Assembly (NCBI RefSeq): GCF_002224125.1 | Contig: NZ_NCSM01000014.1 | Coordinates: forward strand, 404,233-468,232 | Reading direction: 5' to 3' | DNA length: 64,000 bases | Source: Streptomyces sp. NBS 14/10 | Lineage (GTDB): Bacteria > Actinomycetota > Actinomycetes > Streptomycetales > Streptomycetaceae | In this document: piece by piece, positions 1 through 64,000 of the stretch | Numbering within the stretch: the first letter of the stretch is position 1 | Layout: every line of letters starts with the position of its first letter | The notes under the pieces: generated by a model | Seen by the model: the letters and a program-made list of their open reading frames with translations, nothing else | Told to the model about the DNA's origin: nothing | The model's database searches: none | Translations under genes and position numbers: made by a program

Positions 1-2
1 AC

Positions 3-92
3 GGCGAGTTGAAGCGCTCCCACAGCGTCCAGGGCATCTATCGGCTGGCCCCCGAGTCGGCGGCGGCCATGGCCGCGCTGGTGGCCGGCTGA
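3..92 (+). CDS. C-terminal tail of an unidentified protein (cut by window edge)
   Basis: Only the last 29 codons are visible; the frame is open from the left edge to a TGA at 90-92. The tail ends in an Ala-rich stretch (SAAAMAALVAG) with no recognisable domain. Its end overlaps the end of the convergent ABC ATPase gene by about 55 bp, so the two stops lie inside each other. I cannot name it. Confidence 0.45.
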   Translation, partial: GELKRSHSVQGIYRLAPESAAAMAALVAG

Positions 93-916
93 AGGAGGCC
101 GCCGGTACGGGTAGGGCCGCCGGTGCGGGTCCGGCCGGTGCGGGCCGTCCAGCGGCCTTCGGTGCGGGTGATACGGACCGGGTGGCCGAAACAGGCGCTG
201 ATCCGCTCCGTGGTGACCACCTCGTCGGCCGCCCCGGAGGCCAGGGCGCGCCCCTCGCGCAGCAGCAGGGCGTGCGTGGTGCCGGCCGGCAGCTCCTCCA
301 GATGGTGCGTCACCAGGACGGTCGCGAGCTCTGGATGGTCGCGCGCCAGCGCGTCCAGGCTGTCCAGCAGCTGCTCGCGCGCCGCCAGGTCCAGACCGGT
401 GGCCGGCTCGTCGAGCAGCAGCAGCCGCGGGCGGGGCATCAGCGCCCGGGCGATCAGCACCCGGCCGCGCTCGCCCTGGGACAGGGTTGGCCACAGGGCG
501 TCCCGCCGGTCGCCCACCCCCAGCGTGTCGAGCAGCCGCTCGGCCTGCTCCAGCCGGGCGGGTTCCGGCCGTCGGCGCGGAACGGCCTCGACGGTGTTGG
601 TCAGCCCGGTCAGCACCACGTCCCGCACCCGCAGCGGGGAGCGCAGCGGATGGCGGGGGTTGACATGGCCGACGAGGGTGCGCAGCTCCCGCAGGTCCAC
701 CCGGCCCAGCGTGTGCCCGAGGACCTGCACCGTGCCCCGGGTGGGGTGGGTCAGCGCGCCGAGCAGGCCGAGCAGGGTGCTCTTGCCCGCGCCGTTGGCG
801 CCGAGCAGCGCCCAGTGCTCGCCCTCGCATACGGTCAGCGAGATCGACCGCAGCAGATACCGGCCGTCGCGTACGACGTCGACGTCCTCGGCCCGCAGTA
901 CGGGGGAGCCAGTCAC
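38..916 (-). CDS. ABC transporter ATP-binding protein
   Basis: A 292-residue ABC ATPase. Walker A GANGAGKST is at residues 39-47, signature LSQGE at 145-149, Walker B LLLLDEP at 165-171, and the switch His follows in VLVTHH. One ATPase domain and no membrane segments, so it would need a separate permease; none lies beside it, although stand-alone ABC proteins with other roles also exist. The last 50 residues are a Thr/Arg/Gly-rich tail outside the fold. Its ATG overlaps the stop of the FadR-type regulator by 4 bp (ATGA), so the two are translationally coupled and probably made from one message driven from the palindrome near 1735. The substrate cannot be told from the sequence. The ATPase call is firm. 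Confidence 0.9.
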   Translation of the reverse strand: MTGSPVLRAEDVDVVRDGRYLLRSISLTVCEGEHWALLGANGAGKSTLLGLLGALTHPTRGTVQVLGHTLGRVDLRELRTLVGHVNPRHPLRSPLRVRDVVLTGLTNTVEAVPRRRPEPARLEQAERLLDTLGVGDRRDALWPTLSQGERGRVLIARALMPRPRLLLLDEPATGLDLAAREQLLDSLDALARDHPELATVLVTHHLEELPAGTTHALLLREGRALASGAADEVVTTERISACFGHPVRITRTEGRWTARTGRTRTGGPTRTGGLLQPATSAAMAAADSGASR

Positions 917-1677
917 CGTACCTCCTCCCCGGCAGGGCTGATGGGATCGACGAGAGCCATGACGGCCTCCAGGTGCCGGGTGGTGGCGGCGATCGCGGCC
1001 GCGGCGTCGCCGCGCGCCAGGGCGTCCAGCAGATCCGCGTGGGCGCAGGACAGATCGGGCAGCCTGGTCTCGTACGTCACCATCTCGACCAGCGCCTCGC
1101 GCAGCACCGGCAGTACGGAGGTGAACAGGCCGAGCAGCACGGCGTTGCCCGACAGCTCGACGACCGTCCGGTGGAACTCCAAGTCGGCGTCCACAAACGC
1201 GGCGGGCCCGGCCTCGGCGGCCTCCTGCCGCCGCTTCAGGTCCGCGGTGAGCCGGGCGATGTCCTCGGGGCGGGTCCGCCGCGCGGCCAGCCGGGCCGCC
1301 TCCACCTCGAGGGCCCGGCGCACCTCGTAGACCTCCAGCAGCCGGGCGCGGCGCAGCAGGTGCCGCAGATCCAGCTCCCCGGCCGCGTCGGCCCGCCCAG
1401 TGTGCCCGGAGGTCTGTTCGGCCTGCCCGGTCTGCTCGGGCTCGGTCCGAGTGACGAAGGTGCCCGAGCCGTGGCGCACATCCAGCAGACCGTCCCGGGC
1501 CAGCAGCCGAACGGCCTCCCGCACCGAGGACCGGCCGACGCCCAGCTCGGCCGCGAGCATCACCTCGTTGGGCAGCCGCTCGCCGCGCTCCCAGCGCCCC
1601 TCGCGCAGCATGTCCCGCAGCGCGCCTTCGACCTGCGGTACGACAGGCCCGTGCCGCAGCCGGGTCGGCTCCGCCAT
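913..1677 (-). CDS. FadR-subfamily GntR transcriptional regulator
   Basis: An N-terminal winged helix (about residues 10-75) carries the GntR hallmark RLPNEVMLAAELGVGRSSVREA, here split as RLPNE, LAAELGVGRSS and VREAVRLL. A C-terminal all-helical FCD ligand domain (about 110-235) carries the FadR-type Asp/His metal-binding pattern (D-LEFHRTVV, then later His residues). I choose the ATG at 1677 because GGGAGGGG lies just upstream; the frame stays open to a GTG at 1722, but that start would abut the palindrome at 1723-1746. Known FadR members sense small organic acids and repress their own operon, so autoregulation plus control of the downstream ABC ATPase is the likely role. A PQVEG-type sequence precedes the HTH. 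Effector unknown. Confidence 0.88.
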   Translation of the reverse strand: MAEPTRLRHGPVVPQVEGALRDMLREGRWERGERLPNEVMLAAELGVGRSSVREAVRLLARDGLLDVRHGSGTFVTRTEPEQTGQAEQTSGHTGRADAAGELDLRHLLRRARLLEVYEVRRALEVEAARLAARRTRPEDIARLTADLKRRQEAAEAGPAAFVDADLEFHRTVVELSGNAVLLGLFTSVLPVLREALVEMVTYETRLPDLSCAHADLLDALARGDAAAAIAATTRHLEAVMALVDPISPAGEEVR

Positions 1678-1722
1678 GCCCCTACCCCTCCCGATCATGT
1701 CTGACGGCGGGGACTCTAACAC

Positions 1723-1746
1723 GAGTCCTCAGACGTCTGAGGACTC
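1723..1746. promoter_or_regulatory. Perfect 24-bp palindrome, probable operator of the FadR-type regulator
   Basis: GAGTCCTCAGAC is followed directly by its exact reverse complement. It lies 46 bp upstream of the chosen FadR-type start, in the gap to the divergent exonuclease gene at 1844. The core TCAGACGTCTGA has the length and symmetry of a FadR-family site. The regulator is the nearest DNA-binding protein, so autoregulation is the simplest reading. The site could also affect the exonuclease gene. Confidence 0.7.
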
Positions 1747-1843
1747 GGCACCCCGGTGGGCTCATCGCCCCGGCGGGCCCGGGGCGTTGTCAGTGGTGCG
1801 TGGGAGGGTGGTGCACACCAGGGGGAAGTGAAGGAGGGCCGGT

Positions 1844-2596
1844 ATGGGCTGGCACCGGGAGCTGTTGATCGGATTCGACCTCGAGACCACGGGCACGGAC
1901 CCGGCGGAGGCGCGGATCGTGACGGCGGCCGTGGTCGAGGTGAGGGGCGGGGAGCCGGTCGGGCGGCGCGAGTGGCTGGCCGATCCGGGCGTGACCATTC
2001 CGGACGACGCCGTGGCCGTGCACGGCATCAGCACCGAGCGGGCGGCGGCCGAGGGGCGCCCCGCGCGCGAGGTGGCCGACGAGATAGCGGATGTGCTGGT
2101 GGCCCACTGGCAGGCGGGCGCGCCGGTGGTGGCGTACAACGCTGCGTTCGATCTGAGCCTGCTCGCCGCCGAGTTGCGGCGCCATGGGCTGCCCTCGCTG
2201 GGCGAGCGGCTGGGCGGCGCCGAGACCGGCCCGGTCGTGGATCCGTACACGATAGACCGGGCCGTCGACCGGTATCGCAAGGGCAAGCGCACGCTGGAGG
2301 CGGTGTGCGGGGAGTACGGGGTGGTCCATGAGCGCGCCCATGACGCGGGGGCGGACGCGCTGGCGGCGGTCCACGTCGCCTACGCGGTCGCGGAGCGGCA
2401 CGGCCAGGTGGCGGGTCTCGACCTGTGGGAGCTGCACCGCCGGCAGGTCGTCTGGTATGCCCAATGGGCGGCCGATTTCCAGGCCTGGCTGCGCCGCAAG
2501 GGCACGCCGGACGCGGTGGTCGATGGCCACTGGCCACTCCACGAGGCCGAGGACAAGGCCGAGGCCGAGGTGGGGGCGGAGGCGGTGGCGGGCTGA
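1844..2596 (+). CDS. DEDDh-family 3'-5' exonuclease (DnaQ-like)
   Basis: A 250-residue single-domain exonuclease of the DNA polymerase III epsilon fold. Exo I is FDLETTG (D12, E14), Exo II sits in VVAYNAAFDLSLL, and Exo III with the catalytic His is HDAGADALAA, giving the full DEDDh set for two-metal hydrolysis of nucleic acid from the 3' end. The start is fixed by AAGGAGGG 7 bp before ATG 1844. About 60 acidic and Ala-rich residues follow the catalytic domain and have no recognised fold. Proteins of this kind in streptomycetes are usually free-standing proofreading or RNA-processing nucleases; which substrate applies here is not visible. Transcribed divergently from the FadR-type operon and convergently with the kinase-like gene. 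Confidence 0.88.
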   Translation: MGWHRELLIGFDLETTGTDPAEARIVTAAVVEVRGGEPVGRREWLADPGVTIPDDAVAVHGISTERAAAEGRPAREVADEIADVLVAHWQAGAPVVAYNAAFDLSLLAAELRRHGLPSLGERLGGAETGPVVDPYTIDRAVDRYRKGKRTLEAVCGEYGVVHERAHDAGADALAAVHVAYAVAERHGQVAGLDLWELHRRQVVWYAQWAADFQAWLRRKGTPDAVVDGHWPLHEAEDKAEAEVGAEAVAG

Positions 2597-2624
2597 CCGC
2601 CCCACGGTGCGGCAAGCCCTGGCA

Positions 2625-2651
2625 GGGCGGCGGCTCTTCAGCGCGCCGCCC
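2625..2651. terminator. Stem-loop between convergent genes
   Basis: GGGCGGCG (2625-2632) pairs with CGCCGCCC (2644-2651) across an 11-nt loop. It lies between the exonuclease stop (2596) and the stop of the convergent phosphotransferase (2684), so it can serve both directions. No U-run follows, as is usual for actinobacterial hairpins. Confidence 0.5.
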
Positions 2652-2683
2652 CCTCGGGGCGGCCGGTCGGACGGGACGCCCGG

Positions 2684-3583
2684 TCAGAACGCGTACCAGC
2701 GGACCGTGGGATCGCCGTCACGCAAGGAGGCCACCCGGCGGCGCAATTCGGTGAGCGCGGCCGGATCGCCCGGCGCGTGCTGGGCCACCCAGGCGCAGCT
2801 CGCGATCTCGCGCGCGCCCCGCAGCACCGCGCAGCCGTCCCACTCCCGCACATCCCAGCCGTACGCCGCCACGAACTCGTCGTACGCGGCCGGGCCGAGC
2901 CCGTAGCGGTCCCGGGTGAGGGCCATGACGACGAGGTCGTGCTCGCGCAGGTCGTAGGAGAAGGTCTCCAGGTCGACCAGCACCGGTCCGTCGGGGCCGA
3001 TATGCACATTGCGCGGCAGCGCGTCGCCGTGTACCGGGCCGGGCGTCAGCCGTGGGGTCAGCTCCGCGGCGGCCGCCGCGGCCTCGTCCCGGCGGGCCCG
3101 TAGATACGCCGCGTCCGCCGGGTCGATCGCGTCTCCGGCCAGCCGCAGCCAGCGCTCGACGCCGCCCAGCAGATCGCGGCCCGGCAGGGCGAAGGGTGGG
3201 TCGGGCAGCGCGTGCACCAGCTGCAGCAGCGCGCCGAGGTCGCGGGGGCCGGCGGGGCGTACGGGCTCGGGGAGCTGGCGCCAGTAGGTGACGAGGTGGC
3301 CGCCGAAGGGGAGGGGCTGCTCCGGGCCGTAGCGGCGGTCCGGACGCACCGCGGGCAGGCCCTCCCGTGCCAGCCAGTCGGCGACCTGGAGCTCTCGCGT
3401 GGCCCGGTCCCACACCTCCAGATCGCGGCTGATCCGCACCACGAGGGACAGGCTGTCGACGGCGAAGACGGCGTTCTCGCCGAGCGCCAGCAGCCGCGCC
3501 TCGGCGGTGCCCGCCCGGTACGGCGGCAGCGCGGCGGCGAGCACCGCGCGCGCCCGCTCCTCGGTCAGCGCCGCGTTCCCCAT
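2684..3583 (-). CDS. APH-fold phosphotransferase (aminoglycoside/choline kinase-like)
   Basis: A 299-residue protein of the protein-kinase-like APH fold. The catalytic loop is VHGDALPRNVHI (HGD...N) and the metal site VLVDLETFSYD replaces the more common IDFE/IDWE. An N-lobe nucleotide-binding segment lies around LALGENAVFAVD. GAGGAGG precedes ATG 3583, so the much longer open frame upstream is not used. The family phosphorylates antibiotics, choline, homoserine-like compounds or sugars, so the substrate cannot be assigned. It stands alone, convergent with the exonuclease and divergent from the ABC importer at 3837. It should not be read as proven resistance. Confidence 0.82.
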   Translation of the reverse strand: MGNAALTEERARAVLAAALPPYRAGTAEARLLALGENAVFAVDSLSLVVRISRDLEVWDRATRELQVADWLAREGLPAVRPDRRYGPEQPLPFGGHLVTYWRQLPEPVRPAGPRDLGALLQLVHALPDPPFALPGRDLLGGVERWLRLAGDAIDPADAAYLRARRDEAAAAAAELTPRLTPGPVHGDALPRNVHIGPDGPVLVDLETFSYDLREHDLVVMALTRDRYGLGPAAYDEFVAAYGWDVREWDGCAVLRGAREIASCAWVAQHAPGDPAALTELRRRVASLRDGDPTVRWYAF

Positions 3584-3711
3584 ACCGTGCCTCCTCTGCG
3601 CATCGCGCCCATCATGCCGTCCGGCCGGGCGCCGACGGCGGCGGGCCCCGGCGTCGACGAGCCGCCGGAGCGGGCGCCCCGAGCGGTGGCCGCGCCCAAG
3701 TCCCGCACAGA

Positions 3712-3768
3712 CCAAGGAGATCCAAGGAGATCCAAACGCTTGACTGCGCCGCGCACCCTCCGCACGAT
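3712..3768 (+). promoter_or_regulatory. Tandem CCAAGGAGAT repeats and a candidate promoter of the ABC importer operon
   Basis: The 10-mer CCAAGGAGAT occurs back to back at 3712-3721 and 3722-3731, followed by CCAAACG. A TTGACT (3740-3745) lies 17 bp from CACGAT (3763-3768), a plausible sigma-70-type pair. The repeat could be a regulator site for the sugar importer. No regulator gene adjoins it, so this is tentative. Confidence 0.35.
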
Positions 3769-3836
3769 GACGTGGGCCTCCGCACCGGGCGCCCTGATTC
3801 AGCCACACTGAGATGCGCCCTAAGGAGCCCTTCGCC

Positions 3837-4754
3837 GTGACATCGATGGCCGCAATGGCGCGGCCGGGCAACAGACCGCCGGGCAACAAGCCGCCGGACG
3901 GGAGGCCCGGTCGCGGCGCGTGGTTCCTGGTCCTGCCCGCACTCATACCGATCCTCGTGCTCAGCGTCGGCCCCCTGCTGTACGGGATCGCGCTGGCCTT
4001 CACCGACTCCCAGTCGGGCCGCACCCGCCCCACCCAGTGGATCGGCCTGCGGGGCTTCCAGGACCTGGCGCAGGACCGGCTCTTCTGGGAGTCCTTCCGC
4101 ATCGGCCTTCAGTGGGCGGTCGGGGTGACGGTCCCGCAGTTCGTACTGGCGCTGGGACTGGCGCTGCTGCTCAACCAGAACCTCCGCTTCCGGTGGCTGG
4201 CGCGCGCCCTCGCGATCGTCCCCTGGGCGATGCCCGAAATCGTCGTCGGCATCATGTGGCGGCTGGTCTACCAGCCCGACGCGGGCCTCCTGGGCGACGC
4301 GCTGGGCACCGACAAGGACTGGCTGGGCGACCCCACGACCGCCCTGCCCGCCGTCATCGTGGTCGGCATCTGGGCGGGCATGCCGCAGGTGACCGTCGCG
4401 CTGCTGGCCGGGCTCGCCAATGTGCCCCGTGAGCTGCACGAGGCCGCGGCGGTGGACGGCGCCGGCGCCTGGCGCCGGTTCCGCACCGTCACCTGGCCCG
4501 CCATCCGGCCGATAGCCCTCGCGATCAGCGCGCTCAGCTTCATCTGGAACCTCAACTCCTTCGCGCTGGTCTACGTCCTGACCAACGGCGGCCCCGGCGG
4601 CCGCACCCGGCTGCCGATGCTCTTCGCGTACGAAGAGGCTTTCCGCTACGGCCAGTTCGGCTACGCGGCGGCGATGGGCTGCGTCCTGGTCGCGGTGGTG
4701 TCCGTACTGCTCGCCGTGTATCTGGTCGGCCGGCTGAGGGGAGACGACCGATGA
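3837..4754 (+). CDS. Carbohydrate ABC transporter permease (MalF/UgpA type)
   Basis: A 305-residue inner-membrane permease with six predicted hydrophobic segments. The ABC docking loop is ELHEAAAVDGAGAWRRF, the EAA-G motif that contacts the ATPase. The start is taken as GTG 3837, nine bases after TAAGGAG; an in-frame ATG at 3813 lies before that ribosome site and is less likely. The residues before the first membrane segment are Pro/Arg/Asn-rich. It leads a three-gene operon with a MalG-type permease (4-bp ATGA overlap) and a binding protein. No ATPase is encoded nearby; in Streptomyces such CUT1 importers use the shared ATPase MsiK encoded elsewhere (known for the genus, inferred here). The substrate sugar is unknown. 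Confidence 0.92.
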   Translation: MTSMAAMARPGNRPPGNKPPDGRPGRGAWFLVLPALIPILVLSVGPLLYGIALAFTDSQSGRTRPTQWIGLRGFQDLAQDRLFWESFRIGLQWAVGVTVPQFVLALGLALLLNQNLRFRWLARALAIVPWAMPEIVVGIMWRLVYQPDAGLLGDALGTDKDWLGDPTTALPAVIVVGIWAGMPQVTVALLAGLANVPRELHEAAAVDGAGAWRRFRTVTWPAIRPIALAISALSFIWNLNSFALVYVLTNGGPGGRTRLPMLFAYEEAFRYGQFGYAAAMGCVLVAVVSVLLAVYLVGRLRGDDR

Positions 4755-5611
4755 AGCGCATGGGCACCATGAGCACCGTGGGCACCCGTCGGACGGCCCG
4801 CGCCGGGCAGTACCTCGCGCTGCTGTGCTACCTGGCCTTCCTCGTCCTGCCCTTCCTGTGGCTGATGTCCACCGCCTTCAAGCCGCCCCGCGAGCTGGCG
4901 ACCCTGGACCCGCACTGGATCCCCGACCACCCCACCCTGGACAACTTCCGCCAGGCGTTCGACGAGCAGCCGCTCCTCCAGGCCGCGGCCAACAGCCTGA
5001 TCGCCGCCGCCTGCGCCGCCGTCATCGCCGTCGCCCTCGCGACCCCGATGGCGTACGTCATGGCCCGCCACCGGTCCCCGCTGTCCCGCGCGGCCACCGG
5101 CTGGGTCGTGGTCAGCCAGGCGTTCCCGCTGGTGCTGGTGATCATCCCGCTGTTCCTGATCCTCAAGAACCTCAGCCTGATCGACTCCCTCGCGGGCCTG
5201 GTGGCGGTGTACGTGGTGTGGGCGCTGCCGTTCGCGCTGTGGATGCTCACCGGGTACGTCCGCGCCGTGCCGCGCGAGCTGGAGGAGGCCGCGGCCGTGG
5301 ACGGCGCGGGCAAGGCGCGCATCCTCGTCTCGGTGACCGCGCCGCTGCTCGCCCCGGGGATCGTGGCCACCGCCCTCTTCGCCTTCATCACCTCCTGGAA
5401 CGAGTTCTTCTTCGCCCTGGTCCTGCTCAAGTCGCCGGAGAAGCAGACCATGCCGGTCATCCTCACCCACTTCATCGGCGCGGAGGGCGTGGCCGACCTC
5501 GGTCCGCTCGCCGCGGCCGCGCTGCTCGCCACGATCCCCTCCCTCGTCCTGTTCGCCGTCCTCCAGCGGCGGATCACGGGCGGCGTGCTGGCCGGGGCGG
5601 TGAAGCACTGA
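4751..5611 (+). CDS. Carbohydrate ABC transporter permease (MalG type)
   Basis: A 286-residue second permease of the same importer. Six hydrophobic segments begin at about residue 18; the EAA loop reads ELEEAAAVDGAGKARILV, and the MalG signature SWNEFFFAL lies in the last third. ATG 4751 overlaps the previous stop (ATGA), and the stop at 5609-5611 overlaps the ATG of the binding-protein gene, so all three are tightly coupled. It pairs with the MalF-type subunit to form the translocation pore. Confidence 0.93.
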   Translation: MKRMGTMSTVGTRRTARAGQYLALLCYLAFLVLPFLWLMSTAFKPPRELATLDPHWIPDHPTLDNFRQAFDEQPLLQAAANSLIAAACAAVIAVALATPMAYVMARHRSPLSRAATGWVVVSQAFPLVLVIIPLFLILKNLSLIDSLAGLVAVYVVWALPFALWMLTGYVRAVPRELEEAAAVDGAGKARILVSVTAPLLAPGIVATALFAFITSWNEFFFALVLLKSPEKQTMPVILTHFIGAEGVADLGPLAAAALLATIPSLVLFAVLQRRITGGVLAGAVKH

Positions 5612-6948
5612 TGCGCCGCAGGCACTTCCTCGCCGGGGCGCTGGCCGCGCCCGCCACCGCCGCACTGCTGTCGACTGCCGCGCTGCTGCCCGCCTCCGCG
5701 CTGCTGTCCGGCTGTTCGGCGGACCGGCGCCGCCGCTCGGCCGATGGCACGGTCACCCTGCGCTTCCAGTCGCTGGCTTGGCAGCAGGAGTCCATCGCCG
5801 TGAACAAACAGCTGGTCGCGGAGTGGAACGCGGCCAACCCGAAGATCCGGGTGAGTTACGTCCAGGGCAGCTGGACCGGCGTCCACGACCAGCTGCTGAC
5901 CGCCTTCGAGGGCGGTGAGCCGCCCGACATCATCCACGACGCCACCGACGACCTCGCGGACTTCGCGTACGGCGGCTCGCTGGCCGACCTCACCGGGCTG
6001 CTGCCTCGGCGCCTCGAGGAGGACATCCCGGCGGAGAGCTGGGGGACCGCGACGTTCGGCGGCGGCATCTATGGCGTGCCGTTCCTCCAGGAGCCGCGCA
6101 TGATCATGGCGAACCGCGCCCTGCTGGAGGCGGCGCGGGTGCGGATCCCGACCGCGCGGGACCCGTGGAGCTGGGAGGAGTTCGAGGAGGTCGCCAAGCG
6201 GCTGACGCACAAGGGCACGTACGGGGTGGCCTGGCCGCTCAAGGAGCCCGTCTCCGCGACCCTCAACCTGTCGCTGTCCACCGGCGGCCAGGTCTTCCAC
6301 CGGGGCGCCGGCGGCAAGGTCACCATCCGCTTCGACGCCGCCGACCAGGCGGTCCCCGCCGTCATCCACCGCCAGTTGGGCGCCGATCGCACCGGCTCCC
6401 GGTCCACCCTCGGCATGGGCGGCTCGGACACCCTGCCCGGCTTCTTCGGCGGCAAGTACGCGATGGTGCCGCTCGGCTTCTCGTACCGCCAGCAGCTCGT
6501 GCAGCAGGCGCCCAAGGGCTTCGCGTGGACCGTTCTCCCGGCGCCCGCGGGGCCGGGCGGAGACCAGCGGCAGGGCGTCAGCCCGCAGACGCTGTCGATC
6601 GCCGAGGACTGCCCGTACAAGGAGGAGGCGATCCGCTTCATCGACTTCTTCCTCCGGCCGCGCAACATGGTGCGGCTCGCGCGCGGCGACTGGCTGCTGC
6701 CGACGGGCACCCGCGCCCTGGCCGACCCCGCGCTGCGCACCCGCGAGCACGGCTGGGCGACCGGCACGGCCCTGGCGCCCGCGCTGCGCCCGGCGCCCGC
6801 CCAGACGGTGCGCGGTTATCCGGAGTGGAAGGACAAGATCGCCACGCCGGGGCTCCAGGAGTACTACGGCGGCGAGATCGGGATGGCGGAGCTGAGAGAG
6901 CGACTGGTGGACGACGGAAACCTGGTGCTCGCCCGCTACCAGCGATAA
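5611..6948 (+). CDS. Extracellular solute-binding lipoprotein of the carbohydrate importer
   Basis: A 445-residue family 1 binding protein. The leader has a twin-arginine-like start (RRRHFLAG), a hydrophobic core and a lipobox LLSGC with the lipidated Cys at residue 35, so it is probably exported folded by Tat and anchored outside the membrane. The mature part shows the usual binding-protein landmarks: an early TVTLRF strand, PDIIHDATDDLADFA, GVPFLQEPRMIMANR, and the C-terminal AIRFIDFFLRP region. The ATG shares one base with the permease stop. Coming last in the operon is the reverse of the common order. It would deliver an oligosaccharide to the two permeases upstream; the ligand is unknown. 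Confidence 0.92.
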   Translation: MRRRHFLAGALAAPATAALLSTAALLPASALLSGCSADRRRRSADGTVTLRFQSLAWQQESIAVNKQLVAEWNAANPKIRVSYVQGSWTGVHDQLLTAFEGGEPPDIIHDATDDLADFAYGGSLADLTGLLPRRLEEDIPAESWGTATFGGGIYGVPFLQEPRMIMANRALLEAARVRIPTARDPWSWEEFEEVAKRLTHKGTYGVAWPLKEPVSATLNLSLSTGGQVFHRGAGGKVTIRFDAADQAVPAVIHRQLGADRTGSRSTLGMGGSDTLPGFFGGKYAMVPLGFSYRQQLVQQAPKGFAWTVLPAPAGPGGDQRQGVSPQTLSIAEDCPYKEEAIRFIDFFLRPRNMVRLARGDWLLPTGTRALADPALRTREHGWATGTALAPALRPAPAQTVRGYPEWKDKIATPGLQEYYGGEIGMAELRERLVDDGNLVLARYQR

Positions 6949-7017
6949 GAGCGGAAGCAGGAGGACTACGAGAGCGGAAGCAGGAGGACTACGAGAGCGG
7001 GGGCAGGAGGACTGCGG
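6949..7017 (+). repeat. Three tandem copies of a 23-bp unit
   Basis: The unit begins GAGCGGAAGCAGGAGGACTA. Copies one and two (6949-6971, 6972-6994) are identical; copy three (6995-7017) has a few changes. The array begins on the base after the binding-protein stop. Each unit holds AGGAGGA, a perfect Shine-Dalgarno sequence with no start codon at the right distance. Confidence 0.85.
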
Positions 7018-7025
7018 AGGTTGCA

Positions 7026-7048
7026 CGAGACGTCTCGTCTCGTTTAAT
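7026..7048 (+). promoter_or_regulatory. Operator-like palindrome over a candidate -10 of the rRNA methyltransferase gene
   Basis: CGAGACGTCTCG (7026-7037) is a perfect 12-bp palindrome, extended by a second CGTCTCGTT-like half. TTTAAT at 7043-7048 lies about 10 bp before the GTG at 7058, the spacing expected for a leaderless transcript. A repressor at the palindrome would block this promoter. No candidate repressor gene is adjacent. Confidence 0.45.
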
Positions 7049-7057
7049 GTCACGGCC

Positions 7058-7891
7058 GTGGCCGAACCCTTCGACGCCCTCCTGTGCCCGCTGTGCGGCG
7101 ACGGCCTCCGGCCCCGCACCGGGGCGCTCGGCTGCGCCCGAGGCCACGCCTTCGACATCGCCCGCCAGGGATACGCCAGCCTGCTCGTCGGCGGCGCGTC
7201 CACGGCGAGCGCCGACACCGCGGCCATGGTCCGGGCCCGGGCCGCGTTCCTCGGGGCCGGGCACTACGCGGGACTTGCGGATACTCTCGCCGAGCTCGCC
7301 GCGCCGCTGTGCCCGCCCGGCGGCACCGTGCTGGACGCCGGGGCGGGCACCGGCTACTACCTGTCCGCCGTACTGGACGCCGCCCCCGGCGCGGTCGGCC
7401 TGGCGCTGGACACCTCCAAGTACGCGCTGCGGCGCGCCGGGCGGGCCCACCCACGCGCGGGCGCCGCCCGCTGGGACCTCCGGCGGCCGCTGCCCGTACG
7501 CACCGGCTCGGTCGATGTGCTGCTCAATGTGTTCGCGCCGCGCAACGGCGGGGAGTTCCGCCGCATACTGCGGCCCGGTGGGGCGCTGCTGGTGGTCACC
7601 CCCACGGAGCGCCATCTGGGCGAACTCAGGCCCTCCATGGGCCTGCTGTCGGTCGACCCGGCCAAGGAGGCCCGGCTGCGCCGTGCGCTGGACGGCCACT
7701 TCCGGCTGGAGCGCACCGCGTCGTACGACCGTATGGTCGCGCTGACCGCCGAGGACGCGGAGCACGCGGCCGCCATGGGGCCCTCGGCCCACCACCTCGA
7801 CGGGGCGGAGGTGCGCCGCCGGGCGGCCCGCCTGCCCGCCCCGCTACGGGTGACCACGTCCTTCCGGCTGGCGGTCTACCGGCCCGGCTGA
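7058..7891 (+). CDS. RlmA/TlrB-like 23S rRNA (guanine-N1) methyltransferase
   Basis: A 277-residue protein with the two-part build of the RlmA family. An N-terminal zinc finger (CPLC, then C..GH at about residues 9-30) is followed by GYASLL, and then a class I SAM-binding domain with VLDAGAGTGYYL as motif I. Family members methylate N1 of G745 or G748 in hairpin 35 of 23S rRNA; the G748 enzyme TlrB gives tylosin resistance together with an Erm-type enzyme. The GTG start at 7058 has no ribosome site and a -10-like TTTAAT just upstream, so translation is probably leaderless. An Erm gene lies 1.2 kb away. Which guanine is modified cannot be decided by eye. Confidence 0.85.
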   Translation: MAEPFDALLCPLCGDGLRPRTGALGCARGHAFDIARQGYASLLVGGASTASADTAAMVRARAAFLGAGHYAGLADTLAELAAPLCPPGGTVLDAGAGTGYYLSAVLDAAPGAVGLALDTSKYALRRAGRAHPRAGAARWDLRRPLPVRTGSVDVLLNVFAPRNGGEFRRILRPGGALLVVTPTERHLGELRPSMGLLSVDPAKEARLRRALDGHFRLERTASYDRMVALTAEDAEHAAAMGPSAHHLDGAEVRRRAARLPAPLRVTTSFRLAVYRPG

Positions 7892-8027
7892 CAGGCGGGT
7901 GCCATGGACCCGCTCCCTCCGGGAGACCGTTACCGCGCGCAAAAGGTTGTGTTCGGTCGACCTTGTGTCCTTTCTTAACGGCTTCTTACCGTCGGGTGAA
8001 CTCTTGACCAAAGCCGGGAAGTTGGAC

Positions 8028-9047
8028 ATGCGCTCAGACATACCGCCACTCGCCGAAGTGCGTCAGATCACCGAGAAGAAGCGCGACGCGTGGTGGACCG
8101 TCCTGCTCGTGGACCCCGTCGCCACACCGCTGGTCCGCTGGACCGCGATGCACACCCGCGCCACCCCCAACCAGCTCACCTGGGGCGCGTTCATCGTTGG
8201 CCTCGGGTCCGCCGCCTGCTTCGCACAGGGGGACTGGCGCTGGCTGCTGCTCGGCGCCCTGCTCTACCACGTCAGCTTCATCTTCGACTGCATGGACGGC
8301 AAGCTCGCCCGGCTGACCGGGACCGGCTCGGTCTTCGGCGCCTGGCTGGACTTCGTCTTCGACCGGATCCGCGTCTTGGTCTGCGCGGTCGCGCTGATGG
8401 GCGGCCAGTACGAGCGCACCGGGGATGTGCTCTACATCTGGCTCGCACTCGCCGTGACATCCCTGGACGCGCTGCGCTATATCAACGCGCTCGAGACGTT
8501 CAAGATCCGGCACGGGATGCGCGAGCAGATCAAGGCCCGGATGCAGGCGGCCCGTGAGTCGCACAACGAGGCCGAACTCGCCTTCATGGAGGACCTGCTC
8601 CGGGAGAACCCCGAAGCCGATGTGGAGCACGACCGCGCCGCCGCGGCCAAGGCGGCGCGCGATACGACGGCCGAAGCGGGGGCGGAAACAACGACGACGG
8701 CGGGGGCGGAAGCGACGGCCGAGGCCATCACGGTGACCGCGCCGGAGACCTCCGACGCGGCCGAGCCCACGGTCGTCGATCTCCAGCAGGAGTTCCGCCG
8801 TCGCTTCCCCTGGTGGACACGGTGCCGCTCGTTCCTGACGCGGCACCGCGTCCGTGCCCATCTCATCAGCGGTATCGAGTTCCAGATGGGCGTGTTCATC
8901 GTCGGGCCCGTCCTGGACTCGGTGGTGGCGGGGACCGTCGTCTCGGGTGTCCTGCTGCTCGTCTTCGAGCTGGCCATCATCTACAAGCTGCTGCTGTCCA
9001 CCCGGGACTTCACCCGCACTCTCAACTCCTTCGAGTCAACCGTCTGA
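8028..9047 (+). CDS. CDP-alcohol phosphatidyltransferase family membrane protein
   Basis: A 339-residue integral membrane enzyme. The complete CDP-alcohol transferase motif D-x2-DG-x2-AR-x8-G-x3-D-x3-D is present (FDCMDGKLAR ... GAWLDFVFD, about residues 86-111). Such enzymes swap CMP of a CDP-activated substrate for an alcohol during phospholipid or inositol-lipid synthesis. The protein is longer than the minimal family: a charged, Ala/Thr/Glu-rich cytoplasmic stretch of about 110 residues splits the membrane region, and two more membrane segments come at the C-terminus. ATG 8028 is preferred, with GGGAAG six bases upstream; the frame is open back to 7899. The alcohol acceptor is unknown. 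It sits between two rRNA methyltransferase genes with no obvious functional link. Confidence 0.85.
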   Translation: MRSDIPPLAEVRQITEKKRDAWWTVLLVDPVATPLVRWTAMHTRATPNQLTWGAFIVGLGSAACFAQGDWRWLLLGALLYHVSFIFDCMDGKLARLTGTGSVFGAWLDFVFDRIRVLVCAVALMGGQYERTGDVLYIWLALAVTSLDALRYINALETFKIRHGMREQIKARMQAARESHNEAELAFMEDLLRENPEADVEHDRAAAAKAARDTTAEAGAETTTTAGAEATAEAITVTAPETSDAAEPTVVDLQQEFRRRFPWWTRCRSFLTRHRVRAHLISGIEFQMGVFIVGPVLDSVVAGTVVSGVLLLVFELAIIYKLLLSTRDFTRTLNSFESTV

Positions 9048-9054
9048 GCACCGG

Positions 9055-9876
9055 TTATCCGGGCGTGCCGCTCAGCTCCTCGAACAGCAGCAGCCACTGC
9101 CGCGGTGTCGCGTACGCCACCACGGCGTCCTGGCCCAGCCCCGCCCGCCGGAACGCGCGGTCCAGCCGCCGGGCGGGGTGCGCGCGGCGCAGCGATGCGT
9201 ACAAGGTCCCGCCGACGCCGGAGAAGCCGAGCTCGACCATCCGCTCGTACGCGGCCCGCTCGGCCGCGCCCGTCAGCAGCGGCCGGGGGCGCCGCGTCAG
9301 CCGCAGGATCCCGCTGTCGACGCGCGGCACCGGCCGGAAGGCGGCGCGCGGCACCCGCCCGCACAGCTGCCAGTCGACGTCCGGCCAGGTCCGTACGGTC
9401 AGCAGGCTCCAGCGGCCGTAGTCCCCGGTGCGCTTACGGGCGTACTCCAACTGGGTCATGAAGGTGGCCGAGGTCAGCCGGGGCGCCCGCAGACACCAGT
9501 CGACGATCTCGGAGGTGCGGGCGTAGGGCACATTGCCCACCACCGCGAACGGCTCGAGCGGTGGCCGGGCGGTCAGGAAGTCCTGGTGCAGGACGCGCAC
9601 ATGGGAGTGCGCGGCCAGGCGCAGCCGCAGCCCGGGGATGAGATGGCGGTCGATCTCGTAGCCGATGAGCTCGCGGCAGCGCGGCGCGAGCGCTTCGGTG
9701 AGCGCCCCCTTGCCCATGCCGACCTCGACCACCAGGCCGTCGTGGTGTGGCCGAGCGGCCCGCACCACACGGGCGACGGCGGCCGGGTCGACCAGGAAGT
9801 TCTGCGAGAGCGTACGGCGCGCCAGATCGCGTTCTGAATAGCGCGGGTTTCGGGATGGATTTCGCTTGCGGGCCAC
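9055..9876 (-). CDS. erm: Erm-type 23S rRNA adenine N6-methyltransferase
   Basis: A 273-residue Erm/KsgA-fold enzyme. SQNFL follows the basic N-terminus, SAM motif I is VVEVGMGKGALTEAL, the acidic residue binding SAM is in GYEIDRHL, and catalytic motif IV is NVPY (NIPF/NLPY in relatives), followed by FMTQLEYARK as in Erm proteins. The longer basic N-terminal and C-terminal tails point to Erm rather than housekeeping KsgA. Known Erm enzymes methylate A2058 and block macrolides, lincosamides and streptogramin B. GTG 9876 is preceded by AAAGGA. The 480-bp leader contains a hairpin, a tandem repeat and a short ORF, which suggests inducible expression. It may be self-protection or a general resistance gene; no biosynthetic cluster is visible. 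Confidence 0.9.
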   Translation of the reverse strand: MARKRNPSRNPRYSERDLARRTLSQNFLVDPAAVARVVRAARPHHDGLVVEVGMGKGALTEALAPRCRELIGYEIDRHLIPGLRLRLAAHSHVRVLHQDFLTARPPLEPFAVVGNVPYARTSEIVDWCLRAPRLTSATFMTQLEYARKRTGDYGRWSLLTVRTWPDVDWQLCGRVPRAAFRPVPRVDSGILRLTRRPRPLLTGAAERAAYERMVELGFSGVGGTLYASLRRAHPARRLDRAFRRAGLGQDAVVAYATPRQWLLLFEELSGTPG

Positions 9877-9896
9877 AGCCGGCGGTCCTTTCGGAG

Positions 9897-9943
9897 CCGG
9901 GCGGGCGGCAGCAGCGCGGAACGGGCCCTGCCGCCCGTCCCGG
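9897..9943 (-). promoter_or_regulatory. Strong stem-loop directly before the erm ribosome site (attenuator candidate)
   Basis: The 15-base arm at 9897-9911 pairs with 9928-9943 with a single bulged base; the loop is 16 nt. On the erm transcript it ends about 6 nt before the AAAGGA ribosome site. Macrolide-inducible erm genes are classically controlled by such leader hairpins, so an attenuator is plausible. It could also be an ordinary transcription stop between the leader ORF and erm. Confidence 0.55.
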
Positions 9944-10002
9944 AGTGAGTGATTCCTGGACTGGCGGGGGCCCTGGCCGAGGGCATACGGAAGCGATACC
10001 GC

Positions 10003-10036
10003 TACAAAGCTACGGAGCTTACAAAGCTACGGAGCT
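10003..10036 (-). repeat. Two perfect tandem copies of a 17-bp unit in the erm leader
   Basis: TACAAAGCTACGGAGCT occurs at 10003-10019 and again at 10020-10036. It is AT-richer than the surroundings. Read in the erm direction it gives TTGTAA, 17 bp, CGGTAT, a possible promoter, so the repeat may have created or doubled promoter elements. Confidence 0.75.
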
Positions 10037-10084
10037 CAGAAAGGGTCAGCGACGAGCGGGTGTCGAGCGCTCAGTGGCGAGCGG

Positions 10085-10237
10085 TCAACGGCTCGGGAAG
10101 GCGCTGGGCGCGTCCGGGCCGGCCAGGGCACCAGGGCCGCGCCGCGGGCGGCGGGTGAGCAGGAGAGAGGCGTTCACACACGCAGCCCGGGCGAGGCCCT
10201 GGGTGTCGCGGATGAACGCGCCGAACATGGATCCCAT
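10085..10237 (-). CDS. Possible 50-codon leader ORF upstream of erm
   Basis: ATG 10237 is preceded by GGAAGG at good distance. The product starts MGSMFGAFIRDTQGL and continues through ACVNASLLLTRRPRR to an Ala/Pro-rich end. It resembles no protein I know. Its position, 200 bp before erm and upstream of the repeat and hairpin, fits a regulatory leader ORF on which a drug-stalled ribosome could change folding. Chance ORFs are common at this GC, so the call rests mainly on the ribosome site and position. Confidence 0.35.
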   Translation of the reverse strand: MGSMFGAFIRDTQGLARAACVNASLLLTRRPRRGPGALAGPDAPSAFPSR

Positions 10238-10305
10238 CGGTGAGCGCCTTCCGCGAGCGTGCGTGTGTTGTGCCTGCGGTCCGTGCCGACGTACCGTCAA
10301 AGCAC

Positions 10306-10343
10306 GAACCGGCCGCGCGGCACAAGGGCCACGCGACCGGTTC
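10306..10343 (-). terminator. Terminator hairpin after the MMPL transporter gene
   Basis: GAACCGG (10306-10312) pairs with CCGGTTC (10337-10343), with further CGCG pairing inside. It starts 17 bp beyond the stop of the MMPL gene and separates it from the erm leader on the same strand. Confidence 0.6.
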
Positions 10344-10359
10344 ACCGTAAGGACCCGTC

Positions 10360-12627
10360 CTAGCGGGCCGCAACCGATTTACGCTCCGGCTCCGGCTGCG
10401 CCCCGGCGACCGGGGGCGCCGCCGCGACCGGCTCGTTGTGCGTGAGGTCCGGCAGCCACTGCAGCCAGCGCGGCAGGTACCAGTTGCGCTCGCCGAGCAG
10501 CGACATCACGGCCGGCAGCAGCACCCCGCGGATCACGGTGGCGTCGATGAGCACCGCGGCCGCGAGGCCCACACCCATCTGCTTCATGCTCTGCATCGAC
10601 AGCGTTCCGAAGATCGCGAAGACCGCGACCATGATGACGGCGGCGCTGGTGACCACGCCCGCCGTGGTGACCACGCCGTGCACCACGGCGTCCTTGGTGG
10701 TCCGTCCGGCCATTCGCGCCTCGCGGATCCGGGAGACCACGAAGACGTGGTAGTCCATGCTCAGCCCGAACAGGATCACGAAGAGGAACAGCGGCAGCCA
10801 GGACAGGATCGCCCCGACCCCCTCCGCGCCGACCAGGCCCGCGCCCCAGCCGTGCTGGAAGATGGCGGTCAGGACGCCGTACGCGGCGCCCACCGAGAGC
10901 AGGTTGAGCACGATCGAGGTGATGGCGATCGTCAGCGACCTGAAGGACATCAGCATCAGCAGGAAGGCGAAGACGATGACGAAGGCGAAGACCGGCGTCA
11001 CGGCCGAGCCGAGCTTGTCGTTGAAGTCCTTGGACTGGGCCGTGGAGCCGCCGATGGGGGCGTCGGCGATGCCGTCCACCTTGTCGAGCGTGTCCGGGCG
11101 CACCGTGTCGCGCAGGATGTTCAGGCTCTTCTCGCTCTTGGCCTCGTCGGAGCCGCCGACCAGCGGCACCTCGATGACGGCGAGGTTCTGGCGGTCGTGG
11201 ACGGTCACCTTCACCGGGCCCTTGGACGCGCCCTTGGCGACGGCCTCGTCGCGGAAGTCCTCGATCGCGGCGCGCACCGGCGCGGCGTTGATGTCATCGG
11301 CCTTGACGGCCACCTGGGCGGGGGAGGGCCCGCCGGGGAACGCCTCGTCCATGTGCTCGTACGCGGCCACGATCGGCAGCGAGTTGCCGAACTCCTGGTC
11401 CAGGGTGAGGTTCGCGGTGTTCATGCCCACGGCCGGGACGGCCACGGCGACCAGCACACCGGTCGCGAGCGCCACCGACAGCTTGGGCTTGCGCAGCACC
11501 CGCTTCAGCACCGCACGCCAGAAGCGGCTCTCGCCGTTGCTCCGGCTCTTGGCCCGGCCCAGGAACGGCACCCGGCCCTTCTCGACCCGCTCGCCCAGCA
11601 GCGACAGCAGCGCCGGGAGCACCGTCACCGAGCCGATCATCGCCACCGCCACCACCAGCAGGGTGGCCAGGCCCATCGCCTTGAACTCGGCGATACCGGT
11701 GAAGAGCATGCCCGCCATCGCCACGATGACGGTGAAGCCCGAGACGAGGATGGCCCGGCCGGAGGTGGCGGCGGCTATCCGCAGCGCGGTCTGCGCGTCC
11801 CGGCCCGCCGCCCGCTCCTCGCGTTCGCGCCGCAGATAGAACAGGCAGTAGTCGACGCCCACCGCGAGACCCACCAGCAGCATCACGGAGTTGGCGGTGT
11901 CGCTCATGTGCACGGCGTGGCTGACCACCGCCACCAGACCGGTGGTGGCCAGGAACGCGGTCATCGCGAGCAGGACCGGCAGCAGGGCGGCGACCAGCGC
12001 GCCGAAGGCGATCAGCAGAATGCCCAGGGCCACGGGCAGCGCCGAGTACTCGGCCTGCTGGAAGTCGTCGCCGAACGCGTCGTCGAACGCCTTCTGGCCG
12101 CTCGCGTCGCCGAACTGCTCGATCCGCAGGTCCTTGTGGGCGCCCTGCGCCTTCTCCACCGCGTCCAGTACGGGCTGGACGTGGTCGGTGGCCTTGTCGG
12201 GGTCGCCGCGCATATCGAACTGGACGAGCGCGGAGCGCCGGTCCGCGGAGATCGTCTTCGTCTCGTACGGCGAGGTGACGCCGGTGACCTGACCCGTGCC
12301 CTGGACGGCCTTGATCACCCCGTCGACGGCGGAGCGGAACGCCGGGTCGCTCGCCGTGACACCCTTGCCCTTCGCCTGGACGAGCACGGTTTCACCGGCC
12401 GGGTCTTCGATGCCGACGTCGTCCAGAAGCTTCGAGACCCGCCCGGCCTCGCCCGGCATGGACTCGCCGTCCGATACATCCACCCGGCCCACCATCGACC
12501 CGACGGCGAGGGCGAGGATGACGAGCAGCACCCATCCCCCGACCGCGGTCCACCGGTGCCGGGCACTCCAACTCCCCATGCGGGCCGCGATCCCGTGCGG
12601 CCTGTCCAAGCGGCCTGTGTCCGCCAC
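10360..12627 (-). CDS. MMPL/RND-family transporter
   Basis: A 755-residue membrane protein of the actinobacterial MMPL family, built as two repeats: one hydrophobic segment (about residue 30), a large extracytoplasmic loop (60-200), five to six membrane segments, then the same again from about 390. The MMPL hallmark VGVDYCLFYLRREREE follows the first cluster and FGLSMDYHVFVVSRIREAR the second, with Asp-Tyr pairs thought to carry the proton relay. Relatives export lipids, siderophores or drugs. GTG 12627 is preceded by AAAGGGGA. It is divergent from the S8 protease across a 382-bp gap, with erm next on the same strand. Cargo unknown; the nearness to erm is not evidence for macrolide export. 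Confidence 0.9.
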   Translation of the reverse strand: MADTGRLDRPHGIAARMGSWSARHRWTAVGGWVLLVILALAVGSMVGRVDVSDGESMPGEAGRVSKLLDDVGIEDPAGETVLVQAKGKGVTASDPAFRSAVDGVIKAVQGTGQVTGVTSPYETKTISADRRSALVQFDMRGDPDKATDHVQPVLDAVEKAQGAHKDLRIEQFGDASGQKAFDDAFGDDFQQAEYSALPVALGILLIAFGALVAALLPVLLAMTAFLATTGLVAVVSHAVHMSDTANSVMLLVGLAVGVDYCLFYLRREREERAAGRDAQTALRIAAATSGRAILVSGFTVIVAMAGMLFTGIAEFKAMGLATLLVVAVAMIGSVTVLPALLSLLGERVEKGRVPFLGRAKSRSNGESRFWRAVLKRVLRKPKLSVALATGVLVAVAVPAVGMNTANLTLDQEFGNSLPIVAAYEHMDEAFPGGPSPAQVAVKADDINAAPVRAAIEDFRDEAVAKGASKGPVKVTVHDRQNLAVIEVPLVGGSDEAKSEKSLNILRDTVRPDTLDKVDGIADAPIGGSTAQSKDFNDKLGSAVTPVFAFVIVFAFLLMLMSFRSLTIAITSIVLNLLSVGAAYGVLTAIFQHGWGAGLVGAEGVGAILSWLPLFLFVILFGLSMDYHVFVVSRIREARMAGRTTKDAVVHGVVTTAGVVTSAAVIMVAVFAIFGTLSMQSMKQMGVGLAAAVLIDATVIRGVLLPAVMSLLGERNWYLPRWLQWLPDLTHNEPVAAAPPVAGAQPEPERKSVAAR

Positions 12628-13009
12628 GACGTCCCCTTTTCCCAGATCTCCCGATGGCGGACTCGCTGCCGCCGACCTGGGTTCGACGCTATGGGGCGCG
12701 GGGACGCCATCCCATCCTGCTGTCCGGTGAACCGTCGGGCGGCCTCCTCCACCGAAAGGAGGGGGGATATCCCTACCCCCGAGAAGGAGGCCCCTTACAT
12801 GTAAAGAAACCGCGACCGTCCTGCCACCGAACTGTCAACGCCCTGTGGTGTGAGTGAAGTTGCCTAGATCACACGTGGTCGAGGATCTTGAATTGAGCGC
12901 GTCAATCAGTCAGGGTTTCCAGTCAGGCCGGAGCGGGTCCCCACCGATGCTCCGGCGCTGTTGCCACGCGCACTTTCCCCCCACAACCACACGAGGAGGA
13001 TCCCTCGTC
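12628..13009. promoter_or_regulatory. Divergent intergenic region between the MMPL transporter and S8 protease
   Basis: This 382-bp gap holds the start regions of both genes. I see two short perfect palindromes, GGGATATCCC (12764-12773) and TTACATGTAA (12795-12804), the latter in a local AT-rich patch and a possible repressor site. The protease frame is open upstream to 12854, but that part lacks a ribosome site and a signal peptide, so I treat it as non-coding. Confidence 0.4.
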
Positions 13010-14230
13010 ATGGCAGTTCACAAGCAAGTCAACGCGCGTCGACTCACCTTGGCCACGGCCGTCGCCGCCGCAGTGGCGGCCGGTGCCTTCGTAGCCGTCC
13101 CGGCCGGCGCGTCCACCGCCGCTCCGGCCGAGGGCAAGGTCTACGGCACCCAGTCCGCGGACGCCGTCAAGGGCAGCTACATCGTCCTGCTCAAGGGCGG
13201 TAAGAGCATCAAGGCACAGAACACGGGCAAGGACCTCGCCGAGCGCTACGGCGGCACGCTGCGCCGCAGCTACGACTCCGCGGTCAACGGCTTCTCCGCG
13301 AGCGGCCTGACCCAGACCGAGGCCAAGCGGCTGGCCGCCGACCCGGCCGTCGCCAAGGTCGTCCAGAACCACCGCTTCACGATCGACGCCACCCAGGACA
13401 ACCCGCCGTCCTGGGGCCTGGACCGTATCGACCAGGCCGACACCGAGGGCGACAAGAAGTACACCTACCCCGACAGCGCGGGCGAGGGCGTCACCGCGTA
13501 CGTCATCGACACCGGCGTACGCATCAGTCACAAGGACTTCGGCGGCCGCGCCACCTCCGGCTTCGACGCCATCGACAACGACGACGACGCGAACGACGGC
13601 CACGGCCACGGCACGCATGTGGCGGGCACCATCGCCGGCGCCGACCACGGCGTCGCCAAGAAGGCCAAGATCGTCGCCGTCCGCGTCCTGGACGACCAGG
13701 GGTCGGGGACGACCGAACAGGTCGTCGCGGGCATCGACTGGGTCACCGAGAACCACAAGGGCCCCTCCGTCGCCAATATGAGCCTCGGCGGCACTGTCGA
13801 TGAAGCGCTTGACGCGGCCGTCCAGAAGGCCATCGACTCCGGCGTCACCTTCGGCGTCGCGGCCGGCAACGAGTCCACCGACGCCAGCAAGGGCTCGCCC
13901 GCGCGCGTCAAGGACGCGATCACCGTCGCTTCCAGCACGGACGCCGACGAGCAGTCCGACTTCTCCAACTACGGCGACATCGTCGACATCTACGCCCCCG
14001 GCTCGGACATCACCTCCGACTGGAACACCGGCGACGACGCCACCAACACCATCTCCGGCACTTCGATGGCCACCCCGCACGTCGTGGGCGCCGCGGCGGT
14101 CTACCTCGCAGGCCACCCCGACGCCAAGCCGGCGGACGTGGCCAAGGCGCTGACCGAGGGCGCGACCCCGGACAAGATCTCCAACCCTGGCACGGGCACG
14201 CCGAACAAGCTGCTGAAGATAGTCGAGTAG
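13010..14230 (+). CDS. Secreted subtilisin-like serine protease (S8) with I9 propeptide
   Basis: A 406-residue secreted protease. Order: signal peptide (about residues 1-38, ending near [10 protein letters not shown]), inhibitor I9 propeptide (about 50-120, from [10 protein letters not shown] to VVQNHRFT), then the peptidase S8 domain. The catalytic triad is visible: Asp in AYVIDTGV, His in HGHGTHVAG and Ser in SGTSMATPH; the oxyanion Asn lies in AAGNES. This is the build of the proteinase K/aqualysin group, which folds with the propeptide, is exported by Sec and matures outside the cell. ATG 13010 follows GAGGAGGA. No prepeptidase C-terminal domain is attached. It ends before a strong hairpin and is monocistronic. 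Confidence 0.94.
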
Positions 14231-14249
14231 GACCCGTACGACCCCGTGG

Positions 14250-14281
14250 CCGCCGCGCTCATCCCCCATGGAGCGCGGCGG
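14250..14281 (+). terminator. Terminator hairpin after the S8 protease gene
   Basis: CCGCCGCGCTC (14250-14260) and GAGCGCGGCGG (14271-14281) form a perfect 11-bp stem with a 10-nt loop, starting about 20 bp after the protease stop. Confidence 0.75.
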
Positions 14282-14367
14282 TCCCGCTTCTCGGCCGGAA
14301 ATGGCCCACGGAGCGCGGGTGCAAGTGGCCCAGGGGGCCGGGCCGCCGCACGGCTAAAGTCCCCAGG

Positions 14368-15015
14368 GTGAACACACTTTCGAACGCTGCGGACGCCACT
14401 GTGACCACCACGCACACCAAGGTGGACCTCTACTTCGACCCCATCTGCCCCTTCGCCTGGATCACTTCACGCTGGATCCTGGAGGTCGAGCGCCAGCGCG
14501 ACCTCGACCTGCGCTTCCGGGTCATGAGCCTGTCCGTCCTCAACGAGGGCCGCGAAGACCTCCCCGAGCGCTACCGCGACCTGCTGGAGGCGGGCTGGGG
14601 CCCCGTCCGCGTCTGCATCGCCGCCGCGCAGCATCACGGCGAGGAGGTCCTGCGCGACCTGTACACCGCGCTCGGCACCCGTATCCACAACCAGGGCAAT
14701 GAGGACACCGAGGCCGTGATCCGTGAAGCCCTCGCCGAGGTCGGCCTCCCCGCCGACCTCGCCTCGGCCGCGACCAGCACCGCCTACGACGAAGCCCTCC
14801 GCAAGAGCCACCACGAGGGCATGGACCCCGTCGGCGAGGACGTCGGCACCCCGACCCTCCACATCGACGGCGTCGCCTTCTTCGGCCCGGTCCTCTCCTC
14901 CATCCCGCGCGGCGAGGACGCCCTGCGCATCTTCGACGGCGCCCGGCTGCTCGCGGGCTATCCGGACTTCTTCGAGCTCAAGCGGACGCGGACGGGGGAC
15001 TTGGACTTCAGCTGA
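14368..15015 (+). CDS. DsbA-fold protein related to mycothiol-dependent nitroreductase Rv2466c
   Basis: A 215-residue thioredoxin-superfamily protein of the DsbA/FrnE branch. The active-site region reads DPICPFAW: the first Cys of the CxxC pair is kept but the second position is Ala, as in a monothiol. Later landmarks are the cis-Pro region [10 protein letters not shown] and FFGPVL. Rv2466c-type relatives use mycothiol and a CPWC motif, so a one-cysteine form would favour mixed disulfide with mycothiol over dithiol exchange (inference). GTG 14368 lies seven bases after TAAAGT, a likely -10, so the message is probably leaderless; an in-frame GTG at 14401 is an alternative. It is cytosolic, with no signal peptide, and has no operon partner. 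Confidence 0.8.
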
Positions 15016-15064
15016 CCAATAAATCTGTGGACGCCGCTCGCGCGCCCGGGAAATCCTTGGCGCC

Positions 15065-15808
15065 ATGCGACAGGACGAGATCTGGGACGCCGAGATCGCC
15101 CAGGGCTATGACACCCCCGGCGCCGGCATGTTCGCCCCAGAGGTTCTGGACCCCACCGTCGACCGCCTCGCCGAACTCGCCGACGGCGGCCGGGCCCTCG
15201 AGTTCGCCATCGGCACCGGCCGTGTGGCCGTCCCGCTCGCGCAGCGCGGAGTGCCGGTCACCGGCATCGAGATGTCGCAGCCGATGATCGGCCAACTGCG
15301 TACGAAGGCGGACGACGCGACGATCCCGGTCGTCGTCGGCGACATGGCGACCGCGACCGCCGACGCTCCAGACACGTTCCAGCTCGTCTATCTCATCTAC
15401 AACACGATCTCCAATCTGCTCACCCAGGCCGAGCAGGTCGCGTGCTTCCGCAACGCCGCCCGCCACCTCGCACCGGGCGGCCGGTTCGTCATCGAGCTCT
15501 GGGTCCCCGAGGTACGCAAGCTTCCTCCCGGCCAGCAGGCCATGGTGTGGAAGTCCGAGGCCGGTTACATCGGCCTGGACACGTACGACGTACTGCGTCA
15601 GCACGTCGTCTCCCACCACTTCCGGTTCGGCGAGGCCAGGGAGGCGCGGGTGTTCCGCAGTCCGCACCGCTACATCTGGCCGACCGAACTCGATCTCATG
15701 GCCCAGCTGGCCGGGTTCGAGCTGGAGTCCCGGCATGCCGACTGGCAGGGAGCGGAATTCACGGCCGAATCGCGCTCCCACGTCTCGGTCTACCGACTCC
15801 CTCAATGA
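15065..15808 (+). CDS. Class I SAM-dependent methyltransferase
   Basis: A 247-residue Rossmann-fold methyltransferase. Motif I is LEFAIGTGRVAVPLAQRG with the acidic motif II in VTGIEMSQPMI; VVVGDMATA is motif III and LAPGGRFVIELWVPE the post-motif segment. It belongs to the broad Methyltransf_25 group acting on small molecules; the C-terminal part contains HRYIWPTELDLMAQLAGFELESR, usual for this group. The substrate cannot be deduced. Its stop lies immediately before the stop of the convergent SGNH hydrolase gene at 15809. Confidence 0.85.
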   Translation: MRQDEIWDAEIAQGYDTPGAGMFAPEVLDPTVDRLAELADGGRALEFAIGTGRVAVPLAQRGVPVTGIEMSQPMIGQLRTKADDATIPVVVGDMATATADAPDTFQLVYLIYNTISNLLTQAEQVACFRNAARHLAPGGRFVIELWVPEVRKLPPGQQAMVWKSEAGYIGLDTYDVLRQHVVSHHFRFGEAREARVFRSPHRYIWPTELDLMAQLAGFELESRHADWQGAEFTAESRSHVSVYRLPQ

Positions 15809-16561
15809 CTACCGTGCTGCTGCCTCCTGGCGCGGCGCACCTCTGACGCCCATGCTGCCGGGCACCGAGAGGAGCGCGCTGTACCAGACGTTCGCCATCT
15901 TGCTGTAGCCGCCCGCGTTCGGATGCACTCCGTCGGCCAGGTCGGCCGTCGTGAGTGCCCGGTACATGTCAACCAGATGGACGCGCTTACCGGCGTTCAC
16001 CTTGCTCTGCACGATCCCGGGGATCGTCGCGTTGAAGGTACGGACGGTCGAGTCGGCGAAGGAGATGGGGATGATCGTGGACACGAAGACATCCGTATTG
16101 GGGGACGTGGCGGTGATGTGGTCGAGCAGCGTGGAGAGCCGGGCAGGTGCCCCGGCGGGGTCGCTGCCGTACATGTCGTTGGTGCCGATGTGCAGGAGTA
16201 CGGTGCGCGGGGTGTAGGTGCGCAGCCAGTTCACGACGTTGCTGTCGATCTGGCCGATCGTCCACCCGGAGTGGCCTTCGTGGTCCCGGTCGCCGAGACT
16301 GCTCGGACCGTTGGACTGGGAACCGACGAAGTCGACGCTCCGGCCGCCTGCCACGAACTTCTGCCAGAGGCCGACGCGGTAGCCGCCGGGTACGTTGTAG
16401 CCGTCGGTGATCGAGTCACCGAGCGGCATGATGCGCACGCCGGCCCTGGGCGCGGCGGGGGCGGAGGTTGCGGCGTGGGCGGTGCCGGTTGCGGTGAACA
16501 GCGCGAGGATCAGGGACGCGAGAGCGATGGTGCTGGTGAACAGGCGTCTTGTCCTTGTCAT
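15809..16561 (-). CDS. Secreted SGNH/GDSL-type hydrolase
   Basis: A 250-residue esterase-like enzyme. A Sec signal peptide (RTRRLF, hydrophobic core, cleavage near TAHAATS at about residue 30) is followed by the catalytic domain. Block I is MPLGDSITDG with the nucleophile Ser, block III is HIGTNDMYG, and block V is DGVHPNAGGY with the catalytic Asp and His. This set marks extracellular acyl-ester or carbohydrate-ester hydrolases of the GDSL group. AGGAAGG precedes ATG 16561. It is encoded alone; the upstream region holds an imperfect dyad at 16628-16663. Substrate unknown, with polysaccharide deacetylation as likely as lipid hydrolysis. Confidence 0.9.
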   Translation of the reverse strand: MTRTRRLFTSTIALASLILALFTATGTAHAATSAPAAPRAGVRIMPLGDSITDGYNVPGGYRVGLWQKFVAGGRSVDFVGSQSNGPSSLGDRDHEGHSGWTIGQIDSNVVNWLRTYTPRTVLLHIGTNDMYGSDPAGAPARLSTLLDHITATSPNTDVFVSTIIPISFADSTVRTFNATIPGIVQSKVNAGKRVHLVDMYRALTTADLADGVHPNAGGYSKMANVWYSALLSVPGSMGVRGAPRQEAAAR

Positions 16562-16627
16562 GATCGCCTTCCTTTGGTGAGGGGATCACGAGGCCGCCGC
16601 TTGATCTCTGGCGACTCCGGAAAGGTG

Positions 16628-16663
16628 CTGAAACATTCCGGAGTGTGTTCCGAACTTTTTCAG
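16628..16663. promoter_or_regulatory. Imperfect 36-bp dyad upstream of the SGNH hydrolase gene
   Basis: CTGAAA at the left end is matched by TTTCAG-like bases at the right, with ATTCCGGA and TTCCGAA as inner half-sites. It lies 70-100 bp before the hydrolase start and just after the DUF397 gene stop (minus strand). It may be an operator of the hydrolase gene or part of a transcription stop. Confidence 0.35.
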
Positions 16664-16673
16664 TCGGCAAGGG

Positions 16674-16895
16674 TCAAGACGCGCCATCGCAAGGCGAGCC
16701 CAGGTGGTCGAGCGCGCCGGTTTTGGCGGTGCGTATGAAGGTGCCGAGCTGGGCTGGGGTCGTGCGGATGGCTACGGCGGGTGTGTCGCTCTCCCGCAGC
16801 CGCACTTTGCCGTCTGCGACGGCCAGTTCGACGCAGTTCTCCTCCTCGCCGTGGCCCGAGAAGGATGATTTCCGCCACTCCATTGCTTCAGTCAC
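16674..16895 (-). CDS. DUF397 protein
   Basis: A 73-residue protein with the DUF397 landmarks WRKSSFSG, ENCVELA and VRLRESDTP, ending in LGTFIRTAK and a short tail. GTG 16895 is preceded by AAGGGA; a TTG at 16910 in the same frame would overlap the upstream gene's stop. DUF397 proteins are nearly always encoded next to an XRE/DUF5753 regulator, as here (11-bp gap), and such pairs (WhiJ-like) affect development and antibiotic production in Streptomyces. It is thought to work with or against its partner regulator. Confidence 0.9.
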   Translation of the reverse strand: MTEAMEWRKSSFSGHGEEENCVELAVADGKVRLRESDTPAVAIRTTPAQLGTFIRTAKTGALDHLGSPCDGAS

Positions 16896-16906
16896 GATCT
16901 GTCCCT

Positions 16907-17755
16907 TCAAAGTTCTGCCGAGATGCGACGGATGAGATCTCGCGATTCCTCCGGTGAGAGAGCGAATCCGAGGGCCTTGTCGAGGAGGGAGCGAAACCGC
17001 ACGAGCTGCGACTCTGCGTCTAGCAAAATCATCCTCAGTGCGTCCAGCTGTACGGTATCCAGTTTCGGTACAGGCCCACCTGCGTACAGCATGGAATTTC
17101 CGGCCCCGCCAAACCCGTCGACATCGAAGGGGATCACCCGGACAGTGATGTTCGGCCGTTCTGACTGCTCCAGTACGTACCGCAGCTGGCGACGCGCTAC
17201 GTCCCGGTCGGCAACCCGTGTGCGCAGGGCGGATTCGCAGATGACCGCTTCGAATGGGGGAGGGGCGTCGCGCTCCAGAACGCGCTGACGACGCATGCGG
17301 AAGTCCACCAGCAAGTCAAGGTGGTGTGGCGTCGGCTCGGGGAGTCCATAAGCCATGAGGGCGCGCATGTATTCCTCGGTCTGCAGAAGACCCGGAATGT
17401 AGACAGCCTGAAGTGTTCGCATATAGCGGGAGCGGGATTCCAGCTCGGCCAGATCCAGCGCACCGTGTGCGAGGTGGCCTCGGAACTCCTCCCACCACCC
17501 CTTGCCGCGATCGGTGGCCATGGCGGCCAACTCGGCGACCAATTCCTCGTCGAGGCACGCGTACTGAGTCGCGATCTGCCGAACTCGTTCGGCGCTGATG
17601 CCCGCCCGTCCCGATTCCACATGGCTCATCTGGGCCGAGGTGGTTCCGACCCGCTCGGCCGCCTCCCGGGCAGTCATGCCTGCCGACTCGCGCATCTTGC
17701 GCAGCTCGGCGCCCAACCGCGCCTGGAACGCGGTGGGCTGACTCCTCAATGCCAT
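16907..17755 (-). CDS. XRE-family regulator with DUF5753 domain (WhiJ-like)
   Basis: A 282-residue regulator. Residues about 8-70 form a lambda-repressor-type HTH (LGAELRKMRESAGMTAREAA, then TSAQMSHVESGRAGIS). The rest is DUF5753, recognisable by YIPGLLQTEEYMRAL, RMRRQRVLERD and the later VRVIPFDVDGF. ATG 17755 has GGAGGGAC upstream; the open frame continues but lacks a ribosome site. It is followed by its DUF397 partner and divergent from a small unknown gene. Two near-identical dyads lie 74-101 bp before its start and are probably its own binding sites. This local pair borders the ATPase/HNH cassette and could control it. Confidence 0.92.
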   Translation of the reverse strand: MALRSQPTAFQARLGAELRKMRESAGMTAREAAERVGTTSAQMSHVESGRAGISAERVRQIATQYACLDEELVAELAAMATDRGKGWWEEFRGHLAHGALDLAELESRSRYMRTLQAVYIPGLLQTEEYMRALMAYGLPEPTPHHLDLLVDFRMRRQRVLERDAPPPFEAVICESALRTRVADRDVARRQLRYVLEQSERPNITVRVIPFDVDGFGGAGNSMLYAGGPVPKLDTVQLDALRMILLDAESQLVRFRSLLDKALGFALSPEESRDLIRRISAEL

Positions 17756-17828
17756 GCCCGTCCCTCCGCTCTGTCGAGCCTCCGAAAGGCGCTCGTTCCG
17801 CCATCCAATCAGACAGCTCGGACATCGC

Positions 17829-17856
17829 CACAAACTTGTGGTGCACAAAATTGTGC
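17829..17856. promoter_or_regulatory. Double CACAA-NN-TTGTG operator in the divergent XRE promoter region
   Basis: CACAA-AC-TTGTG (17829-17840) and GCACAA-AA-TTGTGC (17843-17856) are two inverted repeats with their starts 15 bp apart. They lie upstream of both the XRE gene (minus) and the unknown gene at 17987 (plus). A weaker third dyad, CTGTGAGTGA...TCATCACACAG, follows. Adjacent same-face dyads fit cooperative binding of a dimeric XRE repressor. Confidence 0.65.
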
Positions 17857-17986
17857 CGTACTGTGAGTGACGCGCTCATCACACAGTGATGACCGGCGCG
17901 AGCCGGAAGCGCACTGCCCCCACATGCCTGCCGCCCTGGCACCGGCATGCCCGAAGCGGGGGCACCGACACCACTCGGAGGCCCAT

Positions 17987-18373
17987 ATGGAGACACCGAA
18001 CCCCAACCCACCGAGCCCGAACGACCCCCCGCTCTCGTTCCCGTGGGCGGACACGTCCCTCGAAGCCTTCGACAAAGAGCTGTGCGACCTCGTCGTCGCC
18101 GTCGCGCCGCGGATCTTCGCTGTCGTCCAGGAATACGAGGTGGACCCGGGCGTGAAGGACGGATGCGTCGCGGCTTGGGGCCTGGCCTTCGATGACGGAC
18201 CCGTGCGGGTCACCACCACGGATGGCACCCGCCAGTTCGTCCTCAAAACGCCCGAGCGGGCCCTCCGGTGGTTCGCAGGGCGAGGGCGCGGCGGCGAGGA
18301 CGAGGTGTCGGCCAGGCTGGTCTGGCTCGGTCGATCCGTAGTCGCCGACTTCGAGCAGGCCGAGGCGGCCTGA
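17987..18373 (+). CDS. Unknown small acidic protein, divergent from the XRE regulator
   Basis: A 128-residue protein with no recognised domain. The first 15 residues are Pro/Asn-rich; a predicted helical segment (LEAFDKELCDLVVAVAPRIF) and a strand-rich middle (GLAFDDGPVRVTTTDG) follow. No signal peptide or membrane segment. ATG 17987 is preceded by GGAGG. It lies downstream of the double operator and upstream of a strong palindromic terminator that separates it from the ATPase/HNH pair. Genes of this size often accompany XRE/DUF397 loci. Function unknown. Confidence 0.75.
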   Translation: METPNPNPPSPNDPPLSFPWADTSLEAFDKELCDLVVAVAPRIFAVVQEYEVDPGVKDGCVAAWGLAFDDGPVRVTTTDGTRQFVLKTPERALRWFAGRGRGGEDEVSARLVWLGRSVVADFEQAEAA

Positions 18374-18384
18374 GCGCATACCGG

Positions 18385-18414
18385 GGAGCGGGGCGGGGCG
18401 CCCCGCCCCGCTCC
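18385..18414. terminator. Perfect 30-bp GC palindrome, terminator
   Basis: GGAGCGGGGCGGGGC is followed at once by its exact reverse complement. It starts 11 bp after the stop of the small unknown gene and 50 bp before the ATPase gene, so the ATPase/HNH pair probably has its own promoter in the remaining gap or depends on read-through. Confidence 0.7.
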
Positions 18415-18464
18415 TCGGGTCGATAGTGTGCGAAGAGACGCCGGACCGTCGGTAGGAGGCACAC

Positions 18465-19823
18465 ATGTACGTCACCGAGCTGGAGCTTTCCGGCGTCCGG
18501 GGGTTCCACGGCCAGCGGGCCGCGTCGCTGCGCTTCCCTCGGCGCGAGGACGGCAGCCACGCGGGCTGGACCGTACTGGCCGGGCGTAACGGCTCCGGTA
18601 AAACGACGGTCCTGCAGGCGCTCGCGTTGGCGCTGCAGGGCCCGGCCGTCACTCATGCGCTGCTCAAGGAGGCTGGCGATTGGGTGACGGGTGGGGGGCG
18701 TAAGGCAGTCGTCGAGGCGGGGGTTGCCGGTCCCGAACACGTGGATGCCCGATGGGTCAGTACCGACAACCACCTCGCGAAGATTTGGTTCCCGGAGACT
18801 GGGAGCGTCCGGCTGGTCTGGGAGCGGGTGACCAACCGTGGTGAGAGCCATGTCCGCCTGCGGCGCCCGTCGACGGCGGCGGCGTTCGAACTGCAACGCA
18901 GGGCTGAGTCGGGCCCCTGGCAGGAAACCCCGCAGGGGTGGCTGTGCCTCGGCTACGGCCCCTACCGCCGTCTCGACGGCGGAGTCTCCGCTCGGTCCGG
19001 GGGCTCCGAGCGCGCTGATCGGCTGGCAACGCTCTTCGATGAGAGCGTCTGCCTGACGGAAGGCGTCACCTGGCTGATCGACCAGCATCTGCGCAGCCTC
19101 GAAGGGCGTACCGGCGCACGCGAGCTCGTCGAGGCCGTGAAACTCCTGCTCGGTGATGGGTTGCTGCCCGACGATCACGAAGTGACAGGGGTGGACTCCG
19201 ACGGTCTCTGGGTGAACACCCCGCGCGGAGTGCTGGCCTTGCGCGGGATGAGTGACGGCTACCGCTCAGTCACCGCACTGGTCGTCGACATAGTCCGACA
19301 CCTGCATGGCGCGTATGGCGAGCTTCGAGTCGAGGAGCGCGACGGACATCCCGTCATCCCCATGCCGGGTGTCGTGCTCATAGATGAAGTCGACGCCCAT
19401 CTGCACGTCAGCTGGCAGAAACGGCTCGGGCATTGGATGAAGCAGCACTTCCCCGAGATCCAGTTCATCGTCACCACCCACAGCCCGTACATCTGCCAGG
19501 CCGCCGACCCCGGCGGCTTGATCCGGCTGGCCGGCCCGACCGAGGAGCGGCCGCCCGAGGTGGTCGACGAGGAGCTGTACCAGCGAGTCGTGTATGGCAG
19601 CGGGGACGACGCGATCCTCTCGGACCTCTTTGGGGTGGACTCCCCGTACTCCGAGCGGGCCGATGAACTGCGACGACAACTGGCAGCCATGGAGTTCCGA
19701 GTCCTGGACGAGCAGGCGAGCGAGGAGGAGCTGGCCGAATACCGGCGGTTGAGCGCACAGCTGAACAGTTCCTTGTCGGCCCGAGTGAGCGAAGTCGCCG
19801 CCCATCTGGGGCGTGACGAGTGA
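18465..19823 (+). CDS. AAA-family ATPase (ABC/SMC-like head), partner of an HNH nuclease
   Basis: A 452-residue ATPase of the AAA_15/AAA_21 type. It starts with the SMC-like strand LELSGVRGF, then Walker A AGRNGSGKTTVLQAL (about 40-54); the signature-like region LRGMSDGYRSV comes late (about 260), Walker B is PGVVLIDEVDAHLH, and the switch His is in VTTHSPYIC. There is no long coiled coil and no Toprim domain, so it is not an OLD nuclease. AGGAGG precedes ATG 18465. The HNH gene overlaps it by 4 bp (GTGA). An ATPase of this class joined to an HNH protein is the layout of Septu (PtuA/PtuB) and retron-associated ATPase/HNH modules, so antiphage defence is a reasonable inference. Confidence 0.85.
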   Translation: MYVTELELSGVRGFHGQRAASLRFPRREDGSHAGWTVLAGRNGSGKTTVLQALALALQGPAVTHALLKEAGDWVTGGGRKAVVEAGVAGPEHVDARWVSTDNHLAKIWFPETGSVRLVWERVTNRGESHVRLRRPSTAAAFELQRRAESGPWQETPQGWLCLGYGPYRRLDGGVSARSGGSERADRLATLFDESVCLTEGVTWLIDQHLRSLEGRTGARELVEAVKLLLGDGLLPDDHEVTGVDSDGLWVNTPRGVLALRGMSDGYRSVTALVVDIVRHLHGAYGELRVEERDGHPVIPMPGVVLIDEVDAHLHVSWQKRLGHWMKQHFPEIQFIVTTHSPYICQAADPGGLIRLAGPTEERPPEVVDEELYQRVVYGSGDDAILSDLFGVDSPYSERADELRRQLAAMEFRVLDEQASEEELAEYRRLSAQLNSSLSARVSEVAAHLGRDE

Positions 19824-20623
19824 TTCCACTGCAACGGCCGCCGCTCGACACCCGGACCGCCCATCTCCTCGCCAAAGCACACGAGCGCTTACCCGAGGTC
19901 GGCATGACCGAAGCCATTGCCCGGAGCGCCTGGAAGGCCGCTAGTGGCACGCGCGGCAGGGTGACCGACGCGTTACGCACCATGGCCAGCGGCATCGAGC
20001 GCTGCATGTACTGCTCGGAAAGTCTCGGCACTGCGATCGACCATCACGAGCCTCTGAACCATGCGCCACGACGGGTCTTCGACTGGTACAACCACCTGCT
20101 CGCCTGCGCCTTCTGCAACACCCACGCCAAAGGCGGTGCCTTCCCCCGAGATGCGGCTGGGAATCCCCTGCTCGTCGATCCCACGGCGGACGAACCGGCG
20201 GATCACTTCCGGCTTTCGCTCACCAGCGGTGAGTACCACTGCCTGACCGCGCGAGGCTGCGCGTCCCTCGATGTCTTCCGGCTCAATCGAGGCACGCTAC
20301 GCAAAGGTCGGCTGGACGCGGTCGGGCAGTGCCTCGACACGTTGGCGAAGTGCGCCGAGTGCCTGGCGAAGGACGACAAGGACGAAGTGGACCAGCGGAT
20401 ACGCAGACTCGGGCGGCAGCCTTTCGCGGATGTGCTCCAAGAACTCAGACGGATCGCCGACCGGCCCTCGGCCTCCGTGGTGCTGGGGAACGATGCCGCC
20501 CTCGTGGCCCTGCGCGCCCTGTATGCACCGCTCACCGCCAAGCCCGTATCCATCCCCAAACAGGCGCGTCACGAGCCGAACTGCCGGTCGTGGAGCGTCC
20601 CCGCGTCAGCGGGGAGCGGGTAG
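19820..20623 (+). CDS. HNH endonuclease (PtuB-like), coupled to the AAA ATPase
   Basis: A 267-residue HNH protein. The nuclease core spans about residues 63-105: zinc pair CMYC, catalytic IDHHEPL, Asn in WYNHLLACAFC carrying the second zinc pair, then NTHAKGG. N- and C-terminal helical regions have no recognised domain. GTG 19820 overlaps the ATPase stop, so the two proteins are made in step. Two in-frame TTA codons (19889-19891, 19973-19975) make translation dependent on the rare bldA tRNA in streptomycetes. This puts the nuclease, but not the ATPase, under developmental control (inference). The target is unknown: phage DNA, or host nucleic acid in abortive defence. Confidence 0.85.
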   Translation: MIPLQRPPLDTRTAHLLAKAHERLPEVGMTEAIARSAWKAASGTRGRVTDALRTMASGIERCMYCSESLGTAIDHHEPLNHAPRRVFDWYNHLLACAFCNTHAKGGAFPRDAAGNPLLVDPTADEPADHFRLSLTSGEYHCLTARGCASLDVFRLNRGTLRKGRLDAVGQCLDTLAKCAECLAKDDKDEVDQRIRRLGRQPFADVLQELRRIADRPSASVVLGNDAALVALRALYAPLTAKPVSIPKQARHEPNCRSWSVPASAGSG

Positions 20624-20641
20624 GCGAGAAGGGTCAGGCGC

Positions 20642-21238
20642 TCAGCCTGCCAGATCGCCGAGCAGCGCGGGGACGTCCAACTCGACGCTGAACTCTCCGG
20701 CGACCTGGACGGACTCCTTGCCCGTGACCGTGGCCACCTCGCGGTAGGTGTCGACGGACAGCTCGTGCACCACAATCCGCACCTCGGGCTCGAGCTCGAC
20801 GCGCCAGTAGGCCGGCACCTTCGCCTGGGCGTAGAGCGCGGGCTTGAGGATACGGTCGGTGGACCGGTTGAACGGCGACACGATTTCCACGAGCAGCAGG
20901 ACCGCTTCGAGTGGCACGGCCAGCGTCCCGCGCTGGACGGCGGCGCGGTCGACGATGGCGATGTCGGGGATGAACAGCCTGGACTCGCCGGTCACCATCA
21001 CAGCGCCAGCGGATAGGAACGGTGCGGCAGATTGGGCAAAGGCGGTGTGGATCTGACGGTGCAGTTCTGAGGACACGATCTGGTGGTCCCAGGCGGGCGC
21101 GGGGGACATCATGAGGACGCCGTCCACGAGCTCATAGCGGGCGCGTGCCGGGTGCTCCGGGAGTGCGAGGACGTCCTCGACTGTCCAAGGACCTTCGTGA
21201 TCGTCGACTCGCATCTTGGCGACGCTCATGACCGCCAT
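20642..21238 (-). CDS. Uma2-family (DUF820) restriction-fold protein
   Basis: A 198-residue protein of the Uma2 family, which has a PD-(D/E)XK restriction-endonuclease fold. Landmarks are YELVDGVLMMSPAPAWDHQIV, the core acidic motif IPDIAIVDR and LLVEIVSP (the E-x-V/I motif), and LYAQAKVPAYWRVELE. These residues form a plausible metal site, so the fold is likely active. Function is unsettled; the family is greatly expanded in actinobacteria and cyanobacteria and is suspected to act on nucleic acids. ATG 21238 follows GAGGAGG by five bases. It is convergent with the HNH gene, 18 bp away, and lies behind the citrate-synthase-like gene on the same strand without obvious coupling. Confidence 0.88.
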   Translation of the reverse strand: MAVMSVAKMRVDDHEGPWTVEDVLALPEHPARARYELVDGVLMMSPAPAWDHQIVSSELHRQIHTAFAQSAAPFLSAGAVMVTGESRLFIPDIAIVDRAAVQRGTLAVPLEAVLLLVEIVSPFNRSTDRILKPALYAQAKVPAYWRVELEPEVRIVVHELSVDTYREVATVTGKESVQVAGEFSVELDVPALLGDLAG

Positions 21239-21312
21239 TACCGCCTCCTCGTGTTCCTGGACTCCAGCTTGGCACGCGGTTCGGACACTCGACCCTGGGT
21301 CCCTCGGTGTCC

Positions 21313-22143
21313 TCAGCGCTCCACGTCGCGTGGCGGCGTGCCGTGGTATCCGGCGAGCAGCGGTGTCGGCAGTGGGCCCTTGATGCGGGCGCCGCCCTCG
21401 TACTCTTCCCAGGCATGCGCCAGGATGCCCACGCTGCGCGAGAGGACGAAAAGGCCGCGGCCGAGCTCGGCGGGGAAGCCCAGCTCCGCGTAGATGATGG
21501 CGGTTGCGCCGTCGATGTTCATGGGGACCGGCTTGGTGCGGCCCTCGGCCAGGGCCGCCTCCAGGGCGAGGCCCGCGGCCAGGGCGTGGCCGGGGACCTC
21601 GCCCGCGTCCACGGCCTCGCGTACCAGGGTCAGGAGGGGGTCTCGGCGCGGGTCGCGCGGGTGGAAGCGGTGGCCGAATCCCGGTACGTAGGCCTTCCGT
21701 TGCCTGAACTCGCTTACCACGTCTGTGGGTTGTTCGCCGCCTATGATGCGGGCCAAGATCTCCATGCACTGCTGGCCGGCTCCGCCATGGGTGTCGCCCA
21801 GCAGGCCCGCGCCGGTGGCAACCGCGCTGTTGAGGCCGACACCGCAGGTCGCGGCCATGCGCGCGGCGGCGATGGACGGGGCCTGCGGGCCGTGGTCCAC
21901 GGCGGCGACCAGCGCGGCCTCCAGGAGCCGACACTGTGCCGGGCTCGGTAGCTCACCGCGCAGCATCAGCCAGATCTGCTCGGCGAATCCCGTGCGACCG
22001 ATGAGCTGCTCGACGGGGTAGCCGCGCAGAAGGATCTCACCGGGGCGGATGCGGCTGACTGCGGTGGACCACCAGCCGGTGACCTTCGCTTCGTCGATCG
22101 GTCGGGGTGCGGTGGGGCTGGTGGTTGGCGGTTCGCTGGTCAT
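21313..22143 (-). CDS. Short citrate synthase-family protein, probably citryl-CoA lyase type
   Basis: A 276-residue protein equal to the C-terminal catalytic part of citrate synthase; true synthases have about 370-430 residues. The three catalytic positions are present: His in LLGDTHGGAG, His in PGFGHRFHP and Asp in MNIDGATAIIYAELG, followed by SRSVGILAHAWEE. Family members of this length include citryl-CoA lyases and related C-C lyases. The gene lies 31 bp after a CaiB/BaiF CoA-transferase and an IclR regulator on one strand, opposite an MHS symporter. A route of uptake, CoA-thioester formation and cleavage to acetyl-CoA plus an oxo-acid fits (inference). The exact acid is not visible. Confidence 0.8.
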   Translation of the reverse strand: MTSEPPTTSPTAPRPIDEAKVTGWWSTAVSRIRPGEILLRGYPVEQLIGRTGFAEQIWLMLRGELPSPAQCRLLEAALVAAVDHGPQAPSIAAARMAATCGVGLNSAVATGAGLLGDTHGGAGQQCMEILARIIGGEQPTDVVSEFRQRKAYVPGFGHRFHPRDPRRDPLLTLVREAVDAGEVPGHALAAGLALEAALAEGRTKPVPMNIDGATAIIYAELGFPAELGRGLFVLSRSVGILAHAWEEYEGGARIKGPLPTPLLAGYHGTPPRDVER

Positions 22144-22174
22144 GTTGCTGTCCTTGGGTGGTGGGGTGGCAGGG

Positions 22175-23398
22175 TCATACGGCGCCGCGCTCCCGCAGCC
22201 GTGCGATTTCCTGCTCGTCGTAGCCCAGTTCGGCTAGTGCCGTGTCCGTGTGCTGGCCGAGCAGCGGCGGTGGGGTCGACGGTCCTGCCGGGTGGCCATC
22301 GACGCTGACGGGGCTGCCCAGCACCCGCAGGGACCGATCGCGGCCGTCCGGGAACGGCAGGCTGTGGACGAACGAGCGGGATGCCAACTGCTCCAGGCCG
22401 AGCGCGTCCGGAACCGACAGGACACGGGCCGCGGGGACTCCGGCGTCGGAGAGGACTTCCTCCCACTCCTTCGCCGTACGCGCCGAGAGCCCGGCCTCGA
22501 CCTCGGCCCGCAGCTCGTCCCGGTACGCCTTGCGGTCGGCCGGGTGACGGAAGCGCGGGTCGTCGAGCAGGTCGTCGCGGGCGATGAGGCGGCACAGGGT
22601 GGCGAACTGCTGTTGCCGGTTGGCGGCGATGTTGAGGTACCCGTCGGCCGTGGCGAAGGTGCCCGACGGCGCGGCGGTGAAGTTCTCGTTGCCCATGGGG
22701 TGCGGTTCGCGGCCGGTGATCAGGTAGTTGGAGGTGACCCAGCCCATCGCCGTCAGCGCCGCCTCCAGCATCGACACGTCGAGCAGGGCGCCCTCGCCGG
22801 TGCGGGCGCGCCGCACCAGGGCCGCCGCGATCGCGTACGCCGCCGCCATGCCGCCGAGCGTGTCCGCCACGGGGAACCCGGCCCGCAGCGGGGCCACGTC
22901 AGGGGTTCCGGTGACGCTCATCATGCCGCTCAGCCCCTGCACGATCTGGTCGTAGGCGGGCCGTGAGCGCATCGGCCCCGTCTGTCCGAATCCGGAGATC
23001 GCGCAGTAGACGAGGCTCGGATTCTCTTTGCGCAGCTCCTGCCAGCCGACGCCCAGGCGGTCCATGACGCCGGGCCTGAAGTTCTCGACGAGGACGTCGG
23101 CCTCGCGCACCGCCCGCAGCAGCGCGGCGCGGCCCTCGGGGTCCTTGAGGTTGAGGGTCAGGGAGCGTTTGCCCGCGTTCTGTGCGAGAAACGAGGCCCC
23201 CAGCAGGTCCTCGCTCAGTGCCCGGTCGGCGCCCAACTGCCGTGCCAGATCGCCGGAGCCAGGCATTTCGATCTTGAGGACGTCGGCGCCCTGGAGGGCG
23301 AGCTGATATCCCGCGAACGGCCCGGCGAGGACGTTCGTGAGGTCGAGGACGCGTACGCCGTCGAGGAGCGCGCCGGTCATCGGGCCGCCGCCGGTCAT
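22175..23398 (-). CDS. CaiB/BaiF (type III) CoA-transferase
   Basis: A 407-residue family III CoA-transferase. Typical motifs are GVRVLDLTNVLAGPFAG, DVLKIEMPGSGD, ENFRPGVMDRLG, the catalytic Asp in RPAYDQIVQGLSG, and LDVSMLEAALTAMG. These enzymes move CoA between acyl groups through an aspartyl-CoA intermediate. ATG 23398 overlaps the stop of the IclR gene (ATGA) and has GGAGGG nine bases upstream; an in-frame ATG at 23380 is possible. It would activate the acid imported by the divergent MHS symporter and feed the citryl-CoA-lyase-like enzyme encoded next (inference). Confidence 0.9.
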   Translation of the reverse strand: MTGGGPMTGALLDGVRVLDLTNVLAGPFAGYQLALQGADVLKIEMPGSGDLARQLGADRALSEDLLGASFLAQNAGKRSLTLNLKDPEGRAALLRAVREADVLVENFRPGVMDRLGVGWQELRKENPSLVYCAISGFGQTGPMRSRPAYDQIVQGLSGMMSVTGTPDVAPLRAGFPVADTLGGMAAAYAIAAALVRRARTGEGALLDVSMLEAALTAMGWVTSNYLITGREPHPMGNENFTAAPSGTFATADGYLNIAANRQQQFATLCRLIARDDLLDDPRFRHPADRKAYRDELRAEVEAGLSARTAKEWEEVLSDAGVPAARVLSVPDALGLEQLASRSFVHSLPFPDGRDRSLRVLGSPVSVDGHPAGPSTPPPLLGQHTDTALAELGYDEQEIARLRERGAV

Positions 23399-24156
23399 CG
23401 GGCCGTCCCTCCGATGCAGTCGAGTGCCGTCAGGTCGCGTGCCGCCGCGGTCAGCGCCGGAACGAAGCCCGCCACCGCCTCGTCGGTGAAGCGTGTGGTG
23501 GGCCCGCCCAGGGCGAGGGCGGCGGTGAGGCGCCCGGCTTTGTCGAAGACGGGGGCGGCGACACCGGACACCCCGGCCTCGCGCTCCCCGTGGCTGACCG
23601 CCCAGCCCGCGACGGCCGCCTTCTGCGCCCGCTCCCACAGCACCGTCGCCCAGTCCTCGTGCGGTGCGGCGGCGGCCACCTCTGCCACGTCGGCCTGTTC
23701 GGCGCGGGAGAGGAGGACATGGCTCGCGGCTCCCGACCACAGGGGCATCTCCTGCCCGACCCGGACCACGTGCCGCAGGGTGCGGGCGCCCTCATGGCGG
23801 GCGATGCAGACGCGGGCCTGCTGCTGGCGCACGTACAGGTGCACGGCCTCGCCGTCACTGGCCTCGCTCAGCTGCTTCATCACGGCGAGGGCCGATTCGG
23901 GCAACTGCCAGGTGGACCGGGCGAGTTCGGCCCAGTGCAGCAGTCCGGGGCCGGGGACGGTGTGTCCGTCCCCGCGGCTCCACAGCAGCCCGCACCGCTC
24001 AAGGGTGTGCACGAGGCGCACCACGGTGGTTTTGGCCAGACCGGTCGCGTCGACGAGCTCGCGCACGGTGCGGCTGGGGTGTTCGGCGTCGTACAGGGCG
24101 AGCAGCTCGACCGCGCGCTGCACGCTGCGGACGCCTCCCGCGTCGGACTCGGGCAT
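23395..24156 (-). CDS. IclR-family transcriptional regulator
   Basis: A 253-residue regulator: winged helix at about 8-70 (SVQRAVELLALYD, then RELVDATGLAKTTVVRLVHTL) and an IclR effector domain behind it (VHLYVRQQQARVCIARHEG to ARDLTALD). GAGGAG precedes ATG 24156. It leads an operon with the CoA-transferase and the lyase-like gene and is divergent from the MHS symporter. A perfect ACCAC-CTA-GTGGT dyad at 24251-24263 lies between the two starts and can control both. IclR proteins of catabolic operons bind the substrate or an intermediate, often acting as repressors of the divergent genes. Confidence 0.9.
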   Translation of the reverse strand: MPESDAGGVRSVQRAVELLALYDAEHPSRTVRELVDATGLAKTTVVRLVHTLERCGLLWSRGDGHTVPGPGLLHWAELARSTWQLPESALAVMKQLSEASDGEAVHLYVRQQQARVCIARHEGARTLRHVVRVGQEMPLWSGAASHVLLSRAEQADVAEVAAAAPHEDWATVLWERAQKAAVAGWAVSHGEREAGVSGVAAPVFDKAGRLTAALALGGPTTRFTDEAVAGFVPALTAAARDLTALDCIGGTAR

Positions 24157-24250
24157 GGGTCTCCTCACGGCGGAAACAAGTCGGCGCCACCCCCTTGTCA
24201 CCGGGTGGGCGCCTCCATAACATCACCGAACCATTCAGCGGCACAAGTGG

Positions 24251-24263
24251 ACCACCTAGTGGT
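24251..24263. promoter_or_regulatory. IclR operator candidate, ACCAC-CTA-GTGGT
   Basis: A perfect 13-bp dyad, with weaker flanking symmetry (GTGG left, ACAGC right), sits 95 bp before the IclR start and 39 bp before the MHS symporter start. Size and place fit an IclR-family site that controls both directions. Confidence 0.65.
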
Positions 24264-24301
24264 ACAGCGTCGCATTCTCCGTCAGTCGACGAAGGAGTCC
24301 C

Positions 24302-25654
24302 ATGAGCGAAGTAGCAAGCAGACGGCGCGTGTTCCAGCCGAGGGTCATGCTCGCGGCGGTCTTCGGCACCACCGTCGAGTGGTACGACTTCGCGCTGTAC
24401 GGCACGGCGGCCTCGTTGGTCTTCAACAAGGTGTACTTCCCCGACAGCGACCCCCTGGTCGGCACGATCCTCGCCTACGGCACCTTCGCGATCGGCTTCG
24501 TCGCCCGCCCGCTCGGCGGCGCCTTCTTCGGCGAACGCGGCGACACCCGCGGCCGCAAGAACGTCCTGGTCGCCACCCTGCTGCTGATGGGCCTGGCCAC
24601 CACCGCGATCGGCCTGCTGCCCACGTACGCGCAGATAGGCGTCGCCGCGCCGCTGCTGCTCACGCTGCTGCGGTTCGTACAGGGCTTCGCCGCGGGCGGC
24701 GAGAAGACCGGAGCGCTGATCATCCTGTTCGAGAACGCCCCGCCGAAGTGGCGCGGCCTGCTCACCTCACTGCCCGCGATCGGCACCGGCACCGGAACGC
24801 TGCTGTCCACCGGTGCCTTCGCCCTCGCGACCGGGCTGCTGTCCGAGGAGGCGTTCCTGTCCTGGGGTTGGCGGGTGCCGTTCCTGCTCAGCGCGGTGCT
24901 GACGCTCTTCGGGCTGTGGGTGCGCAGGTCGGTCGGGGAGACCGCCGAGTTCCAGGACTCCGGCGCAGCCGCCCGCCCGCAGCGGACCGGCACGCTGCGC
25001 GAGCGGCTGGGCCGCACCCGCTTCGTCGAGGCCTGGCGCCGCTATCCCCGGCAGATGCTCATCGTGATCGGCGCGGGCGCCGCGGAGAACGCGGGCTACT
25101 ACATCTTCGGCACGTTCTCGGTCGCGTACGCCGAGGACCGCGGGATGTCCACGTCCGCGCTGCTCGGCGGCATCTCCATCGCCGCGGCCGTGAAACTGGT
25201 GACCGTCCCGGCGTTCGGGGCGCTCTCGGACCGGGTCGGCCGGCGGCCCGTCTCGATCGGCGGCGCGCTGGTCCTGCTCGCCGCCGCCTGGCCGTTCTTC
25301 GCCGTCGTCGACGGGCAGAACACCTGGCTGATCTGGCTCGCGCTCCTGGTCACCCTCGGCGTCGGCCAGTCCGCGATCCTGGGCTCACAGCCCGCCTTCT
25401 TCGCCGAACTCTTCGACACCAGGGTGCGGTTCAGCGCCGTCGGTGTCGCCAACAACCTCGGCACCGTCCTCACCGGGGGACTGGCCCCCGTGCTGGCCAC
25501 CAGTCTGCTGCTCTGGTTCGACCACAGCGTGGCCGGGGTGGTCGTCTTCATCGCTTCGATGAGCATGCTCACCGTCGTCACCGTGGCTCTCGCGAAGGAG
25601 ACCAGGCACCGGGAGGCCGCGGCGGCACCGTCCCGTCCCGCGGCCAAGGTCTAG
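24302..25654 (+). CDS. MHS-family MFS metabolite:proton symporter
   Basis: A 450-residue, 12-segment major facilitator of the metabolite:H+ symporter branch. Hallmarks are FGTTVEWYDFALYGTAAS near the N-terminus, FFGERGDTRGRKNVLV in loop 2-3, RFVQGFAAGGE in segment 4, and a second GALSDRVGRRPV after segment 8. Relatives carry citrate, alpha-ketoglutarate, shikimate, proline or other carboxylates. GAAGGAG lies before ATG 24302. Divergent from the IclR operon, so the imported acid is probably the substrate of the CoA-transferase. Its stop overlaps the stop of the convergent unknown gene by 4 bp. Confidence 0.92.
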   Translation: MSEVASRRRVFQPRVMLAAVFGTTVEWYDFALYGTAASLVFNKVYFPDSDPLVGTILAYGTFAIGFVARPLGGAFFGERGDTRGRKNVLVATLLLMGLATTAIGLLPTYAQIGVAAPLLLTLLRFVQGFAAGGEKTGALIILFENAPPKWRGLLTSLPAIGTGTGTLLSTGAFALATGLLSEEAFLSWGWRVPFLLSAVLTLFGLWVRRSVGETAEFQDSGAAARPQRTGTLRERLGRTRFVEAWRRYPRQMLIVIGAGAAENAGYYIFGTFSVAYAEDRGMSTSALLGGISIAAAVKLVTVPAFGALSDRVGRRPVSIGGALVLLAAAWPFFAVVDGQNTWLIWLALLVTLGVGQSAILGSQPAFFAELFDTRVRFSAVGVANNLGTVLTGGLAPVLATSLLLWFDHSVAGVVVFIASMSMLTVVTVALAKETRHREAAAAPSRPAAKV

Positions 25655-26730
25655 CCGCTGATGTAGATGAGGGCGGTGCGCTGCGCCCCGACCAGGAGGA
25701 GACAGGAGTCCCCTTCGCCGGACAGGACGGATTCGAGGGGGAGGTTCTTGGCGTACGCGAGGGTGGGCGGGGTGCCGGGCGCGCCGGTGATCTTGGTGAG
25801 GACCGTTTCGAGGAGGTCGCGGGCGAGCCAGGAGACCAGTTCATCGCCGGGGATCTCGGGCGTCGTGGAGTCGAACTCCCAGACCAGGGTCTGGGCCCGG
25901 GCCGCCGCGACCATGTTCTGTTCGGACTCGGTCAGCGCGGCTTTCAGGGAGGCGGCGTCCAGGGGCCACAGGACGTCGTCGGTTTCGTCGTCGTCCTCCT
26001 CCGCGATCAGCCAGTCTTCGTCCCCGGCCCAGCCCGCGCGGAAGGCGGCGTCGGGGTCGGCGACGTTCAGGTCGACGTCATGGGTGCCGAAGGTCACCTC
26101 GAAGGTCACGGCGTCGGTGTTGTTGATCTGGAGGAATTCGCTGAGCAGGGACGTGACGCAGGCGATCCGGTACTCGGGCGTGTCATTGGCGTCGGGGGCG
26201 GTTGCGGCGTCGGCCAGGGCCAGCCGGGTTGTTCTGTCGTGGGAGCGCACCAGCAGGTGCAGCTCATCGTCCAGCGCGGGGCCGTCCGGCTCGGCGGCCA
26301 CCATGATGCGGAGCAGATCCGTACCGTCCGCCGCCAGATATCCGGCCAGGTATCCGGCGAGCGCCCGGCCCCGGCCCGACTCCGTTCCGTCGGTGAGGAA
26401 TTCGCTGATGAACGCGAACGTATGCTCCGCACCCTCGTCCGGCAGGCCCCATGAGGCGTGCAGGGGGCCGGACGATGTCTCGTCCGGGTCCTCGATGTCG
26501 AACCGCTCGACGGCCACCGGATGGCGCTGCCCGTCGGGGCCGTCGAACGTGGCCGGGAAGGCGCCGTAGTCCGACACCTCGGCCGGCGAGGGCGCGGCGG
26601 TCCACTCCTCCTCGTACGACGGCGGAGCTTCGCCGCCGACGAGTGCCAGGCGCCAGTGCGGCAGCCACAGCGCGAACAGGTGCTCCACGGCTTCGAGCGG
26701 GTCGATATGGCGCGGCTCTGCTTCCGTCAA
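25651..26730 (-). CDS. Unknown 359-residue acidic protein
   Basis: No domain I recognise. The protein is very acidic, with an Asp/Glu cluster (AEEDDDETDD) near residue 240, and has no signal peptide or membrane segment. A two-part layout is suggested by two amphipathic halves, with the first (to about residue 190) containing FAFISEFLTDG and the second containing LVSWLARDLLE. The start is TTG 26730 because GGGAGGA lies at the right distance. It converges with the MHS symporter (4-bp overlap of ends) and lies behind the exonuclease gene on the same strand, 40 bp apart, so the two may share a message. Confidence 0.75.
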   Translation of the reverse strand: MTEAEPRHIDPLEAVEHLFALWLPHWRLALVGGEAPPSYEEEWTAAPSPAEVSDYGAFPATFDGPDGQRHPVAVERFDIEDPDETSSGPLHASWGLPDEGAEHTFAFISEFLTDGTESGRGRALAGYLAGYLAADGTDLLRIMVAAEPDGPALDDELHLLVRSHDRTTRLALADAATAPDANDTPEYRIACVTSLLSEFLQINNTDAVTFEVTFGTHDVDLNVADPDAAFRAGWAGDEDWLIAEEDDDETDDVLWPLDAASLKAALTESEQNMVAAARAQTLVWEFDSTTPEIPGDELVSWLARDLLETVLTKITGAPGTPPTLAYAKNLPLESVLSGEGDSCLLLVGAQRTALIYISG

Positions 26731-26770
26731 CGTTCCTCCCCCGGGCCCACGTTGGTGATCACGGCGGAGC

Positions 26771-27337
26771 CTACAAGGCGTGGACCGCGCCGCGCCCCAG
26801 CAACCCCGCCAGCAGCCCCGCGATGTTCCACGCGTCGTCCACGCCCCGGTGGTGTGTGCCCTCGAGAGGGAGCCCCGCGTGATTGAGGGCGCCGGCCATG
26901 CCCAGTTCGCGGTCGAGGGAGTGCATCAGCGAGTAGAGGTTCTTGACGTTGAGATGCCGGGTGCCGAACGGATAGCGGGTGTTCGTCGCCGCGCACTGGC
27001 GGGTGAACTGGGCGCGGTCGTACTCGCCCCAGCTGGCCCATACGCGGTGTCCGGCGCCGTGTTCGGCGCGCAGGATCTCGCAGGCCTCGGCGAAACCGAT
27101 GCCGGCGGCGGCCTGTTCGGGGGTGATGGTGGTCAGCTCGGTGCAGAAGGGGCTGACGGTGGAGCGCTCGGGGCGGACCATGAGGGAGCTGCGGACGGGG
27201 CGTTCGCCGGTGGCGATGTCCAGTTCGCACAGGCCGATTTCGATGATCTCGGATTCCATGCCCTCGGGGGTCGGGCCGTCCCAGCAGGTCGCTTCGATGT
27301 CCACGACGAGGACGCGGTCGAGTCGCAGTCTTGCCAT
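26771..27337 (-). CDS. DEDDh exonuclease of the KapD/ERI-1-like group
   Basis: A 188-residue exonuclease. Exo I is VVDIEATCWDG (the ATCW form typical of ERI-1/KapD proteins), Exo II is WASWGEYDRAQF, and Exo III is THHRGVDDAWNIAGLL with catalytic His and Asp. Such proteins trim 3' ends of structured RNA in eukaryotes; bacterial members are poorly known. ATG 27337 gives a normal N-terminus just before the first beta strand, although the ribosome site is weak; the frame is open back to 27379. It is probably cotranscribed with the acidic unknown protein downstream. Confidence 0.88.
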   Translation of the reverse strand: MARLRLDRVLVVDIEATCWDGPTPEGMESEIIEIGLCELDIATGERPVRSSLMVRPERSTVSPFCTELTTITPEQAAAGIGFAEACEILRAEHGAGHRVWASWGEYDRAQFTRQCAATNTRYPFGTRHLNVKNLYSLMHSLDRELGMAGALNHAGLPLEGTHHRGVDDAWNIAGLLAGLLGRGAVHAL

Positions 27338-27385
27338 ACGGGGTAGCGAATCACGGCGATGCGGTTGCGGGCACGCCAATTGTCG

Positions 27386-27913
27386 TCAGGCCGGGCGCCG
27401 CCGGGGTGCGGGCCGGGGCCGGGGCGGCGGCCAGGCGGCGATGGCGCCGGCGGTGCCGCCGCCGAGGAGGGCGAGCGCGATGGTCCAGGCGATCCAGCGG
27501 TGGGCCGCGAGGTCGAGGACGCTCTGGTCGAGGGCGCCGGCGGGCTGTGCCTCGTAGGGGTTCGCCCGGTCGTAGACGACGGTCGTCGCCACGCGGTCCT
27601 CGGCGTCGCGGTGGCCGTGCGGGACGTAGAGCGAGCCGTCGATCGTCTCCTCCGGTACGGAGACGGAGTCGCCGTCGGCGTCGTTGAAATCGAGCCACAC
27701 CGATGACGTGTGGCAGCTGATGCCCCGGCCCTGGCTGCAGGAGGTGGTCAGGGACGCCTGGGCCCGGGCGTGCAGTCCGTGGGCGCGCAGCGCGGCCAAC
27801 TCGGTGTGGCCGTCCCATACGTGCTTGACCTGGCCTGCCAGCAGCAGAGCGCCGATCAGCACAACGGTCACGGCGGCCGCGGTCGTCCCCCAGCGGCGCA
27901 GCAGACTCTTCAC
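27386..27913 (-). CDS. DUF3592-type membrane protein
   Basis: A 175-residue membrane protein. One hydrophobic segment lies at about residues 10-28 and a second at about 140-160, enclosing an extracytoplasmic beta-rich domain with two cysteines (SCSQGRGISC) that may form a disulfide. VATTVVYDRANPYEAQP is the typical DUF3592 ending before the last membrane segment. The tail is Pro/Arg-rich. GTG 27913 is preceded by GAGGAGGG, which decides it over the upstream frame. Function unknown. It is divergent from the next unknown gene at 27964. Confidence 0.75.
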   Translation of the reverse strand: MKSLLRRWGTTAAAVTVVLIGALLLAGQVKHVWDGHTELAALRAHGLHARAQASLTTSCSQGRGISCHTSSVWLDFNDADGDSVSVPEETIDGSLYVPHGHRDAEDRVATTVVYDRANPYEAQPAGALDQSVLDLAAHRWIAWTIALALLGGGTAGAIAAWPPPRPRPAPRRRPA

Positions 27914-27963
27914 CAGGCCCTCCTCACTCGTGTTGTCATATCGTCGGGCTAGGGTCCCTGACC

Positions 27964-28689
27964 ATGACACACGACAGGCTCCGCGAACTCCTCGCCACCG
28001 GACTGATCGACACCCTCGACGCCCGCGACAAGGCGCTGCTGGAGCGCCGCGCGCGGATCAAGGCCAGTGGGGAGAAGCCGTCCCGGCTGGAACCGCGCGG
28101 ATGGTGGTACGCGGTGCCCGGCGCGGCGTACGAGGGGGTCTTCGAGGCGCTGGGGCTGCACGACCGGTTTCCGGTCACGCTGGAGGAAGGCGCCGATGTG
28201 GAGGACATGTCGTCGCGCAGGGGCGCGTACCCCGTGTTCATCACGCCGGAACTGGACGGCTGGCGGCTGATCTTCGGCAACCTCGCCGAGGCGGTCGGCT
28301 GGGACTGGGGCGACTGGATGGGTGCGGTCGAGCGGCTGAGCGAGCACTGCGGCGAGGCGCAGATGTTCTTCCAGGACGAGGCGGGCGGGTCGGACGTCTG
28401 GGTGGTGGCCGAGAAGGGGCGGATCCGGCGGCGTTACGCGGCGGAGAGCGACCCCGAGTGGATCGGCGAGCCGCTGCCCTGGGAGGACCTGGTCGTCGAC
28501 GACGAGGACTACGACCCGGAGTACTACGAAGCCGAGCCGAACGAGGGTACGGCGCGGGCCGCCTACGCGTGCGGACTGCTGTCCGTCGACCCCACCGAGA
28601 TCGGCCCCGACACGCGGATGAGCGGCCACGGCTGGCTGGCCCTCAACGCCCCGGACATCGGACACAAGGGCCTCGACCTGCTTGTGTAG
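27964..28689 (+). CDS. Unknown 241-residue protein
   Basis: A soluble acidic protein without a domain I can name. The segment AYPVFITPELDGWRLIFGN, followed by a long Asp/Glu/Tyr-rich region (VVDDEDYDPEYYEAE), resembles small SMI1/immunity-like or DUF proteins common in Streptomyces, but I cannot prove membership. TAGGGT ends eight bases before ATG 27964 and there is no ribosome site, so the message is probably leaderless. It ends 14 bp before the long hairpin repeat, with the convergent glycosidase gene on the other side. Confidence 0.75.
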   Translation: MTHDRLRELLATGLIDTLDARDKALLERRARIKASGEKPSRLEPRGWWYAVPGAAYEGVFEALGLHDRFPVTLEEGADVEDMSSRRGAYPVFITPELDGWRLIFGNLAEAVGWDWGDWMGAVERLSEHCGEAQMFFQDEAGGSDVWVVAEKGRIRRRYAAESDPEWIGEPLPWEDLVVDDEDYDPEYYEAEPNEGTARAAYACGLLSVDPTEIGPDTRMSGHGWLALNAPDIGHKGLDLLV

Positions 28690-28702
28690 CAGGCACGCGA
28701 TG

Positions 28703-28766
28703 TGCGGTGAGTATGGGACAGCGACACGCCAATACGACGGCGTGTCGCTGTCCCGTACTCACCGCA
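28703..28766. repeat. Dispersed 64-bp hairpin element, copy 1 (convergent-gene terminator)
   Basis: Arms 28703-28730 and 28739-28766 pair over 28 bp with one G-T pair around an 8-nt loop. The left arm begins TGCGGTGAGTATGGGACAGC. A second copy lies at 55332-55395. Both fill the gap between two convergent stops, so a two-way terminator role is likely. Confidence 0.85.
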
Positions 28767-28769
28767 AAT

Positions 28770-30401
28770 TCAGCGTGCGGGGCCTGCCGGGAGCACCTGC
28801 ACCGTGTCGCCCACCGGACGCTCGCCCGCCGCGTCCGAGGGGGCGTTGACGAGTTCACCCGCGACGGTCATGGTGCTGGATCCGCCGCCGTCCAGGTTGA
28901 GGGCCTGCTCCGCGCCCAGGGAGCGCATGAAGTCGGCGCCCTCCGCCAGGGTGAAGCCCTCACTGACGCCGGGCCGGCGGCCGTCCACGGTGACGAGGAG
29001 CAGGCGTCCGCGCTTGTCGAGGCCGGCCATGGTGCGCGGCTGCCGTCCGTTGGACCAGGCGTAGCCGAAGGAGAGGTCCTGGGGGTCGAGCATGCCCTCG
29101 GTGGCGGCGTCGATGGCGATCCGGCCGTCCTCCACCAGGGTGGGCGCGGCGCTGACGATGCTGTCGTCGCGGCCGAGCTCGACCTGCCGCCCGGCGGTGT
29201 CGCGGACCGTCTCCTGGACGGCGATCCGCGCGCCCGGACGGCCTTGGGCGGTCAGCCAGTCGGCGGCGGAGCCGACGCCCTGCAGCACCGAGCCACCGGC
29301 CGGGACCTCGCCGCCGCGCCGGCCGGCGGAGACCACGTGGTGGTCGGCGTCGAGCACCACCTGGACACCCGGGCCGGTGGGCAGGTCGGCGCGGAACGCC
29401 GCCGTGAACTTGACCAGGTCGTCGGCCTTGGCGCAGGTGAGGTCCTGGCGGGGCAGCTCGGTGGGGGTGGCGCCGGGGCGGCCGCAGTTGCGCACCTTGC
29501 CGGGCACCCGGTTGATGCCCTGCACCGCGTAGGTGGCGGACCCGGACCGCGCGGTGACCGTGGTGGTCAGATCCGCGATACGGGCACGCCGCCCGCCGTC
29601 GGCGAGGATCAGCGCGGCGCGCGAACCGGCGGCCATCGACTGCAGCTCGCCGTCGTAGGCGCCGATTCCGGCCATCGTGCCCTGTACGCCGTCGGAGTCG
29701 GAGGTGATGAAGAAGCCGCCGTTGACGCCGACCAGCGAGCCGTTCTTCGCGGCGGCCGAAGAGGTCGTCTCGCGGTCCGCGACATTGCCGTTGTGCGTGG
29801 CCTCGACGGTGCCGGTGAACGCGGCCGGGTCGATGACCGCGACATGCACGCTCTCCCGGTCGGCCGGCTGCTCGACGTCGTAGCCGGTCCACTCCACGGC
29901 CGGCTGGAGGCCGAGCGCGGTCACCTTCGGGGTCGTACGCTGCGCCTCGTCCGAAGTGGCGTACGCACCGACGCGCACCCGCCAACCCATCGTGCCGCGC
30001 GGCGTGTCCGCGTACGCGGGCCAGCTGACCTGCTCCAGGCGCGGCTCGAGCCCGGCGTCGCGCAGCCGCCGCGCGGTGTCCTCCGCCCAGGTGCGGGCGC
30101 CGACCGGGGCGAACGTCTTGGCGCCGGTCAGCCGGTTGACGGCGGGGGCGTGGATGGCGACGGTCCAGGCCGGTTCGGCGTCCGGGTGCTGGATGGTGCC
30201 GGTGCGTATCTGGACGCCCGGGGCCACGGTCCGCGTCGTCCAGTTGACCTGGGCCTGGACCTGGGCGGGGGTGGTGGCCGCCTGCGCTGGTCCGGGCACC
30301 GTCAGCGCGATGGTGGACGCCACGGCGAGCGCGACTCGCGTACGAGGTCCGCGGCGGGCTCTGTCGGCTTCGAGTGTACGAGTGGCGCGTTCGTTGCGCA
30401 T
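28770..30401 (-). CDS. Secreted phosphodiester glycosidase-family protein
   Basis: A 543-residue exported protein. The signal peptide ends near GPAQAATTP (about residue 42). The C-terminal half is the NAGPA/DUF2233 phosphodiester glycosidase domain, with its marks VGVNGGFF, GRLLLVTVDGRR and the late AEQALNLDGGGSSTMTV. The N-terminal part (50-200) contains a SPOR-like/RRLRDAGLEPRLEQV segment common in streptomycete members. The domain is related to the enzyme uncovering mannose 6-phosphate; bacterial members are thought to hydrolyse glycosyl phosphodiesters in envelope polymers. AGGAGGGG fixes ATG 30401; the longer frame is not used. It is encoded alone, between the hairpin repeat and the sulfur locus. 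Confidence 0.88.
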   Translation of the reverse strand: MRNERATRTLEADRARRGPRTRVALAVASTIALTVPGPAQAATTPAQVQAQVNWTTRTVAPGVQIRTGTIQHPDAEPAWTVAIHAPAVNRLTGAKTFAPVGARTWAEDTARRLRDAGLEPRLEQVSWPAYADTPRGTMGWRVRVGAYATSDEAQRTTPKVTALGLQPAVEWTGYDVEQPADRESVHVAVIDPAAFTGTVEATHNGNVADRETTSSAAAKNGSLVGVNGGFFITSDSDGVQGTMAGIGAYDGELQSMAAGSRAALILADGGRRARIADLTTTVTARSGSATYAVQGINRVPGKVRNCGRPGATPTELPRQDLTCAKADDLVKFTAAFRADLPTGPGVQVVLDADHHVVSAGRRGGEVPAGGSVLQGVGSAADWLTAQGRPGARIAVQETVRDTAGRQVELGRDDSIVSAAPTLVEDGRIAIDAATEGMLDPQDLSFGYAWSNGRQPRTMAGLDKRGRLLLVTVDGRRPGVSEGFTLAEGADFMRSLGAEQALNLDGGGSSTMTVAGELVNAPSDAAGERPVGDTVQVLPAGPAR

Positions 30402-30594
30402 GACATCCCCTCCTGGTGGGTGCGGGGAAAGTCCAGCGGTGTCCGGGGGCCGGGTCGGCAAGAGTGGCGGACGGTACGCGGAAGGGGCGGTGAACGGCGG
30501 GGAGGGGAGGGATGTGGTCCGGCCGGGTGATGAGTAGCAGGATTATCCCCCAGCGGCGGCCATGCCGCCCCTCGTACTGGGGCGCCGGGACCCG

Positions 30595-31359
30595 TCAGGC
30601 CGTGAGTGCGGTGAGCTTCCCGGCCCCCGCCCGCGCCTCGTCGTAGCGGCGCAGCAGCAGCCGGGCCAGCTCCGGGGCCGGGCCCAGAACGCCCGCCAGG
30701 ACATCCGCGCCCGCCTCGCGCGCGCCGTGCGCGATGCGGTCCGGGAGCCGGCCGGGGGCGATGACGTACGGGGCGACGGCCACCCGGCGGACGCCCTCGG
30801 CGCGCAGCGCGCGCACCGCGTCCTCGGTGCGCGGGAGAGAGGCGGAGGCGAACGCGGGCCGCACGGCGCACCAACCGGTGTGCCGCCACTCCCGCGCGAT
30901 TTCTGCGATCACCGCGATCGCCTCCGGGTCGGTGGAGCCCGCCGAGGCCAGGACGACCCCGGTCGAGCGTCGGTCGCCGGGCCGCAGCCCGGCCTCGTAC
31001 AGGCGCCGCTCCAGGGCCCGCGTCAGCAGCGGCGAGGGGCCCAGGACCTCGGCCTGCCGGACGCGCAGGCCAAGGTGGCGGGCCGTCGCCTCGCGCAGCA
31101 CCGCCGGGATGTCGGCCTTCGCGTGGAAGGCGCGGGTGAGGAGCAGCGGGAGGGCGACGATGTCGTGGGCGCCCTCCGCCGCCAGGCGGTCCAGGACCTG
31201 GCCCACCCGCGGCGCGTTGAAGTCCAGGAACGCCGCCTCCACCCGCAGCCCCGCCCGCAGCGACCGCGCCCGCGCGCACAGCGCGGCGACGGTCGCCGCG
31301 TGGCGTGGGTCGCGGCTGCCGTGGGCGATGACCAGCAGGGTGGGGGTGGGGGAGGTCAC
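30595..31359 (-). CDS. Sirohydrochlorin chelatase-like protein (CbiX/SirB family)
   Basis: A 254-residue CbiX-type chelatase. The metal-site landmarks are IAHGSRDPRH at the N-terminus and LLLTRAFHAKADIP, giving the two conserved His residues; a second half repeats the fold (VLASAGSTDPEAI to VAPYVIAPGRLPDRI). It inserts Fe2+ (or Co2+) into sirohydrochlorin. Siroheme is the cofactor of the sulfite reductase encoded 8 kb upstream on the same strand, so iron insertion for sulfur assimilation is the likely role. The start is GTG 31359 with a poor ribosome site. Last gene of the cys-ssu block, 52 bp after ssuC. Confidence 0.88.
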   Translation of the reverse strand: MTSPTPTLLVIAHGSRDPRHAATVAALCARARSLRAGLRVEAAFLDFNAPRVGQVLDRLAAEGAHDIVALPLLLTRAFHAKADIPAVLREATARHLGLRVRQAEVLGPSPLLTRALERRLYEAGLRPGDRRSTGVVLASAGSTDPEAIAVIAEIAREWRHTGWCAVRPAFASASLPRTEDAVRALRAEGVRRVAVAPYVIAPGRLPDRIAHGAREAGADVLAGVLGPAPELARLLLRRYDEARAGAGKLTALTA

Positions 31360-31411
31360 GGGAGGCGTTTCCGGATTCCTTAGAGGGTGGGATGCGGGCC
31401 GGGTACGGGCG

Positions 31412-32365
31412 TCAGCGGGCGTTTGCCAGCAGGCCCCGGCTGCGCAGCACCCGCCGCTCGATCGGGGCGAAGATCAGCAGCTCGATCGCGATCCCGACGA
31501 ACAGGATCATGATGATGCCGAGCAGCACCCCCGCCATATCGGAGTTGTTGCGCTGGTTCTCCAGGTACTGGCCGAGCCCGAGTCCCAGGTCGGGGGACTT
31601 GGCGATGATCTCCGCGGCCATCAGCGAGCGCCAGGAGAACGCCCAGCCCTGCTTGAGCCCGGCGACATAGCCGGGCAGCGCGGCGGGCAGCAGGATGTGC
31701 CGGGCGCTGACCAGGCCCCGGGCGCCGAGTGTGCGTCCGGCGCGGAGGAACAGCGGGGGCACCTGGTCGATGCCGGAGACCAGGCCGTTGGCGATCGAGG
31801 GGACCGCGCCGAGCAGGATGACGGTGTACATCATCTTGTCGTTGAGGCCCAGCCAGATCACCGCGGGCGGCACCCACGCCACCGAGGGCAGCGACTGGAG
31901 CCCGGACAGGATCGGGCCGATCCCGGCCCGGACGAACTTCACCCGGGCGACGATCAGCCCCAGCGGGGTGGCGATGGCCAGCGCGATGAGGAAGCCGAAC
32001 AGGCCGCGCGAGACGCTGGTCCAGATGATGTCGAGCAGTTCGCCCTTGAGCCACAGGTCCCGCAGCGCGTCCCAGACCAGCTTGGGGTCGGGGAGCTTGT
32101 AGTCGGCGGTGACCTTCGCCCAGACCAGCACCTTCCAGATGAGGAGGATCAGGGCGACGGCCACGACGGGCGGCAGCACCTTCTGGACCAGCACCTCGGC
32201 CGGGGACGTACGCCGGATCTGCACCGCGTCCAGCGCGTCGAGCCCGGCCTCGAGACCCGCCAGGTCCTGGCTGGACTGCTTTGGCCGTTTCCCTGTGGGC
32301 TCGTCCGTCTTCTCCACGGCGGCCGTCGTCTTCGGCGACTCGCCGGTGATCTCAGTGCCGGCCAT
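31412..32365 (-). CDS. ssuC: Sulfonate ABC transporter permease
   Basis: A 317-residue permease of the SsuC/TauC/NrtB group with six hydrophobic segments after a polar N-terminus of about 70 residues. The ATPase-contact loop is LGARGLVSARHILLPAALPGYVAGLKQGWAFSWRSL in pieces (LGARGLVSARHILLPAALPG, WAFSWRSLMAAE), diagnostic for the group. ATG 32365 lies 13 bp inside the ssuB end, with GGGGAGA upstream. With the SsuB and SsuA homologues upstream it forms an importer for alkanesulfonates or sulfate esters that feeds the cys genes; no sulfonate monooxygenase is encoded here. Confidence 0.9.
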   Translation of the reverse strand: MAGTEITGESPKTTAAVEKTDEPTGKRPKQSSQDLAGLEAGLDALDAVQIRRTSPAEVLVQKVLPPVVAVALILLIWKVLVWAKVTADYKLPDPKLVWDALRDLWLKGELLDIIWTSVSRGLFGFLIALAIATPLGLIVARVKFVRAGIGPILSGLQSLPSVAWVPPAVIWLGLNDKMMYTVILLGAVPSIANGLVSGIDQVPPLFLRAGRTLGARGLVSARHILLPAALPGYVAGLKQGWAFSWRSLMAAEIIAKSPDLGLGLGQYLENQRNNSDMAGVLLGIIMILFVGIAIELLIFAPIERRVLRSRGLLANAR

Positions 32366-33176
32366 GGCGGCGGATCTCCCCACGCAGTTCATCGGTGATC
32401 TCAATGGACAGGTCCGCGACGGCCGCGTCCTCGATCCGGCGCGGCTGCGGAATGTCGACCGTCCACTCCCGGACGACCCGCCCCGGCCGCGAGGACAGCA
32501 GCACCACGCGCTGGGCCAGACGTACCGCCTCGCGCACGTTGTGCGTGACGAACAGGACCGAGACGCCCGTCTCGCTCCAGATGCGGGTCAGTTCGCCGTG
32601 CAGCACATCGCGGGTGATGGCGTCGAGCGCGGCGAACGGCTCGTCCATCAGCAGCACGCTGGAGTCCTGCGCCAGCGCGCGGGCGAGCGCGACGCGCTGC
32701 CGCATACCGCCCGACAGTTCGTGCACCCGCTTGCCGTGCGAGCCGCCCAGCCGCACCAGCTCCAGCAGCTCCTCCGCCCTGGGCTTGCGGTCGGCGCGCG
32801 GTACGCCGCGCAGCCGCAGCGCCAGTTCGATGTTCTTGCCCGCGGTCAGCCACGGGAAGAGCGCGTGCTCCTGGAACATCAGGGCCGGCCGGCCGCCGGC
32901 GACCTCGATGGTCCCGGCGGTCGGCCTGTCCAGGTCCGCGACCAGGTTGAGCAGCGTCGACTTACCGCAGCCCGAGGCGCCCAGGATGCAGACGAACTCG
33001 CCCGGCCGGACATCGAGGTTGATGTCGTCGAGCACGGGCTGTGCGGCGCCGGGGCGGCCGAACGCCTTGTGGACGTGGTCGATCCGGACAGCTCCGGAGG
33101 ATTGCGACGGGCCTGCCGCGGCCGCCGTGGCCGCGCCCGCCCGGTCGGCCTTGTCGGTGGTCAGTGCCGGGGACAT
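32352..33176 (-). CDS. ssuB: Sulfonate ABC transporter ATP-binding protein
   Basis: A 274-residue nitrate/sulfonate-type ABC ATPase. Walker A GASGCGKST, the Q-loop and MFQEHALFPWLT pattern typical of the taurine/sulfonate branch, signature LSGGMRQRVALARAL, Walker B VLLMDEPFAALD and the switch His in FVTHN are all present. The first 30 residues are Ala/Thr-rich and precede the fold. AGGAGGTGA lies before ATG 33176. It follows ssuA after a 120-bp spacer holding a strong hairpin, and its end overlaps the ssuC start. Confidence 0.93.
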   Translation of the reverse strand: MSPALTTDKADRAGAATAAAAGPSQSSGAVRIDHVHKAFGRPGAAQPVLDDINLDVRPGEFVCILGASGCGKSTLLNLVADLDRPTAGTIEVAGGRPALMFQEHALFPWLTAGKNIELALRLRGVPRADRKPRAEELLELVRLGGSHGKRVHELSGGMRQRVALARALAQDSSVLLMDEPFAALDAITRDVLHGELTRIWSETGVSVLFVTHNVREAVRLAQRVVLLSSRPGRVVREWTVDIPQPRRIEDAAVADLSIEITDELRGEIRRHGRH

Positions 33177-33189
33177 CCGGTCACCTCCT

Positions 33190-33254
33190 GATGGGTGCGT
33201 ACGTGCGGTGTGCGTACGTGCGGGTGTGCGTACGGGATGCGGGTGTGCGTACGG
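33190..33254 (-). repeat. Degenerate GTGCGTACG tandem repeats between ssuA and ssuB
   Basis: Five to six imperfect copies of GTGCGTACG(TG/GG) in a row, each holding the palindrome CGTACG. Not a CRISPR: units are about 10-17 bp with no spacers. May be slippage product or folding/spacing DNA between the two genes. Confidence 0.6.
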
Positions 33255-33291
33255 GGCGCCCGCGTACGCGATGCGTGCGTACGCGGGCGCC
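33255..33291 (-). terminator. Perfect 15-bp stem-loop directly after ssuA
   Basis: The arm GGCGCCCGCGTACGC (33255-33269) and its complement (33277-33291) flank a 7-nt loop, 6 bp beyond the ssuA stop. In binding-protein-first operons such hairpins stop some polymerases or protect the upstream mRNA, giving more binding protein than ATPase and permease. Confidence 0.7.
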
Positions 33292-33297
33292 CGGCGG

Positions 33298-34440
33298 CTA
33301 CTGGGTGCCAAGACCGGCGGCCGAGACCGTGGGCTTGCCCTCCGCCTTGAGGACCTTGTTGAGCAGGGTCAGGTCGTAGATGCCCTTGAGGTCGGGCTTC
33401 TCCAGCAGCCCGGCCGCCACCGCGTGGTCCGCCTCGGTGTTGAGGGTCGAGGCCAGCGGGTCGTCGGTGACCTCGATGCCCTTCCACGCCGGGTCGATCA
33501 CCTCGGCCGGGAGCGCCTTGCCGGTCTCCGCCTTGAGCGTGGCGTTGGCCTCGGCCTTCGCCTTGTCGGGGTTGGCCTTGATGTACGCGTTGGTCTTCAC
33601 CGAGCCGCGCAGTACGGCCTCGACGACATCCGGGTGCTCCTTGAGGAAGTCCTGCCGGACGATCACATTGGTGATGACGAACTTCTTGTCCGGCCACAGG
33701 GTGGACTCGTCCAGCAGCACCTTGCCGCCCTCGGCGACCAGCTTGGAGGCGGTCGGCTCGGGCACCCAGGCGCCGTCGATGGAGCCGGACTTGTACGCGT
33801 CGGGGGTCACCTTGTTGTCCGTACGGACCACGGAGACATCGCCCTTGCCGCTCTGGGCGTCGACCTTCCAGCCCTTCTCGGCGATCCAATTGAGGAACGC
33901 CACGTCCTGGGTGTTGCCCAGCTGCGGGGTGGCGATCTTCTTGCCCTTGATGTCGTCGAGTTTCTTGATCTTCTTCGGGTTGACGACGAGCTTGACCCCG
34001 CCCGATGCGGAACCCGAGATGATCTTGAGGTTCTTGCCGTGGGACTTCACATAGCCGTTGATGGACGGCGAGGGGCCGATCCAGCCGATGTCGATGGAGC
34101 CACCGTTCAGCGCCTCGATCTCGGACGGGCCCGCGTTGAAGACGAACGGCTTGATCTTGGTGCCGCCCAGCTCCTTCTGGATCTCCCCGCCGTCGCGCAG
34201 ACCCACCAGCGCGGTGGCGTGGGTGAGGTTGGCGAAGTAGCCGACCTTCACCGTGTCCAGGCCGCCGATCTTCTTGCCGCCGGCGGCGGGGACGGTCTTG
34301 TCTCCCGTGTCGTCCTTCTCGGAGCCGTAGCCGCAGGCGCCCAGCGCGCCGATCAGCAGGGGGAGGGCGGCGGCTGCCGCGAAGAGGCGGGTGCGTCGGC
34401 TAAAGGCGGGTCGAGGATGCGTGGTGCGGTCGACGGACAC
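33298..34440 (-). CDS. ssuA: Aliphatic sulfonate-binding lipoprotein
   Basis: A 380-residue SsuA/NMT1-type binding protein. The leader has Arg pairs (FSRRTRLF), a hydrophobic core and a lipobox LGAC with the lipidated Cys at residue 36. The mature protein begins VKVGYFANLTHATALVG and carries FVFNAGPSEIEALNGGSIDIGWIGPSP, typical of sulfonate/taurine binders. GTG 34440 has AGAGGA about nine bases upstream. It lies 206 bp after cysN on the same strand; that gap holds only a small CCTTCGCGAAGG palindrome (34611-34622), so it may have its own promoter there. It captures sulfonates outside the cell for SsuBC. Confidence 0.92.
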   Translation of the reverse strand: MSVDRTTHPRPAFSRRTRLFAAAAALPLLIGALGACGYGSEKDDTGDKTVPAAGGKKIGGLDTVKVGYFANLTHATALVGLRDGGEIQKELGGTKIKPFVFNAGPSEIEALNGGSIDIGWIGPSPSINGYVKSHGKNLKIISGSASGGVKLVVNPKKIKKLDDIKGKKIATPQLGNTQDVAFLNWIAEKGWKVDAQSGKGDVSVVRTDNKVTPDAYKSGSIDGAWVPEPTASKLVAEGGKVLLDESTLWPDKKFVITNVIVRQDFLKEHPDVVEAVLRGSVKTNAYIKANPDKAKAEANATLKAETGKALPAEVIDPAWKGIEVTDDPLASTLNTEADHAVAAGLLEKPDLKGIYDLTLLNKVLKAEGKPTVSAAGLGTQ

Positions 34441-34646
34441 GGGAGGATTTCCTCTCGGAGGGCCGGGGACAGCGTCAGGGGACGCCCGGCAGTTCGGCTG
34501 GTCTTCGGTTGCGATGGGGCAGGGGGACGGGGAGCACACAGGTCAGCTGGCACATCGGCCGACCCCTCCCTGCCCACTGCCCAGGGCACCGCTGCCGACG
34601 CGGCCGCCCTCCTTCGCGAAGGTGGAGAAGACATCACCGGACATGG

Positions 34647-35999
34647 TCAGAAGTCCCATCCGTCGTCATCGGCCTGCTCGTCATGGGTGGGGACAGGGGT
34701 CGCGAACGAGTCGCCCACCATGCCCGCGGTCAGCGTCGTGCCGTCGGCCGGGTCGATCAGGATGAACGAGCCGGTGCGGCGCGAATCGGCGTAGGAGTCG
34801 ACCGGCAGCGGCTCGGCGGTACGTAGCTTCAGCCGGCCGATGTCGTTGGCGACAAGCTGCTCCGGGTGCGGGTGCAGGGACAGATCGTCGAGGGTCAGCC
34901 GGGACGGGATGTCCTTGACGATGGCCTTCACGGTGCGGGTGCCGTGCTTGAGCAGCACCCGGTGGCCGACCGTCAGCGGCTGGTCGGCGACATGGCAGAC
35001 CGTCGCCTCGATGTCCTGCGTGGCCTGCGGCGCGTCCTTGCCCGGCACGATCAGATCGCCGCGCGAGACGTCGATGTCGTCCGTCAGCAGAACGGTCACC
35101 GACTGCGTCGTCCAGGCCACCTCCACCGGCTTGCCCAGCAGGTCGATGCCCGAGATCGTGGTCGTACGGCCGGACGGCAGCACCATGACCCGCTCGCCGA
35201 CACGGAACGAACCGGCCGCGATCTGGCCCGCGTAGCCCCGGTAGTCCGGGTGCTCCGCGGTCTGCGGACGGATCACGTACTGCACGGGCAACCGTGCGTG
35301 GCAGTGCGCCAGGTCATGGCTGACCGGGACGGTCTCCAGGTGCTCCAGGACGGTCGGGCCGCCGTACCAGTCCATCGTCGCGGACGGCTCCACCACGTTG
35401 TCACCGGCCAGCGCCGAGATCGGGATGGCGGTGACCTCGGGGATGCCGAGCTCGGTGGCGTACGCCGTGAACTCCTCGGCGATGGTCGCGAAGACGGCCT
35501 CCCGGTAGTCGACCAGGTCCATCTTGTTGACCGCGAGGACCACATGCGGGACGCGCAGCAGCGCCGCGATCGCGGCGTGGCGGCGGGTCTGCTCGACCAC
35601 GCCGTTGCGGGCGTCGACCAGGATCACCGTGAGCTCGGCGGTGGAGGCGCCGGTGACCATGTTGCGGGTGTACTGCACATGGCCGGGCGTGTCGGCGAGG
35701 ATGAACCGGCGCCGGGGCGTGGCGAAGTAGCGGTACGCCACGTCGATGGTGATGCCCTGCTCGCGCTCGGCGCGCAGCCCGTCGGTGAGCAGCGCGAGGT
35801 CCGGGCCGTCCTGGCCGCGGCTCGCCGACGCGCGCTCCACGGCCTCCAGCTGGTCGGCGAGGACCGACTTGGAGTCGTGCAGCAGGCGGCCGACGAGGGT
35901 GGACTTGCCGTCGTCGACCGAACCGGCGGTGGCGAACCGCAGGAGGGTCGTCTCGGCGAGCTCTGCGGTCGTGGTCGTGGTCTTGGGCGTCGTGGTCAT
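34647..35999 (-). CDS. cysN: Sulfate adenylyltransferase subunit 1 (GTPase)
   Basis: A 450-residue elongation-factor-like GTPase. G1 is GSVDDGKST, G3 DTPGH, G4 NKMD, followed by two beta-barrel domains; there is no fused APS kinase. CysN uses GTP hydrolysis to drive ATP-sulfate adenylylation by CysD to APS. ATG 35999 lies 2 bp after the cysD stop, so the subunits are coupled. It completes the minus-strand order cysI-(small ORFs)-cysH-cysC-cysD-cysN. The Thr-rich N-terminus (PKTTTTTAELAETT) is a local feature before the fold. Confidence 0.95.
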   Translation of the reverse strand: MTTTPKTTTTTAELAETTLLRFATAGSVDDGKSTLVGRLLHDSKSVLADQLEAVERASASRGQDGPDLALLTDGLRAEREQGITIDVAYRYFATPRRRFILADTPGHVQYTRNMVTGASTAELTVILVDARNGVVEQTRRHAAIAALLRVPHVVLAVNKMDLVDYREAVFATIAEEFTAYATELGIPEVTAIPISALAGDNVVEPSATMDWYGGPTVLEHLETVPVSHDLAHCHARLPVQYVIRPQTAEHPDYRGYAGQIAAGSFRVGERVMVLPSGRTTTISGIDLLGKPVEVAWTTQSVTVLLTDDIDVSRGDLIVPGKDAPQATQDIEATVCHVADQPLTVGHRVLLKHGTRTVKAIVKDIPSRLTLDDLSLHPHPEQLVANDIGRLKLRTAEPLPVDSYADSRRTGSFILIDPADGTTLTAGMVGDSFATPVPTHDEQADDDGWDF

Positions 36000-36001
36000 G
36001 C

Positions 36002-36964
36002 TTAGAAGTACCCCTCGCGCTTGCGGTCCTCCATGGCGGCCTCGGACAGCTTGTCGTCGGCGCGGGTGGCGCCGCGCTCGGTGAGCCGGGAGGCGGCGAT
36101 CTCGGCGATGACGGCGTCCAGCGTGGTCGCGTCGGAGTCGACGGCGCCGGTGCAGGACATATCGCCGACGGTGCGGTAGCGGACCTGCCGCTTCTCGACC
36201 GTCTCGCCGTCCTTGGGCCCACCCCACTCGCCGGCGGTCAGCCACATGCCGCCGCGCTGGAAGACCTCGCGCTCATGGGCGAAGTAGATCTCCGGCAGTT
36301 CGATGTGCTCGCGGGCGATGTACTGCCACACATCCAGCTCGGTCCAGTTGGACAGCGGGAAGACGCGGACGTGCTCGCCCGGCGCGTGGCGGCCGTTGTA
36401 CAGGTTCCACAGCTCAGGGCGCTGGCGGCGCGGATCCCACTGCGAGAACTCGTCCCGCAGCGAGAACACCCGCTCCTTGGCGCGGGCCTTCTCCTCGTCG
36501 CGGCGACCGCCGCCGAAGACCGCGTCGAACCGCTCGGCCTGGATCTTCTCCGTCAGCGGCAGCGTCTGCAGCGGGTTGCGGGTGCCGTCGGGGCGCTCCT
36601 TGAGGACCCCGCGGTCGATGTAGTCCTGTACGGAGGCCACATGGAGGCGCAGCCCATGGGCCGCCACCACACGGTCCCGGTACTCCAGGACCTCGGGGAA
36701 GTTGTGTCCGGTGTCGACGTGCAGCAGCGAGAAGGGCACCTGCGCCGGGGCGAACGCCTTGAGCGCCAGATGCAGCATGAGGATGGAGTCCTTGCCGCCG
36801 GAGAACAGGATCACCGGCCGCTCGAACTCGCCCGCCACCTCGCGGAGGATGTGCACCGCCTCGGACTCCAGCGCGTCCAGGTGCGTCAGCGCGTAGAGAT
36901 TGCCGTCCTCGCCGCCGTCCTCCGGGCCGGGTCCGGTTCCGTTCGTCTGAGCCACGGTGGTCAT
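36002..36964 (-). CDS. cysD: Sulfate adenylyltransferase subunit 2
   Basis: A 320-residue PP-loop enzyme. The pyrophosphatase loop is SGGKDS and substrate loops are HVDTGHNFPEVLEYRD and FGGGRRDEEKARAKER; FPLSNWTELDVW and RYRTVGDMSCTG are further CysD marks. It forms APS from ATP and sulfate with CysN. ATG 36964 overlaps the cysC stop by 4 bp (ATGA). The first 22 residues are a Gly/Glu-rich extension. Cytosolic heterodimer. Confidence 0.95.
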   Translation of the reverse strand: MTTVAQTNGTGPGPEDGGEDGNLYALTHLDALESEAVHILREVAGEFERPVILFSGGKDSILMLHLALKAFAPAQVPFSLLHVDTGHNFPEVLEYRDRVVAAHGLRLHVASVQDYIDRGVLKERPDGTRNPLQTLPLTEKIQAERFDAVFGGGRRDEEKARAKERVFSLRDEFSQWDPRRQRPELWNLYNGRHAPGEHVRVFPLSNWTELDVWQYIAREHIELPEIYFAHEREVFQRGGMWLTAGEWGGPKDGETVEKRQVRYRTVGDMSCTGAVDSDATTLDAVIAEIAASRLTERGATRADDKLSEAAMEDRKREGYF

Positions 36965-37707
36965 GCCAGACCCCTCTCACTCAGCAGCGACCTGAGCGCC
37001 GCGGCGGACTCCTGCACACCCTGCTGATGCGTCTCGATGCGCAGATCCGGGGAGTCGGGGGCCTCGTACGGGTCGTCGACCCCGGTCAGCCCCTTGATCG
37101 CGCCCGCGGCCTGCTTGGCGTACAGCCCCTTCACATCGCGCTCGGCACATACGTCCACCGGCGTGGCGACATGCACCTCCAGATACGCCGTGCCCTCGGT
37201 CTGGTGGCGCTTGCGGACCGCCTCGCGGCTGTCCGCGTACGGGGCGATGACCGGCACCAGGACCTTGACGCCGTTGGAGGCCAGCAGTTCGGCCACGAAG
37301 CCGATCCGCTGGACGTTGGTGTCCCGATCCTCGCGGGAGAAGCCGAGGCCGGAGGAGAGGAACTCGCGGATCTCGTCGCCGTCCAGCACCTCCACCCGGT
37401 GACCCTCGCCGCGCAGCCGCTCGGCCAGCGCGTAGGCAATGGTGGTCTTGCCCGCACTGGGCAACCCGGTCAGCCACACCGTAGCGCCCCTTTTGATTGG
37501 CGCTCCCGCCTCCGGGCGCCCGATGCCGGTGTCGACGCTCGTCGGCTTCGGTCGCTCACGCGGCGGAGCCGCAAATCCTGCTGCAGCCCGAGCTCCCTGT
37601 GCCTCCTCACTTTCACGGTGCATATCAGCGCCTCCGGCGCGGGCACCGCGCCCTACGGCTCCCGCGCTGCGCCCTGTCGCGCTCATCTGGTTCTCCTGGT
37701 CAGCCAT
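36961..37707 (-). CDS. cysC: Adenylylsulfate (APS) kinase with long N-terminal extension
   Basis: The kinase part starts at about residue 74: P-loop GLPSAGKTT, then DGDEIREFLSSGLGFSREDRDTN, RIGFVAELL, and FLEVHV-like YLEVHVATPVDVC with GLYAKQAAGAIKGLTGVDDPYE. It phosphorylates APS to PAPS. If translation starts at ATG 37707, which overlaps the cysH stop by one base, the protein has 248 residues against about 180-200 usually. The extra 73 are low-complexity and Gly/Ala/Arg-rich. In-frame ATGs inside the extension may be the real starts. Kinase and an APS-type reductase (cysH) in one operon suggests PAPS serves other uses such as sulfation. Confidence 0.9.
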   Translation of the reverse strand: MADQENQMSATGRSAGAVGRGARAGGADMHRESEEAQGARAAAGFAAPPRERPKPTSVDTGIGRPEAGAPIKRGATVWLTGLPSAGKTTIAYALAERLRGEGHRVEVLDGDEIREFLSSGLGFSREDRDTNVQRIGFVAELLASNGVKVLVPVIAPYADSREAVRKRHQTEGTAYLEVHVATPVDVCAERDVKGLYAKQAAGAIKGLTGVDDPYEAPDSPDLRIETHQQGVQESAAALRSLLSERGLA

Positions 37708-38411
37708 CAGCCGTGCAGCCCGCACTCGGTCTTGGCGCGGCCCGCCCAGCGGCCGGCCCGTGCGTCCTCGCCCTCCAATACCCGCCGGGTGCAGGGCGCG
37801 CACCCCACCGACGCGTATCCGTCCATCAGCAGGGGGTTGGTGAGCACACCGTGTTCGTCGACGTACGCGTCCACGTCCGCCTGCGTCCAGCGGGCGATCG
37901 GGGAGACCTTGACCTTGGCCCGCTTGGGGTCCCAGCCCACCACCGGGGTGTTGGCGCGGGTCGGGGACTCGTCGCGGCGCAGCCCGGTCGCCCAGGCGTC
38001 ATAGCCGCGCAGCCCCTCCTCCAGCGGCTTGACCTTGCGCAGGGCGCAGCACAGGTCCGGGTTCCGGTCGTGCAGCTTGGGGCCGTACTCGGCGTCCTGC
38101 TCGGCGACGGTCTGGCGGGGGGTGAGCGTGATGACGTTGACGTCCATCACGGCCGCCACCGCGTCGCGGGTGCCGATGGTCTCCGGGAAGTGGTAGCCGG
38201 TGTCGAGGAACACCACATCGACGCCCGGCAGCACACGGGACGCCAGATGGGCCACCACCGCGTCCTCCATCGAGGACGTGACGCAGAAGCGCGGCCCGAA
38301 CGTGTCGGCCGCCCAGCGCAGGATCTCCAGCGCCGGGGCGTCCTCCAGTTCACGCCCCGCGCGCTCGGCCAGCTCTTGCAGGTCCAGTGTGTTCTGCTGC
38401 TGCTCGGTCAT
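37707..38411 (-). CDS. cysH: Assimilatory APS reductase (4Fe-4S type)
   Basis: A 234-residue PP-loop reductase. SSMEDAVVAHLA is the modified P-loop, and FLDTGYHFPETIGTRD is the substrate loop. The iron-sulfur ligands of the APS-using class are present as CC in PDLCCALRKVKPL and CAPC in GYASVGCAPCTRR; the C-terminal ECGLHG carries the catalytic Cys. It reduces APS to sulfite with thioredoxin or mycoredoxin. ATG 38411 overlaps the zinc-ribbon gene stop (ATGA). The paired Cys motifs separate it from PAPS reductases, which lack the cluster. Confidence 0.94.
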   Translation of the reverse strand: MTEQQQNTLDLQELAERAGRELEDAPALEILRWAADTFGPRFCVTSSMEDAVVAHLASRVLPGVDVVFLDTGYHFPETIGTRDAVAAVMDVNVITLTPRQTVAEQDAEYGPKLHDRNPDLCCALRKVKPLEEGLRGYDAWATGLRRDESPTRANTPVVGWDPKRAKVKVSPIARWTQADVDAYVDEHGVLTNPLLMDGYASVGCAPCTRRVLEGEDARAGRWAGRAKTECGLHG

Positions 38412-38590
38412 ATCGCCGTGCCCCCTTCGCCGTGGTCGCGCCGCAGCCCCTTGGCCAGCAGCCCGAGAAACGACAGCCGGAACGCGCGGTTGCAGGACAC
38501 GCATTCCCAGGCGCCGTGGCCTTCTTCGGAGGGGCGCAGGTCCTCGTCCCCGCAGTACGGGCAGTAGAAAGGCGCCGCACGCTCACTCAT
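38408..38590 (-). CDS. Small zinc-ribbon protein of the cys operon
   Basis: A 60-residue peptide with two CxxC pairs (FYCPYCGDEDLRP, ECVSCNRAF), a classical zinc ribbon, and a basic C-terminal helix (RLSFLGLLAKGLRRD). It is coupled by 4-bp overlap to cysH downstream and to the small ORF upstream. A short ORF of this kind lies between the sulfite reductase and cysH genes in streptomycete cys operons. It may help load or redox-protect CysH or the sulfite reductase; no function is established. It could be an electron-carrier (rubredoxin-like) site, although the CxxC spacing does not match rubredoxin well. Confidence 0.85.
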   Translation of the reverse strand: MSERAAPFYCPYCGDEDLRPSEEGHGAWECVSCNRAFRLSFLGLLAKGLRRDHGEGGTAI

Positions 38591-38772
38591 GACGCCTCCT
38601 TCTTCCTGTCGCTCGCTTCGCTCGAAGGTGCCTTCTTGCTCGCTTCTCCGCCCGCGCGGCGCAGAGGCGCGACTTTCGTGGTCGTCTGCGGCCCGGCGTC
38701 CCGCCCGTCTCCCGCCACCGCCCTCAAGCGGCTGCGCTGCGCGCAGGCAGCTTTCATGCGTGCGTCGCTCAC
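38587..38772 (-). CDS. Possible 61-codon ORF coupled between sulfite reductase and zinc-ribbon genes
   Basis: GTG 38772 overlaps the sulfite reductase stop (GTGA) and the TGA at 38587-38589 overlaps the next ATG, so the frame exactly bridges two operon genes. The product is basic and low-complexity (RSRLRAVAGDGRD, KKAPSSEASDRKKEA) and the DNA has repeated GCTCGCTTC-type stretches. It could be a real small protein, or a translated spacer that keeps ribosomes moving. Similar low-complexity DNA forms the extension of CysC. No function assigned. Confidence 0.35.
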   Translation of the reverse strand: MSDARMKAACAQRSRLRAVAGDGRDAGPQTTTKVAPLRRAGGEASKKAPSSEASDRKKEAS

Positions 38773-40466
38773 GAAAGTGCCTCCTCGCTCGCCCGCGCCG
38801 CCCACGTCGCGAACCGCTCGCCCTCTTCCCGCTCTTCCTGGAAGCGGCGCAGCACGCGCTCGATGTAGTCGGGGAGTTCGGCGGAAGTGACCTTCAGACC
38901 GCGCACCTTGCGGCCGAAGCCGGGCTCCAGGCCGAGCGCGCCGCCCAGGTGGACCTGGTAGCCCTCGACCTGGTCGCCGTTGTCGTCCATGACCAGCTGG
39001 CCCTTGAGGCCGATATCGGCGACCTGGATACGTGCGCACGCGTTGGGGCAGCCGTTGAGGTTGATGGTGATGGGCTCGTCGAACTCGGGCAGCCGGCGCT
39101 CCAGCTCATCGATCAGCGCGGAGCCGCGCGCCTTGGTCTCGACGATCGCGAGCTTGCAGAACTCGATGCCGGTGCAGGCCATCGTGCCGCGCCGGAACGT
39201 GGACGGCTGGACCTGAAGGTCCAGCGCCTCCAGGCCGGCGACGAGCGAGTCGACCCGGTCCTGTTCGACGTCGAGCACGATCATCTTCTGCTCGACGGTG
39301 GTACGGAGACGGCCGGAGCCATGTGCCTCGGCCAGTTCGGCGATCTTGGTGAGGGTCGCCCCGTCCACACGGCCGACGCGCGGCGCGAAGCCGACGTAGT
39401 AGCGGCCGTCCTGCTGGCGGTGTACGCCGATGTGGTCGCGCCATCGCTGCAGTGGCTGCTCCGGCGCGGGGCCGTCGACCAGCTTGTGCTTCAGGTACTC
39501 GTCCTCCAGCACCTGGCGGAACTTCTCCGCGCCCCAGTCGGCCACCAGGTACTTCAGCCGGGCGCGGTTGCGCAGCCGTCGGTAGCCGTAGTCGCGGAAG
39601 ATGCCGATCACACCCGCCCAGACCGCCGGGACCTCGTCCAGCGGGACCCAGGCGCCGAGCCGGATGCCGATCTTCGGGTTGGTGGACAGACCGCCGCCGA
39701 CCCACAGGTCGAAGCCCGGGCCGTGCTCGGGGTGACGTACGCCGACGAACGCGACGTCGTTGATCTCGTGGACGACGTCGAGCAGCGGCGAGCCGGAGAT
39801 GGCCGTCTTGAACTTGCGCGGCAGGTTGGAGAACTCCTTGTTGCCGATGAAGCGGCTGTGGATCTCCTCGATGGCCGGGGTGCCGTCGATGATCTCGTCC
39901 TCGGCGATCCCGGCGACGGGCGAGCCGACGATGACGCGCGGGGTGTCGCCGCACGCCTCGGTGGTCGACAGGCCGACGGCCTCCAGCCGCCGCCAGATCT
40001 CCGGCATGTCCTCGATCCGGATCCAGTGGTACTGGATGTTCTGCCGGTCGGTGATGTCGGCCGTGCCGCGGGCGAACTCCTGGGAGACCTCGCCGATGAC
40101 CCGCAGCTGCTCGGTGGTCAGCCGACCGCCGTCGATACGGACGCGCAGCATGAAGAACTCGTCGTCCAGCTCCTCCGGCTCCAGGATGGCGGTCTTACCG
40201 CCGTCGATACCGGGCTTGCGCTGGGTGTACAGACCCCACCAGCGCATACGTCCGCGCAGGTCGGCGCCGTCGATGGCGTCGAAACCACGGTGGGCGTAGA
40301 TCGTCTCAATGCGTGTCCGCACATTGAGACCGTCGTCGTCCTTCTTGAACTGCTCGTTGGCGTTGAGGGGCGTGAAGTGACCCGCGGCCCACTGGCCCTC
40401 GCCGCGGTGGCGTCCGGCCTTGCGGCGGGGCGTGGCTGCGCTGGGGCGGTCCGGGGTGGCGGCCAT
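38769..40466 (-). CDS. cysI: Ferredoxin-type sulfite (or nitrite) reductase with siroheme and 4Fe-4S
   Basis: A 565-residue siroheme reductase of the SirA/NirA group. Two half-domain repeats are present (TDITDRQNIQYHWIRIEDMP in pieces DRQNIQYHWI; VGFAPRVGRVDG). The cluster and siroheme ligands are Cys in CTGIEFCKLA and NGCPNACAR. A Tyr-Cys-type cross-link cannot be judged by eye. It reduces sulfite to sulfide (six electrons, ferredoxin donor). The operon with cysH, C, D, N makes sulfite the probable substrate, not nitrite. AAGGA lies 11 bases before ATG 40466. Upstream is a Cys-containing leader peptide at 40743-40826, expected to attenuate expression when cysteine is plentiful. Confidence 0.92.
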   Translation of the reverse strand: MAATPDRPSAATPRRKAGRHRGEGQWAAGHFTPLNANEQFKKDDDGLNVRTRIETIYAHRGFDAIDGADLRGRMRWWGLYTQRKPGIDGGKTAILEPEELDDEFFMLRVRIDGGRLTTEQLRVIGEVSQEFARGTADITDRQNIQYHWIRIEDMPEIWRRLEAVGLSTTEACGDTPRVIVGSPVAGIAEDEIIDGTPAIEEIHSRFIGNKEFSNLPRKFKTAISGSPLLDVVHEINDVAFVGVRHPEHGPGFDLWVGGGLSTNPKIGIRLGAWVPLDEVPAVWAGVIGIFRDYGYRRLRNRARLKYLVADWGAEKFRQVLEDEYLKHKLVDGPAPEQPLQRWRDHIGVHRQQDGRYYVGFAPRVGRVDGATLTKIAELAEAHGSGRLRTTVEQKMIVLDVEQDRVDSLVAGLEALDLQVQPSTFRRGTMACTGIEFCKLAIVETKARGSALIDELERRLPEFDEPITINLNGCPNACARIQVADIGLKGQLVMDDNGDQVEGYQVHLGGALGLEPGFGRKVRGLKVTSAELPDYIERVLRRFQEEREEGERFATWAARASEEALS

Positions 40467-40742
40467 GGCGGTGTGTGTCCTTCTGAGCGGCTCTGGTGCG
40501 GCGGACGGTGCTCGTGCACACCCTCGGTGCCCAGCGCTTTGGCCTGCGCTTCGGTGACCTGCGCTTTGACCTGCGGTTTTGCGCAGGCGGGCATGGCAAT
40601 ACGGGGGAGGGTGAGGTGCGGTGGCGGGGAGAGTGAGGCGTGCGAGGTCGCCCACGTCGTCGGGGGCGGCAGGGAATGCGGTGGGGCCGGCGGTGCTGGC
40701 GGTGCTTTCCCGGAGGGGTGGGGCCCGCCTAGAGGTACAGCC
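40467..40742 (-). promoter_or_regulatory. Attenuator region between the Cys leader peptide and the sulfite reductase gene
   Basis: This 276-bp stretch of the cys transcript holds no gene I can support. Around 40540-40585 there are repeated AAGCGCAGG(T/C)-type units, and a Cys/Lys/Gln-rich frame runs through them without a good ribosome site. If the leader works by attenuation, its terminator or ribosome-site-masking stem should lie here; I see several GC-rich pairings but no single obvious hairpin. Confidence 0.35.
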
Positions 40743-40826
40743 TCAGCCGGCTGGACAGATCGCGCTGGACATGCGGCCGAGATCGACGTGGCGCCGACTC
40801 ACCAAGGCAATTCCAGCTCGAGACAT
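40743..40826 (-). CDS. 27-residue leader peptide upstream of the cys operon
   Basis: The peptide starts MSRAGIAL and ends VSRRHVDLGRMSSAICPAG. The RRHVDL...SA-C ending is the conserved pattern of the short 'putative leader peptide' family found before sulfur and cysteine genes in streptomycetes. One Cys comes four codons before the stop. A ribosome waiting at this codon when Cys-tRNA is low would change folding of the message, the logic of cysteine attenuation known for mycobacterial cys leaders. No strong ribosome site precedes ATG 40826, so it may be on a leaderless or very short-leader message. Confidence 0.8.
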   Translation of the reverse strand: MSRAGIALVSRRHVDLGRMSSAICPAG

Positions 40827-40878
40827 GAGGGAAGCGTGGCATGGGGGTCTCGGGGCAGTCCACCATCATCCAATATCT

Positions 40879-40892
40879 GGACAAGAATGTCC
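40879..40892. promoter_or_regulatory. GGACA-AGAA-TGTCC dyad upstream of the cys leader
   Basis: A perfect 5-bp-arm dyad with a 4-bp centre, 53 bp upstream of the leader ATG, in an AT-richer patch (CAATATCTGG) that may hold the promoter. It could be a binding site for a sulfur regulator. Also within 70 bp of the acetyltransferase stop at 40955. Confidence 0.4.
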
Positions 40893-40954
40893 CGCATGGT
40901 GAGATGCTGTGTCCTTGGTCACCTGTCGCATGACTTGCGGTCCGGGCGGTCGGC

Positions 40955-41509
40955 TCACTCGGTCTCTGTGTGGGTGTCGGTCTCGGCGTCGTGCTTGGTG
41001 TCGAAGACCCGGAACCCGCGCCGCCGGTAGTTGTCCAGCGCGTACGGCCCGTCCTCGCTGCAGGTGTGCAGCCACACCCGCTTGGTCGGCGGCCGCCAGG
41101 CCCAGCGCTCGGCCAGGTCCCAGGCGCGGGCGGTGCCCCAGGTCAGCAGATGCCCGCCGATGCGCCGCCCCCGGAAGGCGGGCAGCAGCCCGAAGTACGC
41201 GATCTCCACCACGCCCTCGTCCTGCCCGTCCAGCTCGATGTACCCCGCCGGAGTGCCGCGCTCATACGCGACCCAGGTCTCCACGCCGGGCCGCTCCAGG
41301 AACTCCCGCCACTGCTCGACGGTCCACCCCAGCCGGTCCGTCCAGGCCACATCCGCGCCGACGGCCCTATAGAGGAAGCGGTTGAACTCCGGGCCCGGGA
41401 TCTCGGCCCGTACGATCCGCACCCCCGCGTCGGCGGGGGGCTGCTGGGCCGGGGCGAGGTCCGCGGGCGAGGTCTGCTCGAGGGACCAGGTGGTGACGGT
41501 GATGCTCAT
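40955..41509 (-). CDS. GNAT-family N-acetyltransferase
   Basis: A 184-residue GNAT protein. The acetyl-CoA-binding motif A is IAYFGLLPAFRGRRIGGHLL (about 105-124); motif B includes VWLHTCSEDGPYALDNYRRRGF, with the usual YRRRGF ending. The N-terminal half contains WTVEQWREFLERPGVETWVAY. The tail is acidic (DAETDTHTETE). ATG 41509 is chosen; ATG 41518 three codons upstream is equally open and neither has a clear ribosome site. Substrate unknown. It lies upstream of the cys leader on the same strand; its message ends close to the cys control region. Confidence 0.85.
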   Translation of the reverse strand: MSITVTTWSLEQTSPADLAPAQQPPADAGVRIVRAEIPGPEFNRFLYRAVGADVAWTDRLGWTVEQWREFLERPGVETWVAYERGTPAGYIELDGQDEGVVEIAYFGLLPAFRGRRIGGHLLTWGTARAWDLAERWAWRPPTKRVWLHTCSEDGPYALDNYRRRGFRVFDTKHDAETDTHTETE

Positions 41510-41733
41510 GCGGCACATCCCATCACGGCCGCGGCCGGTGGCTGCAACGCGGCGCAACCTTTGCGCATGGCTGTAGAAGGCACGGACAGTGGGCGTGGCG
41601 GAGGGCGGTACCGAGTCGGCGCGGCATCCCCTCCGCCGAGTTCCGCCGAGTTCTCGTCGGACCTGGTCACCGGGTGGTCACGGAGGGAAACACCGGGGGC
41701 CGTGGGGCGTCCCGGGGCGGATACCGTTGGAAG

Positions 41734-43173
41734 GTGCAGCCAGGGAAAGAACCGTCGAAGCCGTCCGGTCGGCTCAACAAGGCCCGTGCCTTGTACCGCA
41801 ATGTGTCCAAGCGCAGGATGGCCTGGCTGCTGCTGAAGGACACCGTCCACTCCTGCATGGAGTACCGGGTCACCGGCCTGGCCGCCGAGGCGGCCTTCTT
41901 CACCCTGCTGTCGCTGCCGCCGCTGCTGCTCGGGCTGATCGGGCTCCTCGGCTACTTCGACGCGTGGACCAACACCGACACCGTGGCCACCATCCGGCAG
42001 AACATCCTCAACGCCTCGGGGACCGTGCTGTCCGACAAGGGGGTCCGGGAGATCGCCCGGCCGCTGCTGGACGACGTGATCAGGGGCGGCCGCCCGGACG
42101 TCATCTCGCTCGGCTTCGCCATCGCCCTGTGGTCCGGCTCCCGCGCCGTCAACGTCTTCGTCGACACCATCACCATCATGTACGGGCTCGAAGGCCGCCG
42201 CGGGATCGTCAGGACCCGGCTGCTGTCCTTCCTTCTCTATCTGGTCGCGCTGATCATCGGGGCGGTGGCGCTGCCCCTGATGGTGATCGGCCCGGAGACC
42301 GTCGTGGGCCTGGTGCCCGCGAGCGGGGACCTCGTACGGATCCTGTACTGGCCCGTGGTGATCCTGCTGTCCGTCGCCTTCCTCACCACGCTCTACCACG
42401 TCTCCGTGCCGGTGCGCTCGCCCTGGCGGGAGGACATCCCCGGGGCGCTGGTCGCGCTGGCCATATGGGTGCTCGGCAGCGTCCTGCTCCGTATCTACCT
42501 GGTCCACACCGTCGAGGGGCCGACGATCTACGGCTCGCTGGCCGCGCCCGTCGCCGTGCTGCTGTGGATCGGTGTGTCCGCCTTCGCGGTGCTCGTCGGC
42601 GCGGCCGTCAACGCCGCGATCGACCGGGTCTGGCCGTCGGTCGCCACCGCCGCCGGGCGCGCCGAGGCCGCCGCCCGGGCGCGGGAGGATGCGGCCAGGC
42701 GGCGGGCCTGGGAGCAGCGCACCGCGGACGACGGGGCGGCGGAGATCACCCCGCCCTCGGAGTTCCCCGAGCGCTGGGCGCAGTTCCTGCCGCATGCCGA
42801 CGTACGCTCCCGGCTGCACCACAGGCGCACCCCACGACAGGCACCCAGAACACCGGAGACACAGACGCCGGAGACGAAGACACCGGACACGAAGACACCG
42901 GAGACACCGGCGCCCGAGGCGCGGACACCCGAGGCGCGGACGCCGGAGCCCCGAGCGTCCGAGAACGGCGGTTCGAAGAACCTCGCGGCGGAGAACGGCG
43001 CCTCGCGGGACTCCCGGCCGAGCGAATCCAGGCCAGGCGATTCGAGGCCCGGCTCCCGGCCCAAGGGCACCCCGCCGCAGGACGACTCCCCGCCCGACGG
43101 CCGGACCGACGCCGCCGGGAATCCGGTGCGCAGCGCGACCGGCGGATCAGTGCCAGATACGGGAGGCCAGTAG
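41734..43173 (+). CDS. YihY/BrkB (YhjD)-family membrane protein
   Basis: A roughly 479-residue membrane protein from GTG 41734. Six hydrophobic segments (about residues 50-300) bear YihY marks: SCMEYRVTGLAAEAAFFTLLSLPPLLLG, ALWSGSRAVN, and GPTIYGSLAAPVAVLLWIGVSA. The last 150 residues are a low-complexity cytoplasmic tail with many TPE/TPET repeats, encoded by 15-bp-like DNA repeats near 42850-42950. TACCGT ends six bases before GTG 41734, so a leaderless start is likely; GTG 41674 is also open. Once called ribonuclease BN in error; its true role, perhaps in envelope or lipid transport, is unsettled. Its end overlaps the next convergent gene by 27 bp. Confidence 0.88.
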   Translation: MQPGKEPSKPSGRLNKARALYRNVSKRRMAWLLLKDTVHSCMEYRVTGLAAEAAFFTLLSLPPLLLGLIGLLGYFDAWTNTDTVATIRQNILNASGTVLSDKGVREIARPLLDDVIRGGRPDVISLGFAIALWSGSRAVNVFVDTITIMYGLEGRRGIVRTRLLSFLLYLVALIIGAVALPLMVIGPETVVGLVPASGDLVRILYWPVVILLSVAFLTTLYHVSVPVRSPWREDIPGALVALAIWVLGSVLLRIYLVHTVEGPTIYGSLAAPVAVLLWIGVSAFAVLVGAAVNAAIDRVWPSVATAAGRAEAAARAREDAARRRAWEQRTADDGAAEITPPSEFPERWAQFLPHADVRSRLHHRRTPRQAPRTPETQTPETKTPDTKTPETPAPEARTPEARTPEPRASENGGSKNLAAENGASRDSRPSESRPGDSRPGSRPKGTPPQDDSPPDGRTDAAGNPVRSATGGSVPDTGGQ

Positions 43174-43773
43174 CCCAAGACCGGCCTCGGCCGTCTCCCG
43201 CCACACCCGCAGCGGCCCGTCGAGCAGCGCCTCGGCCTCCTTTTCGCCCGGCCAGTCGTCGATCCGGGCCAGCGCCCGCTCGCGCTCCGCCCCGGACACC
43301 GCGAGCGCGGCCTCGGCCGCCGGAAGCCGGCGGCGCACCTCGTCGGCGGGGAACACCGCGTCGCCGGCCCAGCCGGGCAGCAGCGCCGCGCGCTCGGGGC
43401 CAAGGCCGTGGAAGAGGGCGGCCACCGGGTTGTCCTTGCGTACGGACTCGAAGAACGGCTGGACCGTGTCGGTGTCGAGCCGGTCCCACCAGTCCATGAT
43501 GTGGAGCTTCCCCGAGCTGTCCATCGCGTCGAAGGCCGAGTCGTCGACCAAGTTGGACAGGCGCAGCGCGTCCTCGGTGTTGTAGACGCCGTCCTCGCGC
43601 CACACCGGCACCGCGCCACCGCCGCGCGCCGCGTCGCGCTCCCAGCGCGACCAGGTGCCCACCGCCGCCGACCGCGCCGCCGTGGCCTCGATGGCGGGCA
43701 CCGCCAGCGGGGCCAGCTCCGCGACGGCCACCTCACCCAGCGCCCCCACGAGCCAGAAGCTGGACATCCCCAT
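43147..43773 (-). CDS. Unknown 208-residue protein
   Basis: No recognised domain. It is hydrophilic apart from a weakly hydrophobic start (MGMSSFWLVGALGEVAVAELAPLAVPA), which might be a membrane anchor. The middle contains DALRLSNLVDDSAFDAMD and IMDWWDRLDTDTVQPF, Asp/Trp-rich helices. GGAGGGG lies upstream of ATG 43773. Convergent with the YihY-family gene (27-bp overlap) and divergent from the spermidine-synthase-like gene. Similar products in other streptomycetes are annotated as hypothetical; I cannot add a function. Confidence 0.75.
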   Translation of the reverse strand: MGMSSFWLVGALGEVAVAELAPLAVPAIEATAARSAAVGTWSRWERDAARGGGAVPVWREDGVYNTEDALRLSNLVDDSAFDAMDSSGKLHIMDWWDRLDTDTVQPFFESVRKDNPVAALFHGLGPERAALLPGWAGDAVFPADEVRRRLPAAEAALAVSGAERERALARIDDWPGEKEAEALLDGPLRVWRETAEAGLGLLASRIWH

Positions 43774-43934
43774 ACCGCGCCCCTCCGTATCCACCGCGAC
43801 TCGCTCCGGAATCGCAGCGTGTCATGGCCCACCGACAGCGGGGTTGGCCCCATCAGGTGACACGCGCCTGCCAGGTGGCGCATGTGCCGCCGGGGGTGCT
43901 CGACCTGCCCCTGCTCGGATGACACCGTCCAGGC

Positions 43935-45977
43935 ATGGACGACAGCGCTCGAACGCGGAACCTGCGCCCGAGGCTGGTGCTGGCCAGCGCCACCATGCTC
44001 TTTGTGGAGTTGGCGCTGATCAGGTGGACCGGCGCCAACATCGTCCACCTGAGCTACTTCTCGAACTTCATCCTGCTGGGCTCGTTCCTCGGCATCGGCC
44101 TGGGGTTTCTGATCCCGGCCGGGCGCGGGCAGTGGCTCACCCGCTGGGCGCCCGTGCCGCTCGCAGTCCTCGTGGTCCTGGTGCGGGAGTTTCCCGTACA
44201 GGTGCGGCAGACCAGCGGCGAGGTCATCTACTTCACGGCCGTGAAGACCACCGGGCTGCCCCAGTGGGTGACTCTCCCCATCCTGTTCGGGCTGGTCGCG
44301 CTCATCATGATGGCCATCGGCAAGATGACGGCGGATCTGTTCCGGCAGCTGCCGTCGCTGGACGCCTACCGCTACGACCTGCTGGGCTCGCTGGCCGGCT
44401 CGCTCTCGTTCGCCGCGCTGTCCTGGCTGCGCGCCCCGTCGGTGGTGTGGGGGATCCTCGCCGCGGTGGCGCTGCTGGTGCTGGGCGGGCGGCACAACAC
44501 CGTCCGGTACTCGGTGCCGCTGGCCCTGGTGGTGGCGGCGCTGACGCTGGAGTCGCTGGCGAGCGGCGTCTCCTGGTCCCCGTACTACAAGATCGAGCTC
44601 ACGCGTCCGAGCTCGGGCAGCCGGGACTACAAGATCTCCGCCAATGGGGTTCCGCATCAGAGCATCGCCCCGCTGAAGGTGCTGCGGCGCTCCGACTCCC
44701 CGTACGAGGAGCCGTACCGGGAGACCCCGGCCAACCCCCACCGCCGCGTCCTGGTCATCGGGGCGGGCAACGGCAATGACGTCGCCGTCGCGCTCGCGCA
44801 CGGCGCCCAGCGGGTGGACGCCGTCGAGATCGACCCCAGGCTCCGGCAGATCGGCGCCGATCTGCACCCCGACCGGCCGTACGACGACCCCCGGGTGCAT
44901 GTCCACATCGACGACGGGCGGGCCTTCCTCGAGCGTACGGACGCCCACTACGACCTGGTGGTCCTCGCCCTGCCGGACTCCCTGACCCTGGTGTCCGGTG
45001 CCAGCAACCTCCGCCTGGAGAGCTATCTGTTCACCCGGCAGGCATTCGAGGCGGCACACCGCCATCTGGCCCCCGGCGGCGCGTTCGCGATGTACAACTA
45101 CTACCGGCAGAACTGGCTGATCGACCGGTACGGCTCCACCCTCAGCACGGTCTTCGGACACGCGCCCTGCATCACCCACTACGGCGGCAAGAAGGCCGCC
45201 ATCCTCGTCGCCGGTGCCACCCCCGGCGACCAGCGGTGCGCCACCGCGTGGCGGCCCTCGGGCCCGGTGCCCGCGGCCGCCACCGACGACCACCCCTTCC
45301 CGTATCTGCTGCACCGCACCATCCCCAGCCTCTACATCTGGGTGCTGGGCGCGATCCTGCTGGTGACCGTGGTGTCGGTGCGGCTGACCGGGGTCCGCGT
45401 CCGGCGCACCGTCCGATACACCGACATGTTTCTGCTCGGTGCGGCCTTCATGCTGCTCGAGACGAAGAACGTGATCGGGTTCGCCCTCTACTTCGGCACC
45501 ACCTGGCTGGTGAACGCCATCGTCTTCGCCGGTGTCATGCTGGCGGTGCTCGGCGCGGTCGAGACCCGGCGCCGGATGCGCCGCGTCAACCAGTCCGTGC
45601 TGCAGCTGCTGCTGTTCGCCACCCTGGCCGTGTCCTGGCTCGTCCCGACCCACTGGGTGCTCGGGCTGCCCGTCGCGGCGCGGCTGATCGCGGCGATCGC
45701 CCTGGCCTTCGCGCCGATCTTCTGCGCCAACCTCATCTTCTCCGACCGCCTGGCCGCGGCCCCCGACCCCACGGCCGCCTTCGGCGCGAACCTCCTGGGC
45801 GCCCTCACCGGTGGCACGCTCGAATACCTCGCCCTGGTCACCGGCTATCAGGCGCTGCTTCTCGTCGTCGCCGGGCTGTACGTGGGCGCGTGTATCGCGA
45901 TGCGCTTCACCCGATACACCCGGGGCCCGGCGGAGCCGGTCGAACGGGTCACGGTCGAGCCCACCGCGCGCCCCTGA
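43935..45977 (+). CDS. Membrane-bound spermidine synthase-like protein
   Basis: A 680-residue protein with membrane segments at both ends (about residues 12-220 and 465-650) and a soluble spermidine-synthase-type Rossmann domain between. Its SAM-like motif is VLVIGAGNGNDVAVALAHGAQRVDAVEIDP in parts (VLVIGAGNGNDVAVAL, VDAVEIDP), then DDGRAFLERTDAHYDLVVLALPDS with the catalytic Asp. Known homologues are poorly characterised and occur with predicted transport or lipid functions. The soluble part probably uses decarboxylated SAM or another donor; whether it makes polyamine is unknown. ATG 43935 lacks a clear ribosome site. Encoded alone. Confidence 0.88.
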   Translation: MDDSARTRNLRPRLVLASATMLFVELALIRWTGANIVHLSYFSNFILLGSFLGIGLGFLIPAGRGQWLTRWAPVPLAVLVVLVREFPVQVRQTSGEVIYFTAVKTTGLPQWVTLPILFGLVALIMMAIGKMTADLFRQLPSLDAYRYDLLGSLAGSLSFAALSWLRAPSVVWGILAAVALLVLGGRHNTVRYSVPLALVVAALTLESLASGVSWSPYYKIELTRPSSGSRDYKISANGVPHQSIAPLKVLRRSDSPYEEPYRETPANPHRRVLVIGAGNGNDVAVALAHGAQRVDAVEIDPRLRQIGADLHPDRPYDDPRVHVHIDDGRAFLERTDAHYDLVVLALPDSLTLVSGASNLRLESYLFTRQAFEAAHRHLAPGGAFAMYNYYRQNWLIDRYGSTLSTVFGHAPCITHYGGKKAAILVAGATPGDQRCATAWRPSGPVPAAATDDHPFPYLLHRTIPSLYIWVLGAILLVTVVSVRLTGVRVRRTVRYTDMFLLGAAFMLLETKNVIGFALYFGTTWLVNAIVFAGVMLAVLGAVETRRRMRRVNQSVLQLLLFATLAVSWLVPTHWVLGLPVAARLIAAIALAFAPIFCANLIFSDRLAAAPDPTAAFGANLLGALTGGTLEYLALVTGYQALLLVVAGLYVGACIAMRFTRYTRGPAEPVERVTVEPTARP

Positions 45978-46072
45978 GTCCTGAGTCCCGAGCCCTGAGC
46001 TGCACCTGACAGATTTCCCCGTTCCGGCGGGTTCTCATCCCCGTATCCGCGCTGGCACAATGATCTCCGCTG

Positions 46073-46086
46073 TTGAATCGATTCAA
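46073..46086. promoter_or_regulatory. TTGAATCGATTCAA palindrome (LacI-type operator)
   Basis: A perfect 14-bp AT-rich palindrome with a central CG, 17 bp before the TTG start of the rhamnosidase remnant. This is the classic form of LacI/GalR-family sites in streptomycete glycosidase promoters. No LacI gene adjoins it in the window. Confidence 0.75.
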
Positions 46087-46103
46087 TAGTTTTGGAGGCG
46101 ACG

Positions 46104-46616
46104 TTGTCAAAGGCGACATGGAGAGTCCCCGGACGCCGGGAGACCGGCAGCGGTCTGCGGCGGATCGGCGTGCTGCTGGCCGCCGCCCTGCTCCCGGTGG
46201 TGCCGACGGCCGTCCCGGGCCATGCGGCGGCGGCCGAATCGCGCGGTGGCCACGCCCCTCTCGCCCCGGCGGACCTCACCGTCGGCGACCGCGCCCGGCC
46301 GCTCGACGTCGAGGGCGCCCCGCTGTTCGGGTGGCGGCCGCGCGATGTCGACCCGGGGGAGAGGCAGACCGCGTACCAGATCCGGGTGGCCAGGACCGGT
46401 GCCGGTCCGGGCGGCTCCCGCCAGGTGTGGGACAGCGGCAAGGTCGCCTCCGCGCGGCAGGCGTATGTGGCCTACGACGGGCCGGAGCTGCCCGGCGGCA
46501 CCGGATACACCTGGACCGTACGCACCTGGGACCGGACCGGCGCGGCCTCGCCATGGGCCGGGCGGGCCGCCTTCGACACCGGCATCTCCGACTCGCGGGG
46601 AACATCCCTGAGCTGA
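46104..46616 (+). pseudogene. 5' fragment of a broken alpha-L-rhamnosidase gene
   Basis: From TTG 46104 (GGAGG five bases upstream) comes a signal peptide (GLRRIGVLLAAALLPVVPTAVPGHAAA), then the fibronectin-like domain that opens streptomycete GH78 rhamnosidases, with LFGWRPRDVD, QTAYQIRVA and YTWTVRTWD. The frame ends at 46616 just after FDTGISDS, exactly where the enzyme should continue into its next domain. The catalytic part resumes about 210 bp later. Thus the fragment would be a secreted, nonfunctional stub. Confidence 0.8.
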
Positions 46617-46824
46617 CGGTACGGAGCGCCGTGGAATCACTCCGTAATGCATCTGGTACGCTCAGTGCATCATCGGGGGCGACAGCCAAGTCTCCGACAA
46701 CCCGAGCGAGTCCCGTACTTGCTCCGGCGGCCGGAAGGGTCGTCGTCGGACAGGCGTGACCTGTCAAACTCCCCGGAGCGATCCAGGGGAGAGTCTCCCG
46801 GATTCATCCGGGAGAGAACTTCAA
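46617..46824 (+). other. Foreign-looking segment replacing the middle of the rhamnosidase gene
   Basis: These 208 bp interrupt the gene and have no rhamnosidase homology in any frame. They include a promoter-like stretch (ATGCATCTGGTACGCTCAGTGCAT in parts ATGCA...TGCAT, with TACGCT) and three consecutive stem-loops: GACAGG-CGTGA-CCTGTC, CTCCCC...GGGGAG, and TCTCCCGGAT-TC-ATCCGGGAGA (46794-46815). It may be the scar of an insertion-deletion. I could not match it to a known riboswitch or element. Confidence 0.55.
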
Positions 46825-48882
46825 GTGGCGGCGTCCCAGCAGTACCAGGGGCGCGCCGTCGGCGAGCCGGGGCTGCTGGCCCGGCTGGTCGTCGAACACG
46901 CCGACGGGTCCCGGCAGGTGGTGGTGTCCGACGGCAGCTGGCGGGTCGCGCGCGGGCCGTGGCTGTCCCTGCCCTACCGCAACGACGACGGCCGCGACTA
47001 CATCGAGGGCGTCGACGGCCGGATCGCCCAGCGCCAGCAGGGCTGGAACCGGCCCGGCTTCGACGCCTCGTCCTGGCAGTCGCCGCAGGTGGTCGGCGTG
47101 CACCCGGCCGGGGTCTTCCGCCATCTGCGCAGCCAGCAGACGCGGCTGGCCTACCGTACGGTGCGCCCGGTCACGGTGACCCGGCTCGCCTCGGGCGCGG
47201 TGGTCGCCGACTTCGGCACGATCATCCCGGCGGTGCCGCAGGTGCGGTTCGCCCATGGCGTGTCCGGCCGCACGATCGAGATGCGGGCGGGCTATGTGCG
47301 CAACGCGGACGGCACCGTGTCCGACTCCGCCCACGACAACCAGAAGACCGACCTGTCGTACCAGTACATCCAGCACGACGGCGCCCAGTCCTTCCAGGCC
47401 TATACCTACGAGGGGTTCCGCTATCTCCAGATCGACGACCCCGGCGAGCCGCTGAGCGCGTCGTCGATCGCCGCCGTCGTCCAGCACACCGACGCCGACC
47501 CGGCCCGCGCCGCCACCTTCCACAGCTCCGACCCCACCCTGGACGCGGTGGCCGAGCTGATGCGGCGCTCCGCGCTGTACGACTCGCAGGAGCAGTTCCT
47601 GGACACCCCGACCCGGGAGAAGGGGCAGTTCCTCGGCGACTCCGTGGACGTCTCCCGCGCCCTGATGGCCGGCTCCGGCGACCGCGCGCTCACCGCCAGG
47701 GCGATCCGCGAGTTCGCCGAGTCGCAGCGGCGGTACTGGCCCGACGGCCGGATGAACGCCGTCTACCCCAACGGCGACGGCAAGCGGGACATCCCCGACT
47801 ACACCGAGATGTTCCCGGGCTGGGTGTGGGAGTACTACCTCAATTCCGGCGACCGCGCCACGCTCGCCGCCACCTACCCGGCCTCGGCCGCCATTGCCGA
47901 CTACATCCGCCGCTATATCGACCCCGCCACCGGTCTGGTCACCAAGCTGGCCGGGGGCTCCGGGGCCTATCAGTACGGCATCATCGACTGGCCCAACCGG
48001 TACGGCTACGACACGGACACCACGGCCCGCACCACCGTCAACATCCTCGCCGTGGACGCCCTGCGGCGGACCGCCGACCAGGCCACCGCCCTCGGCCGGC
48101 CGAAGGCCGAGGCCGACGCGCTGCGCGCCGACGCCGCCAAGGTGGCCGAGGCCGTCAACGACCGGCTGCGCCGCCCGGACGGCCGCTACACCGACGGGCT
48201 GAAGGCGGACGGCAGCCAGAGCGCGCACGCCTCGCAGATCGCGAACGCGTACGCCATCGCCTTCGGTATCGCGCCCGAGGCGAGCGTGGACACCATCGCC
48301 GACCACCTCGTCTCGCTCAAGCTCCAGATGGGTCCGATGACCGCCAACTGGCTGCTCACCGCCCTGCACCGGGCGGGCCGCGACGATCAGGTGCTGGCCC
48401 GGTTCACCGACCGCACCTCGCTCGGCTGGGCCAACATCCTGGCCCGGGGTGGCACCTTCACCTGGGAGTCATGGGAGGCGCCGGACGACGGCCAGAGCCT
48501 GTCCCACGGATGGGGCGCGACCGCCCTGGTGGACCTCCAGCAGGATCTGCTCGGGCTGAACGTCACCGGCACGGCCGCCACCACGCTGCGGATCCGGCCA
48601 CCGCGCGACACCGAACTGACCCACGCCGAGGGCACGGTGTGGACGCAGGCCGGGACCGTCGGGGTCCGCTGGAACACCACCGCGCACGGCACCGAGGTCA
48701 AGGTCGACATCCCGGTCAACACCACTGCTGAAGTGGAGGTTCCGCTCGCCGGCGGCCGGGCACCCAAGGCCGGTGGCGCGGGCCCGGACGGGGCGTCCGC
48801 ACCGCGCTTCGAGGGTGTTCGTAACGGCTACGCCATCTATACGGTGGGCTCCGGTCGCTCCACGTTCACCCCGGCCGCCTGA
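46825..48882 (+). pseudogene. 3' fragment of the alpha-L-rhamnosidase gene (GH78 catalytic part)
   Basis: The frame resumes at QQYQGRAVGEPGLLARLVVE, inside the rhamnosidase N-domain, and continues through the (alpha/alpha)6 barrel: YTYEGFRYLQ, SQEQFLDTPTREKGQFLGD with acidic catalytic residues, WPDGRMNAVYPNG, GWVWEYYLNSGD, and SWEAPDDGQSLSHGWGATALVDLQQ. GH78 enzymes remove terminal L-rhamnose. About 100-150 residues present in intact homologues are missing between the fragments. GTG 46825 has GGGAGAG eight bases upstream, so the catalytic part might still be translated, but as an unexported protein. Very probably a pseudogene unless an error in the sequence is responsible. Confidence 0.8.
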
Positions 48883-48910
48883 GGCGGTCCGCCGCAGGTC
48901 GGTGAGGGCC

Positions 48911-48949
48911 GGACAGGGTGGCGCGAGATGGCGCCAACCACCCTTGTCC
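48911..48949. terminator. Long stem-loop after the rhamnosidase remnant
   Basis: GGACAGGGTGG (48911-48921) pairs with CCACCCTTGTCC (48938-48949) with one extra base, and the inner GGCGC/GCGCC pairs extend the stem. It lies between the rhamnosidase end and the STAND gene at 49004. Confidence 0.6.
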
Positions 48950-49003
48950 CACCCGTCCCATGTGTCTAAGTTCCCCCTCAGACAGGCCACCTGAGGGGGA
49001 GCC

Positions 49004-52000
49004 ATGGGCCGTCAGGAGAGGCCGCTCGATCCCGGCGCGGGCCCCGAGCAGCGGTTCGCGTTCGCGCTGCGCAAGCTGAGGTCGGAGGCCGGAGGACCGA
49101 CATACCGGGCGATGGCGCAGCGCACCCCGTACACGGTCTCGACCCTGTCGCGGGCCGCCGCCGGGGAGCAGCTGCCCTCGCTGGAGGTCGCCCTCGCGTA
49201 TGTGGCCGCGTGCGGCGGGGACCGCGAGGAGTGGGAGCGGCACTGGCGGCAGACGTCCGAGGAGATCACGCTGCGGGCCGTCGAGGACGACGACGCCGAG
49301 CCGCCCTACCAGGGCCTCGCGCGGTTCGAACCGGGGGACCACGAGCGGTTCTTCGGCCGGGACCGGCTCGTCGGCGACCTCGTCGGCCTGGTCCGTACGC
49401 ATCGGTTCGTGGTGCTGGTCGGGGCCTCGGGGAGTGGGAAGTCCTCGCTGCTGCGGGCCGGTTTGATCCCCAGGCTGCGGGGCCCCGACGAGCCGCGCGA
49501 GCCGTCCGAGCCGCATGAGCGCGCTGCCGAGGAGCCGTACGAGAGCGCAGGCGAGCCGTACGAGCGGCCCGCCGCCGTCCGCATCCTCGCCCCGGGCGAA
49601 CACCCCGCCCGTACGCACACCGAAGCGCTCGCGCCGATGAGTGGCGAGGGCGGCGAGGGCGAGACGGTGGTCGTCGTCGACCAGTTCGAGGAGGTCTTCA
49701 CCCTCTGCCGCGACCCGGACGAACGCAAGGCGTTCCTCGACCGATTACTGGACGCCCGCCGCGCCGGAAGCGGGTTACGGGTCGTCGTCGCGGTGCGGGC
49801 GGACTTCTTCGGGCACTGCGCCGAACACCGCGAACTCGCTGAATCCTGCCGGGAGGCCACCCTGCTCATCGGCCCGATGACCCCGGACGAGCTGCGCGAC
49901 GTCATCGTCAAACCGGCCACGGCGGCGGGCCTGGTCGTCGAACGCTCCCTGACCGCACGGCTGATCGCCGAGGTCGACGGCGAGCCGGGCGGGTTGCCGC
50001 TGCTGTCCCACGTGCTGCTCGAGGCCTGGCGGCGACGGAAGGGCCGGACGCTGGCGGAGACCACGTACGACGCGGTCGGCGGGGTGCGCGGGGCCGTGGC
50101 CCGTACCGCCGAGGACGTCTACGCCCGGCTCACCCCCGCCCAGGCGTCGCTCGCCCGCCGCGTTCTGCTCCGGCTGATCACACCGGGTGAGGGGGCGCAG
50201 GACACCCGCCGCGGCGTCGACCGCGCCGAACTCGACTGGGGCGACCCCGCCGACACCCCCGCCGACACCACCCCCGCCGACACCACCGCCGTCCTGGACC
50301 GGCTGGCCCGCGCCCGGCTGATCACGCTGGACGAGAACACGGTCGACCTGGCCCACGAGGCCCTGATCACGGCGTGGCCGAGGCTGCGCGGCTGGGTGGC
50401 GGAGGACCGGGAACGGCTGCGTACGCACCGGCAGCTGACCGAGGCCGCGCGCGCCTGGGAGGAGCTGCGGCGCGAGACGGGCGCGCTGTACCGGGGGACG
50501 CGGCTCGCGGTGGCGCGCGAGTGGGCGGCGCGTGACGGCGCCCTCGACGAACTGAACTCCGTGGAGCGCGCGTTCCTGGAGGCGAGCATCGGCCTGGAGG
50601 ACGGCGAGCGGGCCGCCGCCGCGCGCCGCGCCCGCCGGCTGGCCTTTCTCGCGGCGTGTCTGGCGGTGCTCCTGGTCGTGGTCACGGCCGTCGGCGTGGT
50701 GGCCGTACGGCAGCGGCACAGCGCCGTCGAGGCCCAGCGGGTCGCCGTCTCCCGTCAACTGGCCGCACAGGCGCTGAACTTGGGCGATTCACGGCCCGGT
50801 ACCGCCATGCTGCTCGCCGTGGAGGCGTACCGCACCGCGCCGACGCCCGAGGCGCGCGGGGCCCTGCTGAGCATGTCCGCGCGCCGCTCCTACCAGGCCG
50901 AGCTGAACGGCCACGCCGACGCCGTGTCCGAAGTGGCGTTCAGCCCCGATGGAACACTCGCCAGCGTCGGCCGGGACGGGAAGACGGTGCTGTGGGACGC
51001 CCGCCACCACACCCGGCTGGCCACCCTCACCGGCCACGCCACCTGGCTCAGGGCGGTGGACTTCAGCCCGGACGGGCGCCGGATGGCCACGGGTGGCGAC
51101 GACCGGAAGGTGGTGCTGTGGGATGTGGCGCACCGCACGAAGGTGGCCACCCTCACCGGACACCGGGGGCCGGTCAAGAGCGTCGCGTTCAGCCCGGACG
51201 GCCGTACGGTGGCCGGTTCGAGCGACGACGGGACCGTCATCCTGTGGGATGTCAAAAGCGGCTCCCGGCGGGTCACCCTGACCGGCCACCGCGCCATGGT
51301 GTGGGCGGTGGAGTTCAGCCCGGACGGAAAACTGCTGGCCACGGCCAGCGCGGACCGTACGGTGCGGCTGTGGAGCGCGGCGACCGGTGAGCAACTGGCC
51401 GTGTTACGGGGCCACACCCGGTCCGTGGACGCCGTCGCGTTCAGCCCCGACGGGAAGCTGCTGGCCTCGGCCAGCCAGGACTACACCGCCAGGGTGTGGG
51501 ACGTGCGACGCCGTACCTCGGTGGCCAGGCTCGTCGGGCACGGCGCGGAGGTCAGGGCGGTGGGCTTCAGCCCCGACGGCCGTACGGTGGCCACCAGCGG
51601 ACAGGACCACACGGTCATGCTCTGGGACGCCGAGCGCCACACCCGCCAGGCCACCCTCGTCGGACACGGCACCAACATCTACAGCCTCGCCTACGACCCG
51701 AGCGGCACCCTCCTCGCCACGGCCGGGGAAAGCGGCTCGATCACCCTGTGGGACCCCACCCGGATCCCGCTGACCGGCCTCGCCGACCGGGTCAACAAGG
51801 TGGTGTTCAGCCCGGACGGACGCGCCCTCGCCACAGCGGGCCAGAACGGGTCCGCCGTGCTGTGGGACGTCGTCCACCGCACCCCGCGCGCCGTGCTGCC
51901 CAGTGGCCACGGAACCGTCAGATCGGCGGCGTTCAGCCCGGACGGCCGTACGCTGGCCACGGTCACCGGGATCTCCCAGGACACTCCGACCGGGCCCGCC

Positions 52001-52816
52001 TCCCGGCCGCCGAGCCCCAAGGACCAGACGCTGATGCTGTGGCCGCTCGCCGGCCGCGCGGGCCCGCGGCGCCCCGTCACCCTCACCGGTCACACCGCCC
52101 GGGTCCTGGACGTGGCCTACAGCCCGGACGGGCGGATCATCGCGACGGGCGCCGCGGACAAGAAGGTGATGTTGTGGGACGCGGCCCGGGGGACCCGGCT
52201 CGCCACCTTCACCGCGGACACCGGCACGGAGGGCAGCGGCGTCAACGCGGTGGCGTTCAGCCCCGACGGCCGTACGCTCGCCACCGCCAACTACGACGGC
52301 AGGGTGACTCTGTGGAACGTGGCCCGGCGGACCCGCATGGCCACGCTCACCGGCCACACCGGGCAGGTGCGGGCGGTGACCTTCAGCCCCGACGGCCGCA
52401 CGCTGGCCAGCGCCGGTATCGACCAGACGGTGATGCTGTGGGACGTGGCCAGGCACACCCGCCTGGCGACCCTGGCCGGTGACACCGGGCCCGCGTTCGC
52501 GGTGGCGTTCAGCCCCGACGGCCGTACGCTCGCCACCGCCAACGCGGACACCTCGGTCATGCTCTGGGACGTGGCCCGCCGCAAACAACTGGCCACCTTC
52601 ACCGGCCACACCGCGCAGGTGAGATCGGTCGCCTTCAGCCCCGACGGCCGCACACTGGCCACGGCGGGGGACGACGGCACCGTCCGGCTGTGGAACACCG
52701 ACCCCCGGCGCACCGCGACGCAGCTGTGCTCGGCGCTCTCCCGCGATCTGACCCGCGAGGAGTGGAAGCAGCTGATCCCGGAGAAGTCGTATCGCAGAAC
52801 GTGCGACATGGGCTGA
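49004..52816 (+). CDS. XRE-nSTAND ATPase with 14 WD40 repeats
   Basis: A 1270-residue signalling protein. Domains: XRE-like HTH (about 12-75, YTVSTLSRAAAGEQLPS); nSTAND1 NTPase from about 100, starting PYQGLARFEPGDHERFFGRD, with P-loop VGASGSGKSSLLRAG, Walker B VVVVDQFEEVF and GGLPLLSHVLLEAW; one membrane segment near 548-570 (LAFLAACLAVLLVVVTAV); then 14 WD40 blades, two seven-bladed propellers. Three TTA codons (49745, 49775, 51404) suggest bldA dependence. GAGGGGGAG precedes ATG 49004. Such proteins are switch ATPases; relatives serve development, regulation or defence. The near-identical blade DNA shows recent copying. Next to a second STAND gene on the same strand. Confidence 0.9.
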   Translation: MGRQERPLDPGAGPEQRFAFALRKLRSEAGGPTYRAMAQRTPYTVSTLSRAAAGEQLPSLEVALAYVAACGGDREEWERHWRQTSEEITLRAVEDDDAEPPYQGLARFEPGDHERFFGRDRLVGDLVGLVRTHRFVVLVGASGSGKSSLLRAGLIPRLRGPDEPREPSEPHERAAEEPYESAGEPYERPAAVRILAPGEHPARTHTEALAPMSGEGGEGETVVVVDQFEEVFTLCRDPDERKAFLDRLLDARRAGSGLRVVVAVRADFFGHCAEHRELAESCREATLLIGPMTPDELRDVIVKPATAAGLVVERSLTARLIAEVDGEPGGLPLLSHVLLEAWRRRKGRTLAETTYDAVGGVRGAVARTAEDVYARLTPAQASLARRVLLRLITPGEGAQDTRRGVDRAELDWGDPADTPADTTPADTTAVLDRLARARLITLDENTVDLAHEALITAWPRLRGWVAEDRERLRTHRQLTEAARAWEELRRETGALYRGTRLAVAREWAARDGALDELNSVERAFLEASIGLEDGERAAAARRARRLAFLAACLAVLLVVVTAVGVVAVRQRHSAVEAQRVAVSRQLAAQALNLGDSRPGTAMLLAVEAYRTAPTPEARGALLSMSARRSYQAELNGHADAVSEVAFSPDGTLASVGRDGKTVLWDARHHTRLATLTGHATWLRAVDFSPDGRRMATGGDDRKVVLWDVAHRTKVATLTGHRGPVKSVAFSPDGRTVAGSSDDGTVILWDVKSGSRRVTLTGHRAMVWAVEFSPDGKLLATASADRTVRLWSAATGEQLAVLRGHTRSVDAVAFSPDGKLLASASQDYTARVWDVRRRTSVARLVGHGAEVRAVGFSPDGRTVATSGQDHTVMLWDAERHTRQATLVGHGTNIYSLAYDPSGTLLATAGESGSITLWDPTRIPLTGLADRVNKVVFSPDGRALATAGQNGSAVLWDVVHRTPRAVLPSGHGTVRSAAFSPDGRTLATVTGISQDTPTGPASRPPSPKDQTLMLWPLAGRAGPRRPVTLTGHTARVLDVAYSPDGRIIATGAADKKVMLWDAARGTRLATFTADTGTEGSGVNAVAFSPDGRTLATANYDGRVTLWNVARRTRMATLTGHTGQVRAVTFSPDGRTLASAGIDQTVMLWDVARHTRLATLAGDTGPAFAVAFSPDGRTLATANADTSVMLWDVARRKQLATFTGHTAQVRSVAFSPDGRTLATAGDDGTVRLWNTDPRRTATQLCSALSRDLTREEWKQLIPEKSYRRTCDMG

Positions 52817-52883
52817 GCGCGGTCTCCCCGGTGATCGCGATCTTCCCGATACCGTGTGCGCAGACGCGAGTTGGGGGTGGGCT

Positions 52884-55328
52884 GTGGAGCCGTTCACGAT
52901 GGCGGCGGTGGCCTCGGCGGTCACCACGGTGACCTCGGGCGCCCTGTCGGGCGCGGGCGGGGAGATGGGGCGGCGGAGCTCGGAGGCGCTGGCCGGGCTC
53001 GTACGGAGGATGCGGCGCCGCGACGCGGACCCTGAGCCCGACCCGGGGACGCCGGAGGACCGCGGCGTCCGCGCGGACGAGTCGCCCCTGCTGCCCGCCA
53101 CCGACGAGGAGCGGCGCGAGCTGGCCCGGCAGTTGTGGGAGAGCTCCCGCACGTCTCCCGGCTTCGCCCGCGACGTGACGGCCTGGTTGCGGGAGACCGG
53201 GTGGCTGGGGTCGCGCGCCGTCCCCGCCGTGGCTCCCGGGGCGTCCCGCCCGCGGATGCTGCCGCCCGCGAACGCCGCCTTCACCGACCGCGAGGCGCTG
53301 CCGGACCAGATCGCCCGGGTGCTGGACGGCGAGGAGAGGGCCGACGGCGTCCCGGCGGTGGTGGTGCTGGTGGGGCCCGGCGGTATCGGGAAGACCGCGG
53401 CGGCCGTGCACTGCGCGCACCGGCTCACCGAGCGCTTCCCCGACGGCCAGCTCTACATCGATCTGCGGGGGCAGTCCGCGACGACGGCGCTGACCCCCTC
53501 CGAGGCGCTGGTCCGCCTCCTGGACGCGCTGCGGGTGCCGACCGGCCGGCTGCCGGCCGACGAGCGGCGGCTGAGCGAGCTCTACCGCGACCGCACGGCC
53601 GAGCGGCGCATGGTCGTCGTACTGGACAACGCCCACTCCGAACGGCAGGTCAGGCCGCTGCTGACCGCCGCCCCGGAGTCCCTGGCCATCATCACCAGCC
53701 GCTACCGCCTCGACCGGCTCGCGGCCGATCCGGGCGCCAAGGTGATCAGGCTCGACCCGCTGACCACCGCCGACTCGGTCCGGCTGCTGACCCGCATCGT
53801 GGGCCGGGACGCGACGGCCGGGCGCGGGCCGGGCCCCGGTGTCGCGGCGGTCGCGGAGCGGTGCGGCGGGATTCCGCTCGCGCTGTGCGAGACGGGCGCC
53901 CGCGTCGCCGTACGGGAACACCTCACTTGGGACACCGTCGAGCGGCAGCTGTCCGAGCGGGCACACCGAAGGGAACAGGAGGCCCTGTCCATGGATGACC
54001 GGTCCGCCCGGGGCGCGGTGGACCTCACCACCGACGTCACGTACGGGGAACTGAGCCCGCGGGCGGCCCTGCTGTACCGGATGCTCGGGGTGTGGCCGTG
54101 GCCCGGTATCACCGTGGGGGCCGCCCGGAAGGCCGTGGACGCGGCGGACGACGACGAGGCGCGGGCGCTCCTCGACGAACTGGCGGGCGTCCATCTGCTC
54201 GAGGAAGTGGGGGAGGAGCGCTACCGCTTCCACGACCTCGTACGCGACCACGCCGCGCGGTGCGGCGAGGCGGAGGACCGCCACGCCGACCGGGCGGCGG
54301 CCGTGCGCCGCGTCGTCGGCTGGTACCTGGGGTTCGCGGCGGCGGCCGACCTCCGCGTCATCCCCGGGCGCTGGCGGCTGGGCCCCGCCTACGCACGGCT
54401 GGCGCCGCCCGCGGCGGACCGCGACCCTGAGGACGGCCGCCTCGCCTTGGCCGAACTGCGCGCCGAACGCGAGAACCTGGCCGCGGCCGTACGGGCCGCC
54501 GAGCACCACGGCTTCGACGAACTGGCCTGGCAGCTGTGCGAGGCCATGTGGGGCCTGCATCTGCGCCTCGGCTTCCACGAACAGTGGGTCGAGACCCACC
54601 TGAAGGGCGTGGCGGCCGCCCGCCGGAGCGCCGCGGAGTTCGGCGACCCGCGGGCCGAGGGCCGGGTGCTGGTCCAGCTCGCCTTCGCCCGCATGGGCCT
54701 CGAAAGCTGGCCCGAGGCCGAGGAAGCCCTGGTGAACGCCGCCGCCGCGGACGAGCGGGCCGGGCACCACCGCGGCCAGGCGAGCGCCGTCGAGGCGCTG
54801 GGGCTGCTGCGGCTCAAGCAGTGGCGATACCCCGAGGCGCAGCGGAGTTTCGAGGAGGCCCGGCAGGTGCTGGGGCGGATCCGCCCGGGGGACGACGGCG
54901 CGGCGGACGTGCCCCGCGCCCTGGCGCTGCTCGACCACCACACCGGCCGCGCCCTGCGCGGACAGGAGCGGTACGGCGAGGCGGTGCGCCGACTCCACGA
55001 GGCCCTGGCCCACTTCCGGGCCCTGCCTGAGCCCGATCTGTACAACGAGGGCCGGGTGTACATGAGCCTCGGCGAGACGCATCTGGACGCCGGTGACGCC
55101 GAGGCGGCCCGCGTCTGCCTCGACGAGGCCATCGCCACCATGGGCCGGGAGGGCGCCGAACTCCAGCACGCCGACGCCGCGGAGATGCGGGCCCGCTGTG
55201 CGAGGGCGCTGGGCGACCCGGCCGCGGAGGCCGGCGATCTGCGCACGGCGGTCGCGCTGTACGAGACGGTGGGCGACCAGGCGTCGGTCGAGCGCGTGCG
55301 CGCGCGGTTGGCGGAGGTCACGGAGTGA
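52884..55328 (+). CDS. NB-ARC STAND ATPase with tetratricopeptide repeats
   Basis: An 814-residue AP-ATPase. An N-terminal helical region (MAAVASAVTTVTSGALSGAGGEMGRRSSEA) may be an effector-associated domain. NB-ARC runs from about 140 to 420: P-loop GPGGIGKTAAA, Walker B VVVLDNAHSE, sensor ITSRYRL, CGGIPLAL and the winged-helix YRFHDLVRDHA. From about 470 to the end there are TPR-type helices for ligand sensing. GTG 52884 is picked, with GGGGGTGGG upstream; the frame is open to 52854. It lacks the SARP DNA-binding domain of AfsR relatives, so it is not a simple activator. It follows the WD40 STAND gene by 67 bp. Role unknown: stress signalling or defence. Confidence 0.88.
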   Translation: MEPFTMAAVASAVTTVTSGALSGAGGEMGRRSSEALAGLVRRMRRRDADPEPDPGTPEDRGVRADESPLLPATDEERRELARQLWESSRTSPGFARDVTAWLRETGWLGSRAVPAVAPGASRPRMLPPANAAFTDREALPDQIARVLDGEERADGVPAVVVLVGPGGIGKTAAAVHCAHRLTERFPDGQLYIDLRGQSATTALTPSEALVRLLDALRVPTGRLPADERRLSELYRDRTAERRMVVVLDNAHSERQVRPLLTAAPESLAIITSRYRLDRLAADPGAKVIRLDPLTTADSVRLLTRIVGRDATAGRGPGPGVAAVAERCGGIPLALCETGARVAVREHLTWDTVERQLSERAHRREQEALSMDDRSARGAVDLTTDVTYGELSPRAALLYRMLGVWPWPGITVGAARKAVDAADDDEARALLDELAGVHLLEEVGEERYRFHDLVRDHAARCGEAEDRHADRAAAVRRVVGWYLGFAAAADLRVIPGRWRLGPAYARLAPPAADRDPEDGRLALAELRAERENLAAAVRAAEHHGFDELAWQLCEAMWGLHLRLGFHEQWVETHLKGVAAARRSAAEFGDPRAEGRVLVQLAFARMGLESWPEAEEALVNAAAADERAGHHRGQASAVEALGLLRLKQWRYPEAQRSFEEARQVLGRIRPGDDGAADVPRALALLDHHTGRALRGQERYGEAVRRLHEALAHFRALPEPDLYNEGRVYMSLGETHLDAGDAEAARVCLDEAIATMGREGAELQHADAAEMRARCARALGDPAAEAGDLRTAVALYETVGDQASVERVRARLAEVTE

Positions 55329-55331
55329 ATC

Positions 55332-55395
55332 TGTGGTGAGTATGGGACGGCGACACGCCGACGCGATGGCGTGTCGCTGTCCCATACTCACCACA
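55332..55395. repeat. Dispersed 64-bp hairpin element, copy 2
   Basis: Arms 55332-55359 and 55368-55395, 8-nt loop. The left arm begins TGTGGTGAGTATGGGACGGC, the same as at 28703 apart from changes matched on the other arm (CG to TA at the third pair). It starts 3 bp after the NB-ARC gene stop and ends 2 bp before the stop of the convergent transferase gene. Confidence 0.85.
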
Positions 55396-55397
55396 AA

Positions 55398-57171
55398 TCA
55401 GGCCGACAGGCGCTCCACCGCGACGCGGTGGTGTGCCGCCCCGGTGACCACGGTCAGCTCCGCCTGCGCCGCGCCGAGCGGCTTGGCCCCGAGCCAGGCC
55501 AGCAGCGCCGACGCGTACGCCGCCGGGTCGCACAGGTCGGCCCGGCCGGTCCCGTCCGGGGCGGCCGTCAGCCGCACCAGATCCCCCTGCCGGGTGCGCA
55601 CCGTGCAGCGGTCCGGACCGGTCACATACGCGGCCAGGGCACAGTGCGGATGGCGCGCCAGGACCTCCGCCGTCCAGGCGGCGGGCGGGCCGACCCGGGG
55701 GTCGTCCGCCGCGCCGTACCGTACGACGACGTCCGCGACGCTCAGCCGCCCGGCGTCCTGGGTGTCCTCGTGCACCGCGGTGTGCGCGCCGTCGGCGTCC
55801 GGGTCCTCCGGCTCGTGGGCGGTGTCGGCGTAGCGGGTGACGGCGACGGTCGGCGGGTCGGCGTCGATCAGCCGGGTCAGGACGCGTACGGGCGCGGTGC
55901 GTTCGGCGGGCTCGTACGGCGGCAGCGGCAGCCGGTCGAGGAGGGCGGGGCGGTCGGCGGGCTCGGGGATGCCGATGAGGTCGTAGAACAGGCGGCGCAG
56001 CAGACCGGCGGAGCGGCCCGGCGCGGATGTGGTCTGGGCGGCCAACTCGGCGTACCGGCTGGGGTCATGGCCCTGGACGGCGCGTTCGATCTGCGCGCGC
56101 AGGCTGCCGTGCGGGCGGAGCTTCGGGGCGGTCCGGCCGAGCGCGGCGACCGGCGAGCCGGGGTCGAGGTCGCCGTCGGGGAACGCGCCGAGGAGGGCGG
56201 GCCTGCCGATGGAGGCCGCGTAGTACGTGACGCTGCTGTGGTCGCCCAGGACGCAGTCCGCCGCTATCAGGGCCTGCCGCCAGCCGTGCAGTTCGGAGAT
56301 CAGGCCGAGGCCGGCCCGGCGCGCCCGGTCCAGCCAGCCCCGGACCTGCCCGGGGCCGTGTCCGTACCAGATGTTGGGGTGCAGGACGGCCACCGTGCGG
56401 TATTCGTCGGCCGGCAGCTCGGCCGCCAGGCGGGGCAGCAGCCAGGGCAGCAGATCGCCTTCGCCGTTGCTCTCGGTGTCGCCGTCGCCGAAGAGGGAGC
56501 GCGGCGCCCAGGTGGAGCTGACCACGACCAGCCGCTGATGCGGGGCGACACCGAGCGCGCGGCGGAAGCGTTCGCGGTACGGGAGGCCGTCAAGGATGCG
56601 GTCGTAGCAGGGGTCCCCGGCGAGGACGGCCGTCGCTGCCGCCTCCGGGCAGGCGGTGCCGAGCCGGTCCAGCTGCTCGGGGTGGGACAGGACGGTGGCG
56701 GAGGCGATGGGGCGGCCGTCGTGCAGCAGCCACTCGGGGGCCAGCCCGAAGACCGGTGTTGTCCGGTGTTGTCCGGTGTTGTCCGGTGTTGTCCGGTGTT
56801 GCGAGCTTCTTATTGTACCCAACGCCATGCGACAGCACGGCCAACTCGCCTTGCAGTGCGTGGAGTTGACCACCGTAGCTCGCGGACACCGCCAGGTCGA
56901 CGGGGGTGTCCTTCGCCTGCTCCCAGGGGAGGACCGGCAGCCCCGCGGCGGCCAGCAACTCGGGCACCCCGGCCAGAAAGGGCGAGGACTGGGTGCACGT
57001 CGCCAGCAGTTGCACCCGCAGATCGCCGCTGAGCAGCGGGAGCACGTCCAGCAGCCGGGTCGCGGAGGTGACGTTGTGCACCACGAGCAGCACCCGGCGG
57101 CACTGTGCCCGGGTCACCCACCGCTCCGCGTCGGTGCCGACCGGAACTCTCAGCCGCGGCGTGCCCGTCAT
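55398..57171 (-). pseudogene. CDP-glycerol-transferase/GT-B-like gene, out of frame at a 10-bp tandem repeat (possible phase-variable gene)
   Basis: From ATG 57171 the protein reads normally to GVGYNKKLATP, then enters a 10-bp repeat (56751-56800). With five units the frame is wrong and ends at 56590 after 193 codons. The rest (VFGLAPEWLLHDGRP onward to 55398) is open in the frame that would be reached with four units, giving 587 residues. The motif GDHSSVTYYAASIGRPALLG resembles the active-site loop of TagB/TagF CDP-glycerol glycerophosphotransferases, and NIWYGHGPGQVRGW is another landmark. A role in making an envelope polymer is therefore possible. Streptomycete relatives are often annotated oddly as translation factor. 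May be phase variable, a true pseudogene or an assembly error. Confidence 0.75.
56751..56800. repeat. Five copies of GTCCGGTGTT inside the transferase-like gene
   Basis: Four perfect units (56761-56800) and one with a single change (56751-56760, GACCGGTGTT). Ten bases is not a multiple of three, so each gain or loss moves the reading frame. The unrepeated sequence (one unit) would be in frame and reads ...KKLATPVFGLAPEW, probably the ancestral state. Confidence 0.92.
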
Positions 57172-57352
57172 CCTGGCGATCTTACCGGCGGTGACCTTGG
57201 TCGTTCTTCGCGCTGCACCCAACCGATCTTTGTCCTGTGAGTGGGGAAAGTCTGCAGTAATCCATGCACAACTTCTTCCCAGGTCCAGCAGCCGCTGCTA
57301 CGTTCCCTACGAAAGCCCGGCACTGGGGCGGAATCTGGGCGGGGAGGGGACA

Positions 57353-58543
57353 GTGAGACGCATGACGGCACGACCGGCGAGCGCCCACCAGGCGCGCCTG
57401 CTCAAGCTGCTGCGCGACGGCGGCCCCAACTCCCGTGCCCAGCTGGGCGACCAGATCGACCTGTCCCGCTCCAAACTGGCCGTGGAGCTGCACCGGCTGC
57501 TGGAGACGGGCCTGGTGGTGGCCGACGGGCTCGCCGCCTCGCGCGGCGGCCGCCGCTCCCACAACGTCCGGCTCAACCCGGGCCTGAGGTTCCTCGGCGT
57601 CGACATCGGCGCGACATCGGTCGACGTCGCCGTCACCAACGCGGAGCTGGAGGTCCTGGGCCACCTCAACCAGCCGATGGACGTCCGTGAGGGCCCCGTG
57701 GCGGTCTTCGAGCAAGTCCTGGACATGGCCGAGAAGCTGAAGGCCACCGGGCTCGCCGAGGGCTTCGACGGCGCCGGCATCGGCGTTCCCGGACCGGTCC
57801 GCTTCCCCGAGGGCATACCGGTGGCCCCGCCGATCATGCCGGGCTGGGACGGCTTCCCCGTACGGGAGGCGCTCAGCCAGGAACTCGGCTGCCCGATCAT
57901 GGTCGACAACGATGTGAACCTCATGGCGATGGGCGAACAGCACGCCGGAGTCGCCCGCAACGTGGCCGATTTCCTCTGTGTCAAGATCGGCACCGGTATC
58001 GGCTGCGGCATCGTCGTCGGCGGCCAGGTCTATCGCGGCACCACCGGCAGCGCGGGCGACATCGGCCACATCCAGGCCGTGCCCGGCGGCAGGCCCTGCG
58101 CCTGTGGCAACCGGGGCTGCCTGGAAGCTCACTTCAGCGGCGCCGCGCTGGCCCGCGACGCGGTGCAGGTGGCCCAACAGGGCCTGTCCACCGACCTCGC
58201 GGCCCGGCTGGCGGCGAATGGCACCCTCACCGCCGCCGATGTCGCCGCCGCGGCCACCGCGGGCGACACCACCGCACTGGAGCTGATCCGCGAGGGCGGC
58301 ACCCGCGTCGGCGAGGTCATCGCCGGCCTCGTCTCCTTCTTCAACCCCGGTCTGTTAGTGATCGGCGGCGGGGTGACCGGCCTGGGCCACACCCTGCTCG
58401 CCGCGATCCGTACCCAGGTCTACCGCCAGTCGCTGCCCCTTGCGACCGGCAATCTCCCCATCGTCCTGGGCGAGTTGGGCTCCACCGCCGGAGTGACCGG
58501 TGCGGCCCGGCTGATCAGCGACCATCTCTTCTCACCCGCCTGA
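57353..58543 (+). CDS. ROK-family transcriptional regulator
   Basis: A 396-residue NagC/XylR-type ROK protein. The N-terminal winged helix (about 10-70) has LLKLLRDGGPNSRAQLG and LSRSKLAVELHRL. The sugar-kinase-like domain has LGVDIGATSVDVAV, GIGVPGPV, VDNDVNLMAMGE and IGTGIGCGIVV, and zinc motif CACGNRGCLEAHFSG. GTG 57353 follows GGAGG by five bases; ATG 57362 is nine bases inside. One in-frame TTA (58355-58357) implies bldA control of the protein. ROK repressors bind sugars or sugar phosphates. It may control the sugar dehydrogenase gene 200 bp downstream, where a dyad lies at 58637-58664, or the divergent transferase-like gene. Confidence 0.92.
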   Translation: MRRMTARPASAHQARLLKLLRDGGPNSRAQLGDQIDLSRSKLAVELHRLLETGLVVADGLAASRGGRRSHNVRLNPGLRFLGVDIGATSVDVAVTNAELEVLGHLNQPMDVREGPVAVFEQVLDMAEKLKATGLAEGFDGAGIGVPGPVRFPEGIPVAPPIMPGWDGFPVREALSQELGCPIMVDNDVNLMAMGEQHAGVARNVADFLCVKIGTGIGCGIVVGGQVYRGTTGSAGDIGHIQAVPGGRPCACGNRGCLEAHFSGAALARDAVQVAQQGLSTDLAARLAANGTLTAADVAAAATAGDTTALELIREGGTRVGEVIAGLVSFFNPGLLVIGGGVTGLGHTLLAAIRTQVYRQSLPLATGNLPIVLGELGSTAGVTGAARLISDHLFSPA

Positions 58544-58636
58544 GCGACTACTTCTCCCCCCTTACGCACGCCTGCTCGGCGCCGCGCCTACCGAGGCGCG
58601 CCACGCCCTGACACCGGCCCTCGATGCCACATTCTC

Positions 58637-58664
58637 CAACTGACCAGGTCAACCAGGTCAGTTG
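58637..58664. promoter_or_regulatory. 28-bp dyad upstream of the sugar dehydrogenase gene
   Basis: CAACTGACC ... GGTCAGTTG are perfect 9-bp arms around AGGTCAACCA, which itself repeats the half GGTCA. So ACCAGGTCA occurs twice in tandem. It lies 77 bp before GTG 58741 and is the best operator candidate for the ROK protein encoded upstream. Confidence 0.6.
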
Positions 58665-58740
58665 TCCAGAGCTCCGGGATGACGGCGCATCCCGGCGTAC
58701 CCGCCTGCTCGTACAACCAGCCCCATTCTGGAGGCATTTC

Positions 58741-61239
58741 GTGCACGGGAACGACCGCACCACCCGCACCCGCACCCGCCCCCGAACCCACAGATCGCGT
58801 CTGCACAAGGCGATCGCGCTGCTCAGCGGCGCCCTCCTCGCCGGTGCCGGCCTGACCCTCACCACCCCCCAGGCCGGCGCAGCCGTCACCGGCCAGGAGA
58901 AGGCCGCGGCGGCCGAGGACTTCCAGCAGGTCACCCTCGCCAAGGGGGAGGCGGAGGTCGGCGAGCCCATGTCGCTGGCCGTCCTCCCCGACCGCTCGGT
59001 CCTGCACACCTCCCGCGACGGCGAACTGCGCCTGACCGACGCCGCGGGCAACACCAAACTCGCGGGCAAGCTCGACGTCTACTCCCATGACGAGGAGGGC
59101 CTGCAAGGCGTCGGCGTCGACCCGGGCTTCACCGACAACCGCTTCATCTACCTCTACTACGCGCCCCCGCTGAACACCCCGGCGGGCGACGCCCCGGAGA
59201 CCGGCACCGCCGCCGACTTCGCACCCTTCGACGGCGTCAACCGCCTCTCCCGCTTCGTGCTGAAGGCCGACGGTACCCTCGACACCGCCAGCGAGAAGAA
59301 GATCCTCGACGTCTCCGCCACCCGCGGCCTGTGCTGCCACGTCGGCGGCGACATCGACTTCGACGCGGCCGGCAACCTGTACCTGTCGACCGGCGACGAC
59401 ACCAACCCCTTCCAGTCGGACGGCTACACCCCGATCGACGAACGCGACAACCGCAACCCCGGCTTCGACGCCCAGCGCTCCGCGGGCAACACCAACGACC
59501 TGCGCGGCAAGATCCTGCGCATCAAGGTCGAGGCCGACGGCTCGTACTCCATCCCCGAGGGCAACCTCTTCAAGCCCGGCACCGACAAGACGCGGCCCGA
59601 GATCTATGCGATGGGCTTCCGCAACCCGTTCCGGTTCAGCGTCGACAAGAAGACCGGCATCCTCTACGTCGGCGACTACGGCCCCGACGCCGGCGCCGCC
59701 GACCCGAAACGCGGACCGGCCGGACAGGTCGAGTTCGCCCGTGTCACCGGCCCCGGCAACTTCGGCTGGCCGTACTGCACCGGCGCCAACGACGCCTACG
59801 TCGACTTCGACTTCGCCACCCGCGCCTCCGGCGCCGCCTTCGACTGCTCCGCCCCGAAGAACACCTCGCCGCACAACACCGGCCTGACGGATCTGCCCCC
59901 GGCGCAGTCCGCCTGGATTCCGTACAACGGCGGATCCGTACCGGAGTTCGGCGACGGCTCCGAGTCCCCGATGGGCGGCCCGGTCTACCACTACGACGCC
60001 GCCCTCGACTCGCCCGTGAAGTTCCCCGAGGCGTACGACGGCGACTTCTTCGCCGGTGAGTTCGGCCGCCGCTGGATCAAGCGGATCAGCAGCGACGCCG
60101 ACGGCAAGGTGCAGTCGATCAACGACATCCCCTGGAGCGGCACCCAGGTGATGGACATGGCCTTCGGCCCGGACGGCGCCCTGTACGTCCTCGACTACGG
60201 CACCGCCTGGTTCGGCGGCGACGAGCACTCGGCGCTGTACCGCATCGAGAACGCGACCGACGGCCACTCCCCGTCGCCCCAGGCCGCCGCGGACCGCACC
60301 TCGGGCCAGGCCCCGATGAAGGTCCAGTTCTCCTCGGCCGGCACCACCGACCAGGACGGCGACAAGCTCACCTACAGCTGGGACTTCGGCGACGGCGCCA
60401 CCTCCACGGCCGCCGACCCCGCCCACAGGTATTCAAAGAACGGCACCTACACCGCCACCGTCACCGCCAAGGACCCCTCCGGCCGCACCGGCAGCGCCAG
60501 TGTGCAGATCGTCGTCGGCAACACCGCGCCCAAGGTCGTCCTCGAGACGCCCAAGGACGGGCAGCTGTTCAGCTTCGGCGACGCCATCCCGTTCAAGGTG
60601 AAGGTCACCGACCCCGAGGACGGCCGGACCATCGACTGCGACAAGGTCAAGGTCACCCTGATCCTCGGCCATGACACCCACGGCCACCCGCTCACCTCGG
60701 CCAACGGCTGCTCCGGCACCATCCAGTCCAGCGCCGACGGCGGCCACGACGAGGACGCCAACATCTTCGGTGTCCTGGACGCCGAGTACACCGACGGCGG
60801 AGGCGGCGGCCAGGCCCCGCTCACCTCGCACGACCGGCACGTCCTGCAGCCCCGCCACCGCCAGGCCGAGCACTTCGGCACCAGCTCCGGCGTGACGGTC
60901 GTCGGCCATGACACCGCCCAGGGCGCCAAGGTCGTCGGCGACATCGACAACGGCGACTGGATCGCCTTCAAGCCCTACGTACTGGGCGACGCCACGAAGA
61001 TCACCGCACGGATCGCCTCCGCCGGCGCGGGCGGCACCCTCGAGGTCCGCGCGGGCTCGGCCACCGGCACCCTGCTCGGCAAGGCCACGGTGCCGGTGAC
61101 CGGCGGCTGGGAGACCTACCAGGACGTCTCGGCCGACCTGTCCCGCGCACCGAGCGGCACCACCACCCTCTACCTCGTCTTCAAGGGCGGCAGCGGTGAC
61201 CTCTACGAGATCGACGGCTTCACCTTCACGACCCGCTGA
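58741..61239 (+). CDS. Secreted PQQ-type sugar dehydrogenase with PKD and C-terminal carbohydrate-binding-like domain
   Basis: An 832-residue exported protein. After a long Arg-rich leader (signal peptide ending near QAGAAVTG, about residue 48), the glucose/sorbosone dehydrogenase beta-propeller spans about 60-515: EGLQGVGVDPGF, CCHVGGDIDFD, NDLRGKILRI, PEIYAMGFRNPFRFS, GPGNFGWPYC, MDMAFGPDGALYVLDYG. Then comes a PKD domain (about 525-600, LTYSWDFGDGATST, PAHRYSKNGTYTATV) and a CBM6-like end (GDIDNGDWIAFKPY, GTLLGKATVPVTGGWETY, YLVFKGGSGDLYEIDGF). TGGAGG lies before GTG 58741. It probably oxidises sugars on polysaccharides using PQQ (family AA12-like). Followed by a terminator. Confidence 0.9.
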   Translation: MHGNDRTTRTRTRPRTHRSRLHKAIALLSGALLAGAGLTLTTPQAGAAVTGQEKAAAAEDFQQVTLAKGEAEVGEPMSLAVLPDRSVLHTSRDGELRLTDAAGNTKLAGKLDVYSHDEEGLQGVGVDPGFTDNRFIYLYYAPPLNTPAGDAPETGTAADFAPFDGVNRLSRFVLKADGTLDTASEKKILDVSATRGLCCHVGGDIDFDAAGNLYLSTGDDTNPFQSDGYTPIDERDNRNPGFDAQRSAGNTNDLRGKILRIKVEADGSYSIPEGNLFKPGTDKTRPEIYAMGFRNPFRFSVDKKTGILYVGDYGPDAGAADPKRGPAGQVEFARVTGPGNFGWPYCTGANDAYVDFDFATRASGAAFDCSAPKNTSPHNTGLTDLPPAQSAWIPYNGGSVPEFGDGSESPMGGPVYHYDAALDSPVKFPEAYDGDFFAGEFGRRWIKRISSDADGKVQSINDIPWSGTQVMDMAFGPDGALYVLDYGTAWFGGDEHSALYRIENATDGHSPSPQAAADRTSGQAPMKVQFSSAGTTDQDGDKLTYSWDFGDGATSTAADPAHRYSKNGTYTATVTAKDPSGRTGSASVQIVVGNTAPKVVLETPKDGQLFSFGDAIPFKVKVTDPEDGRTIDCDKVKVTLILGHDTHGHPLTSANGCSGTIQSSADGGHDEDANIFGVLDAEYTDGGGGGQAPLTSHDRHVLQPRHRQAEHFGTSSGVTVVGHDTAQGAKVVGDIDNGDWIAFKPYVLGDATKITARIASAGAGGTLEVRAGSATGTLLGKATVPVTGGWETYQDVSADLSRAPSGTTTLYLVFKGGSGDLYEIDGFTFTTR

Positions 61240-61296
61240 GCCACGACCCGCTGAGCCCGCCATGGGCCGCTGAGCCCGCCACGGGCCACTGAACGG

Positions 61297-61330
61297 CGGC
61301 GGGCGGGAGACGCCGGACTCCCGCCCGCCG
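61297..61330 (+). terminator. Terminator hairpin after the sugar dehydrogenase gene
   Basis: CGGCGGGCGGGAG (61297-61309) and its complement (61318-61330) form a perfect 13-bp stem with an 8-nt loop. The preceding 50 bp hold a degenerate repeat of CGCTGAGCCCGCCA. Confidence 0.75.
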
Positions 61331-61406
61331 TCACCACCCCTCATCCCATCCGGGAGCTACCCCTCATCCCCTCCGGGTTTTCGTGCCCCGGACAAGGAGG
61401 CAGCCC

Positions 61407-62546
61407 ATGTCCGCGTCCCTGTCCCCGTCCCTCTCCCGTCCCCCTCGGACCGGCGTCTGGCTGGTCGGGGCCCGCGGCTCCGTCGCCACCACCGTCGTCG
61501 CCGGATGCGCCGCCGTGGTGGCGGGGCTGCGCCCGCCGACCGGCCTGGTCACCGAGGCGCCCGCGTTCGCCGGCAGCAGCCTGCCCGCCCTGTCCTCCCT
61601 TGTCTTCGGCGGCCACGACACCACCGACTGCCCCCTGCCCAAACGCGCCGAGCAACTGGCCGCGGGCGGCGTCCTCCCGACCGGTCTGCCCGCCGCCGTC
61701 GCGGCCGAACTCGCCACCGCCGACGCGGAGGTCAGGCCCGGCGGCCCGCTCCCCGGCGACACCCGGGACGAGGACGCGCTGATCGCCGCCTTCGCCGCCG
61801 ACCTCCTGGACTTCGTCACCCGGCTCGGCCTGGAGCGCGCGGTGGTCGTGAACGTCGCCTCCACCGAACCGGCCCCGCCACCAGGACCCCCTCTTCCGCC
61901 CAGCTCGCTCTACGCGGCCGCCGCCCTGCGCGCCGGCTGCCCGTACGTCAACTTCACCCCGTCCACAGGCCTGCACCACCCGGCGCTCGCCCCGCTCGCC
62001 GCGGCGAGCGGACTGCCGTACGCGGGCCGTGACGGCAAGACGGGGCAGACCCTGCTGCGCTCCGTCCTCGGCCCCATGTTCGCCCAGCGGGCGCTGGACG
62101 TCCGGGCCTGGTCCGGCACCAACCTCCTCGGCGGGGGCGACGGCGCCTCCCTCGCCGACCCGGCCGCCGCGGCGGCGAAGAACGCCGGCAAGGAACGCGT
62201 CCTCGCGGACACCCTCGGCACCACCCCCGAGGGCGAGGTCCACATCGACGACGTGCCCGCGCTCGGCGACTGGAAGACCGCCTGGGACCACGTCGCCTTC
62301 GACGGATTCCTCGGCACCCGCATGGTCCTCCAGACCATCTGGCAGGGCTGCGACTCGGCCCTCGCCGCGCCCCTGGTCCTCGACCTGGCCCGGCTCGTCG
62401 CCCGCGCCCACGAGACCGGTCTGCGCGGCCCGCTCGCCGAACTCGCCTTCTTCTTCAAGGACCCGGTCGGGGACGCGCCGTCGGCGCTGGGGGAGCAGTA
62501 CGCGGAACTGGTGCGGTTCGCCCGGGGGCTGGAGGAGGGCGAGTGA
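61407..62546 (+). CDS. Inositol-3-phosphate synthase-like protein (first gene of an ebo-like operon)
   Basis: A 379-residue member of the myo-inositol-phosphate synthase family. The NAD-binding motif is VWLVGARGSVATT; other marks are VVNVASTEP, YVNFTPSTGLHHPAL, GRDGKTGQTLLRS, AWSGTNLLGGGDGASLADP and the GFLGTRMVLQTIWQGCDSALAAPLVLDLAR region. It is a divergent branch of the family, not the standard mycothiol-pathway Ino1. AAGGAGG precedes ATG 61407. Its stop overlaps the GTG of the UbiA gene. In bacterial ebo clusters an inositol-phosphate-synthase-like gene precedes the UbiA gene, so a cyclitol-like product joined to a lipid is a possible role (inference). Confidence 0.85.
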   Translation: MSASLSPSLSRPPRTGVWLVGARGSVATTVVAGCAAVVAGLRPPTGLVTEAPAFAGSSLPALSSLVFGGHDTTDCPLPKRAEQLAAGGVLPTGLPAAVAAELATADAEVRPGGPLPGDTRDEDALIAAFAADLLDFVTRLGLERAVVVNVASTEPAPPPGPPLPPSSLYAAAALRAGCPYVNFTPSTGLHHPALAPLAAASGLPYAGRDGKTGQTLLRSVLGPMFAQRALDVRAWSGTNLLGGGDGASLADPAAAAAKNAGKERVLADTLGTTPEGEVHIDDVPALGDWKTAWDHVAFDGFLGTRMVLQTIWQGCDSALAAPLVLDLARLVARAHETGLRGPLAELAFFFKDPVGDAPSALGEQYAELVRFARGLEEGE

Positions 62547-63499
62547 GCCGACTCCACCTCCACGCCTGGGCCGAACTGCTGCGTCTGCCCGCCCTGTTCA
62601 CCGTCCCCGGTGACGGGCTGGCCGGGGCGGCCGCCGTCGCCGCCCGCCCCGACCGCCGTACCGCGCTCGCCGTCGGCTGCTCCCTGTGCCTGTACGAGGC
62701 CGGGATGGCCCTCAACGACTGGGCCGACCGGGCGGAGGACGCCGTCGAGCGCCCGCACCGCCCGCTCCCGTCCGGCCGGGTCCGCCCCGCCGCCGCCCTC
62801 GCCGCGGCCTGCGCCCTCACGGCCGCGGGCCTCGCCCTGGCCGCCCGCGCGGGGCGCCCGGCGCTGGCGGTCGCGGTGCCCCTGGCGGCCACCGTCTGGT
62901 CGTACGACCTGGTCCTGAAGCGCACGCCCGCCGGGCCCGGCGCCATGGCCGCCGCCCGCGGCCTCGACCTGCTACTCGGCGCCGCGGCCACCGCCGGCAC
63001 CGTCCGCCCGGCCCTGCCCTCGGCGGCCCTGCTCTCCACCCACACCCTCGCCGTCACCGCCGTCTCCCGCCAGGAGACCCGCGACGGCACTCCCCTGGCC
63101 CCGCTCGCGGCGCTGGCCGCCACGGCCACCCTGACCCGGCTGCTGCCGGGCGACCTGGGGCGCGAGCGCCGAGCTGTCCTCGCAGCCGCGCGACGGGAAC
63201 CTTCTGGCGTCTCGCCAGCTCCCTCTCCCACCCCACCCCCAGGTCAGAGCCGGCCGTCCGGCTTCCTCACCACCGCCCTCGCCCTCAGCTACGCCGCCGC
63301 CACGGCCCGCCCGTACCTGAACGCCGCCCTCAATCCCTCGCCGCCGCTCACCCAGCGCGCCGTGGGCGCCGGCATCCGCGCCACCATCCCGCTCCAGGCG
63401 GCCCTCGCCGCCCGCGCCGGAGCCGGGGCCACCGCGCTGGGCACGGCCGCCCTCACCGCACTGGCACGGCGCTTCTCGAAGCGGGTGAGTGTCACATGA
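62543..63499 (+). CDS. UbiA-family prenyltransferase (EboC-like)
   Basis: A 318-residue, mainly hydrophobic protein with about eight membrane segments. The first Asp-rich motif is ALNDWADRAEDAVERPHRPLPSGRV (NDxxDxxxD, in pieces NDWADRAED, RPHRPLPSGRV); the second (YDLVLKRTPAGP region, SRQETRDG) is weaker. It would attach an isoprenoid to an acceptor in the membrane. A Pro/Ser-rich loop (SPAPSPTPPPGQS) interrupts near residue 230. GTG 62543 overlaps the previous stop (GTGA) and its stop overlaps the next ATG (ATGA). Lipid donor and acceptor unknown. Confidence 0.88.
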   Translation: MSRLHLHAWAELLRLPALFTVPGDGLAGAAAVAARPDRRTALAVGCSLCLYEAGMALNDWADRAEDAVERPHRPLPSGRVRPAAALAAACALTAAGLALAARAGRPALAVAVPLAATVWSYDLVLKRTPAGPGAMAAARGLDLLLGAAATAGTVRPALPSAALLSTHTLAVTAVSRQETRDGTPLAPLAALAATATLTRLLPGDLGRERRAVLAAARREPSGVSPAPSPTPPPGQSRPSGFLTTALALSYAAATARPYLNAALNPSPPLTQRAVGAGIRATIPLQAALAARAGAGATALGTAALTALARRFSKRVSVT

Positions 63500-64000
63500 C
63501 TTCCCAGGGGACCGCCCTCCGGTTCGGCTACGGCACCAACGGCCTCGCCGACCTCCGGCTTGAGGACGCCCTCGCCCTGCTGGCCGATCTCGGCTACGAC
63601 GGCGTCGGCCTGACCCTCGACCATATGCACCTCGACCCGCTCGCCCCCGACCTCGCCGCCCGCACCGGGCGGGTCGGCCGACGGCTGGCCGCGCTCGGAC
63701 TCGACGTCACCGTGGAGACCGGCGCCCGCTATGTCCTCGACCCCCGCCGCAAACACGGCCCCTCGCTCCTCGACCCGGCCCCGGAGGCCCGCGCCCGCCG
63801 TGTGGACCTCCTGCTACGCGCGGTCCGAGTGGCCGCCGACCTCGGCGCGCACGCCGTGCACTGCTTCAGCGGGATCGTTCCGCCGGCGGGTGGTGCGGCT
63901 ACGGGTGCTGCGGCTACGGGTGGTGCGGCTACGGGTGGCGCGCCTGCCGGTGTTGTGTCTGCCGGTGGCGCGCCTGCCGGTGATGCGCCCGCTGGTGGTG
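63496..64000 (+). CDS. TIM-barrel sugar-phosphate isomerase/epimerase (EboE-like), cut by the window edge
   Basis: About 168 codons are visible; the ATG overlaps the UbiA stop. The start RFGYGTNGLADLRLEDALALLADLGYDGVGLTLDH in pieces (FGYGTNGL, LADLGYDGVGLTLD) and the strand DVTVETGARYVLDP followed by DLGAHAVHCFSG match the xylose-isomerase-like AP-endonuclease 2 barrel. The last 35 codons are an Ala/Gly/Thr/Pro repeat (ATGGAATGGAPAGVVSAGG-type) coded by 15- and 30-bp repeats in frame, an insertion not expected in the barrel. The rest lies beyond 64000. Third gene of the operon. Confidence 0.85.
   Translation, partial: MTSQGTALRFGYGTNGLADLRLEDALALLADLGYDGVGLTLDHMHLDPLAPDLAARTGRVGRRLAALGLDVTVETGARYVLDPRRKHGPSLLDPAPEARARRVDLLLRAVRVAADLGAHAVHCFSGIVPPAGGAATGAAATGGAATGGAPAGVVSAGGAPAGDAPAGG
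63888..64000 (+). repeat. In-frame GGTGCGGCTACGGGT repeats within the isomerase gene
   Basis: Three copies of a 15-bp unit like GGTGCGGCTACGGGT, then GCGCCTGCCGGT(GTT/GAT) units, run to the edge. All steps are multiples of three, so copy changes lengthen a Gly/Ala linker without shifting frame. Confidence 0.75.

Follow-up and report, generated by a model that had tools for sequence, protein, structure and literature searches.

A tandem repeat kept at one site of a glycosyltransferase-like gene appears to be a long-standing on/off switch that has gone unnoticed in soil bacteria

When a short tandem repeat throws the two halves of a gene out of frame, has the gene been lost, or has it been switched off? 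This question is raised by a locus of Streptomyces sp. NBS 14/10, which lies in a stretch of 64,000 nucleotides (the window) and which an earlier note had read as a surface-polymer transferase-like gene with a 10-bp repeat in its coding region. On the minus strand of the window, Tandem Repeats Finder reports an array of period 10 at 56753..56801 (4.9 copies, 100% matches, score 98), and in the minus-strand reading its units are CCGGACAACA. The earlier note had placed five GTCCGGTGTT units at 56751-56800; the array itself is real, but that frame of units is off by 1-2 bases and its first unit carries one mismatch (A for T). The claim that the repeats sit inside an otherwise open coding region was borne out, as the perfect copies separate two open halves in different frames. 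The N-terminal part of the GT-B-like protein (125 aa, MTGTPRL...HGVGYNKKLAT; 56797..57171, minus strand) begins with the ATG at 57171 and stops at the array, and it shares 66-84% identity with the N parts of 29 other loci. The C-terminal part (452 aa plus stop, PVFGLAPEW...; 55398..56756, minus strand) is open and conserved, and its frame differs from that of the N part. By frame comparison, the array holds 40 nt more than a single unit would, which puts the downstream half out of frame, so that the gene is OFF in the window assembly; the predicted out-of-frame product, counted from the ATG at 57171, would have 193 aa and a wrong-frame tail (56590..57171, minus strand; ORF 56590..57222). The frame arithmetic was also right: with 1, 4 or 7 units the gene reads as a single frame (577, 587 or 597 aa), and with 5 or 6 it does not. 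A 2.6-unit pattern searched in the 12.1-Mb genome of the strain itself matched only inside the window array, with no match for the reversed control, and arrays occupy the orthologous site in other species; the array is thus more than chance. Judging from the letters, the 10-bp unit CCGGACAACA corresponds to the common 7-bp unit CCGGACA extended by ACA.

The site was followed through the genus by searching 392 Streptomyces genomes with the C part (150 had been searched earlier with DNA). Among the matches listed, from which short fragments may be missing, 90 genomes were classed as orthologue carriers and kept apart from paralogues at about 40-47% identity; two of the orthologues (L053 and L087), whose contigs end at the array, were dropped, leaving 88. 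Among these matches, a tandem array of at least 3 copies was present at the site in 72 of the 88 orthologues, always between the conserved motifs HG.GY.K.L, which precedes it, and FG......W, which follows it. The unit is 7 bp long in 62 arrays, 10 bp in seven and 8 bp in three, with 24 different unit sequences and a maximum of 33.7 copies, and none of the 72 counted arrays has a unit that is a multiple of three. Two 6-bp runs were seen, one of 3 copies that falls outside the 72 (L014) and one of 9 copies that adjoins a 7-bp array (L170). Forty of the arrays leave the gene in frame (ON) and 28 break it (OFF), two run off the contig and two hold N runs; the 16 orthologues without an array comprise 14 ON and 2 OFF genes. 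ON genes, 40 of the 68 readable arrays, are in excess of the one third expected at random (p = 2.5e-5). Three sets were drawn up, A1 with 44 of the 54 ON orthologues, A3 with 34 of those 44, and A4 with 27 of 256 database proteins. A set of 80 named loci, one of which (L138) was dropped because its contig ends at the array, gave 52 ON and 12 OFF in 64 arrays; it is biased to full-length matches and was excluded from the frequencies. No array is present in the database proteins examined from S. antibioticus and S. olivaceus, which seem to be permanently ON, an appearance tempered by the fact that broken genes are less likely to enter a protein database.

ON/OFF control by repeat length, as the earlier note had proposed it, is strongly supported by these non-triplet arrays and by those in Frankia and other families described below, a far wider range than the note could have known. 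Two outcomes that would have spoken against it did not occur: relatives do not share one fixed in-frame number of units, and similarity to homologues extends to either side of the array. A further suggestion, that the array had grown from one copy, found no support. Since 4 or 5 units are present in the closest relatives and arrays of 7-bp units are widespread, an array is probably ancestral at the site.

Closely related loci differ in the number of units. The window and S. milbemycinicus NRRL 5739 (L129) are identical at 1806 of 1884 aligned bases (95.9%), and their internal indels measure 10, 9 and 3 bp; the 10-bp indel, the sole one that is not a multiple of three, is exactly one unit, giving 5 units and OFF in the window versus 4 units and ON in S. 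milbemycinicus, whose 4-unit protein is present in the protein database (P0001). In S. anthocyanicus, strain NBC 01668 has 17.57 copies and is OFF, and strain NBC_01372 has 9.57 copies and is ON. Their coding sequences show no substitution and differ solely by 56 bp, that is, by eight GCCGGGA units, while the surrounding 10.7 kb holds 43 substitutions and seven other small gaps (one at the end); the annotated gene is a 1311-bp C half in NBC 01668 versus a 1770-bp full gene in NBC_01372. This was the only clean same-species pair found, and pairs at 100% identity are probably one genome present twice. The paralogues L111 and L113 (95.8%) have 33.7 and 17.7 copies and are OFF and ON, the arrays of L012 and L069 (94.1%) differ by 7 bp and are ON and OFF, and those of L006 and L009 (94.2%) differ by 63 bp, both being ON. 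Equal counts were found in L039 and L121 (97.2%, both 4 units) and in L052 and L146 (91.4%). S. varsoviensis P0017 and L133 share only 93.8% identity, and a S. rimosus query returned no sister strains with other counts among the best 120 protein matches listed. Among further plasmid loci, those of two S. coelicoflavus strains are both OFF, that of Streptomyces sp. SYP-A7193 is ON and the Embleya locus has no array. Three features of phase-variable genes were found here: an intragenic array whose unit is not a multiple of three, conserved halves on either side of it, and a copy number that varies between near-identical genomes with both states represented. Within arrays the units themselves are also replaced. 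In L192, L196 and L200, whose flanks are about 91-93% identical, the arrays have become uniform for units a single base apart (CCGGACG, CCGGAAG). In L194 and L198 a variant unit is spreading through the array; this is an ongoing concerted turnover of units.

Could the broken frames be errors of assembly or sequencing? Assemblies do break or hold N runs at the arrays of L053, L087, L138, L077 and L081, and counts of long arrays in draft genomes therefore need care. The window array, however, is only 49 bp long, less than a usual read, and both S. anthocyanicus loci lie on complete linear plasmids. In assemblies with at most 10 contigs, by rounded contig counts, the 31 arrays comprise 17 ON and 14 OFF genes, 11 of the latter without any other lesion, and in single-contig genomes 8 are ON and 7 OFF. 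We therefore consider it extremely unlikely that such errors account for the broken frames.

If the repeat were a neutral microsatellite in a dispensable gene, OFF copies would be pseudogenes on their way out. In 27 of the 28 OFF genes the distance across the array is not a multiple of three, 25 retain two complete halves, and in 24 the frame of the array is the only lesion seen. As regards the other four, L057 (G009) is OFF through an element inserted just before the array and not through the frame, L034 (G241) and L100 (G090) carry deletions of about 30-50 codons that take in the HG motif and reach up to the array, a pattern which hints that larger deletions are promoted by the array as well, and L103 has a C half shortened to 251 aa; three of these four belong to the set of genomes with 10 contigs or fewer. 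The insertion in L057 measures about 0.9 kb, by eye resembles a small transposase gene, and stands directly before a 13-copy array. Both halves of the gene are under purifying selection: over the coding halves, dN/dS is 0.141 between the window (OFF) and S. milbemycinicus (ON), and five more ON-OFF pairs, one of which joins two paralogues, gave 0.151-0.273. Values for three OFF-OFF pairs were 0.208-0.283, and those for three ON-ON pairs, one without arrays, 0.179-0.226. On a tree of 84 C parts, with the state scored for 67 arrays and the unit sequence for 69, ON/OFF changes numbered 22 versus a mean of 21.4 after shuffling (216 of 300 shuffles at or below), and changes of unit sequence numbered 32 versus a mean of 48.8 (0 of 300 at or below). 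The state is without phylogenetic signal and the unit sequence has it; ON and OFF thus alternate more quickly than species diverge, and the unit is passed on by descent.

The tendency to form arrays at all was addressed by a census of perfect arrays (period 4-15, at least 4 copies, at least 28 bp) in 1.64 Mb around the 80 named loci, in which 59 of 76 arrays fell at the site; some of the 17 others lie in neighbouring GT paralogues (L123, L125) or at the site itself (L138, at a contig end). A 33-base GAGCCGG pattern matched in 28 of 150 Streptomyces genomes and its reversed control in one, a preference that suggests a general tendency of this unit. Of the 30 GAGCCGG loci returned (L251-L280), eight belong to the GT site and the other 22 apparently lie within or between genes of other kinds, and part of the array growth may therefore reflect a general mutational tendency. 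The special feature is that the site keeps arrays across species, since heptad arrays themselves arise elsewhere too. These outlying GAGCCGG arrays agree with a neutral origin, as do the lack of a match to the C part in 216 of the 392 Streptomyces genomes and the additional lesions in 4 of the 28 OFF genes. On the other side stand the 24 OFF genes without another lesion, dN/dS values of 0.14-0.28, the scatter of OFF genes over the tree, the excess of ON genes over one third, the concentration of census arrays at the site and not in the flanks, and the use of the same site in other families. Taken together, these observations make the view of OFF copies as decaying pseudogenes quite unlikely.

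What kind of protein is encoded by the gene? The AlphaFold2 (AF2) model, with a pLDDT of 85.5, has a GT-B fold over residues 25-401 according to the structure model and Foldseek, whose best match was the teichoic acid polymerase TarL (8va1, E 3.5e-11). We conclude from the model that the protein is TarL/TagF/2-epimerase-like and a probable glycosyltransferase. The earlier note had suggested a CDP-glycerol transferase, and this stood as far as the fold is concerned; at the family level, Pfam PF04464 was weakly matched by 8 of 44 members (E threshold 0.1, best value 3.5e-5), the two window halves scanned separately against PF04464 gave no match, and hhalign against 12 PF04464 proteins of relatives was not significant (probability 2.3, E 0.021). 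In the rows listed, the TagF/TarL teichoic acid polymerases (PF04464) and UDP-GlcNAc 2-epimerases share 9-17% identity with the protein, which, unlike them, bears an extra C-terminal domain for which no clear match was found. A role in surface polymers may be proposed by analogy.

The array falls in a loop of this model, and the sole internal run with pLDDT below 50 (residues 131-133) is in that loop. The array could thus serve to diversify the length of a linker or acceptor-binding loop, frame changes being accidental, as the low confidence of the loop and the great differences in loop length between in-frame alleles would allow. Yet units of a multiple of three would tune the loop without breaking the gene, and all 72 arrays have units of 7, 8 or 10 bp, which makes loop tuning very unlikely as the purpose of the array. 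It is also conceivable that OFF alleles still give a working enzyme, either by ribosomal frameshifting in the array or through two half-proteins that reassemble. Arrays read out of frame often contain no stop codon, and for the C half a start in the proper frame can lie further upstream, as at 55398-56873 (491 aa) and in annotated C-half proteins such as P0017, but the C-half proteins examined start at different places, and we give such working OFF alleles a minimal chance.

The site is also used outside the orthologues. Seventeen paralogues were read, eight with 7-bp arrays at the same site (4 ON, 4 OFF) and nine without an array, all ON. In S. macrolidinus RY43-2, heptad arrays at L125:1534-1634 and L125:5930-6033 lie less than 10 kb from the orthologue and, by eye, beside GT-like frames; this strain may have three switchable copies side by side. 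One extra S. macrolidinus array is placed near the N-terminus, unlike the usual site. Class-wide searches found relatives in 30 of 345 and 38 of 394 genomes from several families, and 22 loci from outside Streptomyces were picked by hand, with L229 and L230 left out as weak. Contig ends truncate two of the 22 (L215, L224). Arrays with other units of 7 or 8 bp, such as ACAGGAA and GAAACCG, are present in 14 (9 ON, 5 OFF), and the six rows without an array, in which one genome appears twice, are ON. Frankia is among the families with arrays: L208 is 100% identical to a F. tisae protein over 73% of the query, L211 matches F. gtarii at 99-100%, and in its C part L209 is 100% identical to F. canadensis. 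Kitasatospora and Streptantibioticus are likewise represented among the named genome loci that have arrays. Since 7- and 8-bp units read in frame yield peptide repeats of 7 and 8 residues, in-frame arrays can be recognised in proteins. In the 213 HG-motif proteins (out of 256 database proteins drawn from the best 120 of three lists), 107 have a 7-residue, four an 8-residue and one a 12-residue repeat at the site, and 101 have none; the genera in this protein set include Frankia, Streptosporangium, Saccharopolyspora, Amycolatopsis, Lentzea, Actinocorallia and Lipingzhangella. The locus in the window is most probably a single instance of a repeat-driven switch that is widespread and keeps its position.

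The gene also has a conserved companion. On the plus strand of the window, a STAND-type NTPase of 824 aa with NB-ARC and TPR domains by Pfam (52854..55328) converges on it, with 69 bp between the two stop codons; an inverted repeat seen by eye between these stops (55332..55395, 28-base arms, one mismatch) is likely a two-way terminator. When the ORFs of six seed neighbourhoods were compared, the STAND NTPase was the only neighbour that recurred widely, and the other ORFs that matched more than 8 loci overlie the GT or the STAND gene itself. Of 79 named loci, 71 have it in convergent orientation no more than 3 kb away, one has it on the same strand, four have it far away, and in three it was not found; the ends of the two genes are often within tens of bases of each other or overlap. 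On the S. anthocyanicus plasmids only small genes are annotated in its place. PADLOC had no model for the GT, the STAND or the ROK protein. Directly upstream of the NB-ARC/TPR gene, the window holds a large gene (49004-52816), by eye an ATPase with WD40 repeats.

We propose that the array is a simple-sequence contingency switch that acts by slipped-strand phase variation, a reading we hold to be highly probable. Units would be gained and lost during replication by slipped-strand mispairing, each step altering a flexible loop in the N-terminal half of the GT-B-like enzyme by 7, 8 or 10 bp. One register in three would give the full enzyme (ON), the other two an early end of the protein (OFF), and later changes in unit number could restore the frame. 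The OFF state would presumably mean loss of activity, the substrate may be a cell-envelope glycan or a teichoic-acid-like polymer, and pressure from phages or competitors may be the selective force. More tentatively, and with less than even confidence, the locus could belong to an ancient, class-wide contingency family in which the first domain of a GT-B enzyme carries a heptanucleotide site that is continually renewed, forming a module with the STAND gene at least in Streptomyces; under this same doubtful joint reading the family would range over Streptomyces, Kitasatospora, Frankia and other actinomycete families. In one speculative form of it, the enzyme sets a surface glycan recognised by phages or competitors, the switch keeps populations mixed, and the STAND protein watches over the state of the glycan or reacts to it.

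Most known cases of phase variation through repeats come from bacteria restricted to a host. In Haemophilus influenzae and Neisseria, such repeats are for the most part tetranucleotide or homopolymer tracts close to the 5' end of the gene, and the 7-bp repeats of hmw1A and hmw2A act at the promoter of an adhesin and not on the reading frame of an enzyme. Here, unlike in those host-restricted species, the carriers are free-living actinomycetes, the GC-rich units of 7, 8 or 10 bp come after about residue 125, and the array keeps its position as the unit sequence is replaced. The logic is otherwise that of the phase-variable glycosyltransferases of H. influenzae and Neisseria, where, in the parts of the sources consulted, an intragenic non-triplet array likewise sets the gene ON or OFF through its frame (PMC2651432, PMC6530457), and hmw1A and hmw2A of H. 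influenzae likewise have a heptanucleotide unit whose number affects a surface protein (PMC10127715). Within the open-access literature, as far as its retrieved passages go, Pgl was the only repeat-switched system found for Streptomyces; it also varies in phase by a changing repeat, a G tract in pglX, at 10^-2 to 10^-4 (PMC4365076). Pgl differs from the present system in having a homopolymer tract in another gene for another protein, whereas the array described here is not a G tract and its gene has no PADLOC match. The switch itself is unreported in the titles and abstract openings of the open-access papers listed by the searches. A term search of the main text of a 2025 review of phase variation (PMC11868660) returned neither Streptomyces nor Actinobacteria; passages of the GeneTack survey (PMC3711429) mention Streptomyces once, on drrAB, those of PMC10612213 describe a tagF-named gene of S. 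rimosus and no repeat switch, and in those of PMC5982138 phase-variable phiC31 resistance is only cited.

What would such a switch mean for these organisms? The same logic is now seen in antibiotic producers that live freely as mycelia and in Frankia, a nitrogen fixer, at a single conserved site and over large evolutionary distances, and it predicts mixed ON and OFF populations in ordinary strains. The switch could explain variable phage sensitivity or surface traits. It also carries a warning for annotation, as a database entry for the GT-B-like gene may represent an OFF allele or begin at a displaced start. The database name 'Translation initiation factor 2', attached to P0020, P0044, P0051 and others, in and out of frame, is apparently a wrong automatic name.
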